A DNA stretch of 45,063 bases from Chloroflexia bacterium (GTDB taxonomy: Bacteria; Chloroflexota; Chloroflexia; Thermomicrobiales; CFX8): the NCBI GenBank assembly GCA_030431755.1, contig JAUIIK010000030.1, forward strand, positions 1 through 45,063, written 5' to 3'. The notes under the pieces are model-generated. The model worked only from the letters and a program-made list of their open reading frames with translations, searched no databases and was not told the origin of the DNA. Position numbers and translations under genes: made by a program. Numbering within the stretch: the stretch's first letter is position 1; the number at the start of each line of letters is the position of its first letter. This document shows, piece after piece, positions 1-45,063 of the stretch.

Positions 1-183
1 GCCTGACTCGCGACTAACCGTAGCCGAAACCACCACGTACCTATTATTACGTCAGCCGGCGATGTTCGCGCCGCCAGATGACGAACCCCGACATCTTTGG
101 GTTGTACACTACCTGCGAAGCAGCGCTGGCGAGTATCGACAGGCAGATCAGGAGTTACGGACGACCTTGGCCTGGATATCTCC

Positions 184-2589
184 ATGGTGAAATCGAGCGA
201 ACGCCGGGCCAGCCCAGCGCTAACCCTGGATGACGCTGCCATTGACGAGGCAGCGAGCCCGGCGACCGAGACCGCGTCCACGGCGCAGCCCCAGGCGGCC
301 CGTAGCTTCCGGCTGACGGTCGAAGGCGCGGGCTACCTCACGCTCTTCGTCCTGGCCCTCTTGACTCGCTTCTGGGATCTCGGGTCGCGGGCGATGAACC
401 ACGATGAGAGCCTGCATACCTACTACTCATGGCAGTTCTTCGACCACTACGACTACATCCACAACCCATTGATGCACGGCCCGGCACTCTTCCACATGAA
501 CGCCTTCGCCTATTTTCTCTTTGGCGACAACGACGTTTCGGCCCGGATCGTCCCGGCGATCTTCGGGACGCTGATCGTGATGATGCCGGCGCTGCTGCGG
601 AAGCCGGGCTTGCTTGGCCGGTGGGGCGCGCTCTCGGCCTCGGCGATCCTGCTCTTCTCGCCCTCGATCCTCTACTACTCGCGCTTCATTCGGCACGACA
701 TTTACACGCTCTTCGCGACCTTCGCCATCGTCATCGCGGCGCTGCGGTACATGGACCGCCCTGAGCGCCGCTGGATCGTCATCGCGGCGGTCTCGACCGG
801 CTTCCTCTTTACGACGAAGGAGGTCTCGTTCATCGTCGCCTTCATCGTCGTGACCTTCCTGGCAACGATCGTCGCCTGGCAGATCCACCGGGCGATGTTC
901 GGCGTCATGATCGGTGCGGTTGTCGCACTTGGCGTCGTCCTGCTCGGCCTGCGAGCGTTCGACGTCGAGCCGTTGCCGGGCATCCCCTGGGAGAACCCGA
1001 CGCAGTCACAGATCAACACCTTCATCGTCGAGCTCTTCCAGCACCCCTACGTGCTGGCGGGGCTGGGCGTCGTCGGGCTGGCGGTCGTCGCGGCGCTGAT
1101 GGTCGCCGACCGGCTCCGGACCGAGAACGGGCGCTGGCTCGACGACGTGTTTGGTCAAGCGCCGCGCCACACAACAGCCCATACGCTCTATCTGGCGTTG
1201 CGCGACTATCGCGGGCTAGCCATCGGCGTCGGTATCGCGCTGACGCTCTACGTCGTGCTCTACACCAGCCTCTTCACGAACTTCGGCGGCATAGCCAGCG
1301 GCACCTTCGGCGCGCTTGGCTACTGGCTCGGCCAGCAGGATGTCCAGCGCGGGGCGCAGCCGTGGTTCTACTACCTGCTGCTGCTCCCACAGTACGAGTT
1401 CGTCGCCGTGGCCGTCTTCCCGATTGCCGGCATCCTGACCGTGCGCGACGTGCTCCGGCGCATCCGCGGTGGCGACTACCCACTCGGCGGGCAGGTTGGG
1501 CGGCGCACTTACATGCGCGCGTTCTTCCTCTATTGGGCAGTGATGATGCTGGTCGTGCTCTCGTGGGCCGGCGAGAAGATGCCCTGGCTCAGCCTCCACG
1601 TCGTGCTGCCGATGATCCTGCTGGCGGCCTCCTATGCCGGAGAGGCTATCGAGTACGTCGAGGCACGAGCGCGGGCTGGCACCCTTCCACGCTTCGCGAC
1701 CGTCGCTGTTGCCGCTGGCATTCCGGTCCTGACCGCAAGCTGGTTTCTGATCTGGGCCTGGGCCAGCGCCGGCCCCTGGGTCTTCGACGAGAACATCAAC
1801 AATTACGTCCGCACGCTGCGCCCCTTCGCGGCCGACAACCCCTGGATTCTCTACGTCCCGCTGGCGGCGCTGGCCGGGCTGCTGATCTACGGCGTCTACC
1901 GGCTCGGGCCGAAGCTGGCCATCGCAACCGCCGGGGTCGCCATGATCGCCGTCATGATCCTCGGGCAGGCGCACGTCAGCTACCGTTTCACCTACACCGA
2001 GGGGGACGTCGCCCTCGACATGCTGATGTACAGCCAGGCATCGCCGGACGTTGAGCGCGTCATGGACGACCTCGGCGAGTTCAGCCGGCAGGTCAATGGC
2101 GACCGGAGCGTCGCCGTCTGGTACGACTCCGGCGTCTCCTGGCCCTTCCAGTGGTATCTCCGCGACTATCCCAACCGGCGCTTCTACGGGTCGACCATCG
2201 ACAGCCCGCCGAATGCCGAGATCATTTTGATCTCGCAGGACAGCCTCGGCGAAAACGAGGACATGCTGGCCGGCTACACCTACCAGGACTACACGATGCG
2301 CTGGTTCTTCCCGGAGAACCCGATCTACCGCCGCTTCGCGATCGCCCCGGAGCTCAACGACACCGGCCGGCAAAACTACCAGACCGACCAGGAAGCGCCC
2401 TACACCGTCGGCGATGTGATCGAGAGCGTCGGCAGCTCGCTCTGGTCATTGCGCGACCCACAACAGCAAGCCAAGATGTTCCGGCTCGTCGCCTATCGCG
2501 AGGTCTGGGACCAGATCCGTTCCGACTTTGACTTCCGAGTCTACGTTCGCAATGATCTGGTCGAGATATGGGACGAGGCGCGGTACTAG
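184..2589 (+). CDS. Agl23-like (TIGR03663) multi-pass membrane glycosylation protein
   Basis: This 801-residue protein has about a dozen hydrophobic segments. The first periplasmic loop carries the NHDESLHTYYSW stretch typical of the TIGR03663 / Agl23 family, a GT39/GT83-like membrane family tied to protein or lipid glycosylation. The Asp-Glu of this loop resembles the catalytic acidic pair of such GT-C enzymes. Residues after about 640 form a soluble C-terminal domain. I chose the ATG at 184 because it directly precedes the charged cytoplasmic N-terminus. A TTG at 97 in the same frame would add 29 residues with no family look. The next gene (from about 2614) is a related membrane protein in the same frame 24 nt downstream, so the two are probably co-transcribed. 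The family assignment is firm; the sugar donor and acceptor cannot be told. Confidence 0.85.
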   Translation: MVKSSERRASPALTLDDAAIDEAASPATETASTAQPQAARSFRLTVEGAGYLTLFVLALLTRFWDLGSRAMNHDESLHTYYSWQFFDHYDYIHNPLMHGPALFHMNAFAYFLFGDNDVSARIVPAIFGTLIVMMPALLRKPGLLGRWGALSASAILLFSPSILYYSRFIRHDIYTLFATFAIVIAALRYMDRPERRWIVIAAVSTGFLFTTKEVSFIVAFIVVTFLATIVAWQIHRAMFGVMIGAVVALGVVLLGLRAFDVEPLPGIPWENPTQSQINTFIVELFQHPYVLAGLGVVGLAVVAALMVADRLRTENGRWLDDVFGQAPRHTTAHTLYLALRDYRGLAIGVGIALTLYVVLYTSLFTNFGGIASGTFGALGYWLGQQDVQRGAQPWFYYLLLLPQYEFVAVAVFPIAGILTVRDVLRRIRGGDYPLGGQVGRRTYMRAFFLYWAVMMLVVLSWAGEKMPWLSLHVVLPMILLAASYAGEAIEYVEARARAGTLPRFATVAVAAGIPVLTASWFLIWAWASAGPWVFDENINNYVRTLRPFAADNPWILYVPLAALAGLLIYGVYRLGPKLAIATAGVAMIAVMILGQAHVSYRFTYTEGDVALDMLMYSQASPDVERVMDDLGEFSRQVNGDRSVAVWYDSGVSWPFQWYLRDYPNRRFYGSTIDSPPNAEIILISQDSLGENEDMLAGYTYQDYTMRWFFPENPIYRRFAIAPELNDTGRQNYQTDQEAPYTVGDVIESVGSSLWSLRDPQQQAKMFRLVAYREVWDQIRSDFDFRVYVRNDLVEIWDEARY

Positions 2590-2613
2590 CGGCCGCACGC
2601 CGGGGAAGAGACA

Positions 2614-5373
2614 CTGGAGCGCGATATTCAGCACGCCGAAAACCAACACCAGGGGCAGCTAGCGGCCGGGGAGAGTTTCCCCCCGGCCGATTCCGCGCTT
2701 GACCGCGGCCTGTCGATCCCACTCAATGCAGCGGCGATTGTCTCGACGCTGGCCCTCGTTGCGGCGGCGGCACTGCGCCTTCCGGAGCTCGAGCGCTGGG
2801 CCTTCAACCCGCAAGAGGGTGGACTGGCGCTGGCCGCCAACGATCTGGTGCGCGGCATGACGATCCCGGACGAGATGTTCGGCCAGCCCTTCGTCATCGA
2901 GTGGATAACGCTCTTCATGTTCCTAGGCGACACGACGCTCTCGGTCGCTCGCGTCAGCATGGCTGTGGCCGGCATCATCGCGATTCTCGGCGTCCTCGCG
3001 CTACGGCCGCTGGTGGGCACGCTGCCTGCCGCATTGGCCGGGTTGCTGCTGGCATTCTCGCCGACCTTCATCTCCGCCTCGCGCACGCTGGACGGCGGCA
3101 CGTTGACCCTTACCTTGAGCGTGCTCGTCTTCGCCGCGACGCTGCAGGCGCTACGGAGCGCAGGCGTCATCTACCCGGCGCTTGGCGGCATCGCGCTGGC
3201 GTTGCTGCTACTCTCCGGCCCCATCGGCCTGCCGGCGGCGGCGCTCACCTTCATCGGCGTCTACCTGACCTTCGACGACGATGAGCAGCCTACCCGCGAT
3301 CAGTGGTTGAGCGCCACCGGCGGCTTCGTCGTCGCCTACATCCTCTTCTCGTCGGCGCTCCTGACCCAGCCATCGAGCATCTACAAAACGCGGCTGGAGT
3401 CGCTGTCGCTCCTCTGGAACGACCACATCGCCAACATCGGCGACGGCATCCAGCTGACGCTCTGGAATCTGCTGCTTAACGAGCCGCTGATCCTGATTCT
3501 GGCGATCGCCGGGTTCCTCTGGGGTCGGCATCTACCAGTCGTCCGGGCGCTGGCGAGCTGGGCGGTCGTCAGCATCGTCAGCATCTCGCTGCTCGGCGAT
3601 GTAGGCGCTGGCGGGTTCGCGCTGAGCGTGCTGCCGTTGGGTCTGCTAGCCGGTTTCGGCGCAACGGGACTGATCGAGCGGCTGATGGGCGCCCGCGAGC
3701 GAATGACCTGGTCCGGCATCTTCATCGGTGGCCTCGTGATACTGACCTTTGCCTTCATCAGCCTGGCCGGGCTCGCGTCGCCGCCAGCCGGGCGGACTGC
3801 ATCCGAGACCGTTGTCCGACTGCTCCTGATCGCCATCGTCGTGCTGGTCCCGCTGGGCTTCCTGCTGGTCAAGGCGGCGGAGCGCCTGGAGGGTCTCCGC
3901 ATCGCGCTGGCAGTTGCAACCGCTGTCCTGATCTTCAGCGGCATCGGCGTACGCGCAGCCGTCCTCAGCACGACCCAGTGGCAGGGGTTGCCTGGCAATC
4001 TCCTGACCGCGCCGGCGATGGGCGACGACATTCCCGTCGTCGTCGACCGCGTCAACCGCATATCCCGCGATCTGACCCGCACGGAGCGCGACGCCCGGAT
4101 GCCGGTCGGCGGCATCGGCTTGCGGATCGCGCTGGATGAGGAGATCGAGCAGCCCTTCGCCTGGTACTTCCGCGCCTACCCAAATCTGACGGTCTTCGAC
4201 CCCGACGCGGAGTCGATCCCGGAAGGCACCCAGCTCGTCCTGCTCAGCGGCGCGCGCGACCCGGCCGAAGCCGCGCCCGGCTTCCCCGGCGCGACCTACA
4301 TTTACCAGTATGACGAACCGGCCTACATGGCTGAGCCCGGTTGGGGCGACCTGGCCGGCGATCTCTTCCGGCTCGACGGCTGGCGGCATTTCTTCGGTTT
4401 CATGCTCAACCGCGAGACCGACGAGGCGGTTCCAGCGAGCGAGTTCCACCTCCAGGCGATCCCGCTCATCGCCGAGCGCTTCGCCGTCTCGACCGGCCCG
4501 TACAGCCTTGAAGACCGGGCCGGGATCGGCACGGCCGGCGGGCAGTTCAGCCAGCCACGGGGCATCGCCTTCGACCAGCAGGGCGGCATCTACATCGTCG
4601 ACGGCGGCAACACCCGGCTGCAGCACTTCGACGCCGTTGGCGGCTTCGACGGCATCCTGGCCGACGGCGCGCTCGCGCCCTTCCCGAGCGGCGCAGGTGG
4701 CGCAGGCGGCCTCGCCATCGACGAGAGCGGCAACCTCTACGTCGCCGACACCTGGAACCACCAGATCAAAGTCTTCTCCACCGCCGGCGAGCAGCTGCGC
4801 GCCTGGGGCAGCTTCTTCGACGCGTTGGACGATCCCGAGCTGGTCACGACCAACGGCGGTCAGTTCTACGGGCCGCGCGATCTGGCGATCCACGACGGCC
4901 TGCTCTACGTCACCGACACCGGCAACGAGCGTGTCCAGGTCTTTACGTTGGAGGGCGAATTTGTCCAGATGTTCGGCGCATTCGGCTCCGGTGACGGCCA
5001 GCTGATCGAGCCGGTCGGCATCGCCGTGACCGACGACGGCACGGTGCTCGTCGCTGACTCTCACAACGCCCGGATTGCCCGCTTCGACCTCGACGGCGAA
5101 GCGCTGGAAGCATGGCCGGTCGATCTCTGGGAAGACCAGCAGTTCTTCGAGCCCTACCTGGCGCTCGGCCCGGATGGCCGTGTCTACGCCAGCGACTCCG
5201 CCAGCGGGCGGATCGCCGTCTTCGACGCGACCGGCGCGCCGCTCGACCCGCTCGCCAACGCGGCGCTGTTGCGACCCTACGACATGGCCATCAGTCCCGA
5301 CGGCCTCCAGCTGCTCGTCACCGACGGCCTCGCCAACGCCGTCATCCGCCTCAGCCTATCCCCGGCAGGGTAG
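2614..5373 (+). CDS. Membrane glycosyltransferase-like protein with C-terminal NHL-repeat propeller
   Basis: The N-terminal half (to about residue 440) is a multi-pass GT39-like membrane region. The C-terminal third holds six NHL repeats, each with the pattern FSQPRGIAFD...IYIVDGGNTRLQ, forming a propeller outside the membrane. The start is a problem. The first ATG/GTG codons in frame (GTG 2848, ATG 2857) lie after the first membrane helix and after the loop PQEGGLALAANDLVRG, which corresponds to the acidic loop of the preceding gene. Between the stop of the upstream gene (2589) and 2848 the frame is open and coding-like but has no ATG, GTG or TTG. I therefore place the start at CTG 2614, which follows GGGGAAGAG; ATT 2626 is an alternative. 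The exact start is uncertain. The overall function (glycan transfer or surface assembly) is inferred from the family and the neighbour. Confidence 0.75.
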   Translation: MERDIQHAENQHQGQLAAGESFPPADSALDRGLSIPLNAAAIVSTLALVAAAALRLPELERWAFNPQEGGLALAANDLVRGMTIPDEMFGQPFVIEWITLFMFLGDTTLSVARVSMAVAGIIAILGVLALRPLVGTLPAALAGLLLAFSPTFISASRTLDGGTLTLTLSVLVFAATLQALRSAGVIYPALGGIALALLLLSGPIGLPAAALTFIGVYLTFDDDEQPTRDQWLSATGGFVVAYILFSSALLTQPSSIYKTRLESLSLLWNDHIANIGDGIQLTLWNLLLNEPLILILAIAGFLWGRHLPVVRALASWAVVSIVSISLLGDVGAGGFALSVLPLGLLAGFGATGLIERLMGARERMTWSGIFIGGLVILTFAFISLAGLASPPAGRTASETVVRLLLIAIVVLVPLGFLLVKAAERLEGLRIALAVATAVLIFSGIGVRAAVLSTTQWQGLPGNLLTAPAMGDDIPVVVDRVNRISRDLTRTERDARMPVGGIGLRIALDEEIEQPFAWYFRAYPNLTVFDPDAESIPEGTQLVLLSGARDPAEAAPGFPGATYIYQYDEPAYMAEPGWGDLAGDLFRLDGWRHFFGFMLNRETDEAVPASEFHLQAIPLIAERFAVSTGPYSLEDRAGIGTAGGQFSQPRGIAFDQQGGIYIVDGGNTRLQHFDAVGGFDGILADGALAPFPSGAGGAGGLAIDESGNLYVADTWNHQIKVFSTAGEQLRAWGSFFDALDDPELVTTNGGQFYGPRDLAIHDGLLYVTDTGNERVQVFTLEGEFVQMFGAFGSGDGQLIEPVGIAVTDDGTVLVADSHNARIARFDLDGEALEAWPVDLWEDQQFFEPYLALGPDGRVYASDSASGRIAVFDATGAPLDPLANAALLRPYDMAISPDGLQLLVTDGLANAVIRLSLSPAG

Positions 5374-5509
5374 CGCCAACCCGGATGTCCCGGCAGCTCG
5401 CAGTCGGAGCATATTTGTACCCCTGACGCATGAGCGTCGTCGAGACCCGATTCGGTCATCATATCTAAAGGACGGGCTCAATCTGACGCTGCCTGAAGCT
5501 GGAGCATGG

Positions 5510-5689
5510 ATGTATGCTGACGGGTTCCGGCGCTACGCCATCGCAGACGACTCCGACTATTGGCCGGATCCAGCGACGCCCGATGGTGGACCGAATCTTC
5601 GACACGCCTTCTACATCTGGTTCGGCTTTGCCGTCATCCCCATGCTCCTGAGCTGGATCTTCAACACGAGTGAAAGCCCTGGGTATTAG
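5510..5689 (+). CDS. Possible small membrane protein (59 aa)
   Basis: A short frame starting at ATG 5510 gives an acidic/polar N-terminus, then one hydrophobic segment around HAFYIWFGFAVIPMLLSWIF. It ends at a TAG (5687-5689). There is no strong ribosome binding site and I do not recognise a family. The next small frame (5696) lies in the same phase two codons after the stop and also begins with a membrane helix. The two could be halves of one two-helix protein interrupted by a TAG. The 525 nt between 5374 and 5898 hold nothing else that I can support. Confidence 0.3.
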   Translation: MYADGFRRYAIADDSDYWPDPATPDGGPNLRHAFYIWFGFAVIPMLLSWIFNTSESPGY

Positions 5690-5695
5690 TGGATC

Positions 5696-5881
5696 ATGTT
5701 TTGGGGATGCGTGGGGTTCTCGGTGGCGGCACTGTACTACAATGCCGGACTCATACACGACGGCTGGGCAGTCCGCAGAGCCCAGATCAGGCGAGATCCA
5801 GAGCTTCGACGGTCGCTAGAAACTCGCCGCTTCACCGGAGCATTGACGCGGCTCGCGCTCCGCGCCTGGATTCCAGCCTAA
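5696..5881 (+). CDS. Possible small membrane protein (61 aa)
   Basis: ATG 5696 opens a 61-residue frame beginning with a hydrophobic helix (MFWGCVGFSVAALYYNAGL), followed by an Arg-rich cytoplasmic-type tail. It ends at TAA 5879-5881, just ahead of the ribosome binding site of the next gene. It is in phase with the preceding small frame. The helix plus positive tail looks like a real membrane protein, but the length and lack of a recognised family keep confidence low. Confidence 0.3.
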   Translation: MFWGCVGFSVAALYYNAGLIHDGWAVRRAQIRRDPELRRSLETRRFTGALTRLALRAWIPA

Positions 5882-5898
5882 AGTTAGGAGACAGCAAC

Positions 5899-6372
5899 GT
5901 GGAAAGCGTATTCGTCTTTGTTCCGCGGCACTACTCTGGCACGGACCTGGCACAGATAGTCGAGTCGCTCGACCAGACACGAATGGCGATCCGGGATACG
6001 ACTATGGATGAGACTCCCAATGAAGTATTCAACGTTGACCTGGGTGACACGTGGCTCGGTTTCGAACTATACAAGGATTTCTCAGAGCTGTATGACCAGG
6101 TGGAGGACGAAACGATATTGCAGCTCGTCGACGAGCACATCGGCATCGAACAAACAGCGCTCATATCGATACAGTACCGAAGCGTTCGATATGTCAAGAT
6201 GGCGCTACAGCTCCTGATTAGGGCGATGCCGACCGTCGTTGACAACGACATGGGAACGGTCTTGCCGGGCAATGCACTCTTGCGACGCATGGATGAGGAT
6301 CCGGACTGGGACTGGCTCGCCGATGCATTCGAGGATCTGATCCAGCGAGGACTAGTGTCTGGCCCCGAGTAG
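5899..6372 (+). CDS. Hypothetical protein (157 aa)
   Basis: I start this at GTG 5899 because AGGAG sits at 5886-5890 with ideal spacing. The sequence upstream in the same frame is not protein-like. The product is acidic and soluble (VESVFVFVPRHYSG... to ...DLIQRGLVSGPE), with no signal peptide or membrane helix. It has an alpha/beta pattern ending in an acidic helix after a DEDPDWDW segment. I do not recognise the family. The small acidic build is reminiscent of immunity proteins, but no toxin gene lies next to it, so that idea is weak. Base composition is less GC-rich than in its neighbours, which may point to acquisition by transfer. Confidence 0.7.
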   Translation: MESVFVFVPRHYSGTDLAQIVESLDQTRMAIRDTTMDETPNEVFNVDLGDTWLGFELYKDFSELYDQVEDETILQLVDEHIGIEQTALISIQYRSVRYVKMALQLLIRAMPTVVDNDMGTVLPGNALLRRMDEDPDWDWLADAFEDLIQRGLVSGPE

Positions 6373-6470
6373 CGTCGCCTAGCCGCCTACTTCTCGCGCC
6401 GATTCATCGCGCTGTCCGTCGAAACCGCAAGTTCGGAATGGATACGATCTGAACCCCAATCGTCGACAAC

Positions 6471-8342
6471 CTACGACGCTGGCTGCCATTGGGGCCTGGC
6501 TCCGCCCCTGTAGATCAGGACCTGGTCCGAACCATCGGCGTTCATCAGGACGATCCCACCGCGCGCTACAACCGCCAGCGTATTCCCATCGAGTGACCAG
6601 GCAGGCTGTCGGCCATAGTGCGCAACGAGTGTCGACTCCGTCGTCGCGAGGTCATAGCTCGCGAGGCCGGATACGACAAAGTTGCGTCCAGCTCCGGGTG
6701 AAAAGAAAATCGAGTCGCCGGACGGCGACCATACGGGGTTGTCCGGATCAATGCCGTCACCACCAGCCACATCCACCGGCTCCGGGTCGTCGATCTGGAC
6801 ATACCAAATGTGCCGGCCGTGGAAGTCCCAGCTACCGCCGCGCTGCCGCTCATATGCAAGACGTTCGCCATCAGGTGACCAGACGAGTTGAGCGTCTCCT
6901 TGTGTCTTTGCCAGGGGAATCAGATCTGAGCCGTCGGGACGCACCAGATAGATGGTGCTGTCGAGCGGCGACGGACCCGCGATTCCATTGGCATTGCTGA
7001 ACGCTATCCACTCGCCAGTCGGCGACCATGCTGGGCTCTCAGAGATGCTGAAGTTGGTCTCTCTCGGGATGTCGGTCAACTGCCACTCCGATGCGGCGTC
7101 CAGATCCACGACAAACAACTGCGTCTCTTGAGCGAACAGATCATCCGAATTGCTGCCACGGGCCGCGATAACACGGTCGAAGACGAGCCGGGTTCCATCG
7201 GGTGACCAGCTTGGCCCGGAATCACCTGGGCCCGCAGTCACTTGCTCCAGCCCTGATCCGTCCACGTTGACGACGAAGATCGTGCCCGGCTCCGGATATA
7301 GACGGTCGCCGGAACCGACGAATGCGATACGCGATCCATCCGGGGACCAGGCGGCCTCTGACGCAAAGAGATCCAGGTCCGCGGTGAGATTGACAGTTGT
7401 TGTGCCATCTGCGCGTACGGCGAGGAGGTTTCCTTGGTTCTCGATGAGTACCGTCCCCTCGCGCGATGACCTAGCGTAGCGCCACTGGTGGTAGTGCAGG
7501 CCGACATTTCCGGCCTCGACCTGCCAGCCCTCAGGGTTGTCCGGCGTGTAGGTCAGGCAACGGCGCTCGAAGCACTGGATCAGGAGGAGCTTCTCGGTAC
7601 CGGCGACAGTGACGTCGGACCAGTACGGTTCGGTGATCGGGCGGCCAGTCGCGTAGAAGGGGTTCGGGAAGAGCAGGCCATCGACAAACTCACCGGCGTC
7701 CCAGATCGTTCCCGAGCTGTTCATGAACTCCCAGAACGGCGCGGCAATGTTGTGGCCGACGACTTCATCGTAGAAGGCAGTGTGCACACCGCGAGCCTCG
7801 AGTTCCGGATCGCTGTTGACGCCACCTTGCCAGTCCAGGCGCTGAGTGATTGGCTCATCTCCACGCTCATCTGCCGGCTCGATACGTCCATGAAATGTTG
7901 CGTAGCTGGGGCCATTTTGCGCGATGTTGTCGCCTGCAACTGGGATCTCCGATGGGAATCGCGCAACGAACTCATCATCGCCAACCTGCATCTCACCCCT
8001 GATCAGCTCGACCACGAGGAGGCCATTGGTGACGTGCCAGAGGGTGTCTGGATCGCCGTCCGGATGCGTGATCTCCATACGGCTCTTGTCGAAGTACCGG
8101 ACGTTGCGCCGGCCGTCAGGGCTCTCGGCATAGGGCTCAGAGATGCTCTCGGAACGTGCCGCACCCCATACCCAGGTGCGCGCGACCACACCCTCAGCCA
8201 CCGGAAGATCGGTACGATTCCAGGTACGCTCGAAGCTTGTGTCTTGAATTGGGATATCGCCAGCGAACGCCGGCCGGATCGCCACTGGCGCAAGCGCCAA
8301 GACAGCCACCAGCAGCGCAAAGCAGAGCCGGAAATGAGGCAT
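6471..8342 (-). CDS. Exported protein with TolB-type (PD40) beta-propeller
   Basis: ATG 8342 begins a classic signal peptide (MPHFRLCFALLVAVLALAP...AFA) behind GGAGAG. An in-frame upstream start would put 30 polar residues before it. Residues from about 30 to 280 form an N-terminal extracellular domain without a well-known name. It contains two Cys in LIQCFERRCLTYTPDNPEGW and ends in GLHYHQWRY. The C-terminal half has at least five PD40 repeats of the kind W-SPDG-RIAF / WSPTGEWIAFSN, which build a TolB-like propeller. It probably acts outside the cell membrane, binding a partner or a surface polymer; nothing indicates catalysis. It is divergent from the amidase gene, with the two promoters presumably sharing 8343-8479. 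Confidence 0.85.
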   Translation of the reverse strand: MPHFRLCFALLVAVLALAPVAIRPAFAGDIPIQDTSFERTWNRTDLPVAEGVVARTWVWGAARSESISEPYAESPDGRRNVRYFDKSRMEITHPDGDPDTLWHVTNGLLVVELIRGEMQVGDDEFVARFPSEIPVAGDNIAQNGPSYATFHGRIEPADERGDEPITQRLDWQGGVNSDPELEARGVHTAFYDEVVGHNIAAPFWEFMNSSGTIWDAGEFVDGLLFPNPFYATGRPITEPYWSDVTVAGTEKLLLIQCFERRCLTYTPDNPEGWQVEAGNVGLHYHQWRYARSSREGTVLIENQGNLLAVRADGTTTVNLTADLDLFASEAAWSPDGSRIAFVGSGDRLYPEPGTIFVVNVDGSGLEQVTAGPGDSGPSWSPDGTRLVFDRVIAARGSNSDDLFAQETQLFVVDLDAASEWQLTDIPRETNFSISESPAWSPTGEWIAFSNANGIAGPSPLDSTIYLVRPDGSDLIPLAKTQGDAQLVWSPDGERLAYERQRGGSWDFHGRHIWYVQIDDPEPVDVAGGDGIDPDNPVWSPSGDSIFFSPGAGRNFVVSGLASYDLATTESTLVAHYGRQPAWSLDGNTLAVVARGGIVLMNADGSDQVLIYRGGARPQWQPAS

Positions 8343-8479
8343 TGGTCTCTCCGAGTCACGAGGTCCCCACATCTTCATGCAATCAGCAGGGCGATCAACA
8401 GTTACTCTGGTAGGCGGCAACCACGCTATCATGTGGCGCGACTCAACCTATCGTATGAGCAGCGACCGCGAGGACAACC

Positions 8480-9913
8480 ATGCCCAGTGAATTCAACCCA
8501 TTCGCCAGCGCCACCGACATGCTCGCGGCTCTCGATGAGGGACGGATCAGCTCGCGGGAGTTGGTTGAGCTCCATATTGAGCGCATCGAACGGCACAACC
8601 CGGCCATCAACGTGATCGTCACGAAGAACTACGACAATGCGCGCGCGATGGCCCGGGAAGCGGATGAGGCGCGGGCGCGCGGACATGCGCTGCCGCTGGC
8701 CGGGCTGCCGGTGACGATCAAGGATCAGATCGACGTAGCTGGGTTGCGGACGACCGGTGGCAACCCGGAACGCGCCGAACACATCGCTGAGACGGACGCG
8801 CCGAATGTGGCGCGGTTGCGAGCGGCAGGCGCGATCATTCTCGGCAAGACGAACGTCCCGAACACCGGCGACTGGCAGGCGAGCAACCCGCTCTTCGGAC
8901 GCACGAACAACCCCTGGAACCTGGAGATGACCTCCGGCGGCAGCACCGGCGGAGCGGCGGCAGTCGCAACGGGCATGAGCCCGCTGGAGCTCGGCAGTGA
9001 CATCGGCGGGTCGGTCCGCATCCCGGCCGCCTACTGCGGCATCTACGGCCACAAGCCGAGCGAGACGGCGATGCCGAAAGGCAGCCTCCCGAATCCAGCG
9101 GTCCCGTTAACCGTCCAGGGTCCGCTGGCACGCAGCGCCCACGATCTCGAATTGGCGCTGAACGTCATGGCCGGCCCGGTGGAGGGCGAGGACATCGGCT
9201 GGCGGCTGACAATCCCGCAGACACGCGGCACAGAGCTCTCGGAGTTCAACGTCGCGCTCCTACCCCGCCTCGACTGGCTGCCCTGCGACGATGAAACGCT
9301 TGCGGCGCAGGAGCGGCTCGCCGGGCGCTTGAGCGAGTGCGGCACGACGGTCAAGGAGCTGACTCCCGAGGACATCGGCGACTTCAAGGAATACTACGAG
9401 ACCTACCTGGCGCTCCTCAATGCGATGGTCGCGCGCAACCTGCCGGACCATGTCCGCGAACGCGCCGTGACCCGGTTGAAGGAGAATGGCGACCCCATCA
9501 GCCTGGCGAAAGCGCGGGGCATGGATGCCACCGTCGGCGACTACATCGGCTGGATCGAGCAGCGCGAGCTTTACCGGCGCATGTACCGCGACTTCTTTCG
9601 GGACTGGGACATCCTCGTGACGCCGGTGACGCTCTGCCCGGCCTACCCGCACACCGACGAACGCTGGCTCGACCGGATGCTGGACGTCAATGGCACGCCC
9701 GTCGCCTATGACCTGCTGTCGGCCTACCCATCATTTGCGACGCTCACCGGCCAACCCGCGACGAGTTTCCCGGCAGGCCTGAATCGCGATGATCTCCCGC
9801 TCGGTCTCCAGGCGATTGGTCCCTATCTCGAAGACCGGACGACAATCCGCTTTGCCGACCTCCTGTCGCGCAGCTTCAGCGGTCAGGTCGCGCCGTGGGC
9901 TTATGTCGACTAA
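8480..9913 (+). CDS. Amidase (amidase-signature family)
   Basis: The 477-residue protein matches the length and motif order of the amidase-signature family. Its Ser-cisSer-Lys triad is visible: Lys81 in VTIKDQ, Ser155 in SGGSTGG and Ser178 in SDIGGSVRIP. The product is cytoplasmic, with no signal peptide. Family members hydrolyse C-N amide bonds in small amides or act in GatA; this one lacks gatB or gatC neighbours, so a catabolic amidase is more likely than a tRNA amidotransferase. GAGGA lies at good spacing before ATG 8480. The substrate cannot be predicted. Confidence 0.92.
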   Translation: MPSEFNPFASATDMLAALDEGRISSRELVELHIERIERHNPAINVIVTKNYDNARAMAREADEARARGHALPLAGLPVTIKDQIDVAGLRTTGGNPERAEHIAETDAPNVARLRAAGAIILGKTNVPNTGDWQASNPLFGRTNNPWNLEMTSGGSTGGAAAVATGMSPLELGSDIGGSVRIPAAYCGIYGHKPSETAMPKGSLPNPAVPLTVQGPLARSAHDLELALNVMAGPVEGEDIGWRLTIPQTRGTELSEFNVALLPRLDWLPCDDETLAAQERLAGRLSECGTTVKELTPEDIGDFKEYYETYLALLNAMVARNLPDHVRERAVTRLKENGDPISLAKARGMDATVGDYIGWIEQRELYRRMYRDFFRDWDILVTPVTLCPAYPHTDERWLDRMLDVNGTPVAYDLLSAYPSFATLTGQPATSFPAGLNRDDLPLGLQAIGPYLEDRTTIRFADLLSRSFSGQVAPWAYVD

Positions 9914-9960
9914 ACATTGGTTTCAGTGTGGATGCGCGGACTAATCCCCAAAGCAGTGCG

Positions 9961-9995
9961 TGATATGCTACCCATATACGTACTGAAAGGAGTAC
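9961..9995 (+). promoter_or_regulatory. Promoter and inverted-repeat operator of the toxin-antitoxin pair
   Basis: An extended -10-like element TGATATGCT (9961-9969) is followed by the inverted repeat GTACT-gaaagg-AGTAC (9980-9995), which embeds the AAAGGAG ribosome binding site of the antitoxin gene. In type II systems the antitoxin or the complex usually represses its own promoter by binding such a repeat. The repeat is seen in the sequence; the binding is inferred. Confidence 0.45.
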
Positions 9996-9999
9996 TGGT

Positions 10000-10272
10000 A
10001 TGAATACTATTCCTGCCCGCGAGATCAAGCGGCGCGGGATAAGCGCCGTTGATGACCTGCTCGAACGAGGACCGGTCCACATCATCCAGTACGACGAACC
10101 GCGCTACGTTGTGCTGACCGAGGCGCGCTATCTGGCGCTCGTCGAAGCCGAGCAAGACGCGGCGATGGCCCGCCTCCGTGAGTCGGTCGCCGACTACGAA
10201 GCGGGACGATACACCACCTATGACAGCGCCGAAGATCTCATACGTGACCTCGACCTCGACGAGGACGAATGA
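10000..10272 (+). CDS. Type II antitoxin, Phd/YefM-like
   Basis: This 90-residue protein has the Phd/YefM-type N-terminal layout (IPAREIKRRGISAVDDLL, then YVVLTEARYLALVE) for DNA binding and dimerisation. It is followed by an acidic, probably flexible C-terminal tail (DLDLDEDE) that would wrap the toxin. AAAGGAG precedes ATG 10000. Its stop overlaps the start of the toxin gene (ATGA), the usual coupling of antitoxin before toxin. Subfamily assignment is by pattern only. Confidence 0.82.
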   Translation: MNTIPAREIKRRGISAVDDLLERGPVHIIQYDEPRYVVLTEARYLALVEAEQDAAMARLRESVADYEAGRYTTYDSAEDLIRDLDLDEDE

Positions 10273-10547
10273 CCTGGACGATCATCGCGACAGCGCGCTT
10301 CAAACGGCGCGCCAGACGTCTCCGGAGCGGCGATCCGATCCTACGGCGGCGCATCGATCAAACGCTCCAGGACCTCGCTGTTGACCCGCAGCAACCAAGC
10401 CTCAGATTGCATAAGCTCCACGGGCCGTTAGAGGGCTTCAGCGCCGTCGCGGTCGACTATGACAACCGCATCCTGTTGACGGTGGAGTTCACTGAACGCG
10501 AGATCATCCTCCACGACATCGGCAGCCACGACGAGGTCTACCGCTAG
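10269..10547 (+). CDS. Type II toxin, RelE/ParE superfamily
   Basis: The 92-residue basic protein shows the RelE/ParE order: an N-terminal basic helix pair (ARFKRRARRL), a Leu-rich middle, then strands ending in LLTVEFTEREIILHDIGSHDEVYR, like YafQ/RelE mRNA-cleaving toxins. The C-terminal HDIGSHDEVY is typical of the YafQ/RelE branch. It overlaps the antitoxin gene by four bases. Whether it cleaves mRNA or hits gyrase cannot be decided from sequence alone. Confidence 0.82.
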   Translation: MTWTIIATARFKRRARRLRSGDPILRRRIDQTLQDLAVDPQQPSLRLHKLHGPLEGFSAVAVDYDNRILLTVEFTEREIILHDIGSHDEVYR

Positions 10548-10693
10548 TGGTCTGTTACCTGTGAAGCGAGTGCAACGTCTCACCTCGCCGGACAACTCCA
10601 TAGCAAAGAGTTTGTCATTCCAACCGAAGCGATAGCGGAGTGGAGAGATCTCAGGCGCGCACTGGGGCCACACTCCGCTGAGATATCTCATAC
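10547..10693 (+). repeat. Degenerate copy of MITE-like element (family shared with 41967-42197)
   Basis: The stretch starts in the toxin stop codon with GTGGTCTGTTACCTGTGAAG. It contains TTGTCATTCCAACC, GGAGAGATCTCAG and the mirrored TGAGATATCTC. It lines up with the reverse complement of the right arm of the element at 41967-42197 (GTG-CTGTGTGACATGTGAAG..., TTGTCATTTCGACC, GAGAAATCTCAG). The right end is lost. No gene lies between 10548 and 10864. Confidence 0.6.
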
Positions 10694-10731
10694 TGTTTCA
10701 TTTTGTAGATGGCATGAACTGACAGACGTCG

Positions 10732-10832
10732 GTAGGGGCGTGATTCGTCACTCCTGGCCATTGCTTACCTCGAACGTACGCATGGATCGCAGCGCTGGCG
10801 TGAGAGGCACCCCCCTGGGTCCACGCCCCTAC
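10732..10832. repeat. Intergenic palindromic element, GTAGGGGCGTG...CACGCCCCTAC
   Basis: An 11-base perfect terminal inverted repeat (10732-10742 with 10822-10832) bounds a region with no coding frame. It is a diverged member of the GTAGGGG-type palindromes seen in better shape at 36321 and 42863. It lies just downstream of ccdA and could act as a transcript end, but it lacks a T-tract. Confidence 0.5.
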
Positions 10833-10864
10833 AACAATCGCGACAATCGCACCTTGAAACAGTA

Positions 10865-11629
10865 TTAGAGCATCAGGAGCGCGGAGCGCACCGAACTTGT
10901 GAAGAGCTCGGGTTCGTCGATGACCGGCGCGAACTGGGCCAGGCGCTCGAACTGGTTGGTCAGCAGCAGCACCCCGACGACAATCAAGAAGACGCCAGAC
11001 ACAGCCGAGACCGCGCCCAGGTGCTGGTTCATCTTGCGTAGGAGCGGCGTGATCCAGCCAAAGGCCAACGCCGTGATGATGAACGGGATACCCAGGCCGA
11101 CGGCGTAGAAGAAGAAGAGCACCCCGGCTCGCGCACCCTGCGTCGCGGCAATCGCGAAGATGCCGGAGAGAATCGCGCCGACGCAGGGACTCCAACCAGC
11201 CGCGAAGAAGACGCCGAGCAGAAACGACGACGTAAGCCGGCCGCGCGGCAGCTTGTCCTCGGCGGAGACCTTGGCCTGGCGTTCGAGGAACGGGATCTTG
11301 ATCAGGCCGATGGTGTGAACGCCTAGGACGATGACGGCGATGCCGCCGAACCAGCGGATGTAGTCGAGCCCCTGTTGCCAGCGTTCGAGAAACTGGCCGA
11401 CGGCGATGCCGAAGACGGTGAAGAGCACGGCAAACCCGAGCACGAAGGCCAGCGAGTGCATCAGCAGCTGCCGGCGGGGTGGTGTGTTGCTGCCGCTGAC
11501 GATCGTGCCGGTCAGGTAGCCGAGATAGCCCGGTACCAGCGGCATCACGCAGGGTGAGATGAAGGAAAGCAGTCCACCGATTACCGCGATGAACGCGGCG
11601 AAGACCAGCGGCGCTTCGGTAACGGTCAT
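10865..11629 (-). CDS. ccdA: CcdA/DsbD-type transmembrane thiol-electron carrier
   Basis: The 254-residue protein has six to seven membrane helices and the two conserved helix cysteines of the CcdA family, in SPCVMPLVPGYLGYLTG near the N-terminus and in GWSPCVGAIL in the middle. CcdA proteins take electrons from cytoplasmic thioredoxin and pass them to thioredoxin-fold proteins on the outer face of the membrane, usually for cytochrome c maturation. It is the last gene of the operon 36 nt after three thioredoxin-like lipoprotein selenoproteins, which makes them its natural electron acceptors. No cytochrome c genes are nearby. Confidence 0.92.
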   Translation of the reverse strand: MTVTEAPLVFAAFIAVIGGLLSFISPCVMPLVPGYLGYLTGTIVSGSNTPPRRQLLMHSLAFVLGFAVLFTVFGIAVGQFLERWQQGLDYIRWFGGIAVIVLGVHTIGLIKIPFLERQAKVSAEDKLPRGRLTSSFLLGVFFAAGWSPCVGAILSGIFAIAATQGARAGVLFFFYAVGLGIPFIITALAFGWITPLLRKMNQHLGAVSAVSGVFLIVVGVLLLTNQFERLAQFAPVIDEPELFTSSVRSALLML

Positions 11630-11665
11630 GGCCTGTCCCTCACGATGCAGAACCGCGCCATAACG

Positions 11666-12265
11666 CTACGCTCCCAGTGCCTGTTCGATAAGCTCGGGAG
11701 CTTGGCCATCCGTCACTTTGCCGACGCCGCGCCCACCGAGTGAACCGTCGGCGTTGATGAAGGCCCAGGATGGGTAGGCGCGCATCCCGTAGGCGTCCCA
11801 GGTATCGCGGTCGCTATCCTCGGCGATCAGGTAGTTGATACCAAGCTCATCGACGGTGTTGCCAAGCGGACCGAGGATCGTCTGACGGCTGACGCCGATA
11901 ACGGTCAACCCGTCGGGGCCGTACTGCTCGTGCCACGCGTTCAAGGCCGGAACCTCCGACCGGCATGTCGTTCAGTAATCCGCCCAGAAGACGAGCAGCA
12001 CCGGTGAGCCGCGCAGCTCGGAAAGGCTCGTCGCGCTGCCGTTGTACCAGTTATCAATCGTCCCAATCTCCGGCGCGAGGTCGGCGGCTACCTGCTCTGC
12101 GCCACTATTCGACGACGCCGCTGGCTTGGACTGCTCAACGTCACCGCCGTCATCGCCACAGGCCGCTAACAGCGGAACAATTAGCGCCAGCGCAATGCCT
12201 ACGGCGAACCAGCGTCGCAAGCCTGTACCCATCTTCCTCTGCCTTTCACGTCGTGCAATGCTCAT
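11666..12265 (-). CDS. Selenoprotein: TlpA/thioredoxin-like lipoprotein with UxxC (copy 1, in-frame TGA)
   Basis: The reading frame runs through TGA 11974-11972 (codon 98) to a stop at 11666, giving 199 residues. A lipoprotein signal ends in PLLAAC (Cys36). A Ser/Ala linker leads to LRGSPVLLVFWADY-U-TTC-RSEVPALN, which aligns with the FWAxWCxxCRxExP active site of TlpA/ResA proteins, Sec taking the place of the first Cys. The rest completes the fold (GVSRQT; cis-Pro in AYPSWAFI). The ATG overlaps the TGA stop of copy 2 (ATGA), so translation is coupled. A conventional gene caller would give two fragments, 12265-11972 and 11944-11666. The likely role is an extracytoplasmic disulfide reductase or peroxide-linked thiol enzyme fed by CcdA. 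Selenocysteine itself is inferred, from motif, hairpin and three-fold recurrence. Confidence 0.87.
11945..11961 (-). promoter_or_regulatory. SECIS-like hairpin of selenoprotein copy 1
   Basis: Just after the TGA codon the mRNA can fold GGUCGGA-GGU-UCCGGCC: seven pairs with one U-G wobble around a GGU loop. The loop starts 17 nt after the TGA. Bacterial SECIS elements (for example E. coli fdhF) have a short apical hairpin with GGU in the loop at about this distance, read by SelB. Compared with copies 2 and 3, one base differs in the 3' arm and pairing is kept through the wobble. Confidence 0.7.
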
Positions 12266-13209
12266 GAGAGCTTGGCCAGTTCCTGTTCGATGAGTTCGAT
12301 TGCTGCGTCAACGATCACGATGCCAACCTGCCGGTGGATAAGCTCGCCTTCGGCGCTGATCATCGCCCAGGAAGGGTAGAAACGCATGCCATAAGCATCC
12401 CAGGTATCGCGGTCCTCATCGACGGCGACGGGGTAGGTAATGCCAAGCTCAGCGATGGTGTCGTCCATCGGTCCGCGCGTCAGATGCTGGCTGACGGCAA
12501 TGATCTGCAAGCCCTCGGCCCCATACGAAGCCTGCCACGCATTCAGGGTCGGAACCTCCGACCGGCAGACCGGTCAGTAGTCCGCCCAGAAGACGAGCAG
12601 GACTGGCGTGCCACGCAGCGCATCGAGCGACAGCGGCGCGCTGTTGTGCCATGAGTCAATTGAACCGATCTCCGGTGCGGGATTCTCCGGTTCGGGCGGT
12701 GGCTCGGGCGTCGGTGTCGGCTCCGGCAACGGTGTTGGCTCAGGTGTCGCCGTGGGCGCGGCAGTCGGAGGCGGCTCAGGTGTCGCGGTTGACTCTGGCG
12801 TAGCCACTGGCACAGTCGGGGTGGGCGGCACGGTTGGCGCGTCAGCGACGGTCGCCGTTGGCGAGAGTGGTTCCGGCGACGGCATGAGCGTCTCGGCAGT
12901 AGTCGGCGCTGGCACTGATGGTTCAGCGGACACAGTAGCGTCGTCGATAGCTGTCGGCGTCGGCGTCACAGGTTCGGGTGGCTGACTGGTCGCAGTTGAC
13001 GCAGGCACAGGAGTGGATGTCGCAGTGCCAATTGCTGCTGTTGCGGTGGCCTGTGGCTGCTGGGCGCTTTCGTCAGCTGCTGGCGCGTCGTCACCACTGC
13101 CGCAGGCTGACAGGAGCGGGAGCAATAGCCCGCACACCGCCGCGGCGCACAACCACCGGGCAGCACGCCCGCGCAGCTTTGAGATCGGTTCTCGGCTTCT
13201 CTCCGGCAT
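12262..13209 (-). CDS. Selenoprotein: TlpA/thioredoxin-like lipoprotein with UxxC and long Pro/Thr linker (copy 2)
   Basis: Read through TGA 12576-12574 (codon 212) this gives 315 residues. The N-terminus has a lipobox PLLSAC (Cys36). About 140 residues of Pro/Thr/Glu-rich low-complexity linker follow (PTPTPEPPPEPE-like), likely a stalk through the cell wall. The thioredoxin domain has LLVFWADY-U-PVC-RSEVPTLN, then QIIAVSQ, DRDTWDAYGMRFYPSWAMI with the cis-Pro, and ends ELAKLS. The ATG (13209) overlaps the stop of copy 3 (TGATG) and its own stop overlaps the start of copy 1 (ATGA). The downstream half is 70-80% identical by eye to copy 3, although the linkers are unrelated. Without recoding, both halves look broken. 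Confidence 0.87.
12547..12563 (-). promoter_or_regulatory. SECIS-like hairpin of selenoprotein copy 2
   Basis: The mRNA has the perfect seven-pair stem GGUCGGA/UCCGACC around a GGU loop, with the loop starting 17 nt after the TGA, the same spacing as in the other two copies. This block also encodes SEVP, so it is constrained at both protein and RNA level. Confidence 0.7.
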
Positions 13210-13916
13210 CAGGAAATCTTCGCCAGTTCCTGCTCGATGAGCATGACGGCATCGTCGGTGGCGACATTGCCGACCTGACGGTGGACCAGCTCACCTTCCG
13301 GGCTGATGACCGCCCAGGAAGGATAGAAGCGCATCCCGTAGGCGTCCCAGGTGTCTTTGTCCTCGTCAACCGCGACCGGATAGGTGATGCCGAGTTCGGC
13401 GATGGTGTCGTCCATCGGGCCGCGGGTGAGGAATTGACTGACGGCGACGATCTTGAGTCCCTGCTGGCCGTAGCCGGCCTGCCATTCAATCAGGGTCGGA
13501 ACCTCCGACCGGCAGATCGGTCAGAAGTCGGCCCAGAAGACGAGCAACACCGGCGAGCCGCGCAGCCCCGCCAGCGTCAATGGTTCGCTGTTGTGCCAGG
13601 AATCGATTGAGCCGAACTCGGGCGCGGGGTCGGCCGGTTCAGCCTCTTCGTCCGACATCGCTTCGGTCGGTCCGGCTGGCTCAGGAATTGTCGCATCCCC
13701 CGGCATGTCGCCGGGATCATCATCAGACATCGCCGCATCGGGCTCCGTCGCTGGCACGTCCTCCATGTCGCTCGTCGCGACTGGTTGCGCTCCGGGGTTT
13801 GTGTCATCACTGGAGGCGTCGTCGGCGCTGTCGCCGCAGGCAGCTAGTGCCAGCGAGAGCACCAACAGGACCACGGTCGCGGTGGTGAATCGGTTGAAGA
13901 AGCCAGCCACGTTCAT
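13209..13916 (-). CDS. Selenoprotein: TlpA/thioredoxin-like lipoprotein with UxxC (copy 3, first in operon)
   Basis: Start ATG 13916 has GGGAG just upstream and opens a lipoprotein signal ending in LALAAC (Cys27); an in-frame start at 13949 is less likely. Reading through TGA 13523-13521 (codon 132) gives 235 residues. After an acidic Asp/Ala/Pro linker the domain has LLVFWADF-U-PIC-RSEVPTLIEW, then KDTWDAYGMRFYPSWAVI with the cis-Pro, ending ELAKIS. It is the first gene of the run copy 3 - copy 2 - copy 1 - ccdA; the promoter should lie in 13917-14126, shared divergently with the enoyl-CoA hydratase gene. TGA is a true stop elsewhere here, including at this gene's own end, so general recoding as Trp is excluded. 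Confidence 0.87.
13494..13510 (-). promoter_or_regulatory. SECIS-like hairpin of selenoprotein copy 3
   Basis: The mRNA has the same perfect seven-pair stem GGUCGGA/UCCGACC with a GGU loop as copy 2. The loop starts 17 nt after the TGA. The upstream linker of this gene bears no resemblance to that of copy 2, so identity is concentrated around the recoding site and downstream domain. Confidence 0.7.
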
Positions 13917-14126
13917 AGACTCCCGCAAATTCAGGCTACCGGCTCCCAATCTACGGGGCGATCTCAGCGCATACCGTGATCGGGATTACCTTCCTCTGCC
14001 CGAAATAGTACGGGGCAGAGATTACGGAATTCCAACGGCAGCCAATGGCCGACGCCGGAGCGCACGTTCGGGCTATCCTTTGCTTGGTGAGTCTTCCGCT
14101 CGAATCTCCAGGCGAGGTGCGACACG

Positions 14127-14921
14127 ATGTCCGAGATGGTCCTCTATGAACGCCGGGCCGACGCCGCCTGGCTGACGATGAACCGGCCCGAGGTTCGCAA
14201 TGCGCTCTCACGCGAGCACCTCCAGGCTATCCACGCGGCGATGGAACGTGCCGTGGGCGACGCCGGAGTCCGCGCAATCGTCCTGGCCGGGGCCGATCCG
14301 GTCTTCTGCGCGGGCGCGGATATCAACCAGTACCGGGAAGTATCCGATCCCGCTCAGGTCAAGCACGACGGGGCACTCCTGCACGACCTGCTCGACTATA
14401 TGCTGCGTTGCCCGCTGCCGATCGTCGCCCGCGTCCAGCGTGCAGCATTCGGGGGCGCAATGGGCCTGATCTGCGCCAGCGACATCGCCATCGCAGCCGA
14501 GGGCACGCGCTTCTCGCTCTCCGAAGCCCGGCTCGGGATTGTCCCGGCGGTCATCTCGGAAGCTGTGCTGACCTCGCTCGGTCCCCGCAATGCGCGGCAG
14601 CTCATGTTGCGCGCCGAGCCCTTCGGAACCGACGACGCGCTGCGGATTGGTCTTGTCCAGGAGGTCGTGCCCGCGGAGGAGCTTGATAGCGCGATTGACG
14701 AAGTGCTCGGCCAGCTACGCGCCGGCGCTCCCGGCGCGCTCGCCGGTATCAAGCACCTGTTGCACACTCTGACCCACACAAACCCGACACGCGATGCTCG
14801 CCGAGCGATGATTCTCGAGCTCGCCGCCGCACGCCGCCAGAGCGACGAGGGCCAGGAGGGGCTGCGCTCATTCCTCGAAAAGCGCAAACCGGCCTGGGCC
14901 GTCGAGGATGCGGAACGCTAA
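14127..14921 (+). CDS. Enoyl-CoA hydratase/isomerase, probably methylglutaconyl-CoA hydratase
   Basis: This 264-residue crotonase-fold protein has the CoA-binding and oxyanion regions VFCAGADINQY and VQRAAFGGAMGLICASDIAIA, and the helix SEARLGIVPAVISEAV. It would hydrate an enoyl-CoA in the cytoplasm. The next two genes overlap it and encode a biotin-dependent carboxylase subunit and HMG-CoA lyase, so the best specific guess is 3-methylglutaconyl-CoA hydratase of leucine degradation (AUH/LiuC type). The specificity is inferred from the operon; the fold is clear. Confidence 0.88.
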   Translation: MSEMVLYERRADAAWLTMNRPEVRNALSREHLQAIHAAMERAVGDAGVRAIVLAGADPVFCAGADINQYREVSDPAQVKHDGALLHDLLDYMLRCPLPIVARVQRAAFGGAMGLICASDIAIAAEGTRFSLSEARLGIVPAVISEAVLTSLGPRNARQLMLRAEPFGTDDALRIGLVQEVVPAEELDSAIDEVLGQLRAGAPGALAGIKHLLHTLTHTNPTRDARRAMILELAAARRQSDEGQEGLRSFLEKRKPAWAVEDAER

Positions 14922-16801
14922 TGTCCGCGCCGATCCTCGCCATCGCCAACCGTGCCGAGATCGCCGCGCGCATTGCCCGCACAGCGCGTGCTTGCGGCTG
15001 GGGGCCGGTCGCCCTGCTCGGCGAACCAGACTGGGACGGCTACACCGCCCGCGCCATCGGAAATGTCGTCCAGTTGGAGCGCGGCGCGGAGTTCGACATT
15101 GAAGCTGTCATCGACGCGGCCAACCAGGTTGGAGCAACAGCCCTCCATCCCGGCTACGGCTTTCTGAGCGAACGCGCCGGGTTGTCGCAGGCCTGCCGCG
15201 ATGCAGGAATCACCTTCATCGGTCCAAGCCCAGAGACACTCGCGCTGGCCGGTGACAAGATCGCAACCCGCGCCACCGCCATCGATCTCGGAGTTCCGGT
15301 CGTGCCGGGCAGCGAGGCGCTCGACCTGGACGACGCGGCAAGCTGGCTGGAAGTCGCCGAACAGATCGGCTACCCGGTCATCGCCAAGGTCGCAGGGGCC
15401 GGCGGCGGACGCGGCTTGCGGGTTGCGGCGCATGCGGACGAACTAGAGAGCGCGATCCGCTCGGCGCTCAACGAGGCCGGCGGCTCCGGGGCAGCAGCCG
15501 AGCTCTTTCTGGAGCATTATCTGGAGGGCGCGCGGCACGTCGAAGTACAGGTGGCCGGTGACGGCAGCCGCGCCATCGTGCTCGGAGACCGCGACTGCTC
15601 GCTCCAGCGCCGGCACCAGAAGGTCGTCGAGGAAGCGCCAGCGCCGGGACTCCCCGATTCGCTCCGGACCGAGATCCACGCGGCCGCCCGGACGATGGCC
15701 GAGGGCATCAGCCTGCTCAACCTGGCGACAATTGAGTTCCTCGTCGGCGGCGATGGCCGCTTCTTCTTCATGGAGATCAACCCGCGCTTGCAGGTCGAGC
15801 ACACCGTCACAGAAGAGGTGACCGGCCTCGACCTCGTCGCCCTCCAGCTCGAACTGGCGCAGGGCGGCGCACTCCCTGAACCGCCACCAACGAACGGCCA
15901 TGCTATCCAGGCCCGGCTCTACGCGGAAGATCCCTTCCAGCAGTTTCTGCCGTCGCCCGGCCTCATCACCGCTCTCGAATTCCCTGCCTCAACCGGCCAG
16001 CCTGGCGCTGCGCTGCGGGTCGACACCGGCTATGCGACGGGCGACCGTGTTCCGGATGCCTACGACCCGATGATCGCGAAAATCATCGTCCATGCGCCAA
16101 ACCGGGAGCGGGCCATCACAGCTCTCGATTCCTCTTTGGGGCACCTGGCTGTTGCCGGAGTCGCTACCAATCGGCCCTGGCTGGTGGCGGCGCTCGCACC
16201 GGGCGGCGACTTTCGCGCCAACAGCCACGACCTGACGACGGCTGGCGCAATCGCGCTCGAATTCGCCCCACCGCCGGAGTCACTTCTGCGTGATCTGATC
16301 GAGCGCACCCACGCCAGTCAAACGACAGCCTGGGGATCAGTCGGTCCTTTCCGCATCGTCTCGCCAGCGACGGCAACCTTTCACGGGCTCGAATCAGGTG
16401 GTTGGCAGGCGACCGCAACGCTCCCGATCAGTGGCGACGCCGATTTTCGGATTGCACCATGCATCGTGCCCGTTGGTGCCGGCTGGGAGGTCGTCACCGC
16501 CAACGGGCGCTGGCTCGTCGAACCGGGGCCGCTGCCATCCTCCGGCGCGGCGGCGGCTGGCGACGGCGACATCCGCGCGCCGATGCCGGGCAAGGTCCTG
16601 CAAGTGCTGGTTGAAGCCGGGCAGCAGGTCGCTGATGGCGATGTAGTCGCGGTGTTGGAAGCCATGAAGATCGAGATGAGCCTGGCCGCGCCCTTCGCCG
16701 GCGTGGTCACGGCGGTCTCCGCTGCCGAGGGCGATCTCGTTGGCCTGCGCCAGATCGTCGTCAGCATCGAGCCAGTTGCTAATGAAGGAGATGCCGAGTG
16801 A
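14921..16801 (+). CDS. Acyl-CoA carboxylase biotin carboxylase/biotin carrier subunit (methylcrotonyl-CoA carboxylase alpha-like)
   Basis: Its 626 residues contain, in order, a biotin carboxylase N-domain (ANRAEIAARIARTARACGW), an ATP-grasp domain with the Gly-rich loop KVAGAGGGRGL and the site EINPRLQVEHTVTEE, a biotin carboxylase C-domain, a short linker and a C-terminal biotinyl domain with EAMKIEMS (biotinylated Lys583). It carboxylates biotin with ATP and bicarbonate and needs a separate carboxyltransferase. The start overlaps the previous stop (TAATG). The HMG-CoA lyase gene next door points to methylcrotonyl-CoA. Its beta subunit is not adjacent; the likely one starts at 43554. Confidence 0.93.
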   Translation: MSAPILAIANRAEIAARIARTARACGWGPVALLGEPDWDGYTARAIGNVVQLERGAEFDIEAVIDAANQVGATALHPGYGFLSERAGLSQACRDAGITFIGPSPETLALAGDKIATRATAIDLGVPVVPGSEALDLDDAASWLEVAEQIGYPVIAKVAGAGGGRGLRVAAHADELESAIRSALNEAGGSGAAAELFLEHYLEGARHVEVQVAGDGSRAIVLGDRDCSLQRRHQKVVEEAPAPGLPDSLRTEIHAAARTMAEGISLLNLATIEFLVGGDGRFFFMEINPRLQVEHTVTEEVTGLDLVALQLELAQGGALPEPPPTNGHAIQARLYAEDPFQQFLPSPGLITALEFPASTGQPGAALRVDTGYATGDRVPDAYDPMIAKIIVHAPNRERAITALDSSLGHLAVAGVATNRPWLVAALAPGGDFRANSHDLTTAGAIALEFAPPPESLLRDLIERTHASQTTAWGSVGPFRIVSPATATFHGLESGGWQATATLPISGDADFRIAPCIVPVGAGWEVVTANGRWLVEPGPLPSSGAAAAGDGDIRAPMPGKVLQVLVEAGQQVADGDVVAVLEAMKIEMSLAAPFAGVVTAVSAAEGDLVGLRQIVVSIEPVANEGDAE

Positions 16802-17670
16802 GCCAGTTCCTGCAAGCGCTCCCGCAACAGGTCACGGTCTTCGAGGTCGGCCCCCGCGACGGTTTGCAGAACGAAGCCGCCCTGATCCCATCGACGGCGA
16901 AGATCGCATTTGTCAACGAGCTGGCCGACGCCGGGCTCAAGTGGATCGAGGCGACATCGTTCGTCCACCCCAAGGCTGTCCCGCAGCTCGCCGACGCCGG
17001 CGATGTCATGGCTGGCATCGACCGCCGGCCCGGCGTGCGCTACCCGGTGCTTGTGCCCAACGAACGCGGGATGGAACGGGCGCTGGAGACCGGCGTCGAC
17101 GCCGTCTGCGTCTTCACCGCAGCCTCGGAGGAATTCAGCCAGGCGAACGTTCGGGCGACCATCGACGAGACCTTCGAGCGCTTCGCGCCGGTCGTTGCGC
17201 TGGCTCACGCCCACGATATCTGGGTACGCGGTTACGTCTCGATGGCCTTCCACTGCCCCTACGAGGGCCGCATCGCGCCGGAGAAAGCCGTCGAGGTCTC
17301 GGCTCGCTTGCTCGATCTGGGCGTCAACGAGGTCGCGATCTCGGACACCGTCGGCCTGGCAACGCCACTCGACATGGACGCAGTGCTGGCACTCGCCGCC
17401 GATCAGCTGCCGGTCGAGAAGCTAGCGCTGCATCTCCATGACACCTTCGATCTGGCACTGCCCAACGTCATGCTCGGGCTGGAAGCCGGCATCACCGTCT
17501 TCGATGGCGCGGCTGGCGGCCTGGGCGGCTGCCCCTTCGCCCCCGGCGCGCCGGGTAACCTGGCGACCGAGAAGCTGGTCCGCCTCCTCGACGGCCTCGG
17601 CATCGAGACCGGGATCGACGGCGACAAGGTTGCAGCAGCGGCGGAGCGCATTCGGGCTGCTATGCAGTAG
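16798..17670 (+). CDS. Hydroxymethylglutaryl-CoA lyase
   Basis: The 290-residue TIM-barrel protein shows the HMG-CoA lyase signature: VGPRDGLQNE at the N-terminus (metal and substrate residues), SFVHPKAVPQLADA, the metal-binding HLHDTF, and the catalytic-Cys loop GGCPFAPGAPGNLATEKLV. It splits HMG-CoA into acetoacetate and acetyl-CoA, the last step of leucine breakdown. It begins with GTG overlapping the stop of the carboxylase gene (GTGA), so it is co-translated. Together with the two genes upstream it makes a coherent catabolic operon. Confidence 0.93.
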   Translation: MSQFLQALPQQVTVFEVGPRDGLQNEAALIPSTAKIAFVNELADAGLKWIEATSFVHPKAVPQLADAGDVMAGIDRRPGVRYPVLVPNERGMERALETGVDAVCVFTAASEEFSQANVRATIDETFERFAPVVALAHAHDIWVRGYVSMAFHCPYEGRIAPEKAVEVSARLLDLGVNEVAISDTVGLATPLDMDAVLALAADQLPVEKLALHLHDTFDLALPNVMLGLEAGITVFDGAAGGLGGCPFAPGAPGNLATEKLVRLLDGLGIETGIDGDKVAAAAERIRAAMQ

Positions 17671-17740
17671 TCGAACCGGTTCCGGCCCGTGCCCCAAATG
17701 ACACTCACATGCTGCCGGGAAGCGCGATAGCAACAACCAT

Positions 17741-17892
17741 GGCATCCCGAGCGGAGGCTCCGCGAAGCGCGGGATCTAGCTGAGGTTGCGCGGACCGACG
17801 GGAAGGCCAACGCCGTACGACATCGGTGTTCACGTCCAGGCACTCCCCCGTCCGTAGATCCCTCGCTTCGCAAAGCCTCCGCTCGGGATGCC
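17741..17892. repeat. MITE-like element, 38-bp terminal inverted repeats (copy A)
   Basis: The left arm 17741-17778 and right arm 17855-17892 are inverted copies matching at 35 of 38 positions, beginning GGCATCCCGAGCGGAGGC. The 76-bp centre codes for nothing. The same arms with a different centre recur at 20120-20275. The size and structure fit a non-autonomous transposable or palindromic repeat; no clear target duplication is visible. It fills most of the gap 17671-17995. Confidence 0.75.
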
Positions 17893-17995
17893 AATCCTCA
17901 GAGGGCGCGCGTCACGGGTCAGCGTCGACGATGAATCACACCCGACGATCGGGGAGACTATCTAGTCAGCGCCGGATGAAGCGGCACGGGTACCT

Positions 17996-18640
17996 TCAGT
18001 TCCGCAAGTACGCCAGAACGGCGAGGACGCGGCGGTGCTGGTTGCTGGTGTCGTCGAGGTTGAGCTTGCTGAAGATGTTGCTGATGTGCTTCTCGACCGT
18101 GCCTGCGCCGATGAAGAGCTGGTCGGCAATCGCGCCATTGGACTGGCCCTCGGCCATCAGCCCGAGCACCTCGCACTCGCGCGGGGTCAGGTCGCTCAAG
18201 CGGTCATCACGCCGGCGGCGGCTGAAGAGCTGGGAGACGACCTCGGGGTCGAGGACGGTCCCACCCCCGGCGACCTGGCGGAGGGCCGAGAGGAAATCGG
18301 AGACGTCGGCCACGCGGTCCTTCAACAGGTAACCGACACCCTCTGCGCCGGACTCGAGCAGCTCGCCGGCGTACTGCTCTTCAACATACTGGGAGAGAAT
18401 CAGGATCGGGCTGTCGGGAACTCTAGCGCGCGCTTCGATGGCGGCGCGGATGCCCTCATCGCTAAAGGACGGCGGCATCCGGACATCGACAATCGAGACA
18501 TCGGGCCGGTGTTCGACGATGGCGTCGATCAGATCCGGCCCGGTCTCGACAATCGCGACGATCTCGTCACCTGCGTGGTCGAGCAGGCGGGCGATACCTT
18601 CACGGAGCAGTACGGCGTCTTCGGCGATTACAACCCGCAA
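17996..18640 (-). CDS. Response regulator, NarL/LuxR family
   Basis: This 214-residue regulator has a receiver domain with acidic pocket E7-D8, phospho-acceptor Asp52 (IVDVRMPP), switch Ser83 and Lys107 (LLKDR). The C-terminal LuxR helix-turn-helix (LTPRECEVLGLMAEGQSNGAIADQL, broken here only for naming) ends about residue 200. It overlaps the end of the histidine kinase gene upstream by 13 nt, so the two form a two-component pair. The target genes are unknown. Confidence 0.93.
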   Translation of the reverse strand: MRVVIAEDAVLLREGIARLLDHAGDEIVAIVETGPDLIDAIVEHRPDVSIVDVRMPPSFSDEGIRAAIEARARVPDSPILILSQYVEEQYAGELLESGAEGVGYLLKDRVADVSDFLSALRQVAGGGTVLDPEVVSQLFSRRRRDDRLSDLTPRECEVLGLMAEGQSNGAIADQLFIGAGTVEKHISNIFSKLNLDDTSNQHRRVLAVLAYLRN

Positions 18641-19923
18641 GGCAATTCGACGTGCACCAGTGTTCCCTTTCCGGGCGGGCTCTCGATGACGACACGGCCT
18701 TCGAGCGCCGCTGCCCGGTCCCGAATCCCGGCCAAACCGCTGCCGCGGTTCGCTTGCGCACCACCGTCGCCGTCGTCCTCAATGTCTATGAATAATAGAT
18801 CACCGAAGCGCCGGATGGTGACGGTCGCCGCCGTTGCCTTGCTGTGCCGGGCGACATTTGTCAACGCCTCGGCAATGATGAAGTAGGCCGCCGACTCCAC
18901 CCGCTCCGGAATGCGGTCGTCGAGCGTGATGTTGAGCTCGACCGGCACCGGAGAACGCGCCGCCAGAGCAGAGACGGCCGGGCGCAACCCGCGGTCGGTC
19001 AAAACCGCCGGGTGGATACCGCGCGCGAGATCGCGGATCTCCTGCATCGCCCGTTTGGATTCCTCGTGGGCCTCGTCGATTAGCGCCTTCGCCTCGTCGG
19101 GGTTGGACTCCATCATCTCCCGGGCCAGCCCGAGATCCATCGAGAGTTTCACCAGCCGCTGCTGGGCACCGTCGTGGAGATCGCGTTCGATCCGCCGCAG
19201 GTCGACAACCGCCGAATCGAGCGCTCGCGAGCGGCTGACAGTCAGCTCGTCAACCCGCGCCTCCAGCTCGGCCTCGCGGTCGCTGCCGAGCAGCTTGCGG
19301 GCCAGCCAGGCATGCGTGCGCCCGACTCCGACGAAGACATAGGGCATCGCGCCCGTGACCAGGATGCCGATAGCGCTCAGCAGGGCGACCAGCAGCCAGG
19401 TGTCGACATCCGAACCATCGAAATCCACATCACCGCCGAGGGCGTACCAGAGCGGGGCTGCCGCGAAGGCCGGCCCAACCGTCAGCAGCACGACCGCGAT
19501 GATGAACTCGGCCAGACCAATCGGGAAGAGCAGGAACAGGTAGAGCAGATCCTGCCAGGTGTAGCGGTCGAGCATGCGCGCTTTGACCGCATCGGTCCGC
19601 GATGAGCCCTTCGGAATCCGCACATAGGGATCGGCGATCGAGACGTCGAGCAGGCTACGGACACGCGCCCGCTCGAACTTTGCGCCGTACATCCAGCCGA
19701 AGGGCGCGAGCACCAGGATGATCACGCCGAGAATCGTCGGCGCGGTGCCCAGCCCGGTCGCGAGCACCGTGACCAGCAAGGTGAACCAGAAAACGCCGAG
19801 AATGAAACTGGTAACCATGAAAATCACGGCCAGCCAGGGCTCGGCGGATATGAACGCCCGGAAGGGGTTCTTGTAGGGGAACTGGCGACCGACGCCGTTG
19901 TCGGTTGCGGATACCTCAGCCAT
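18628..19923 (-). CDS. Sensor histidine kinase, NarX/DesK type (HisKA_3)
   Basis: The 431-residue protein starts at ATG 19923 behind AAAGGA. Four to five membrane helices lie in the first 205 residues, in two pairs around a cytoplasmic loop, resembling the putative-sensor domain of actinobacterial and chloroflexal kinases. The HisKA_3 dimerisation helix carries His250 in RIERDLHDGAQQRL. An HATPase_c domain follows with N-box ALTNVARHSKA and G-boxes DDGDGG and GSGLAGIRDRA. It phosphorylates the adjacent NarL-type regulator. There is no large extracellular domain, so the signal is probably sensed in the membrane. ATP-binding motifs look intact. Confidence 0.92.
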   Translation of the reverse strand: MAEVSATDNGVGRQFPYKNPFRAFISAEPWLAVIFMVTSFILGVFWFTLLVTVLATGLGTAPTILGVIILVLAPFGWMYGAKFERARVRSLLDVSIADPYVRIPKGSSRTDAVKARMLDRYTWQDLLYLFLLFPIGLAEFIIAVVLLTVGPAFAAAPLWYALGGDVDFDGSDVDTWLLVALLSAIGILVTGAMPYVFVGVGRTHAWLARKLLGSDREAELEARVDELTVSRSRALDSAVVDLRRIERDLHDGAQQRLVKLSMDLGLAREMMESNPDEAKALIDEAHEESKRAMQEIRDLARGIHPAVLTDRGLRPAVSALAARSPVPVELNITLDDRIPERVESAAYFIIAEALTNVARHSKATAATVTIRRFGDLLFIDIEDDGDGGAQANRGSGLAGIRDRAAALEGRVVIESPPGKGTLVHVELPCGL

Positions 19924-20119
19924 TGAGTCTGGTCCTTTTCGTCTGTCTCAGTGCCGCTAACTCCATTGTTCGCGGCAATCCAACGCCATCACGCTCCTAT
20001 CTTGCGGCAAACGCCGACTCGCGACCAGATGGATGGCAGGAAATCGGGTGGTAGGGATAACCCTACCGTCGAGTGGTTGCCGGAAGCAGCCGACCACGAC
20101 CGACCCATCTCTCATGGTT

Positions 20120-20275
20120 GGCATCCCAAGCGGAGGCTCTGTGAAGCGCGGGATCTACGGACAAAAGCAACGGGCTACGGGACCAAAGAAACCCGCCCAA
20201 GCACAGTACGCCCCTTCTGACCCCATGCCGGTTCAGCTAGATCCCTCGCTTCGCGGAGCCTCCGCTCGGGATGCC
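20120..20275. repeat. MITE-like element, 38-bp terminal inverted repeats (copy B)
   Basis: The arms 20120-20157 and 20238-20275 are inverted copies of the same sequence as at 17741-17892, starting GGCATCCCAAGCGGAGGC, and extended here by one further TT/AA pair. The centre differs from copy A and has no gene. The two copies bracket the two-component system. The gap 19924-20340 holds only this element and, presumably, the kinase promoter. Confidence 0.75.
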
Positions 20276-20340
20276 AAGCCTGGGAGAATCGCGGTTTCGC
20301 TGCCAATTGGCGCGGATGTGGAACCGCACAGCGGCCAATC

Positions 20341-20868
20341 TCAGCCGATGGGCAACGTGCGCTGCTCGGGCACGCCTTCGAGGGTCAGGAGGCGGCGTTT
20401 GAGCGGCAGCCCGCCGCCGAAGCCGGTTAGCGAGCCATCCGCGCCGATGACGCGGTGGCAGGGCACGATGATCGGGTGTGGGTTTGCGCCATTGGCGGCC
20501 CCGACGGCGCGGACGGCCTCGGGCTTGCCGATGCTCCGGGCGATCTCACCGTAACTCACCGTCTCACCCCAGGGGACCGCATAGACGGCCCGCCAGACGC
20601 TCTTCTGGAAATCGGTCCCGCGCTGGTCGAGCGGGATGTCGAAGCTCCGACGCTCGCCGGCCAGATACTCCTCGACCTGCCGGATGGCGGCGTGATTCTG
20701 CCCGGTTCCCGGCGCGACGCGGCTGCCGGGCGCGAGGCGGGCAATGACCTCGTCGCGCTCATCAATGGCGTTGGGGAAGAGCAGGGTCAGCAAGCCCTGG
20801 TTCGAACTGGCGAATCCGAGGTCGCCGAAGGGCGTCGCGAGGGCGTTCCACCAGATCGTCTCAGTCAT
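20341..20868 (-). CDS. ogt: Methylated-DNA--protein-cysteine methyltransferase
   Basis: The 175-residue protein has the helix-turn-helix region TVSYGEIARSIGKPEAVRAVG and the acceptor site PCHRVIGADGSLTGFGGG, in which the Cys takes the alkyl group from O6-alkylguanine in a suicide reaction. I prefer ATG 20868 because GGAG lies six bases upstream; ATG 20880 would add four residues. The length fits Ogt (N-terminal ribonuclease-like domain plus DNA-binding domain). It is transcribed divergently from smc. Confidence 0.93.
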   Translation of the reverse strand: MTETIWWNALATPFGDLGFASSNQGLLTLLFPNAIDERDEVIARLAPGSRVAPGTGQNHAAIRQVEEYLAGERRSFDIPLDQRGTDFQKSVWRAVYAVPWGETVSYGEIARSIGKPEAVRAVGAANGANPHPIIVPCHRVIGADGSLTGFGGGLPLKRRLLTLEGVPEQRTLPIG

Positions 20869-21019
20869 CGTTCGCTCCATTCTCAGACGCCCTTGAATGA
20901 TACCGCTGGAGCGCTGCCGAACGGTCTCCAACGCGCACCGCGTGGTAGCATCGGCGGTTGGTCCGGGCGCGTGTGCGCCGGGAGAGAAACACCGCGAACC
21001 GCACGAGTGCAAAGGTGCT

Positions 21020-24000
21020 GTGCCCGCTTTGGCGCATCTGAAGCAACTGGATATCAACGGGTTCAAGAGCTTCGCCAACCCGACGACCTTCGTCTTCGAC
21101 CGGGGCGTCACCGCGATCATCGGGCCGAACGGCTCCGGCAAGTCGAACGTCGCCGAAGCGTTGCGCTGGGTACTGGGCGAGCAGCAGTACTCGAACCTCC
21201 GCAGCCGCCGGACGGAGGACATTATCTTTGGCGGCTCCGACCGCCGGGGTCGCATGGGGCTGGCCGAAGTCTCGCTGACCATCGACAACAGCTCCGGGCT
21301 GCTCCCGATCGAGTTCAACGAGGTCAACGTCACCCGCCGGGCGCACCGCTCTGGCGAAAATCAGTACCTGATCAACGGCAACCGCGTCCGGCTGCGCGAT
21401 ATCCAGCAGCTCACGGCGCCGCTCGGCCAGGCCCATACGATCGTCGGCCAGGGGCTCGTCGACGCCGTCCTCAGCCAGCGGCCGGACGACCGCCGGAGCC
21501 TCTTCGAGCACGCAGCCGGGATCACCGGGTTGCGGATGCAGACCGTGCGCGCCGAGCGCGGGCTGGCCGAAGCCGAGGAGAACGCCCAACGGCTACAGGA
21601 CATCACCGGCGAGCTGGAACCGCGCGTGCGCTCATTGGCGCGCCGGGCGCGGCAGGCACAGCAATACGAGAGCGTCCGCGCCGAACTGAGCGAGCTGCAA
21701 CGCGGCTACTATGGCGCGCTCTGGATCACGGCGCGGGAGCGCCACGAGGCCGCGAATATCCGCCACGCAGCGGCCGCTGCAACGGTCGAGCAACTGGAGC
21801 GCGACCATACATCCATCCGCACGACACTTACCGAGGCGCGGGCCGCGGAACGCAAGCTTGCGAGCGAGCGAGCGGCCCAGGCCGAACGCCTGTCGACGCT
21901 CGAGACCGATCTTGCCGCCGCCCGGCACCGCCTGGAACTACTCCAGGCCGAGTCTCGGGCAGCAGAGGAGCGCGCCCGCGAGCGCGCTCGTGCGCGCGAG
22001 CAGTTCGAGGCTGCGCAGGCCGAGCGCAAAGAAGCCCTCGCGGCAACCGAACAACGCATCGCGGCGCTGGGTGACGAGGTAGCCACCAACCGCGCCAGCT
22101 ACGACGCGCACATCACGGAGCGCGACCAGGTGCTCGAGCAGCGTTCAACGCTCGAAACAGAGCTAGCCCAGCAGGAGAGCGCCAACGGGCAGCGCGTGCG
22201 GCGGCTGAATCAGATAGACATCGACCTGGCGGGAGCGCGCGAACGGGCAACGATCCTCGAACGCACCGCGACGGAGCTTGAGACGCGGCTGGCGTCACTC
22301 AAAGAGCAGCTCGGCGAACTCGGCCGCGAGACGGATCGCGCCGATGAGGAGATCGCGGAAGCAGCCGCCGAAGTCGAATCGGTACGGCAGCAGCGTGACG
22401 AACTGGAGCGGACACTCGACCAGCTCGAGGGCGAGCTACGTCGCGCCCAGGCACTGCGCCAGGAGAGCGAACGCGATCTCGACCGCCTGCGCGGCCGTCA
22501 CGAGCTGCTCGAACGTATCTGGGCGGAAGGCGAAGGGCTGCATGCCGGGGTCCGTGCCGTGCTACGCGCCGCCCGCGGCAACGAACTCAATCTCCCGGGA
22601 TTAGTCGGCACGGTCGCGGAGGTGGTGAGCGTCCCGGCGGAGTACGAGACCGCCATCGAGACGGCGCTCGGTGGCCACCTTCAGGACATTATCGTGAGGC
22701 ATTGGGACGATGCCGCCACCGGCGTCGACTACCTCAAATCCACTGGTTCGGGCCGCGCCCGCTTCCAGCCGCTCGACACACTGCGCCGCTACCGGCCGCG
22801 ACAGCTAACCGCGACGCCGGCAGGCTTGATAGACCGCGCTGCCGCCTTGGTCGAGTACGATCCGGAGATCAGCGTCGTCATCGACCAGCTCCTCGGCCGG
22901 ACCCTCGTCGCCCGCGACCTCGATGCAGCCCACGCGCTCAGTCGCGAGCTCGATGGCTGGACCATCGTGACCCTCCAGGGCGAGCTCGTCGCGCCCTCCG
23001 GCAGCGTTACCGGCGGCTCCCGCATGCGCGGCGCCGGCCTATTGGCCCGCGAACGGGAGCGGCGCGGCCTGCCGGCCCGCATCGAAGCGGCTGAGCGACA
23101 GCTGGAAGATGCCCGCGAGTCGATTCGCACATTGCAGCGACGGCAAGAGCGGGAGGTCGATAGCCTGCAATCGCTAGACAGCGAGCTAGCCGATGCGCGC
23201 ACGCGTGAACGCGCGGCAACCGAACGCCGGCGTCAGCACCGGCGGGAACTGGAAGCCGAGACCGCGACAGTCACTCGTCAGCAGCAGGAGCTGGGCCGGC
23301 TGCGGGACGACCTGGCAACGCTCGCCTCGACCTCCGAGCCACTTAGCCAGGAGCGCGCCGCCATCGAAGCGGAGACCAGGGAGTTCGAAGCGCAGCGGGA
23401 ACAGCTCAAGCAACAGCTCAATGACATGCCTATCCCAGACGAGCGCGGCCTCGGCCAACTCTCGACCGAGTTGGCGACCCTGGAGGAACGCCTGCGCTCG
23501 GCCAAGCGCGAACGGGACAGCCTCGCAGCCCAGATCGACCGCGCCGTAGACGAGAGCGCCCGGCACGAGGCGGAAATCGCGAACATCGCCGCCCGACGAT
23601 CCGAGCTCGGGCGCGACGCGGCGGAGCTCCAAGAAACCGTCGCGTCGCTAACCGCGACCTTGGCCGAAGAACGTGGCGGCATGGGCCCGATCACCGCCCG
23701 TCTGGCAGAGCTCAGGGACGAGATCACCGCCCAGGAGTCACAGATCGAAGAGCGCGGCCGCGAGCTGCGGGAAGCCGAACGCCGGCTCGATCAAGCGGCG
23801 CTGGACGTAGCCCGCGCCGGAGACGCTGTCGATCTGCTACGCAACCGCATCCTCGACGACCTCGACATCGACGACCCGGCCGGCCTCGTAGCGTGCGCTT
23901 CAGACGCCTCGGAAGAGACCGAACAGGCGATCCGGCGGCTGCGGGAACGACTCCGCCGGATGGGATCGGCCGGCGAAGACGTCATCGAAGAGCATCGCGA

Positions 24001-24604
24001 GGAGTCCGAACGGCTGGAATACCTGACCAGCCAGTTGAGTGACGTCGAAGGCGCCACTGAATCATTGCGCCAGGTGCTACGCGACCTGCACCAGCAGATG
24101 GGCAATCGCTTTGGCGATACGTTCGACGAGGTTGCAAAGGAGTTCGAAGCGACCTTCAAGCGGCTCTTTGGCGGTGGCTCGGCGCGGCTGAGTCATGAAC
24201 CCGATGGCGACGAGCCGGGCGGCATCGATATCGTCGTGCGGCCGCCGGGCAAGCGGCTCCAGGGACTCAACCAGCTCTCAGGCGGCGAGCGGGCGCTGAC
24301 CGCCGTCGCGCTGCTGATCGCGATCCAGCGCGTGAACCCGAGCCCCTTCTGCATGCTCGATGAGGTCGACGCGGCCCTCGACGAGTCGAACGTGATCCGC
24401 TTCCGTCAGGAGCTCCGCGATCTGGCGCAGGACACCCAATACATCGTCATCACCCACAACCGCGGGACGATTGAAGGCGCAGACACGCTCTACGGCATCA
24501 CAATGGGCGACGACAGCGTCTCACGCGTCCTCTCGCTCCGCCTCGACGAGGCCATCCGGGCCATCGAGGACGACCAACTCCTCGAAATGGAGTCGGTCAT
24601 CTGA
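21020..24604 (+). CDS. smc: Chromosome segregation/condensation ATPase SMC
   Basis: The 1194-residue protein has an N-terminal Walker A (GPNGSGKSN, Lys41), a long coiled coil rich in Glu, Arg and Leu, a hinge around residues 495-660 (GLVGTVAEVVSVP ... GSVTGGSRMRG), a second coiled coil, then the ABC signature LSGGERALTAVALL and Walker B MLDEVDAALDESN. This is the standard length and order for bacterial SMC, which loops and organises chromosomes with ScpA and ScpB. The start GTG 21020 follows AAAGG and leaves the usual short HLKQLDINGFKSF lead; frames further upstream are not SMC-like. ScpA and ScpB are not nearby. Confidence 0.95.
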   Translation: MPALAHLKQLDINGFKSFANPTTFVFDRGVTAIIGPNGSGKSNVAEALRWVLGEQQYSNLRSRRTEDIIFGGSDRRGRMGLAEVSLTIDNSSGLLPIEFNEVNVTRRAHRSGENQYLINGNRVRLRDIQQLTAPLGQAHTIVGQGLVDAVLSQRPDDRRSLFEHAAGITGLRMQTVRAERGLAEAEENAQRLQDITGELEPRVRSLARRARQAQQYESVRAELSELQRGYYGALWITARERHEAANIRHAAAAATVEQLERDHTSIRTTLTEARAAERKLASERAAQAERLSTLETDLAAARHRLELLQAESRAAEERARERARAREQFEAAQAERKEALAATEQRIAALGDEVATNRASYDAHITERDQVLEQRSTLETELAQQESANGQRVRRLNQIDIDLAGARERATILERTATELETRLASLKEQLGELGRETDRADEEIAEAAAEVESVRQQRDELERTLDQLEGELRRAQALRQESERDLDRLRGRHELLERIWAEGEGLHAGVRAVLRAARGNELNLPGLVGTVAEVVSVPAEYETAIETALGGHLQDIIVRHWDDAATGVDYLKSTGSGRARFQPLDTLRRYRPRQLTATPAGLIDRAAALVEYDPEISVVIDQLLGRTLVARDLDAAHALSRELDGWTIVTLQGELVAPSGSVTGGSRMRGAGLLARERERRGLPARIEAAERQLEDARESIRTLQRRQEREVDSLQSLDSELADARTRERAATERRRQHRRELEAETATVTRQQQELGRLRDDLATLASTSEPLSQERAAIEAETREFEAQREQLKQQLNDMPIPDERGLGQLSTELATLEERLRSAKRERDSLAAQIDRAVDESARHEAEIANIAARRSELGRDAAELQETVASLTATLAEERGGMGPITARLAELRDEITAQESQIEERGRELREAERRLDQAALDVARAGDAVDLLRNRILDDLDIDDPAGLVACASDASEETEQAIRRLRERLRRMGSAGEDVIEEHREESERLEYLTSQLSDVEGATESLRQVLRDLHQQMGNRFGDTFDEVAKEFEATFKRLFGGGSARLSHEPDGDEPGGIDIVVRPPGKRLQGLNQLSGGERALTAVALLIAIQRVNPSPFCMLDEVDAALDESNVIRFRQELRDLAQDTQYIVITHNRGTIEGADTLYGITMGDDSVSRVLSLRLDEAIRAIEDDQLLEMESVI

Positions 24605-24627
24605 GCGAGATCGAACTGTCCAAGTAG

Positions 24628-25059
24628 TCAGTCAATTGGCTCCACAGCCTGGGCTCTGAAGTGAACGATGCCCTTTGCATAGACCGGATTCCAGACACTG
24701 CCGACGACGATTACCCGGTCGCCGTCGTCCAGCCCGCGAACCTCGCTATAGGCCGATCCGGAGCTGTCGTCCTCCAGCACGAGGTCGTACCAGACCACCA
24801 TGCTGTCGCCGCCGCTTTGCAAACGAAAGCAGGGGCACAGGGGGCGCTCGCCAGGGGCAATCTCTCCATACACGGCTACCGGTGAAAGCTCATCTGGCTG
24901 GCGGAGAAGCTCTCGGACAGTGACGACTCCCGCGGGCGTCTGGTCGCCACCGCGAGTCGGCCCGGCAACGATCGCGATAGCACCAATCACCGACAGGGCG
25001 GTAGCCAATGCCAGCGTGACACGCGACTGCGTGCGACGAAACTGAACCGCATGCGCCAT
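24628..25059 (-). CDS. Membrane-anchored OB-like protein with CPCF motif (paralogue 1)
   Basis: A single N-terminal hydrophobic segment (signal anchor, about residues 15-32) is followed by a roughly 100-residue domain predicted to be beta-rich: VTVRELL, VAVYGEI, LCPCFRLQSG, MVVWYDLVLED, LDDGDRVIVVGSV. The adjacent gene encodes a longer protein with the same domain, so the motif CPCF...VVW-DL and the spacing are conserved. The look is of a small OB-fold domain outside the membrane; the Cys pair could bind metal or form a disulfide. I do not recognise a named family. The gene lies tail to tail with smc. Confidence 0.78.
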   Translation of the reverse strand: MAHAVQFRRTQSRVTLALATALSVIGAIAIVAGPTRGGDQTPAGVVTVRELLRQPDELSPVAVYGEIAPGERPLCPCFRLQSGGDSMVVWYDLVLEDDSSGSAYSEVRGLDDGDRVIVVGSVWNPVYAKGIVHFRAQAVEPID

Positions 25060-25110
25060 GAGTCACCACCTGGATCGACCGCGAAAAGTCAGAGTAACGC
25101 AAAGCCTACC

Positions 25111-25773
25111 CTAGTCCGGCTCGCTGATCGACGCGGCCCAGAACTCCTGAATCGTTGTTGCTTCGTCAGGGGTGCGAAGCTCGCCACGAATAGTGACGTA
25201 ATCACCATCATCGAGATCACCAAGTTGTACTACCGGCCGGGCGGTGCCGTCTTCCGCCACCATGAGGTCGTGCCAGACGACGAAGACGCCCTCGCCATAT
25301 TCGAGCGTAAAGCAGGGGCAGAGTAACTCGCCGAGGTGGTCGACACGCCCGTAGACGGCGACCTCCTCCTGGTAGACCGGGCTATCGAGCAACTCCTCCA
25401 CCGTCAGCGAGCCCGCCGGCGTAATCGGTTCGTCATGGCCGACCAATTCGGCGACGATCCAGAAGAGCACAAATCCGCCGAGAAGTACGCTCGCGAAGCT
25501 GAAGATCGACTGCTCACCGCGCAGGAAGATCGCCACACACGCCACGACACCAGCTGCAACTGCCGAGAGCCCAGCCAGAAGAATCGGAGTCGCCAGCCAG
25601 AGGTTGCTGAAGAAGGTCTCGCCACCGCGCTGGTCCGACGCGACAAGGGCGAAGAAGACCACCATGAAGGCAAAGAAGGCAAGATCAAGCGCCAGCGCCC
25701 AGCCACCTTGACGTGTGGCCGGCAGTGCGAAGAAGCGCCTGGTGGGCGAGGTTGTCGCCGTGTTCGCGGTCAT
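25111..25773 (-). CDS. Multi-pass membrane protein with C-terminal CPCF OB-like domain (paralogue 2)
   Basis: Three hydrophobic segments in the first 115 residues precede a domain matching the neighbour: LTVEELL, VAVYGRVDHLG, LLCPCFTLEYG, VFVVWHDLMV, LDDGDYVTIRGEL. The shared residues E-L-CPCF-L--G---VVW-DL stand out, while the membrane parts differ. The gene is followed 51 nt later by paralogue 1, so the pair is likely an operon formed by duplication. The function is unknown; an extracytoplasmic binding or redox role is only a guess from the two invariant cysteines. Confidence 0.78.
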   Translation of the reverse strand: MTANTATTSPTRRFFALPATRQGGWALALDLAFFAFMVVFFALVASDQRGGETFFSNLWLATPILLAGLSAVAAGVVACVAIFLRGEQSIFSFASVLLGGFVLFWIVAELVGHDEPITPAGSLTVEELLDSPVYQEEVAVYGRVDHLGELLCPCFTLEYGEGVFVVWHDLMVAEDGTARPVVQLGDLDDGDYVTIRGELRTPDEATTIQEFWAASISEPD

Positions 25774-25967
25774 GCATGCCTCCGAACGTAGACGCCGGTA
25801 CGGCGGTCGATCGGTTCACACTTCACGGTAGCGGGGATTCAGTTAAGAAGGCACAACGGCTCAGCGCGGGGCGTTACAAAGAAGCTTCAGTTTCCGCGTC
25901 GAGGCAGGCATCGTCGCGGAGGCGAACAGTCAGTGGCTCTTGCCTTCCTGGAACCGGGTCTCCGGAG

Positions 25968-26399
25968 CTAACCCATTGCGATCCAGGTGAGCAATCCGAC
26001 GCCCATCCACAGTCCCAGGGCGATGATGATCCCGACGACTGCCGCACCCTCGGTGGTCTGGAGCTGTGCGGCGAGCGCGAGCAATGACGCGCGTGAGAAG
26101 CCCTCCGGCTCGACGGCTATCTCTTCAGTCTCCGGCTCCGGTTCTGGCTGCTGCGCGAGCAGTTCCTGTAGCTCGATACGCTCGACAGCTAGCCCGTCGC
26201 GCTCGTTCCGGAGTTGCCGCACCTGCATCTCGAGCCGGCCGACCTCCTCGGATTGGTGCCGGAGCTGCATCAGCAGCGGCCGGAGCCACTCGTCGCGGAT
26301 TTCGGCGAGCTGCTGGCTGGTCAGGCTCGGTTCAGGGACGTCAATGCCTTCGGGCAGGTTCGCGGTTTCTTGCAGATGGTCGCTCTCGAGCATCGCCAA
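25968..26399 (-). CDS. Coiled-coil protein with C-terminal membrane anchor (143 aa)
   Basis: An N-terminal region with a helix LTSQQLAEIRDEWLRPLL is followed by a coiled coil (LRHQSEEVGRLEMQVRQLRN and onward to residue 85), a Pro/Glu stretch (QQPEPEPETEE) and a C-terminal hydrophobic helix (AAVVGIIIALGLWMGVGLLTW). It would sit in the membrane as a tail-anchored protein with the coiled coil in the cytoplasm. The family is not recognised. The 194 nt upstream (25774-25967 lies downstream on this strand) and 26400-26577 show nothing further. Confidence 0.65.
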   Translation of the reverse strand: MAMLESDHLQETANLPEGIDVPEPSLTSQQLAEIRDEWLRPLLMQLRHQSEEVGRLEMQVRQLRNERDGLAVERIELQELLAQQPEPEPETEEIAVEPEGFSRASLLALAAQLQTTEGAAVVGIIIALGLWMGVGLLTWIAMG

Positions 26400-26577
26400 T
26401 TCTCGCTATCCCGTTGCGCTCGCCAGAGCGAGACTCCAGCCAACGCCGACGTTCGGGGTCTGGCTACCCCTGGCACGGACTGTCCGTACACCTTGACAAC
26501 CAAGCATATCGACTCAGAGTCACGACGGCAATGTATGAGGAGGCACAGCTGTGGATAGGGTGGGGATGTGAGCAGTT

Positions 26578-27501
26578 CTATTCCGAAGGTTGGCCGGCAG
26601 CGGAGGGCGTGTCGTCGGGATCAGCCAGCACAGCAAAGATGACCCGACGGTGGAGATAACTGGCGGTGTTGCGGTCGAACCAGCCGCCACAGGTAATCAA
26701 GACAAGCTCCTGCTCGGACGATGGCCCAAAGATATCCTCGACCGGCGCGGCATCAGCCCGGTATACCGCAGCGCCACGGACGACGAAGCGCAGCTCCTCC
26801 AGGCCGTTGCCGACGATGATCTCATCGCCCGGCTCCAGCTTGTCGAGGTTGATGAAGACCGCCGCGCCCCACGGGGAATCTACGTGCCCGGCCATGACGG
26901 CCCGCCCGGAGTCGCCGGGACGCGCGCCGGGCGACCACCAACCAATCTCGGAGTAGCGGCGTGGCGCTTCCATCGCGCCGTAGCTCGTCGTGCCAACGGG
27001 CACGACCCGCGCCGCGAGGTCGATCGCCGGAATGCGGATGTCGGTTGGCTCAAAGCCCTGAGCCTGGTTCGAGCGCACGCCACTCTGTGAGGTGCCCGCA
27101 GTCGGCGCTGGCAACGGCGTAGCAAGCGGCTCATTTAGCTGAACATCGCCGCCTTTGTTGAAACTGCCGTCAGGGCTGGCGTCGATATCATTTGCTGCTG
27201 TTGGCTGCGAGGCTGCATCCGGAACTTGTGGAAGTTCGTCGCCAGGCTGCGCGGACGCTCCGTTCTCAGACGGCGTGCCTACTGGCTTGGGGACGTCGCC
27301 AACGGAGAAGAGGAGCGGATCGTCGCTTGCGGCCTCGGTCGCCGGTCCACTCAACAAGCTGAACGCGACAAAGACGAGGCCGGCAGCGCCCACAAGGGTG
27401 AGCGCTGCCGCCAGAGCATGCACGCGTCTGAAGCGCGCGAGCACGGCTCGGATCTTCAGCGGGTTATGCCGAGCGCCGCGAATAGGCGAAGATGCCACCA
27501 C
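26578..27501 (-). CDS. Sortase (class E/F-like)
   Basis: A membrane anchor (about residues 30-52) and a long Ser/Pro/Asp-rich linker lead to a C-terminal sortase domain from about residue 150. The catalytic triad is visible: His206 in MAGHVDSPWG, Cys271 in LITCGGWF and an Arg in HRRVIFAV (285 or 286). Such short sortases transfer surface proteins to cell wall or to other proteins through a C-terminal sorting signal. The gene overlaps the end of the DUF4397 protein gene, whose product ends in MPSTG plus helix plus Arg, a good substrate candidate. The GTG at 27501 has a weak ribosome binding site; GTG 27444, just past the upstream stop, is an alternative start. Confidence 0.85.
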   Translation of the reverse strand: MVASSPIRGARHNPLKIRAVLARFRRVHALAAALTLVGAAGLVFVAFSLLSGPATEAASDDPLLFSVGDVPKPVGTPSENGASAQPGDELPQVPDAASQPTAANDIDASPDGSFNKGGDVQLNEPLATPLPAPTAGTSQSGVRSNQAQGFEPTDIRIPAIDLAARVVPVGTTSYGAMEAPRRYSEIGWWSPGARPGDSGRAVMAGHVDSPWGAAVFINLDKLEPGDEIIVGNGLEELRFVVRGAAVYRADAAPVEDIFGPSSEQELVLITCGGWFDRNTASYLHRRVIFAVLADPDDTPSAAGQPSE

Positions 27502-28447
27502 CGGCCGCCAGCAACAACAGACTGGCCGCGCCGATGACGTACATCAGCGTCGAATTCGCATCGCCCGCCGTGCCGCCCGCGCCGGTGCTCGGCATCGTCG
27601 GCACGTCGCCGCCGCCAGTTCCGGCTTCGGTGGCCGTCGCGTCGGCTGCGGCCTCGGTCGGGGTCATGTCGCCGGCAGCCTCAGTCGGCGTTGCGTCACC
27701 GCCGGCAGCTTCGGTCGGCGTGGCATCGCCCTCGCCGCCCTCCTGCTCGAAGGTCGCATCGACGAAAGGCACAACGGTGAACGAGCCATCTTCGACGAGG
27801 CCCATCGCGTAGGCGGAGTAGACGACGCCGGCATCAAGTGCCAGCCCCGGAACCTCGAGCGCGACATCCTCGGTGCCGGTCGCGCGGACTTCGAGGTCGT
27901 AGGTGCCCGCATCGACGGGTAGGTAATCAGTTGCGCTCTTGTAGGGCGCGTCCTCGAACAGCACCGGGCCATCAACCACTGCGACATCGGCGTCAGGCGC
28001 GTCCGGCGAGGTGTGGACGAGCTTGATGTGCGCCTGTCCCGCCGCCGGTTCGGTGATGTCGTCAGTGACGATCAGCGGTTCGATGCTGTCGAGCGTCCCG
28101 ACAGCGACGACCGAGTACCAGACACCGGCTTCGAGCGTGGCCGGCGCATCGATCACCGCATCGGCAGCTTCGCCACCAGCCGGCACAACCTGGAACTGAT
28201 GATCGCCAGCGGCCAACTCCAGATAGTCGGTGCCACTTTGGAACTCCAGCCCTTCGACGGCCCGCTCGCCGTCAACGAGCACATCGACGGCTGGGGCATC
28301 GGGCGATGCGTGGATCACCCGGACCATCGCCGTCGAGTCTTCTTGTGCGCCTGCGCTGACGACCAACCCGACGACAAGCGCCGAACCTAACGCCAGTGCT
28401 GTCAGGACCCGGAGCGCAATGCCGGATCGCTTGAGATTGTCAAACAA
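27464..28447 (-). CDS. DUF4397 surface protein with sortase-type sorting signal
   Basis: I take TTG 28447 as start because GGAGAGGAAAG lies just upstream and it opens a proper signal peptide (IALRVLTALALGSALVVGLVVSAGA). Two DUF4397 domains follow, with matching starts MVRVIHASPDAPAVDVLVDG and IKLVHTSPDAPDADVAV. A stalk of degenerate GDATPTEAA repeats comes next. The C-terminus has MPSTGAGG, a hydrophobic helix and YSRRSA, the layout of an LPXTG-type sorting signal with a variant motif. It would be displayed on the cell surface and is probably anchored by the sortase encoded right behind it. The function of DUF4397 domains is unknown. Confidence 0.85.
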   Translation of the reverse strand: MFDNLKRSGIALRVLTALALGSALVVGLVVSAGAQEDSTAMVRVIHASPDAPAVDVLVDGERAVEGLEFQSGTDYLELAAGDHQFQVVPAGGEAADAVIDAPATLEAGVWYSVVAVGTLDSIEPLIVTDDITEPAAGQAHIKLVHTSPDAPDADVAVVDGPVLFEDAPYKSATDYLPVDAGTYDLEVRATGTEDVALEVPGLALDAGVVYSAYAMGLVEDGSFTVVPFVDATFEQEGGEGDATPTEAAGGDATPTEAAGDMTPTEAAADATATEAGTGGGDVPTMPSTGAGGTAGDANSTLMYVIGAASLLLLAAGGGIFAYSRRSA

Positions 28448-28645
28448 CGATCTTTCCTCTCCCTGTAGTGCGACCGCTACTACACAATGACGGCATGACA
28501 TGCCGCCTGTCAACTGCGCTCGCGTCTCTCTTATGAATCTACAGTACATGTTTAGCTTCGTCAATGTGAACCGGCAGCTACAAGCGGTCTATTTCCGGTG
28601 TGCCTCACATGTTCATGCAATCTGCGCCACACACACCCGCATCAC

Positions 28646-28690
28646 TTGACACTCACATTCGTGTAAAATAACGTATCGACGTACGTTGAT
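28646..28690 (+). promoter_or_regulatory. Promoter and probable ArsR operator of the arsenic operon
   Basis: TTGACA (28646-28651) is followed 17 nt later by TAACGT (28669-28674) as a -10-like element. Next comes the near-perfect palindrome ATCGACGTACGTTGAT (28675-28690; one mismatched pair). A repressor bound there would block the promoter, as ArsR does until arsenite releases it. The motif is seen; the regulator assignment is inferred from the first gene downstream. Confidence 0.55.
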
Positions 28691-28714
28691 CTATTGAACG
28701 GGATGGAGCACGGA

Positions 28715-29068
28715 GTGATCGCGGATCTCGCTCAAGCGGAGCAAGTAGCCGGCGATTTTTCAGCCCTCGCAGACGCTACCCGGCTCAGGATCGTCGAGCT
28801 CCTGGCGCAGCAGGACCGCTGTGTATGCCACCTGATCGATGACCTCGAACTCGGCCAGAGCATCATCTCCCACCACATCGGTGTCCTCCGGCGTTCGGGA
28901 TTGATCTCGAGCTACCCGCACCCGCGCGACCGGCGCTGGATGTACTACCGCCTCGACCGCGACCGGATCGAAGACATCCGGGCATTGCTGGCGGGCTGGA
29001 CCGCGCTGGAGGCTTACAACCCCGAACGCCTGCCCTGCCCAATCGACCTGAACGACAGCGCCGAATGA
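28715..29068 (+). CDS. arsR: ArsR/SmtB-family metalloregulator
   Basis: The winged-helix protein has a DNA-recognition helix LGQSIISHHIGVLRRSGLI and the metal site RCVCHL, equivalent to the ELCVCDL site of arsenite-responsive ArsR proteins. GTG 28715 has GGAG six bases upstream; ATG 28703 and TTG 28694 are in-frame alternatives. It represses its operon and lets go on binding As(III). Its stop overlaps the start of the aquaporin gene (ATGA), which makes it the first gene of arsR-aquaporin-arsC. Confidence 0.9.
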   Translation: MIADLAQAEQVAGDFSALADATRLRIVELLAQQDRCVCHLIDDLELGQSIISHHIGVLRRSGLISSYPHPRDRRWMYYRLDRDRIEDIRALLAGWTALEAYNPERLPCPIDLNDSAE

Positions 29069-29745
29069 TCGACGGGATGCTCTTGCGCCGCGCGCTGGCG
29101 GAGCTGATCGGGACATTCGGACTCGTCTTCGCCGGCACCGGTGCAATCATCATCAATGCGGAATCGGGCGGCGTGATCGGCCACGTTGGAATCGGCGTGA
29201 CCTTCGGCCTGATCATCATGGTCATGATCTACGCGACCGGTCACATATCCGGCGCGCACTTCAACCCCGCCGTCACGATCGCCTTCGCGGCCGCCCGCCA
29301 CTTTCCGCTCGCGCATGTCCCGGTCTACATCGCCGCCCAGCTGGCAGGCGCTATCCTGGCCTCGGCATTATTGCGCGGGATGTTCGGGAACGTCGCCAAC
29401 CTCGGCACGACGCTCCCGGCAGGCAGCGCTGGTCAGTCATTCCTGTTGGAGACGGTGCTGACCTTTTTCCTCATGTTCGTAATCATCTCCGTCGCCACCG
29501 ATGTGCGCGCCGTCGGCCAGGCGGCGGCCATTGCAATTGGCGGGACAGTCGGGCTCGAAGCGATCTTCGCCGGGCCGATTTCGGGCGCATCGATGAATCC
29601 GGCCCGCTCGCTGGCGCCGGCGCTCGTATCCGGAACCTGGGATAGCCAGTGGCTCTACATCGCCGGGCCGGTCGCCGGCGCAGTGCTCGGCGCATTTGCG
29701 TATGTCATTATTCGCGCGATACCAATGGAGGAGAAGCCAGCATGA
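29065..29745 (+). CDS. MIP-family channel, probable arsenite-conducting aquaglyceroporin (AqpS-like)
   Basis: The 226-residue protein has six membrane helices and the two MIP boxes HFNPAVT and SMNPARS. It lies between arsR and arsC with four-base overlaps on both sides. The same gene order is known from Sinorhizobium meliloti, where AqpS lets arsenite made by ArsC flow out down its gradient. No ArsB or Acr3 pump gene is present, so the channel is the only exit encoded here. The general MIP assignment is firm; the As(III) role is from context. Confidence 0.9.
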   Translation: MIDGMLLRRALAELIGTFGLVFAGTGAIIINAESGGVIGHVGIGVTFGLIIMVMIYATGHISGAHFNPAVTIAFAAARHFPLAHVPVYIAAQLAGAILASALLRGMFGNVANLGTTLPAGSAGQSFLLETVLTFFLMFVIISVATDVRAVGQAAAIAIGGTVGLEAIFAGPISGASMNPARSLAPALVSGTWDSQWLYIAGPVAGAVLGAFAYVIIRAIPMEEKPA

Positions 29746-30170
29746 CGAGCAAGCAGCTCCGTGTGCTCTTTCTCTGCACCCACAACTCGGCCCGTTCCCA
29801 GATGGCGGAAGCGTTGCTGCGGCATCACGGCGGCGCTGCCGTCGAGGTCTATTCAGCTGGCTCAGAGCCAAGCCAGGTCCACCCGCTGGCGGTGCAGGTC
29901 ATGCAGGAGAGCGGCATCGACGTCTCCGACGCCGACTCGAAGCACCTTGCCCAGTTCATCGGCCAGGACTTCAACTACGTCATCACCGTCTGCGACAGCG
30001 CCAACGAATCGTGCCCGGTCTTCCCCGGCGACCCCGAGCGCATCCACTGGTCCTTCGACGATCCCTCGGCCGCGACGGGTTCTGAGGAGGAACGTCTGAA
30101 GGCGTTCCGAGACGTGCGGAACTTGCTCAACATGCGCCTGCAGAATTGGTTGCTAGCGGTGAATCGGTGA
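29742..30170 (+). CDS. arsC: Thioredoxin-coupled arsenate reductase
   Basis: The 142-residue protein has the low-molecular-weight phosphatase loop CTHNSAR starting at Cys12 and a resolving pair Cys84 and Cys91 in TVCDSANESCPVFPG. This matches the S. aureus/B. subtilis ArsC type with three catalytic cysteines. It reduces arsenate to arsenite and is recycled by thioredoxin. ATG 29742 overlaps the aquaporin stop (ATGA). The three-gene operon detoxifies arsenate by reduction followed by outflow. Confidence 0.93.
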   Translation: MTSKQLRVLFLCTHNSARSQMAEALLRHHGGAAVEVYSAGSEPSQVHPLAVQVMQESGIDVSDADSKHLAQFIGQDFNYVITVCDSANESCPVFPGDPERIHWSFDDPSAATGSEEERLKAFRDVRNLLNMRLQNWLLAVNR

Positions 30171-30214
30171 AGCGGTTTGTAGTGGTGAGTTTGTAGGTTG
30201 TAGGAAGAGAAGTC

Positions 30215-30338
30215 GCCCTCACCCCCGAACCCTCTCCCAAAATTGGGAGAGGGGTGAAAGACATCAGAGCAACGCTACTGACAGCGAGTTCGGTCCCCCT
30301 TCTCCCAGGATTGGGAGAAGGGGTTAGGGGATGAGGGC
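30215..30338. repeat. Compound palindromic repeat (GCCCTCACCCC...GGGGATGAGGGC)
   Basis: The outer arms GCCCTCACCCCC and GGGGATGAGGGC enclose two inner hairpins, CTCTCCCAAAATTGGGAGAG and CTTCTCCCAGGATTGGGAGAAG (split by two bases for length). Upstream lie short GTAGGTTGTAG direct repeats (30190-30204). There is no coding capacity in 30171-30426. Elements of related build occur at 31930 and 39905. Confidence 0.6.
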
Positions 30339-30426
30339 CGTCTCAAGAACAGCTATGATGCTCTCCCAAACACCGCGCACTGCGGATCGACGACAACACG
30401 ATGACCAGGGGGAGAGGAAACCGAAC

Positions 30427-31929
30427 ATGAGCACGATCGTTCCCGGCAGCCACCTGAAGGTGGCGATTCCGTTTGATGCCGAGAGTTTCAACGAGATCTG
30501 GCGCAACTACACCGGTGCCGGTGGCTACTTCGTCGCCAACAACATCTATAGCCGGCTGGTGGTCCAGGACGTCTTCGGCAATCGTGGCGTTGGGCCGGAC
30601 CTGGCCGAGAGCTGGGAGGCCAGCGACGACGGCATCACCTACACCATCAAGCTCAACCCCGCCGCCAAGTGGGAAGACGGCGTGCCGCTGACGGCGGAAG
30701 ACGTCGCCTACACCTACCGCACCGTCCTCGACAATGGCTACCACGGTCTGACCTGGATTCAGGATGTCGATGAGATCCGGGCTATCGACGACCACACGCT
30801 GGAAGTGAAGCTCAAGCAGCCAAACGCCGGCTTCCTCGGGCTGCTTGGGTCGTTCGTCTTCTCTCACATCATCGCAAAGCACCTGTATGAGGGCACGGAC
30901 TGGGAGACGAATCCGCACAACTGGGAACCGGTCGGCAGCGGCCCCTTCAAGTTCGACAAGTGGGTTAAGGGCGACCGCATCGAGCTGGTCGGCAATCCCG
31001 ATTACTGGGGCGAGGGCCCTTACCTCGAACGGCTGACCTACTACGTGATGTCGAAGGAAGACGCCGAGAAAGCCATCGAGAACGGCGACATCCACTTCTC
31101 GATCTACGGCATCCCGGCGGCCGACATCGACGAGTGGCGCGCCAAGCCCGGCGTCGACGTGCTGGCGGAATCCGGCAACTCCATCGGCTTCATGGCCTTC
31201 AACTGGACTCAAGAGCGCTTTCAAGACCGCCGCGTCCGCGAGGCCTTCGCCCGTGCCGTCAACCGCCCGGCCATCGCCGAGGCGATCTACCCGCCACTGA
31301 AGACGCCGCAGCACTACTACCTCGAGAAGATCGACTGGGCCTTCAATCCCGATGCCAAAGCGCCCGACTACGACCTCGACAAGGCCGCCGAGCTCCTCGA
31401 TGACGCCGGCTATACCGCCGACGAAGATGGCAAGCGCATGAGCCTGCGTATCGCAGCCCGCCAACTCTACCCGCACTACACCATCACAGCCGAGACGATT
31501 GCCGCAGAGCTCGCCAAGCTCGGCATCGAAGCCACGGTCGAGACGCTGACGCCCGTCGAGTGGGTCGAGCAGGTGCAGCAGGCGGGCGACTTCGACCTCG
31601 CCATGGAAGCCGGCGACATCGGCCCCGATCCCGATCAGCTCTCCAGCTTCCTGGCCTCCGACGGGCCGCGCAACATCATGCGCTACAAGAGCGACATCGT
31701 CGACGAGTGTCTCAAGGCCGGCAAATCCGTCTTCGACACCGCCGAGCGCGGCGAGCACTACAAGCGCCTGCAGGCCGCCCTCGCCGCCGACATCGCCCGC
31801 GTCCCATTGATCCAGTACGGTGAGTACCTGCCCTACCGCACCGAGTTCACCGGCTGGTCCTGGTCCGACGGCGTCCGCGGCACGGTGCCCTTCTGGTACG
31901 CCGGGAAGATCCGACCTTCGGGGGAGTAG
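30427..31929 (+). CDS. Peptide/oligopeptide-type ABC solute-binding protein (SBP_bac_5) lacking a signal peptide
   Basis: ATG 30427 follows GGGGAGAGG at good spacing. The 500-residue product runs as a family 5 binding protein: LAESWEASDDGITYTIKL, WEDGVPLTAEDVAYTY, GSGPFKFDKWVKGDRI, VREAFARAVNRPAIAE. It starts directly with the mature-like MSTIVPGSHLKVAIP, with no signal peptide or lipobox, and the in-frame DNA upstream is a repeat with no export signal. No permease or ATPase genes are adjacent. It may be cytoplasmic, a relic, or its export region may have been lost to the repeat insertion. The family is certain; the ligand is not. Confidence 0.85.
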   Translation: MSTIVPGSHLKVAIPFDAESFNEIWRNYTGAGGYFVANNIYSRLVVQDVFGNRGVGPDLAESWEASDDGITYTIKLNPAAKWEDGVPLTAEDVAYTYRTVLDNGYHGLTWIQDVDEIRAIDDHTLEVKLKQPNAGFLGLLGSFVFSHIIAKHLYEGTDWETNPHNWEPVGSGPFKFDKWVKGDRIELVGNPDYWGEGPYLERLTYYVMSKEDAEKAIENGDIHFSIYGIPAADIDEWRAKPGVDVLAESGNSIGFMAFNWTQERFQDRRVREAFARAVNRPAIAEAIYPPLKTPQHYYLEKIDWAFNPDAKAPDYDLDKAAELLDDAGYTADEDGKRMSLRIAARQLYPHYTITAETIAAELAKLGIEATVETLTPVEWVEQVQQAGDFDLAMEAGDIGPDPDQLSSFLASDGPRNIMRYKSDIVDECLKAGKSVFDTAERGEHYKRLQAALAADIARVPLIQYGEYLPYRTEFTGWSWSDGVRGTVPFWYAGKIRPSGE

Positions 31930-32155
31930 GTTGTAGGTTGTAGTGGGTAATACGTAGGTTGTAGTTGAACAGCCAGGGCGCTCCCTTCCCTGTCCCCTCC
32001 CTCGAATCCAAGGGAGGGGAATTTTGTCGAAGCATTGTCAACATCCATGACACTCGTAACAGACAACGCGATACCCCTCCCTCGATGTTGAGGGAGGGGA
32101 CAGGGGAGGGAGCAATCCCGTCTTCCTACAAACTACGCACTACAACCTACAAACT
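31930..32155. repeat. Large intergenic inverted repeat with GTAGGTTGTAG ends
   Basis: The left arm contains CTCCCTTCCCTGTCCCCTCC (31980-31999) and the right arm the inverse GGAGGGGACAGGGGAGGGAG (32092-32111). Each is flanked outward by GTAGGTTGTAG / CTACAACCTAC. Each half also holds a small CCCTCCCTCGA...AGGGAGGGG hairpin. It lies between convergent genes (solute-binding protein and SDR), has no reading frame of note, and may double as a two-way transcript end. Confidence 0.6.
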
Positions 32156-32158
32156 CCC

Positions 32159-33070
32159 CTACGGCAAATCCATCATCCCCCGCAACGCCGTCCAGCCGTC
32201 GCGGCCCTCGTCCGCCTCTGCGTCCAGCGCGGCCAACAGCTCATCACCGTTCATAGTCGCGAACTGCTCGCGGCGACGTTCGAGGTCCTCGGTCAGGGTG
32301 TCGTCGCGGGACCAGGAGCGGTCGAGCCAGCCGCCGTCGATCACGTGGTAGGCGCCGGTGACGTAGCCGGCCTCGTCGCTGGCGAGCCAGACGGCGAGAT
32401 TGCCAATATCCTCGGGCGTGCCGGTGCGGCCAGCCGGGACGGACTTGCCGTAGGTCTCCCAGGCGTCGCCGGGGCCGATCGCGCCGACGCCCATGCGGGA
32501 CTCGACGTAGCCGGGGCCGATGCTGTTGACGGTGATGCCGAAGGGCGCGAGCTCCTGCGCCCAGCAACGGCTCATCATCACGACCGCCGCTTTCGTCGTC
32601 GAGTAGCCGAAGGAGCCGCGCGTCGGGTGGGCCGCCATGATTGACGAGATCGTGATGATTCGGCCGCCGTGTTTCGCTCTGACCATCTCGCGGGCGCAGG
32701 CCTGGACCGTGTGGAAGACGCCGGACTGGTTGACGGCCACGATCTCGTTCCAGTCCTCCTCCGCCATCGTCAGGAGCGAGCCAGTCCGAACGATCCCGGC
32801 GTTGGCGACGCAGATGTCCAGACGGCCAAACTCCGCTGCAGCAGATGTTGCCAACGCCACGACCGACTCCGGTTCACGCACATCGGCGCGGCGCGCACTG
32901 GCACGCGGTCCGAGATCGCTGACCATCTCGGCGGTCTCCTCGGCCCGCGCCAGGAAAAGATCCGACGCGACGATGTCCGCGCCCGCCCCGGCCAACGCGA
33001 GCGCGATGCCGCGCCCGATGCCGCTGCCCGCGCCGGTGATGACGGCAACCTTGCCGGTGAGATCCAACAT
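32159..33070 (-). CDS. Short-chain dehydrogenase/reductase (SDR)
   Basis: Start ATG 33070 gives the standard MLDLTGKVAVITGAGSGIGRG opening, with the cofactor motif TGAGSGIG (21 residues would be too long; motif at residues 11-18). NAG is present in VANAGIVR, and the catalytic Ser and YSTTK follow in the classical order. The protein is 303 residues, longer than the usual 250 because of a C-terminal tail (LERRREQFATMNGDELLAAL). It would reduce or oxidise a carbonyl/alcohol with NAD(P). The substrate is unknown. Confidence 0.9.
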   Translation of the reverse strand: MLDLTGKVAVITGAGSGIGRGIALALAGAGADIVASDLFLARAEETAEMVSDLGPRASARRADVREPESVVALATSAAAEFGRLDICVANAGIVRTGSLLTMAEEDWNEIVAVNQSGVFHTVQACAREMVRAKHGGRIITISSIMAAHPTRGSFGYSTTKAAVVMMSRCWAQELAPFGITVNSIGPGYVESRMGVGAIGPGDAWETYGKSVPAGRTGTPEDIGNLAVWLASDEAGYVTGAYHVIDGGWLDRSWSRDDTLTEDLERRREQFATMNGDELLAALDAEADEGRDGWTALRGMMDLP

Positions 33071-33236
33071 CTCGGCCTCGCTTTCCGTGATACGGGGATC
33101 GTAACCTGACTCCACACATCCCGGCACAGCCGGACGCGCCTACTCGCATCAGGAATGTCAGAATTGAGGGTGGCCGCCGGGCGCAGACCTGGCGGCCGCT
33201 TGTACAGGCAGGAATAGAAATCAACTGGAGCGTTGC

Positions 33237-33608
33237 ATGCCGACCCACCCCACGAAGGAACTGGATTCCTTCCCGAACCCGAACCCGGAGCGTGACTATA
33301 CAATCGAGATCGTCTCGCCCGAGTTCACCTGCGTCTGCCCGATGACCGGGCAGCCCGACTTCGCCGAGATCACCTTGCGCTACGTCCCCGACCAGACCTG
33401 CGTCGAGCTGAAGTCGCTGAAGCTCTACTACTGGTCTTATCGCGACGAGGGCGCGTTCCACGAAGCCGTCACCAACCAAATTCTCGACGACATCGTCAGG
33501 GCCACGGCTCCGCGCGAGGCGGAGGTCATCGGCAAGTTCAATGTCCGCGGTGGCCTCTACACAACCGTCACCGCAACCTACCGAGCCCCGGACCGTGACG
33601 GCGCGTAG
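33237..33608 (+). CDS. queF: preQ0 reductase (NADPH-dependent 7-cyano-7-deazaguanine reductase), QueF type I
   Basis: The 123-residue single-domain protein carries the QueF signature: [13 protein letters not shown] with catalytic Cys34 and Asp41, and the [20 protein letters not shown] motif that binds substrate and NADPH. It reduces preQ0 to preQ1 in queuosine synthesis. GGAG lies six bases before ATG 33237. Upstream, 33172-33197 can form a GC hairpin (GGCCGCC/GGCGGCC), but I see no convincing preQ1 riboswitch. Other que genes are not in the window. Confidence 0.94.
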
Positions 33609-34539
33609 CCGCGAGCTGCTGACCGGGCCGACCGCGCTGATGCTCGCGGTCGCCTTCTTCTGGGGCGCGGGTTTCACGTCGAGCAAGGCGGCCGTCTCCG
33701 ATGTGCCGCCGCTCGTCACCGGAACGATGCGCTATATCCTGGCATCGCTCGTCCTCGTGCCGCTCTACATCCACGGACGCGCCAGGCGCGGCGAGGGCGT
33801 CCTGCCGCCGCCTGCTATCTGGAAGCCGATGCTTGCGCTGGCGCTGACAGCCGTCGTCGGCTACAACGTGCTCTACTTCATCGGTCTGACGCTGGCCCCA
33901 TCGTCCGACGCGATCTTGCTGATTCCGACGACGAACCCGATCTGGACGATGATCTTCGCTTCGCTGCTCATCGCCGAGCGGCCGCCGAGGCGGATTCTGG
34001 TTGGCGCTGGCATCGCCGTGCTCGGTATGTCGCTGGTGCTGGCCGGTGGATTCCAGGGAGCATTGACCGGCGACCGGTTGCTCGGCAGCGGCCTCTTCAT
34101 CGTCGCGTCGATCATCTTCGGGTTCAGCCATGTGATGACCCGTATCGTCACCCGCTACATCACGCCGCTGGATGCCCTGACACTCTCGGGCGTCCTCGGC
34201 GGGCTTGTCCTGGCCTTGATGGCGCTGGCCGAAGGCGGCTACGCGGAATTGGCGGACGCGCCGGGGTTGTACTGGTTCAACATCGCCGTCATCGCTTTTG
34301 GGACCACGGCGTTCGGCTACGTGCTCTTCTATCGCGGGATCAGCCAGGTTGGTCCAGGGCTTGCCAGCTTCTTCATCAACCTCGTTCCGATCTTCGGATT
34401 GATCCTCTCGGCGATCTTCCTCAGCGAGGTCCCGGACCCGCTCCAGATCGCCGGCGCGTCGCTCGTCGTCGCGGCGGTCATCTGGGCCACGCGGCGCGGA
34501 GAGTCGTCGCGTGCTGCCCCGGCTGCGGCCAGACCATGA
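33595..34539 (+). CDS. DMT-superfamily (EamA) transporter
   Basis: With GTG 33595 as start (14 nt overlap with queF) the 314-residue protein has ten membrane helices in two EamA halves. The first half begins [18 protein letters not shown] and the second begins near [19 protein letters not shown] start at 33541 is also open but would overlap queF by 68 nt. Such proteins usually export or import small metabolites. Coupling to queF might be only positional. Its stop overlaps the next gene (ATGA). Confidence 0.87.
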
Positions 34540-35561
34540 ACGCCGGAGCGGACGCCGCCCGAGTGGCCGCCAGACTCATTGCCGAGGAGCTATCCGAAGC
34601 TGGCTTGCAATCCCTTGATAGCATCGAGCGTGGCGCAGTCCTTGACGCGCTGTTTGCCAGTAGCGCAGGTCGGCGCTGGTTGCGCCAGTCGTCGTTGCTA
34701 GACCAAGCGCTCGCCGACCGCTTGCTTGGATACGCGGACGACTACAATCAGGAACGCAACGACTCGACCCTTGCGGCGGTTGTTGAATGCGCGTCACTCG
34801 CTCGCATTGTCGAACAAGCGCCCACAATCGCGGCCGGAGCAGGCGCTCCAGCGCTCTGGACGCGCCTGATGCAACGACCGGGCCACTTCCAAGCCGCCAT
34901 CGAGCGCGTCATGCAAGAAGGCAAGGAACGGGCACTGACCGCAACGGCCACCCACCTGCTTCTCGATCCTGCCGAGCAGATTGACCTATCCGCCGGCCAG
35001 CGCCAGGCTGTCGCCATGGCCATTATCGATTCGCGCGCAGCAGCAGCTCGAGCAGTCGCGGCAGAGCATCTTGCGATCACATCACCAGCGACGCTCGCGG
35101 GACAGATCGGCACGCTTGGCCGCGACCCCGTGGCGAGTGTCCGAGGCTTCGCCTGGTATGCCGCCTTCCGGTGCGACCGCGAGGAGGCAATGGCCGCGGC
35201 CACGGCGCTGCTTGGTGATGAATCCATCGGCCCGGCCATCCGCCTGACGGCGCTGGACGCAACCGGCGAGCATCTGCCGACCACTCAGGTCGTCGGGTTG
35301 CTCACCTACTTCGTCGTCCATCCGAACCCTGATCTGGCGCTGGCCGCCGCCAACCTGCTCCACCGGCAGCACCGTCACCCGGAAATCGCGATGACCGCCA
35401 TCGAGAGCCCGCATGACGAGGTCCGGCAGATCGCAGCGCGGCTGATGGACCCCTACCGCGGCTCTCCAGCTGCAGGCGGATCCCGGCCCGGGGATCCGTT
35501 GCGGGCGGATCCACTGCTCCAGCTCATGCGGCAATTGGAAGAAGAGGAAACCGGGGAATAG
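34536..35561 (+). CDS. Alpha-helical HEAT-like repeat protein
   Basis: The 341-residue protein is almost wholly Ala/Leu-rich amphipathic helices (for example AIIDSRAAAARAVAAEHLAI, SVRGFAWYAAFRCDREEAMA) arranged in pairs like HEAT or PBS-type repeats. The C-terminal tail is acidic (QLMRQLEEEETGE). There is no signal peptide or membrane helix. The start overlaps the stop of the DMT transporter gene. It probably serves as a binding scaffold. The fold is inferred from helix pattern only, and the family is not recognised. Confidence 0.75.
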   Translation: MNAGADAARVAARLIAEELSEAGLQSLDSIERGAVLDALFASSAGRRWLRQSSLLDQALADRLLGYADDYNQERNDSTLAAVVECASLARIVEQAPTIAAGAGAPALWTRLMQRPGHFQAAIERVMQEGKERALTATATHLLLDPAEQIDLSAGQRQAVAMAIIDSRAAAARAVAAEHLAITSPATLAGQIGTLGRDPVASVRGFAWYAAFRCDREEAMAAATALLGDESIGPAIRLTALDATGEHLPTTQVVGLLTYFVVHPNPDLALAAANLLHRQHRHPEIAMTAIESPHDEVRQIAARLMDPYRGSPAAGGSRPGDPLRADPLLQLMRQLEEEETGE

Positions 35562-35670
35562 CAGGCGAGCGTATTCCTACAGGAGGAGCCGGGGAGCAGG
35601 CCAGTGCCCTGAGCTTGCATTCAACACGTCATAGCACGAATACTTTCCGGTTGCAGAGAGGAGCACGACA

Positions 35671-36267
35671 ATGTCAGATACGAACGTCCAGCCAGCACCA
35701 TTGGAGATGATGCACGAGATCGGCTCACGCGCCGACCTCGCCGAGGAGTTCCCGGAGCATCTACGCACGAAGTTCAGCGAAGTCGAGCTAATGTGCCCGA
35801 AGTGTCGCTCGGAGTGGGGAGCGGGGGTCGCGATGCTGATTAACGCCAAGACCGACCCGGCCGCGACCGAAGGCATCCTGCGCGGCTCGATGCACCGCTC
35901 GCGCTGCCCGGCTTGCAAGAACTACGTCCACGACATCATGCACATTTGGGATTACTACGATCCCGACAACGAGCAGATTGTCCAGGTCCGGATGGACTGG
36001 GAGTACAAGGCCGGTGGCGGCGAAGAAGTCTATTTCAAGCGTCTCGAAGATCTGGTGATGAAGTACCAGGAGGACGAAGTCAAGGTCGACGTCGTCTTCG
36101 GGATGCAGGAGCTGCGCGACAAGTACCTCGGCGGCCAGGAGGCGGTCGACGCCGCGATGCGCCGTCGCGACAAAGAGATCGAGCTCAAGCTCTACCCCGG
36201 CAACATCCGCGCCGACAACGAGTCCGAGTTCTTTGACGACGAGGACGCCACGACCGGCACGGCGTAG
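35671..36267 (+). CDS. CpXC-type zinc-ribbon protein
   Basis: The 198-residue acidic protein has a zinc-ribbon made by CPKC (near residue 43) and CPAC (near residue 81), the pattern of the CpXC domain. This is followed by an alpha/beta region (IWDYYDPDNEQIV, DLVMKYQEDEVKVDVVFGMQ). It is cytoplasmic. GAGAGGAG precedes ATG 35671. CpXC proteins have no established function; a nucleic-acid or protein-binding role is a general guess from the ribbon. Confidence 0.8.
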   Translation: MSDTNVQPAPLEMMHEIGSRADLAEEFPEHLRTKFSEVELMCPKCRSEWGAGVAMLINAKTDPAATEGILRGSMHRSRCPACKNYVHDIMHIWDYYDPDNEQIVQVRMDWEYKAGGGEEVYFKRLEDLVMKYQEDEVKVDVVFGMQELRDKYLGGQEAVDAAMRRRDKEIELKLYPGNIRADNESEFFDDEDATTGTA

Positions 36268-36320
36268 CGCACACCTGCGCAGTGTTTGCATAGACGTGGA
36301 ATTGAAGTGCCAGCGGTCTT

Positions 36321-36394
36321 GTAGGGGTGGGGCTCGTCCCCACCCGGCTGCGGGCCTGCATACGTACGCGGGTGGGGACGAGCCCCACCCCTAC
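36321..36394. repeat. Perfect 26-bp inverted repeat, GTAGGGGTGGGG family
   Basis: The arms 36321-36346 and 36369-36394 are perfect inverted copies (start GTAGGGGTGGGGCTCGTCCC), with a 22-nt loop. The RNA would form a very stable hairpin, inside which each arm holds its own GGGG-CTCGT-CCCC hairpin. The same element occurs at 42863 and in eroded form at 10732. It sits between two convergent genes. Confidence 0.8.
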
Positions 36395-36449
36395 GATCTT
36401 AATCACTCGAGCAATTCTGTCGCACGAGATCCCATTGCAGCTGTATTCA

Positions 36450-36878
36450 TTAGATTCGCCCAACACGCCGACGTCGGCCCGCTCTGCGGATATCTCTGCG
36501 AGCGGTCGCATCACGGGTCGAAAACTGGTCACGGACATTTTCGTCGATAATGGACCAGTTCGGCTTCCACTCGTTGGACCAGGGTCGTCGCACGCCCCAC
36601 ACGCGACTCACATATAACTCTTGACTGATGAACACGATGGCGGCACTCGCCAGCAGCATCACCCCGAATCCGCTTATGGTCACGGGAGCACCGAGATACC
36701 AGCCCGTACTATCCCAAACAAGTACAGCCAATACTGCGGCACCTGTGGTTGCAACCACTAGACACAGAAGGCGGATTAGCGACTCAGCATGCATGCGCTT
36801 GCAGAGCGCCCACGAGCCGTACGCAACGACGAGGGCCAACGACGTCAAAATCAGTGGGGTGACTGTGTGATCGAGCAT
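36450..36878 (-). CDS. Small membrane protein (142 aa), unknown
   Basis: ATG 36878 has GGAG six bases upstream (ATG 36881 is too close to it). The product has three hydrophobic helices (LILTSLALVVAYGSWAL, LLCLVVATTGAAVLAVLVW, FGVMLLASAAIVFISQELYV) and a basic cytoplasmic tail (ARRDIRRAGRRRRVGRI). No motif points to function. It is divergent from the P-type ATPase, and the 304 nt between them hold the ATPase promoter and Fur-type box. Confidence 0.65.
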   Translation of the reverse strand: MLDHTVTPLILTSLALVVAYGSWALCKRMHAESLIRLLCLVVATTGAAVLAVLVWDSTGWYLGAPVTISGFGVMLLASAAIVFISQELYVSRVWGVRRPWSNEWKPNWSIIDENVRDQFSTRDATARRDIRRAGRRRRVGRI

Positions 36879-37098
36879 CATGTGCTCCCTCAAGGGCCGA
36901 AGAGATTGTGCGTTAGCGGCATCTGATCGAAAGCATACAGTCCGGATTCCGCATGTGACAGGAGCCAAGGGACCTCTCCATCCCCGCGCTCAAATCGGCA
37001 CACATTCCACGCGTCGTGCGCAACGGATCTTGTCACGAGATTGACACTTCTTAGGGCGTACGTACGCGCACTCGTTGATGCGGACGTGATGACTTCGA

Positions 37099-37130
37099 TG
37101 GTATACTAGGGGAGTGAGAATAATTCTCAC
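37099..37130 (+). promoter_or_regulatory. Extended -10 promoter with perfect Fur/PerR-type box
   Basis: TGGTATACT (37099-37107) is an extended -10 element. Seven bases on lies GTGAGAATAATTCTCAC (37114-37130), a perfect 8-1-8 palindrome containing the 7-1-7 Fur-family pattern TGAGAATnATTCTCA. It covers the expected transcription start of the metal ATPase. A Fur, PerR or Zur protein bound there would block transcription. Which of them it is cannot be decided from the box alone. Confidence 0.65.
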
Positions 37131-37182
37131 TTAGGATGTATTCCTAGTGATTTCGTCGGAATTCTCGTGTCAGGATCGAGTG

Positions 37183-39198
37183 ATGTCTCAAGCAATCGTC
37201 ACCCCTCCAGCCCCCACACGCCGCGCGCCACAATCCGAGAAAGAGAGCCTGTTCGAGCGCTACAGCCTGATGGCGGCAGCGGTGATCACCGCAGTCGCGC
37301 TGGTACTGGGCTGGACGCTAGGCCGGTTGGATCTGATCGGGAACAACGTCGAGATCGGGTTCTATGTCATCGCCTATCTCGCCGGCGGAACCTTCGCAAC
37401 AATTGAAGCGGTCAAGGCGCTGATCGACCGCTCGGTCGAGATCGATCTGCTGATGGTCACGGCCGCGATCGGCGCGGCGATCATCGGCCACTGGACCGAG
37501 GGCGCGATCCTGCTCTTCCTCTTTTCGCTCGGCAATGCCCTTGAACACTACGCCATGGGCCGGACAAAGCGGGCTGTGCAGGCATTGATGGATCTCTCAC
37601 CCGAGGACGCCGTCGTCGTGCGCGGCGGCCAGGAGATGCGCGTGCATATCGACGAGCTCCTGATCGGGGACCACGTCATCGTCCGGCCCGGCGAGCGTAT
37701 CCCGGCCGACGGCACGGTCGAGAGCGGCGAGTCAGGTGTCGATCAGGCGGCTATCACCGGCGAGTCGATGCCGGTCGTCAAACACCGCGGCGACGAGGTC
37801 TTCACCGGGACGATCAACGGCCACGGCGCATTGCAGGTAACCGTCACCCGGCTGGCGCACGAAAGCACCCTGGCGAAAATCATCAAGATCGTCCAGGAAG
37901 CCCAGGATGACAAGTCCCGCACCCAGCGCTTCACCGACCGCTTCGAGGGCGCTTACGCCGTCGGTGTCATCGCAGCGTCGTTGCTCTATCTCGGCGCGCT
38001 CGTCACCATCGGCGGCTTCGACTTTAACGACGCCTTCTATCGCTCGATGATCCTGCTTGTCGTCGCCTCGCCCTGCGCGCTGGTTATCTCGACGCCGGCC
38101 TCAACACTCTCGGCGCTGGCCAACGCCGCCCGCAGCGGCATCCTAGTGAAGGGCGCGGCACAGCTCGAAGATATCGGCGCTGTCGATGTTGTGGCCTTCG
38201 ACAAGACCGGCACGTTGACGGTCGGTAAGCCACGCGTCACTGACCTGCTGCCTGCCGCGGGCGTCGCGGAAGACGAGCTCCTGCGGATTGCCGCATCAGC
38301 AGAACGCATGTCGGAGCATCCACTGGCCGAAGCGATAGTCAACGACGCCCAGCGGCGAGAACTCGAACTCGACGCCGCCGGGGACCTGCAAGCTGTGACG
38401 GGCAAGGGTATCCGCACCTCTATCGCTGGTCAGCCAGTCATCATCGGCAACACCGCGCTTCTGGATGACTACGCCGTTGCCGGAGACCCAGCCCTGTTTG
38501 ACCGCGCCACGGCGCTGCGCGAGCAGGCTAAGACGGTGATGTTTGTGGCGCAGGAGCGTGGTGGCGAGTTCAGGCTGCTCGGGGCCATCGCAGTCGCCGA
38601 CACCGTCCGCCCGCAAGCCAGGGCTGTCATCGACAGGTTGCACGAGATCGGCATCAGCAAGACATTGATCCTGACCGGCGACAACGAACGCTCAGCACGC
38701 GCTGTCGCCAACCAGCTCGGTATTGACGACGTGACCGCCGAACTGCTGCCCGCTCAGAAGCTCGACGCGATCGAGGCGCTCAAGCGCGAGCACGGCACGG
38801 TCGTTATGGTCGGCGATGGCGTCAACGATGCGCCGGCGCTGGCGAGAGCATCTATCGGTGTTGCCATGGGCGCGGCCGGCAGTGATGTCGCGCTGGAGAC
38901 CGCCGACATCGTCCTGATGGCCGACGACCTCGGCAAACTGCCATACATCGTCGAGCTAAGCCGCAAGACACGCGGCATCATCCGCCAGAATCTCGGCTTC
39001 GCGCTTTCAGTCATCGCGGTGCTCGTAACCGGCACAGTCCTGGGCATCACCACCCTGCCGCTCGGCGTCGTCGGACACGAAGGCAGCACGATCATCGTCG
39101 TCCTAAACGGCCTCCGGCTGCTCCGAGGCGTGCCATTGCCCACGCTTGCGCCAACCGTCGCTCGCCCGGCGCTGGAGCCTGTCGCCGCGGGGGACTAA
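37183..39198 (+). CDS. P1B-4-type heavy-metal (Fe/Co/Zn) efflux ATPase
   Basis: ATG 37183 is chosen for AGGA seven bases upstream; GTG 37147 is also in frame. The 671-residue pump has TGES, the phosphorylated Asp340 in DKTGT, the SEHP loop and GDGVND. Its membrane metal site is SPC, with HEGST in the last helices, the mark of the P1B-4 group (CoaT, CtpD, PfeT). There is no N-terminal metal-binding domain, as is usual for this group. The Fur/PerR-type box in front recalls PerR-controlled PfeT, so Fe(II) export is the best guess; Co or Zn remain possible. A terminator follows at 39227. Confidence 0.9.
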   Translation: MSQAIVTPPAPTRRAPQSEKESLFERYSLMAAAVITAVALVLGWTLGRLDLIGNNVEIGFYVIAYLAGGTFATIEAVKALIDRSVEIDLLMVTAAIGAAIIGHWTEGAILLFLFSLGNALEHYAMGRTKRAVQALMDLSPEDAVVVRGGQEMRVHIDELLIGDHVIVRPGERIPADGTVESGESGVDQAAITGESMPVVKHRGDEVFTGTINGHGALQVTVTRLAHESTLAKIIKIVQEAQDDKSRTQRFTDRFEGAYAVGVIAASLLYLGALVTIGGFDFNDAFYRSMILLVVASPCALVISTPASTLSALANAARSGILVKGAAQLEDIGAVDVVAFDKTGTLTVGKPRVTDLLPAAGVAEDELLRIAASAERMSEHPLAEAIVNDAQRRELELDAAGDLQAVTGKGIRTSIAGQPVIIGNTALLDDYAVAGDPALFDRATALREQAKTVMFVAQERGGEFRLLGAIAVADTVRPQARAVIDRLHEIGISKTLILTGDNERSARAVANQLGIDDVTAELLPAQKLDAIEALKREHGTVVMVGDGVNDAPALARASIGVAMGAAGSDVALETADIVLMADDLGKLPYIVELSRKTRGIIRQNLGFALSVIAVLVTGTVLGITTLPLGVVGHEGSTIIVVLNGLRLLRGVPLPTLAPTVARPALEPVAAGD

Positions 39199-39226
39199 CT
39201 CGCCTGCACAATGCCAGCATCCATCA

Positions 39227-39252
39227 CGAGGCGCTCCGGCGCCTCGTTTTCT
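39227..39252 (+). terminator. Rho-independent terminator after the metal ATPase
   Basis: An eight-pair stem CGAGGCGC/GCGCCTCG with loop TCCG is followed by TTTTCT. It separates the ATPase from the DinB array. Confidence 0.75.
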
Positions 39253-39335
39253 ATGCCTGAGCCCCGGGAGACAGCGCCTCGGCTACACTGTCCTGACACG
39301 AGGACAGGCTTAGAAACGAAAGCAGGAGGAGACAC

Positions 39336-39896
39336 GTGAACGAGGCTGCTGCCTACCGCGAGATGATTCAGACGGCATCGGACGCTATCACGGCACGCGT
39401 TGAGGAGGTGCCGGCAGACAAGCTGCACGCGCGGCCCGGGGACGGCTTGAACCCCGTCGGCTGGAACTACTGGCACGCATTGCGTGTCTGGGATCTCGAC
39501 ATCAACTGGTTGATCAATGGCCAGGACCCGGCCGAAGACGCCTGGCACCGTGGCGGCTTCTCCGAGAAATCCGGCTACAACCCCGACGGCATCGGCATGC
39601 GCGGCCTGGGCATCGGGCTCGGCTATAGCGACGCCGAAGTCGACGCGTTGGGTGTCATCAGCTACGAGTCCATGAAGGAGTACCACGAACAGCTCCTGGC
39701 TGAGACGCTGACCTACCTGGACAACGCCAGTGATGACGAGCTCCGGCGCACGTTCGAGGCGCTCGGTGGCCGCGGCGAAACCAGCCCGGCCGCCCGGCTC
39801 CAGCACCTCGTCAACCACACCTGGGGCCACATCGGCGAGCTCAGCTACGCCAAGGGCATGCTCGGCATGACGGACGGCACCTATCCGGGGAGTTGA
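39336..39896 (+). CDS. DinB-superfamily protein, tandem copy 1
   Basis: GTG 39336 follows AGGAGGAG. The 186-residue four-helix-bundle protein has the DinB metal histidines: His in NYWHALRVWDLDINWL and the pair HTWGHIGELSYAKGML. DinB-fold proteins bind a divalent metal and act as thiol-dependent transferases or have unknown roles. It ends in the motif MLGMTDGTYPG shared with copies 2, 3 and 5. It is the most divergent copy of the six at the N-terminus, lacking the PASFIYFHVLRHW form. Confidence 0.85.
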   Translation: MNEAAAYREMIQTASDAITARVEEVPADKLHARPGDGLNPVGWNYWHALRVWDLDINWLINGQDPAEDAWHRGGFSEKSGYNPDGIGMRGLGIGLGYSDAEVDALGVISYESMKEYHEQLLAETLTYLDNASDDELRRTFEALGGRGETSPAARLQHLVNHTWGHIGELSYAKGMLGMTDGTYPGS

Positions 39897-39904
39897 GGAA
39901 TTGG

Positions 39905-40150
39905 GAGAAGAGAGTTTGTAGTGAGTAGGTTGTAGTTTGTAGGGGGAGTGGGGAGCGGGATATTCCCTCACCCCCGGCCGCGACCCGCTACGCGGGTGCC
40001 CCGCCCACTGCTGCGCGGGGAGAGGGGGGTGGAGCCAGGGAATAGGTTTTAGGTTGTAGGTTTTAGCAGAACAGACACCGCAGCCACATTTCTACGCGTC
40101 CCCTGCCTTGCTCCCCTCTCCCCGCGCAGCAGGTCGCGGCCGGGGGTGAT
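39905..40150. repeat. Compound palindromic repeat between DinB copies 1 and 2
   Basis: CACCCCCGGCCGCGACC (39970-39986) is matched by GGTCGCGGCCGGGGGTG (40132-40148) as inverted arms. Nested inside are CGCGGGGAGAGG/CCTCTCCCCGCG-type arms. Direct repeats of GTAGGTTGTAG type lie at both 39915-39940 and 40050-40065. No gene lies in 39897-40171. It is related in build to 30215-30338 and 31930-32155. Confidence 0.6.
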
Positions 40151-40171
40151 GGAATTCGAAAGGACCAAGCC

Positions 40172-40738
40172 ATGAACGAGATCGAAATCTATCGCACGAT
40201 GGTCGACCAGGCGGGCAGCTTGCTGACTCGGACCGTTGACGACATCGACGGGGAGAACTTCGGCAAACGGCCCGGGGAGCACATGAACCCGGCGAGCTTT
40301 ATCTACTTCCATGTTCTGCGCCATTGGGACCGGGATATCAACGTCCTCAGCCGGGGCCAGGCGCCGGATGCCGATCTCTGGCACCGCGAGGGCATCGGCG
40401 ATGCGCTCGGCTATCATCCGCTCGGCACCGGCCTGCGTGGACTTGGCACCGGCATCGGCTACAGCGATGCCGAGGTCGACGCCGTTCCGGCCGACCGCGA
40501 GACGCTGGCGCGCTATCAGCAACTGCTTCACGCCGAGACGATGGCCTACCTCGATGAGCTGGACGAAGCCGACATCCACACCGAGATGACCAGCGAGTAC
40601 CTGCCGGACGTCACCTACGATCTCGCGGCGCGCTTGCAGCATCTGGTCATGCACACGGCCTATCACACCGGCGACATCTCCTACGTCAAAGGCGCGCTCG
40701 GCCAGCCGGATGCGACCTATGGCGGCCAGGGTGATTAG
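40172..40738 (+). CDS. DinB-superfamily protein, tandem copy 2
   Basis: ATG 40172 is behind AAAGGA. The 188-residue protein has the metal-type histidines in FIYFHVLRHWDRDINVL and MHTAYHTGDISYVKG, and ends GALGQPDATYGG. It is closest to copy 3, sharing ALGQPDATY and the GYSDAEVDAVPADR block. There is no signal peptide. It was probably born by duplication within the array. No substrate can be inferred. Confidence 0.87.
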   Translation: MNEIEIYRTMVDQAGSLLTRTVDDIDGENFGKRPGEHMNPASFIYFHVLRHWDRDINVLSRGQAPDADLWHREGIGDALGYHPLGTGLRGLGTGIGYSDAEVDAVPADRETLARYQQLLHAETMAYLDELDEADIHTEMTSEYLPDVTYDLAARLQHLVMHTAYHTGDISYVKGALGQPDATYGGQGD

Positions 40739-40815
40739 GAGGGGTTAGGGGATAGCAGATCAAATGCCAGTTCTATCTCCTCCAGGTACACAGCGAAGTA
40801 GTAGGAGAGGGGTTC

Positions 40816-41385
40816 ATGGACGAGTTTGGCGTCTACCGACAGATGATCGAGCAGGTCAGCGGGCTGCTACGGCGGACCGTTGACGAGTTCGACGAGGCGC
40901 ACTTTAGCAAGCGCCCTGGTCCATCGTTGAACCCGGCCAGCTTCATCTACTTCCACGTCCTCCGCCACTGGGAGCGCGACATCAACTGGGTCTGCAAGGG
41001 GCAAGGGCCAAGCACAGACCTCTGGGCGCGCGCCAGGATCGGCGAGCAGATGGGCTACGACCCGCGCGGCATCGGCTGGCGTGGCGTTGGCACGGGCTAT
41101 GGCTACAGCGACGCTGAGGTCGACGCCGTCCCGGCCGACCGTACCGCCCTCAACCACTATCACGATCTGCTGCGCGACGAGACCTGGGCATTCATGAAAC
41201 AACTCGACGGCTTGGACCTCGATGCCCGCATCGTCAACGAGGATTTCCCGGACCAGGGGTATGGCTATAGCATCCGTGAGCGGCATCAGCACCTGATTTT
41301 CCACACCAGCCGCCACGCCGGCGACATCTCGTATGTCAAGGGCGCGCTCGGCCAGCCGGATGCGACGTACGAGGGCAGGGGATAG
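40816..41385 (+). CDS. DinB-superfamily protein, tandem copy 3
   Basis: ATG 40816 follows AGGAGAGGGG. The 189-residue product has histidines in FIYFHVLRHWERDINWV and FHTSRHAGDISYVKG and the shared central block GYSDAEVDAVPADR. Compared with copy 2 it differs in the 60 residues before the last helix. It follows copy 2 after 77 nt that carry no promoter I can recognise, so both may be co-transcribed. Confidence 0.87.
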   Translation: MDEFGVYRQMIEQVSGLLRRTVDEFDEAHFSKRPGPSLNPASFIYFHVLRHWERDINWVCKGQGPSTDLWARARIGEQMGYDPRGIGWRGVGTGYGYSDAEVDAVPADRTALNHYHDLLRDETWAFMKQLDGLDLDARIVNEDFPDQGYGYSIRERHQHLIFHTSRHAGDISYVKGALGQPDATYEGRG

Positions 41386-41421
41386 GTGGCAGGTTACAGG
41401 GTACAGCAGAAGGAGCAGCAA

Positions 41422-41967
41422 GTGGATCAAAAGGAGACGCTCAGGGCGTTGGTTCGTGAGGCATCACAGGATCTGCGGGATACCGTCAAAGAGATCCCGC
41501 AGGAACAGTTCGAGCAGCGGCCGGGACCGGGGTTGAACCCGGCCGGGTTCATCTACTTTCATGTGCTGCGCTGCTGGGATCTCGACGTCAACGTTCTCTG
41601 TCGTGGACAGGAGCGGAACGGCGATGCCTGGCACCGGGGCGGCTTCAGCAACGAACTCGACTACGAACCGCTCGGTTGCGGCATGGGTGGCTCCGGCGTC
41701 GGCTTCGGCTACAGCGACGAGGAAGTCGATGCCGTACCGCAAGCGCAGGCGGCGCTGATGCGCTACCACCAACAGCTCGAAGACGAAACCTACGCCTACT
41801 TCGACAGCGTTAGCATCGACGAGCTCAATCGTGACCGGACGAGCGAGAACTCCCGCGAAAACCCCTTCAAGCCCGAGCGCTGGCTGCGCCACATGATCTC
41901 CCACACCAACATGCACATCGGCGATATCCAGTATGTCGCAGGGATGGTGGAGCGAGGGACTAGCTAG
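41422..41967 (+). CDS. DinB-superfamily protein, tandem copy 4
   Basis: I place the start at GTG 41422 because AAGGAG lies upstream and the product then begins VDQKETLRALV, like copy 5 (VDQRETLGLLV). The in-frame GTG 41386 lies in a short spacer repeat. The 181-residue protein keeps FIYFHVLRCWDLDVNVL and SHTNMHIGDIQYV, but lacks the usual ALGQPDATY end and stops at ERGTS. A MITE-like element begins in its stop codon, so the tail may have been altered by that insertion. Confidence 0.85.
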   Translation: MDQKETLRALVREASQDLRDTVKEIPQEQFEQRPGPGLNPAGFIYFHVLRCWDLDVNVLCRGQERNGDAWHRGGFSNELDYEPLGCGMGGSGVGFGYSDEEVDAVPQAQAALMRYHQQLEDETYAYFDSVSIDELNRDRTSENSRENPFKPERWLRHMISHTNMHIGDIQYVAGMVERGTS

Positions 41968-42197
41968 TGGTCTGTGACACATGATTTGATCGACAACCGG
42001 GCGCTTCCTGGATAACACAACAAGCATTATGCTTGTCATTTCGAGCGGGGACCCACGGCGTGGGTGCGAGAAATCTCAGTCGAACACCAGTGACGGGCTG
42101 CACTGAGATTTCTCTCGCTGGTCGAAATGACAATTTCATTGCTGATGAGTGCCCGGCGAAGCGAGACGATTCCTTCACTTCACATGTCACACAGCAC
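41967..42197. repeat. MITE-like imperfect palindrome of about 231 bp
   Basis: The ends GTGGTCTGTGACACATG (41967-41983) and CACATGTCACACAGCAC (42181-42197) are inverted copies matching at 13 of 17 positions. An inner pair starts TTGTCATTTCGAG (42033) and ends CGAAATGACAA (up to 42133), enclosing GAGAAATCTCAG and its inverse. There is no gene. It begins exactly at the end of copy 4, as its relative at 10547 begins exactly at the end of the toxin gene. It fills the gap 41968-42220. Confidence 0.65.
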
Positions 42198-42220
42198 AAA
42201 GGTGACAGGGGATAACAGAA

Positions 42221-42802
42221 GTGGATCAGCGGGAGACATTGGGGCTGCTCGTGGAGCAATCGTCCGGACATCTGCGGTGGGCGGTTGAGACGGTTCCCGA
42301 CGAACTCTTCGGGAGGCGGCCAGGGCCGCACCTGAACTCGATTGGCTTCATCTACTTTCACGTTTCGCGCCACTGGGATTGGGACATGAACATCCTCTGC
42401 CGGGGGCAATCACTCGAATCGGACCTCTGGCATCGTAGCGGTCTCAGCGAAGGGATGGGCTCCGAGCCGCTTGGCATCGGGATCGCTGGACGCGGCATGG
42501 GCGTTGGCTACAACGATGCCGAGGTCGACGCCGTGCCGTCAGCGCCAGATGTCCTCGCCGGCTACCACCGCGCACTGGAAGCCGAAAGTGCCGCCTATCT
42601 CCGCACGACGACCGAGTCCGACCTGAACGCGGAGATCGAGCACGAGCAGGCGCGCATCAACCCTTACACCCGTGAGAGCCGCATCCGCAACGTCATCCTC
42701 CACAACGCCGAGCACTTCGGCGACATCCTCTACGTCAAAGGCATGCTCGGGATGCACGATGCGACCTACCCAGGTCCTGGAGCAGAACCCGAGAGCGCAT
42801 AG
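42221..42802 (+). CDS. DinB-superfamily protein, tandem copy 5
   Basis: GTG 42221 opens a 193-residue protein beginning VDQRETLGLL. Metal-type histidines appear in FIYFHVSRHWDWDMNIL and LHNAEHFGDILYVKG, and the end is MLGMHDATYPG plus a short tail. The central block is GYNDAEVDAVPSA. It is close to copy 4 at the start and to copy 1 at the end, suggesting exchange between copies. Confidence 0.86.
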   Translation: MDQRETLGLLVEQSSGHLRWAVETVPDELFGRRPGPHLNSIGFIYFHVSRHWDWDMNILCRGQSLESDLWHRSGLSEGMGSEPLGIGIAGRGMGVGYNDAEVDAVPSAPDVLAGYHRALEAESAAYLRTTTESDLNAEIEHEQARINPYTRESRIRNVILHNAEHFGDILYVKGMLGMHDATYPGPGAEPESA

Positions 42803-42862
42803 CCCGGCGGACACGTTCACCAACATCGACGCTACACTCTGAGGAAACCTGTGCGCGGCCTC

Positions 42863-42936
42863 GTAGGGGTGGAGTTCATCTCCACCCGCTGACGCAAACA
42901 AACCGCAAGACGGGTGGAGACGAGCTCCACCCCTAC
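42863..42936. repeat. Inverted repeat, GTAGGGGTGGAG family
   Basis: The arms 42863-42888 and 42911-42936 match as inverted copies at 24 of 26 positions (start GTAGGGGTGGAGTTCATCTC), around a 22-nt loop. Size, loop length and ends equal those of the element at 36321, but the stems differ by paired G-to-A type changes, so the stem is kept while sequence drifts. Confidence 0.8.
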
Positions 42937-42986
42937 GAAACCGTGCCGTCTTCAGTCACAGTGGACACTACTCGTAAGGGACAACG

Positions 42987-43541
42987 ATGACCGAATTGAG
43001 CGCCTACGGGCACATGATCGACGGAGCGTCCGGCAATTTGCGGGATGCGGTAGCGGTCGTCAGCGCCGATGATTTCGGCAAGCGGCCCGCGCCGGGAGCG
43101 AATCCGGTCCATTTCATCTACTTCCACGTCCTGCGCCACTGGGATCGGGATATCAACGTCTACTGCAAGCAGGAACCGCCGGCCCAGGACGCCTGGCACC
43201 GTCACGGACTCAGCGAGGCGCTCGACTACGAACCGCTTGACATCGGCACTGACGGCATCGGGACCGGCTACGGCTACAGCGCTGAAGAGGTCGATGGCCT
43301 GCCACTCGACGCTGAAGGGCTCGGACGCTACCACGACATCCTGCTGGAGGAGACCCATGCCTATCTCGCGAGCCTCGACACCGCGACCTTCGACGACCCA
43401 AAGGAGTTTGAGGGCCGTAGCTACACCATCGGCCAGCGGCTGCGCCATCTGGTAGCCCACACCTACCTCCACCTCGGCGACATCGAGTACGCCAAGGGCT
43501 TGCTCGGCGCGCCGGCCGGCGATTTTCCGACATTGAGCTAG
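42987..43541 (+). CDS. DinB-superfamily protein, tandem copy 6
   Basis: ATG 42987 follows TAAGGGA. The 184-residue protein has FIYFHVLRHWDRDINVY and AHTYLHLGDIEYAKGLLG with the conserved histidines, and the centre GYGYSAEEVDGLPLD. It is the last of the array and lies 12 nt before the carboxyltransferase gene, so it may share a transcript with a catabolic gene. Confidence 0.86.
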   Translation: MTELSAYGHMIDGASGNLRDAVAVVSADDFGKRPAPGANPVHFIYFHVLRHWDRDINVYCKQEPPAQDAWHRHGLSEALDYEPLDIGTDGIGTGYGYSAEEVDGLPLDAEGLGRYHDILLEETHAYLASLDTATFDDPKEFEGRSYTIGQRLRHLVAHTYLHLGDIEYAKGLLGAPAGDFPTLS

Positions 43542-43553
43542 GGACGGCAGACG

Positions 43554-45063
43554 ATGACCGCAGCTACCCGACCGGCGGGCTTCCGGCAGGACTGGTACGA
43601 AGAGAACACCGCCGTCGTTCAGGATCTCCGCACGCGCCTGGACCGTGTCGCCGAGGGCGGCGGTCCGCGGCGGCGCGAACGCGATCGGGAACGCGGCAAG
43701 CTGCCGGTCCGCGAGCGGATCGATCGCGTTATCGACCAGGGCACGCCATTCCTCGAACTCTCACCCCTGGCCGCCGAGGGCATGTACGACAACGAGGTGC
43801 CGTCGGCCGGGATCGTGACCGGCGTCGGGCGCGTCGACGGTCAGCCAGTCATGATCGTCGCCAACGATCCGACGGTCAAGGCCGGCACCTACTACCCGCA
43901 GACGGTCAAGAAGCACCTGCGTGCCCAGACGGTCGCCCTGGAAAACCGGCTGCCCTGCCTCTACCTCGTTGACTCAGGCGGCGCGTTTCTGCCGCTGCAG
44001 AGCGAGGTCTTTCCAGACCGCGAGCACTTTGGCCGCATCTTCAACAACCAGGCCGTGCTGTCGGCTGCGGGCATCCGACAGATCGCCGCCGTCCTCGGCT
44101 CCTGCACGGCCGGTGGAGCCTACGTCCCGGCGATGTCGGACGAGGCGATCATCGTCCGCGGCAACGGCACGATCTTCCTCGGCGGGCCGCCGCTGGTGCG
44201 CGCGGCCACCGGCGAAGAGGTCACCGCCGAGGAGCTGGGCGGCGCAGACGTTCATGGCCGGATCAGCGGCGTCGTCGACTACATCGCCAACGACGAAGAA
44301 GAGGCGTTGCAGCTTGCGCGGCGACTGCTCGCAGTCCGCAACGCCCAGCCTCCGACGCTGCCCTGGGAGCGTCGTACTCCGCAAGCGCCGGAGGGCGATC
44401 CGGACGACATTCTCGGCCTCATCCCGCCCGACCCGCGCACGCCATCGGACCCACGTCCTGTGCTGCGGCACATCCTCGACGGCGGCGTACTCGACGAGTT
44501 CAAGGCCGAGTACGCCGAGACAATCATCTGCGGCTACGGGCATCTCTACGGCATCCCGGTCGGCGTGATTGCCAACAATGGCGTGCTCTTCAGCGAGTCG
44601 GCCCGCAAGGCGACCCACTTCATCATGCTCTGCACCCAGCAGAAGATCCCGCTGCTCTTTGTCCAGAACATCACCGGCTTCCTGGTTGGCCGCGAAGCCG
44701 AGCACGGTGGCATCGCCCGTGACGGCGCGAAGATGGTCGCGGCGGTCGCGACGGCGCAGGTTCCAAAGATCACGCTGATTACCGGCGCAAGCTACGGGGC
44801 CGGCAACTACGCTATGGCCGGCCGCGGCTACGATCCGCGCTTCCTCTTCGCCTGGCCAACCTCCCGCACCGCCGTCATGGGCGGCGAGCAAGCAGCCCGC
44901 GTCCTGACGACGATCCGCAGTCGCGGCCAGGACCTCGACCCTGACGAATTAGCAGCCATGGAGCAGGAAACCCTCGCCCGTTACGAGCAGGAAACCCAGC
45001 CCTACTTCGCCTCGGCGCGCCTTTGGGACGACGGCATCATCGACCCCCGCGACACCCGCACGG
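43554..45063 (+). CDS. Acyl-CoA carboxylase carboxyltransferase subunit (methylcrotonyl-CoA carboxylase beta-like), partial
   Basis: The frame is open from ATG 43554 to the window end (503 codons; the true end lies outside). The two crotonase-like halves of a carboxyltransferase are visible: [15 protein letters not shown] and [15 protein letters not shown] in the first, [16 protein letters not shown] and [20 protein letters not shown] in the second. [19 protein letters not shown] is characteristic of the methylcrotonyl/geranyl-CoA type. It transfers the carboxyl group from biotin to the acyl-CoA. Its likely partner is the biotin subunit at 14921, together with HMG-CoA lyase at 16798, although 27 kb apart. 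Confidence 0.92.

Follow-up and report, generated by a model that had tools for sequence, protein, structure and literature searches.

Three tandem TlpA/ResA-like lipoprotein genes with in-frame TGA codons, adjacent to ccdA in a Chloroflexia bacterium, are probable selenoprotein genes

The minus strand of the window (the whole 45,063-nt stretch of Chloroflexia DNA analyzed here) carries three consecutive ORFs, at 13916-13209, 13209-12262 and 12265-11666, each interrupted under the standard code by a single in-frame TGA and each running open to a normal stop once that TGA is translated as U. Together they span exactly the 11666-13916 interval in which a first-pass annotation had proposed three tandem thioredoxin-like lipoproteins, and lipoboxes and Pfam domains that fit such proteins are present. 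From translation and Pfam matches, the products would be TlpA/ResA-like selenolipoproteins of 235 aa (copy 1, 13209..13916, with U132-P-I-C), 315 aa (copy 2, 12262..13209, with U212-P-V-C and a long Pro/Thr-rich linker) and 199 aa (copy 3, 11666..12265, with U98-T-T-C). The TGA codons lie on the minus strand at 13521..13523, 12574..12576 and 11972..11974, within FWADFUPICRSEVPTL, FWADYUPVCRSEVPTL and FWADYUTTCRSEVPAL, respectively (TGA=U). In all three translations the TGA occupies the column of the first Cys of the thioredoxin CxxC, giving the UxxC motif previously suggested, and DTWDAYGMRxYPSWA follows downstream of U before the normal stop, so that the earlier reading of a conserved fold beyond the TGA also stands. 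In the core domain, copy 1 shares 79% identity with copy 2 and 55% with copy 3. The stop of one gene overlaps the start of the next (TGATG for copies 1/2, ATGA for copies 2/3), which suggests translational coupling. All three N-termini bear a lipobox (LAAC, LSAC and LAAC in copies 1 to 3), recognized by eye in the translated sequence as the pattern [LVI][ASTVI][GAS]C rather than with a signal-peptide predictor, and on this pattern the three products are classed as lipoproteins.

Membership of the TlpA/ResA/Redoxin thioredoxin-fold group is indicated by both domain matches and structural modeling. The top Pfam domains of the three copies are AhpC-TSA and Redoxin, at 51.8-62.4 bits against gathering thresholds of 26/26.6, and AlphaFold2 predicts a confident thioredoxin fold (pLDDT 90.7). 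The best PDB match of the model is the C-terminal domain of M. tuberculosis DipZ (2hyx, 5cyy; TMq 0.90); further matches are to ResA (0.80-0.83) and pneumococcal Etrx2, and CcmG/DsbE are also relatives. At the level of curated NCBIfam models, none reached its cut-off, either for the three proteins or for the relatives tested. The ResA model (NF002854) gave 61-69 bits against a cut-off of 170; NF041057, the Rcas_1661 selenolipoprotein, matched copy 1 at 21.0 bits against 190 and copies 2 and 3 not at all; and NF041054 (ResA-like WAxxUGC motif protein; WAxxUGC_long) gave 36-39 bits against 300, the motif here being UxxC.

Among about 100 relatives searched, seven further genomes proved to carry a homologue, each with an in-frame TGA at the identical column, which makes ten loci in eight genomes. 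The carriers span two families of one order: the family of the host (G001 and G002) and a second one (five genomes of genus g16). In a phylogenetic tree, the nine full-length U sequences (the ten members minus that of G001) form one clade with support of 100/100, apart from the Cys homologues. The next full-length homologues, drawn from the wider class and phylum, score no more than 114 bits versus at least 221 for the U clade, and in most of these the TGA column holds Cys (FWTxxCxxC), as a selenoprotein interpretation had led one to look for. Searches further afield returned no relatives in viral contigs and, in contigs of named genomes, a single weak match, to Bacteroidota. The homologue in G001 (L055 8647-8957) keeps the TGA and the hairpin described below; about 40 residues are missing and there is a frameshift, which reflects either real decay or the assembly collapse of a tandem array. 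Because the relatives carry one copy per genome versus three in the window, the triplication looks, from these sequences, specific to the host lineage. The tree joins copies 1 and 2 as sisters (98/96) and places copy 3 without resolution; as copy 3 could be older than the divergence from G002, the case for a lineage-specific triplication is only partial. The copies would have arisen by tandem duplication, with at least the last duplication probably having occurred within the host lineage.

Ten nucleotides past the UGA, in all ten members, begins a putative SECIS apical hairpin. Most members have the form seen in copy 1, GGUCGGAGGUUCCGACC (13494..13510, minus strand, in a whole element at 13523-13476); the hairpin of copy 2 lies at 12547..12563 (element 12576-12529), and that of copy 3, GGUCGGAGGUUCCGGCC, at 11945..11961 (element 11974-11927), both also on the minus strand. 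In most members there is a lower helix, CUGCC/GGCAG. The published bacterial SECIS constraints are a loop of 3-9 nt, a stem of 4-16 bp, a spacing of 16-37 nt, an energy of ≤ -7.5 kcal/mol and a G within the first two loop positions (PMC13188914). Here the loop starts 16-17 nt past the UGA and fits the published N1-G-[G/U]-N-N2, and in a direct test all the constraints were satisfied by 10/10 UGA members versus 2/27 Cys homologues. Moreover, the exact pattern TGA-N6-TGYCGGTCGGAGKTTCCG, with zero mismatches, occurs at ten sites in 158 genomes of the class, all of them members of this gene family, which argues against chance.

The hairpin also appears to be under selection as nucleic acid. When codons were resampled synonymously, an equally stable apical hairpin arose in 0.2-1.6% of trials; the whole 48-nt element was only weakly unusual (4-36%), and hence the signal sits in the apical hairpin. 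Among the nine full-length sequences, the same residue is encoded by the identical codon in 86% of cases at codons +5 to +11 versus about 41-56% outside the element. Of the 38 invariant degenerate residues, 5 have a frozen codon, and 4 of these are in the hairpin (+4, +5, +6 and +8), with synonymous change outside the hairpin near saturation. One-sided changes were seen in the hairpin base pairs, and no double compensatory changes were found among the members. A SECIS-type hairpin, for which the first-pass annotation had proposed a search, is thus present at all three sites, and the frozen hairpin codons supply a SECIS test, run on an alignment, that would be applicable to further candidates.

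The host has the machinery for Sec insertion. Its 5.1-Mb genome (97% complete, 272 contigs) encodes a tRNA-Sec that scores 78 bits, above the Rfam cut-off, with ARAGORN in agreement, together with SelB (318 bits), SelA (506 bits) and SelD (363 bits), all exceeding curated cut-offs; the set of genes that had been named for checking is therefore complete. SelD is of the Sec type, with its own Sec-UGA at the usual place (TAGUASK). Among the seven other carriers, the search found no tRNA-Sec match in two, G030 (87% complete) and G038 (84%), assemblies of about 500 contigs, and the missing matches are probably assembly gaps. More broadly, tRNA-Sec is widespread in the class, being present in 52/62 good-quality genomes in a search over 101 relatives; by contrast, both genomes of genus g4, which belongs to the family of the host, lack a tRNA-Sec match as well as the selenolipoprotein. 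The host also has three further thioredoxin-fold genes with an in-frame TGA. One is the gene of a UINC protein: its product has a long C-terminal extension, which we read as NHLRC2-like, and the TGA lies at FWT(Y/F/S)xUINC; G180, G053 and G001 have counterparts with the same features. The other two are WxSWUGC genes, again with long C-terminal extensions, and are probably known UGC-type TlpA selenoproteins.

On this sequence evidence it is very likely that the three paralogues are selenoprotein genes in which UGA is read as Sec, and every test that had been named as capable of overturning this interpretation was run without doing so. From the perspective of the standard code, the TGA interruption in each ORF could instead mark pseudogenes, in which a nonsense mutation was spread by tandem duplication and the N-terminal fragments alone are made, and the internal deletion and frameshift in G001 are what one would expect of such decay. 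However, the same TGA is retained in eight genomes, exactly at the catalytic Cys and ahead of a SECIS hairpin. For close pairs, dN/dS after the element is 0.06 between copies 1 and 2 and 0.07-0.11 within genus g16, similar to the 0.03-0.10 before the TGA, these values being rough because synonymous distances are high. Purifying selection past the TGA implies that the downstream part is translated and rules out decay, in keeping with the earlier argument that a TGA held at one column cannot be random. The selection pattern refutes the pseudogene explanation, to which we give next to no credence. Equally improbable is that UGA is decoded as Cys or Trp, whether through an altered code or near-cognate readthrough. 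Whatever amino acid TGA specified, the frame would stay open, but copies 1 and 2 themselves terminate at TGA, so that UGA is still a stop elsewhere, probably within the same transcript; the complete Sec machinery and the frozen hairpin likewise oppose it. The least credible notion is a sequencing or assembly artefact. The host genome is indeed an assembly of many contigs, but the same TGA recurs at ten independent loci, seven of them in other genomes, and the copies in the window differ elsewhere. Hence pseudogenes, code change and assembly error were all rejected on the evidence of conservation, selection, machinery and SECIS.

The best clue to the function of the three probable selenoproteins is the adjacent gene, which the first-pass annotation did not mention. 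The gene immediately downstream of copy 3, 36 nt after its stop, is ccdA (10865..11629, minus strand, 254 aa), a DsbD-type transmembrane electron conduit by its Pfam DsbD_TM match (74.4 bits, cut-off 27.1). A single selenolipoprotein gene followed by ccdA is also found in G002 and G001. In genus g16, where some contigs are short, no ccdA adjoins the single-copy gene, which means that ccdA is not an obligatory neighbor; a CcdA partner may be encoded elsewhere in those genomes. In family f34 (G353, G262 and G188; L120-L122), pairs of UxxC lipoprotein genes on opposite strands adjoin ccdA, with the motifs FWTYTUPVCRSEIPS and FWTYTUPVCRGEIPS. By the tree, these proteins are of different ancestry; family f34 is a separate lineage of the phylum, and its pairs form a parallel case, of independent derivation, in which more than one selenolipoprotein accompanies CcdA.

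In S. pneumoniae, two surface lipoproteins receive electrons of cytoplasmic thioredoxin by way of CcdA (PMC3914529). With the pneumococcal CcdA-Etrx system as model, gene order and fold make it reasonably likely that a CcdA relay feeds the selenolipoproteins. The operon would then comprise the three paralogous selenoproteins and CcdA. SelB would bring Sec-tRNASec to each in-frame UGA, directed by the hairpin, a step for which the sequence evidence is strong; the products would be exported, lipidated at the lipobox Cys and anchored to the outside of the cytoplasmic membrane. In this setting, as motif and predicted fold suggest, a Sec-x-x-Cys redox site would replace Cys-x-x-Cys in the thioredoxin fold. 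Electrons of cytoplasmic thioredoxin may cross the membrane through CcdA to reach these proteins, which, with Sec as the attacking residue, may reduce oxidized extracytoplasmic targets: disulfides, sulfenic acids, methionine sulfoxide reductases or peroxides. A further step, that the single CcdA serves all three Sec lipoproteins and that these have diverged toward different oxidized targets, as a dedicated extracytoplasmic selenium-based reducing array, is put forward only tentatively. Were it true, CcdA-fed selenothioredoxin lipoproteins would be a recurrent solution, with more than one origin in the phylum.

The proteins might instead be selenoproteins that work without CcdA, as independent thiol/seleno-peroxidases or as reductases of cytochrome c maturation of the ResA/CcmG type. 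AhpC-TSA and Redoxin as top domains, the structural kinship to ResA and CcmG/DsbE, and the g16 homologues without adjacent ccdA all fit such roles. The active site, however, is the UxxC of TlpA/ResA rather than the TxxC/U of peroxiredoxins; no cytochrome c maturation gene is among the neighbors scanned, which cover part of the window; and ccdA recurs beside UxxC lipoproteins in two separate lineages. We consider these CcdA-independent roles a good deal less probable than the relay, while still a serious alternative.

How far the arrangement is new depends on the level of comparison. M. tuberculosis DipZ, the closest solved structure of the thioredoxin domain, also has a membrane domain that resembles CcdA; it is a single CcdA-TlpA fusion with Cys, whereas here a separate ccdA accompanies three Sec lipoproteins. 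The active site of pneumococcal Etrx, too, has Cys and not Sec. The CcdA1/2-Etrx1/2-MsrAB2 system (PMC3914529) resembles the present one in encoding surface thioredoxin-fold lipoproteins with ccdA, but with one lipoprotein per ccdA versus three here and with a known partner, MsrAB2. Among selenoproteins, Table 1 of a 2026 review (PMC13188914) lists under UxxC a "Redoxin family protein" (PF08534), a "Prx-like thiol:disulfide oxidoreductase" (PF00578) and a "Thiol-disulfide isomerase-like protein" (cd02966). These TlpA-like proteins share with the copies in the window the Pfam families and Sec at the first active-site position; compared by description only, none was found described as a tandem triplet with ccdA. 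The Rcas_1661 family (NF041057), which appears as DsbG-like in the same review, is likewise an exported Sec-containing thioredoxin-like lipoprotein, and the NF041054 proteins are ResA-like selenoproteins that differ in having UGC rather than UxxC. SAO and Tso are multi-selenoprotein operons (PMC13188914), with several selenoprotein genes per operon as here, but of different families rather than three paralogues. The first-pass suggestion of novelty thus survives in part. Our literature search, with limited coverage of subscription journals, returned no paper on a tandem run of TlpA-type selenoproteins, and the three-in-a-row arrangement and the subfamily appear uncatalogued, but the UxxC TlpA-like class and multi-selenoprotein operons had already been described.

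In practical terms, a well-supported selenoprotein subfamily is added that lies outside all the NCBIfam models tested, and annotation by those models would probably yield truncated fragments. The locus is also a clear-cut setting in which to ask why selenium is retained outside the cytoplasm: its three paralogues, in one operon and next to an evident source of electrons, have all kept Sec and a SECIS element each. Elsewhere in the window, a small ORF at 10269-10547 has a sub-threshold match to the YafQ toxin (26 vs 30 bits) and is preceded by an overlapping 90-aa ORF, a possible toxin-antitoxin pair.

Follow-up and report, generated by a model that had tools for sequence, protein, structure and literature searches.

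The gene for a P1B-4 metal pump in the 45,063-nucleotide stretch of Chloroflexia DNA analysed here (hereafter, the window) is preceded by a perfect Fur/PerR-type palindrome, and this palindrome very probably serves as the switch for a PerR-like repressor that in relatives also acts on Fe-S assembly genes. In our judgement the module is rather likely of the PfeT/PmtA kind, with an Fe(II)-exporting P1B-4 pump under a tandem FurA operator, released by peroxide together with furA-suf and the gene for a small membrane protein, P23. What is new here, as read from the sequence, is a PerR-like regulator that heads suf and whose predicted tandem operator is also found at the pump.

Results and discussion

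A probable tandem Fur-family operator at the pump promoter

The predicted primary operator, GTGAGAATAATTCTCAC, lies at positions 37114-37130 of the plus strand (15-mer core 37115-37129) and is assigned on the basis of sequence and conservation. Its 7-1-7 palindrome is perfect and extended by one flanking pair, and at 25.6 bits the site ranks first in the window in the PWM scan. The predicted extended -10 element of the pump promoter, TGgTATACT (37099-37107, plus strand), stands just 5' of it, and in orthologous promoters, hexamers resembling a -10 element are found about as far from the box. No good -35 element could be read in the window sequence at 16-18 bp from TGgTATACT. Relative to the predicted transcription start the box spans about -1 to +17. 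The first-pass annotation, which had described a perfect palindrome obeying the Fur-family 7-1-7 rule and overlying the start region of an extended -10 promoter, was thus correct on both counts. The pump promoter accordingly has a PerR/Fur-type operator, as expected from PfeT, in the form of a 15-bp 7-1-7 inverted repeat that recurs at other targets of the family.

Long sequences yield AT-rich palindromes by chance, and the element could in principle be a fortuitous dyad, or a hairpin or terminator, that is devoid of regulatory meaning. However, 100 shuffles gave a mean expectation of 0.02 matches in the window, where the site was the sole match with up to three mismatches, seen on both strands. 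A scan of the genome for the box, as the first-pass annotation had suggested, returned exactly one perfect copy of TGAGAATNATTCTCA in the whole 5.15-Mb assembly (272 contigs), namely the pump site, and 51 places with up to three mismatches versus 18 for the reversed control. The dyad also shows position-specific conservation at pump orthologues and recurs in furA, iscR and P23 promoters, as detailed below. Shuffles and comparative conservation together rule out a chance palindrome, to which we assign a practically negligible probability.

A weaker element, TAGGATGTATTCCTA, is present at 37132-37146 (plus strand), 17 bp downstream of the primary operator, and was absent from the first-pass annotation. 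Its score of 4.2 bits is reached by about 1.1e-4 (0.011%) of window positions. When a symmetrised matrix built from 40 distinct sites was applied to 77 promoters, repeated second sites appeared only at offsets of -6, +6, +17 and -17, plus a few at +23. TAGGATGTATTCCTA sits at exactly +17 and hence in register with the layout of the regulon, and pairs spaced by 17 bp also occur in the window genome at furA (L016) and P23 (L023). We regard it as a probable second FurA dimer site, half-degenerate and weak.

Conservation of the box at pump orthologues

Orthologues of the pump (E <= 1e-150) are encoded in 37 of the 61 genomes of the order. Box counts refer to 590 bases around the start in the 36 orthologues outside the window genome, i.e., the 40 pump rows minus the paralogues L019, L024 and L025 and the duplicate L134, to which the window is added; a truncated pump of genome G009 that has the box (L132) fell below the score cut and was left out. 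With up to three mismatches the box was found at 24/36 orthologues, while the reversed pattern gave none and shuffles gave a mean of 0.43 and a maximum of 3. At up to two mismatches the count was 12/36 and at up to one mismatch 8/36, the latter against 0 in shuffles. In the pump promoters displayed in our promoter alignment, the box follows closely 3' of the -10 element. These results support the palindrome as a real Fur-family operator that is conserved at the pump; 12 of the 37 pumps are boxless.

The common variant in family f4, TGCGAATAGGACTCATTCTCA, can be read as two overlapping 7-1-7 units with an offset of 6. Sites of this kind (TAGGACT variant) are found at the named loci L063 (Sphaerobacter sp.) and L064/L065 (Thermomicrobiaceae), and save for these three, no convincing box was seen within 500 bp upstream in 66 named loci beyond the order. 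A class-wide scan of 158 genomes showed that the box occurs in other families, too.

Further genes carrying the box

A blind scan of the 61 genomes allowing one mismatch yielded 39 sites in 29 genomes and 0 control sites. Fourteen of these belong to furA-suf, ten to the pump (including the truncated one in G009), seven to iscR and two to P23; one, in G011, precedes what is probably another pump, at the end of a contig. The remaining five belong to none of these genes, two being inside open reading frames and three unassigned. At all seven iscR sites an Rrf2/IscR gene is followed by a cysteine-desulfurase-like gene (iscR-iscS). At the iscR orthologue of the window genome (L240) no box was seen. 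Neither was a catalase, peroxidase or miniferritin gene (katA/ahpCF/mrgA-type) met among the box sites examined.

P23 is a hydrophobic membrane protein of 185 amino acids, encoded on the minus strand at L023:4595-5152 (genome G000, contig C236) behind a tandem FurA box. Orthologues (L229-L239) are present in 11/61 genomes, and of the ten whose upstream region is long enough to judge, nine show the box at up to three mismatches. The protein features an apparent internal repeat (H-LYWL...DYTEIP / HIFWIT...DYLELP) with invariant His, Asp and Glu residues. It matched no Pfam or NCBIfam model, and a comparison with solved structures returned nothing at E <= 1. We propose P23 as a candidate iron-handling membrane protein.

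FurA as the likely reader of the box

Three Fur-family genes, furA, furB and furC, are present in the genome. Behind the furA gene (C1:9363-9833, minus strand) come sufC and two SufB/SufD-type genes, so that furA heads a sufCBD operon; two sites 17 bp apart reside directly upstream of furA. Among solved structures, FurA aligns best with PerR of B. subtilis (2fe3). It contains the five PerR metal ligands (three His and two Asp), which we take to be equivalent to BsPerR H37, D85, H91, H93 and D104, along with four zinc cysteines, and all of these are kept in 43/43 other orthologues. The PerR models of NCBIfam were the best for FurA, with a score of 98.6 bits that is under the equivalog cut-off of 180, and by this model FurA is to be classed as PerR-like and not as a PerR equivalog.

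All 44 furA promoters carry the box with up to four mismatches (shuffles: mean 3.02, maximum 7) and 32/44 with up to two (shuffles: 0.03). Clear FurA orthologues (at least 46% identity over most of the length) are found in 43 genomes, the window genome included, and two of the 44 furA genes, L225 and L226, are divergent (36-38% identity). The box count excludes the FurA of G040 and the partial copies in G054 and G033. Note that some furA loci were first fetched via the box search; those fetched through the protein family only (e.g., L209-L213 and L215-L224) are boxed as well. FurA is therefore the likely reader of the pump box.

A different reading would be that the box is read by a classical iron-sensing Fur, i.e., FurB or FurC, which would switch the pump on or off according to iron alone. 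Another of the three Fur-family proteins could indeed bind the same sequence, as Fur and PerR boxes are described in a passage of PMC3293774 as near identical, with six identical nucleotides per heptamer, and B. subtilis Fur is stated to activate pfeT in PMC9993123. On the other hand, none of the 15 furB/furC genes has the box as opposed to 44/44 for furA, which led us to reject FurB and FurC as its autoregulated owners, and FurC is nearest to the 3eyy (iron-uptake-regulator-like protein) and 2o03 (zinc regulator FurB of another organism) chains. In addition, from its place on the start site the box should serve a repressor, and an exporter turned off by iron would work against the cell. We consider control by FurB or FurC unlikely.

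This reading could also draw on the observation that FurA was not found in 6/25 assemblies with a boxed pump. More generally, FurA presence has no predictive value for the pump box, with 19/25 boxed versus 9/12 boxless genomes positive when one divergent and two partial copies are counted; in two of the nine boxless genomes FurA is present only as fragments. However, in five of the six boxed genomes in question sufC is missing as well, and the sixth (G034) has the start of its sufC 45 bases away from the edge of a contig, so the missing furA genes probably reflect assembly gaps and we do not regard them as counter-evidence against FurA. One of the six genomes, G058, is nevertheless 98% complete.

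The pump and its probable cargo

The pump gene (37183-39198, plus strand) encodes a metal-exporting P-type ATPase of 671 amino acids. A GTG at 37147 is a possible alternative start, and the ATG at 37183 is preferred because it is preceded by AGGA. The protein contains E1-E2_ATPase and Hydrolase domains, matches models for heavy-metal P-type ATPases and has the catalytic motifs DKTGT, TGES and GDGVNDAP. It has no HMA match, in keeping with the lack of a classical N-terminal metal-binding domain in P1B-4 pumps. SPC (S296-P297-C298) is located in TM4 and HEGST (residues 632-636) in TM6, and both motifs are invariant in 36/36 orthologues. Among solved structures it comes closest to 7qbz (E 1.9e-157 over residues 32-647), in our reading the P1B-4 ATPase sCoaT. 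E106 of the window pump aligns with the exit-path residue E120 of that protein and is kept in at least 35/36 orthologues. The assignment as a P1B-4 pump with SPC and HEGST, made in the first-pass annotation, therefore stands.

Downstream of the pump, six DinB_2-family genes follow one another, all with the same orientation (window positions 39336-43541, plus strand), pointing to a local tandem expansion. In family f4 pumps, among them the Sphaerobacter-like orthologue L035:1078-3480, there is an N-terminal HMA-like extension, which is unusual for P1B-4 ATPases, and in several f4 relatives the box precedes the conserved pump core by about 280-470 bp.

The pump is the only one with SPC and HEGST that was found in the genome. 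The nearest other P1B-type pump, encoded on C142 (47% identity), carries a CPC motif and an HMA domain, and its gene directly follows an ArsR gene; CPC and CPH motifs are found in further P1B-type pumps, on C244 and C125, and a pump fragment on C5 ends before its TM4, with a TM6 region that reads like that of the C142 protein. The ArsR-linked CPC pump with its HMA domain (L019:4925-7755, counting the ArsR gene) is probably the Zn/Cd exporter of the genome, and as these metals would thus be covered by a separate protein, a Zn/Cd function is less likely for the window pump.

In principle, the window pump could still export cobalt or zinc, the FurA box then serving to guard Fe-S clusters against poisoning by these metals rather than to control iron export. 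The metal cannot be read from P1B-4 motifs, and PMC8880997 ascribes the broadest cargo range to P1B-4 pumps and describes sCoaT, the closest solved relative, with zinc/cadmium; PmtA of S. suis exports both Fe(II) and Co(II) according to a statement in PMC7012047, and the HMA domain of family f4 relatives such as L035 could be seen in the same light. Against this, the pump is accompanied by signs of iron and Fe-S regulators (the FurA box and an IscR-like dyad) and not by ArsR or MerR genes, and the genome has its separate ArsR-linked CPC pump. Cobalt or zinc as the cargo proper is, in our estimate, rather unlikely. Since the box is common to the pump and Fe-S assembly genes, we consider it most likely that the pump exports iron upon peroxide damage, expelling Fe(II) and perhaps also Co(II).

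An IscR-like dyad at boxless pumps

The pattern ATNYYGAC-N7-GTCRRNAT occurs with up to three mismatches in 10/12 boxless pump promoters (shuffles: 1.88), and with up to one mismatch in 5/12 (shuffles: 0.05) versus 0/25 boxed ones. The dyad, ATTCCGAC-N7-GTCGGAAT, takes the place of the FurA box at L043-L047, L052, L053, L062, L204 and L206. It resembles type-1 sites of IscR, for which the consensus ATASYYGACTRWWWYAGTCRRSTAT was taken from a passage of PMC6599224. The core YYGAC-N7-GTCRR is present with up to three mismatches in those same ten promoters, while the full 25-bp consensus shows 6-10 mismatches, and unlike IscR type-1 sites, the dyad at boxless pumps is not A+T-rich in its middle. 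Because of this likeness, iron is again indicated. In the window, a weak and tentative ATTCC..GGAAT dyad at 37140-37162 (plus strand) has two mismatches to the pattern and is similar to the IscR-type-1-like element of the boxless orthologues; taken alone it is not significant, as such a dyad was observed at 1/25 boxed pumps with 0.60 expected from shuffles.

In family f4, promoters of furA and iscR (L172, L140 and L142 among them) have TTGACGAATYCCGA...GGTAAGGTA in common between -35 and -10. It is likely an Rrf2/IscR site, placed 5' of the FurA box in suf and isc promoters. A type-1 site of P. aeruginosa IscR is placed between -35 and -10 in PMC6599224, just as here.

Proposed mechanism

Metal-loaded FurA dimers would occupy the strong palindrome at 37114-37130 and block transcription, probably with cooperative binding to the weaker site 17 bp downstream. 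Peroxide would oxidize iron-loaded FurA, causing it to leave the operator, and the pump, FurA with the sufCBD operon, and P23 would be derepressed together, such that iron freed from damaged Fe-S clusters could be exported while the clusters are rebuilt. FurA binding, repression, cooperativity, the peroxide signal and the iron cargo are all inferred from sequence and comparison. A PerR-type regulator is favoured over Fur because iron-loaded Fur would shut off export in iron excess and because the regulator whose gene shares the box has all PerR ligands; a PerR-type repressor that is iron-loaded and inactivated by peroxide would explain why the pump and suf genes are released together. Peroxide induction of the pump is the weakest step, since neither catalase nor peroxidase genes were among the box sites examined. 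Fur/PerR-controlled iron efflux, which the first-pass annotation had thought likely, thus gains support from the conserved box and the PerR ligands of FurA.

On a broader scale, we see an even chance that in Thermomicrobiales-like Chloroflexota a PerR-type regulator, encoded by the first suf gene, was rewired from peroxide defence to Fe-S homeostasis and acts through a 17-bp tandem operator on suf, on iscR-iscS in some genera, on the iron exporter and on a small, maybe iron-handling, membrane protein, with a swap to an IscR-like operator in sister genera. Our searches of open-access literature brought up no such regulon in Chloroflexota. The proposal provides a testable regulon for a poorly studied phylum, in which Fe-S cluster assembly and iron export would be placed under one PerR-like repressor, with the logic that cluster repair and the removal of liberated iron rise together. 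The box can serve as a motif when iron regulation is annotated in Chloroflexota, and P23 is a candidate for a new iron-related membrane protein. The same pump gene appears to have undergone an operator swap between two families of iron-sensing regulators and, if our reading of the dyad is true, sister genera run the same pump through an Fe-S sensor.

Comparison with known systems

One close parallel is PfeT of B. subtilis, a PerR-repressed and Fur-activated P1B-4 Fe(II) efflux ATPase. Its control by PerR, to which the first-pass annotation had pointed, is stated in PMC9993123. In both cases a P1B-4 pump resides behind a 7-1-7 Fur-family operator in a genome encoding a PerR-type regulator, here with all five ligands. 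In contrast to the situation for PfeT, the PerR-type regulator here heads a suf operon, the box also marks suf, P23 and, in relatives, isc regulator genes, two 15-mers are spaced by 17 bp, and peroxide-defence genes are lacking among the sites examined. The PmtA proteins of S. pyogenes and S. suis are likewise SPC and HEGST pumps; passages in PMC7012047 report PerR control for the former and state that the latter is not under PerR. They stem from a different phylum, whereas the operators described here are conserved over an order of Chloroflexota. The Sulfitobacter P1B-4 ATPase sCoaT (PDB 7qbz/7qc0) shares with the window pump S and C of SPC, H and E of HEGST and the exit-path glutamate, and differs in its description with zinc/cadmium (PMC8880997). 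In S. mutans, PerR represses suf (sufCDSUB) according to an excerpt of PMC11631912, so that there, too, a PerR-type repressor acts on suf; in the system proposed here, unlike in S. mutans, the suf cluster begins with the regulator gene itself, whose predicted operator is also found at the efflux pump.
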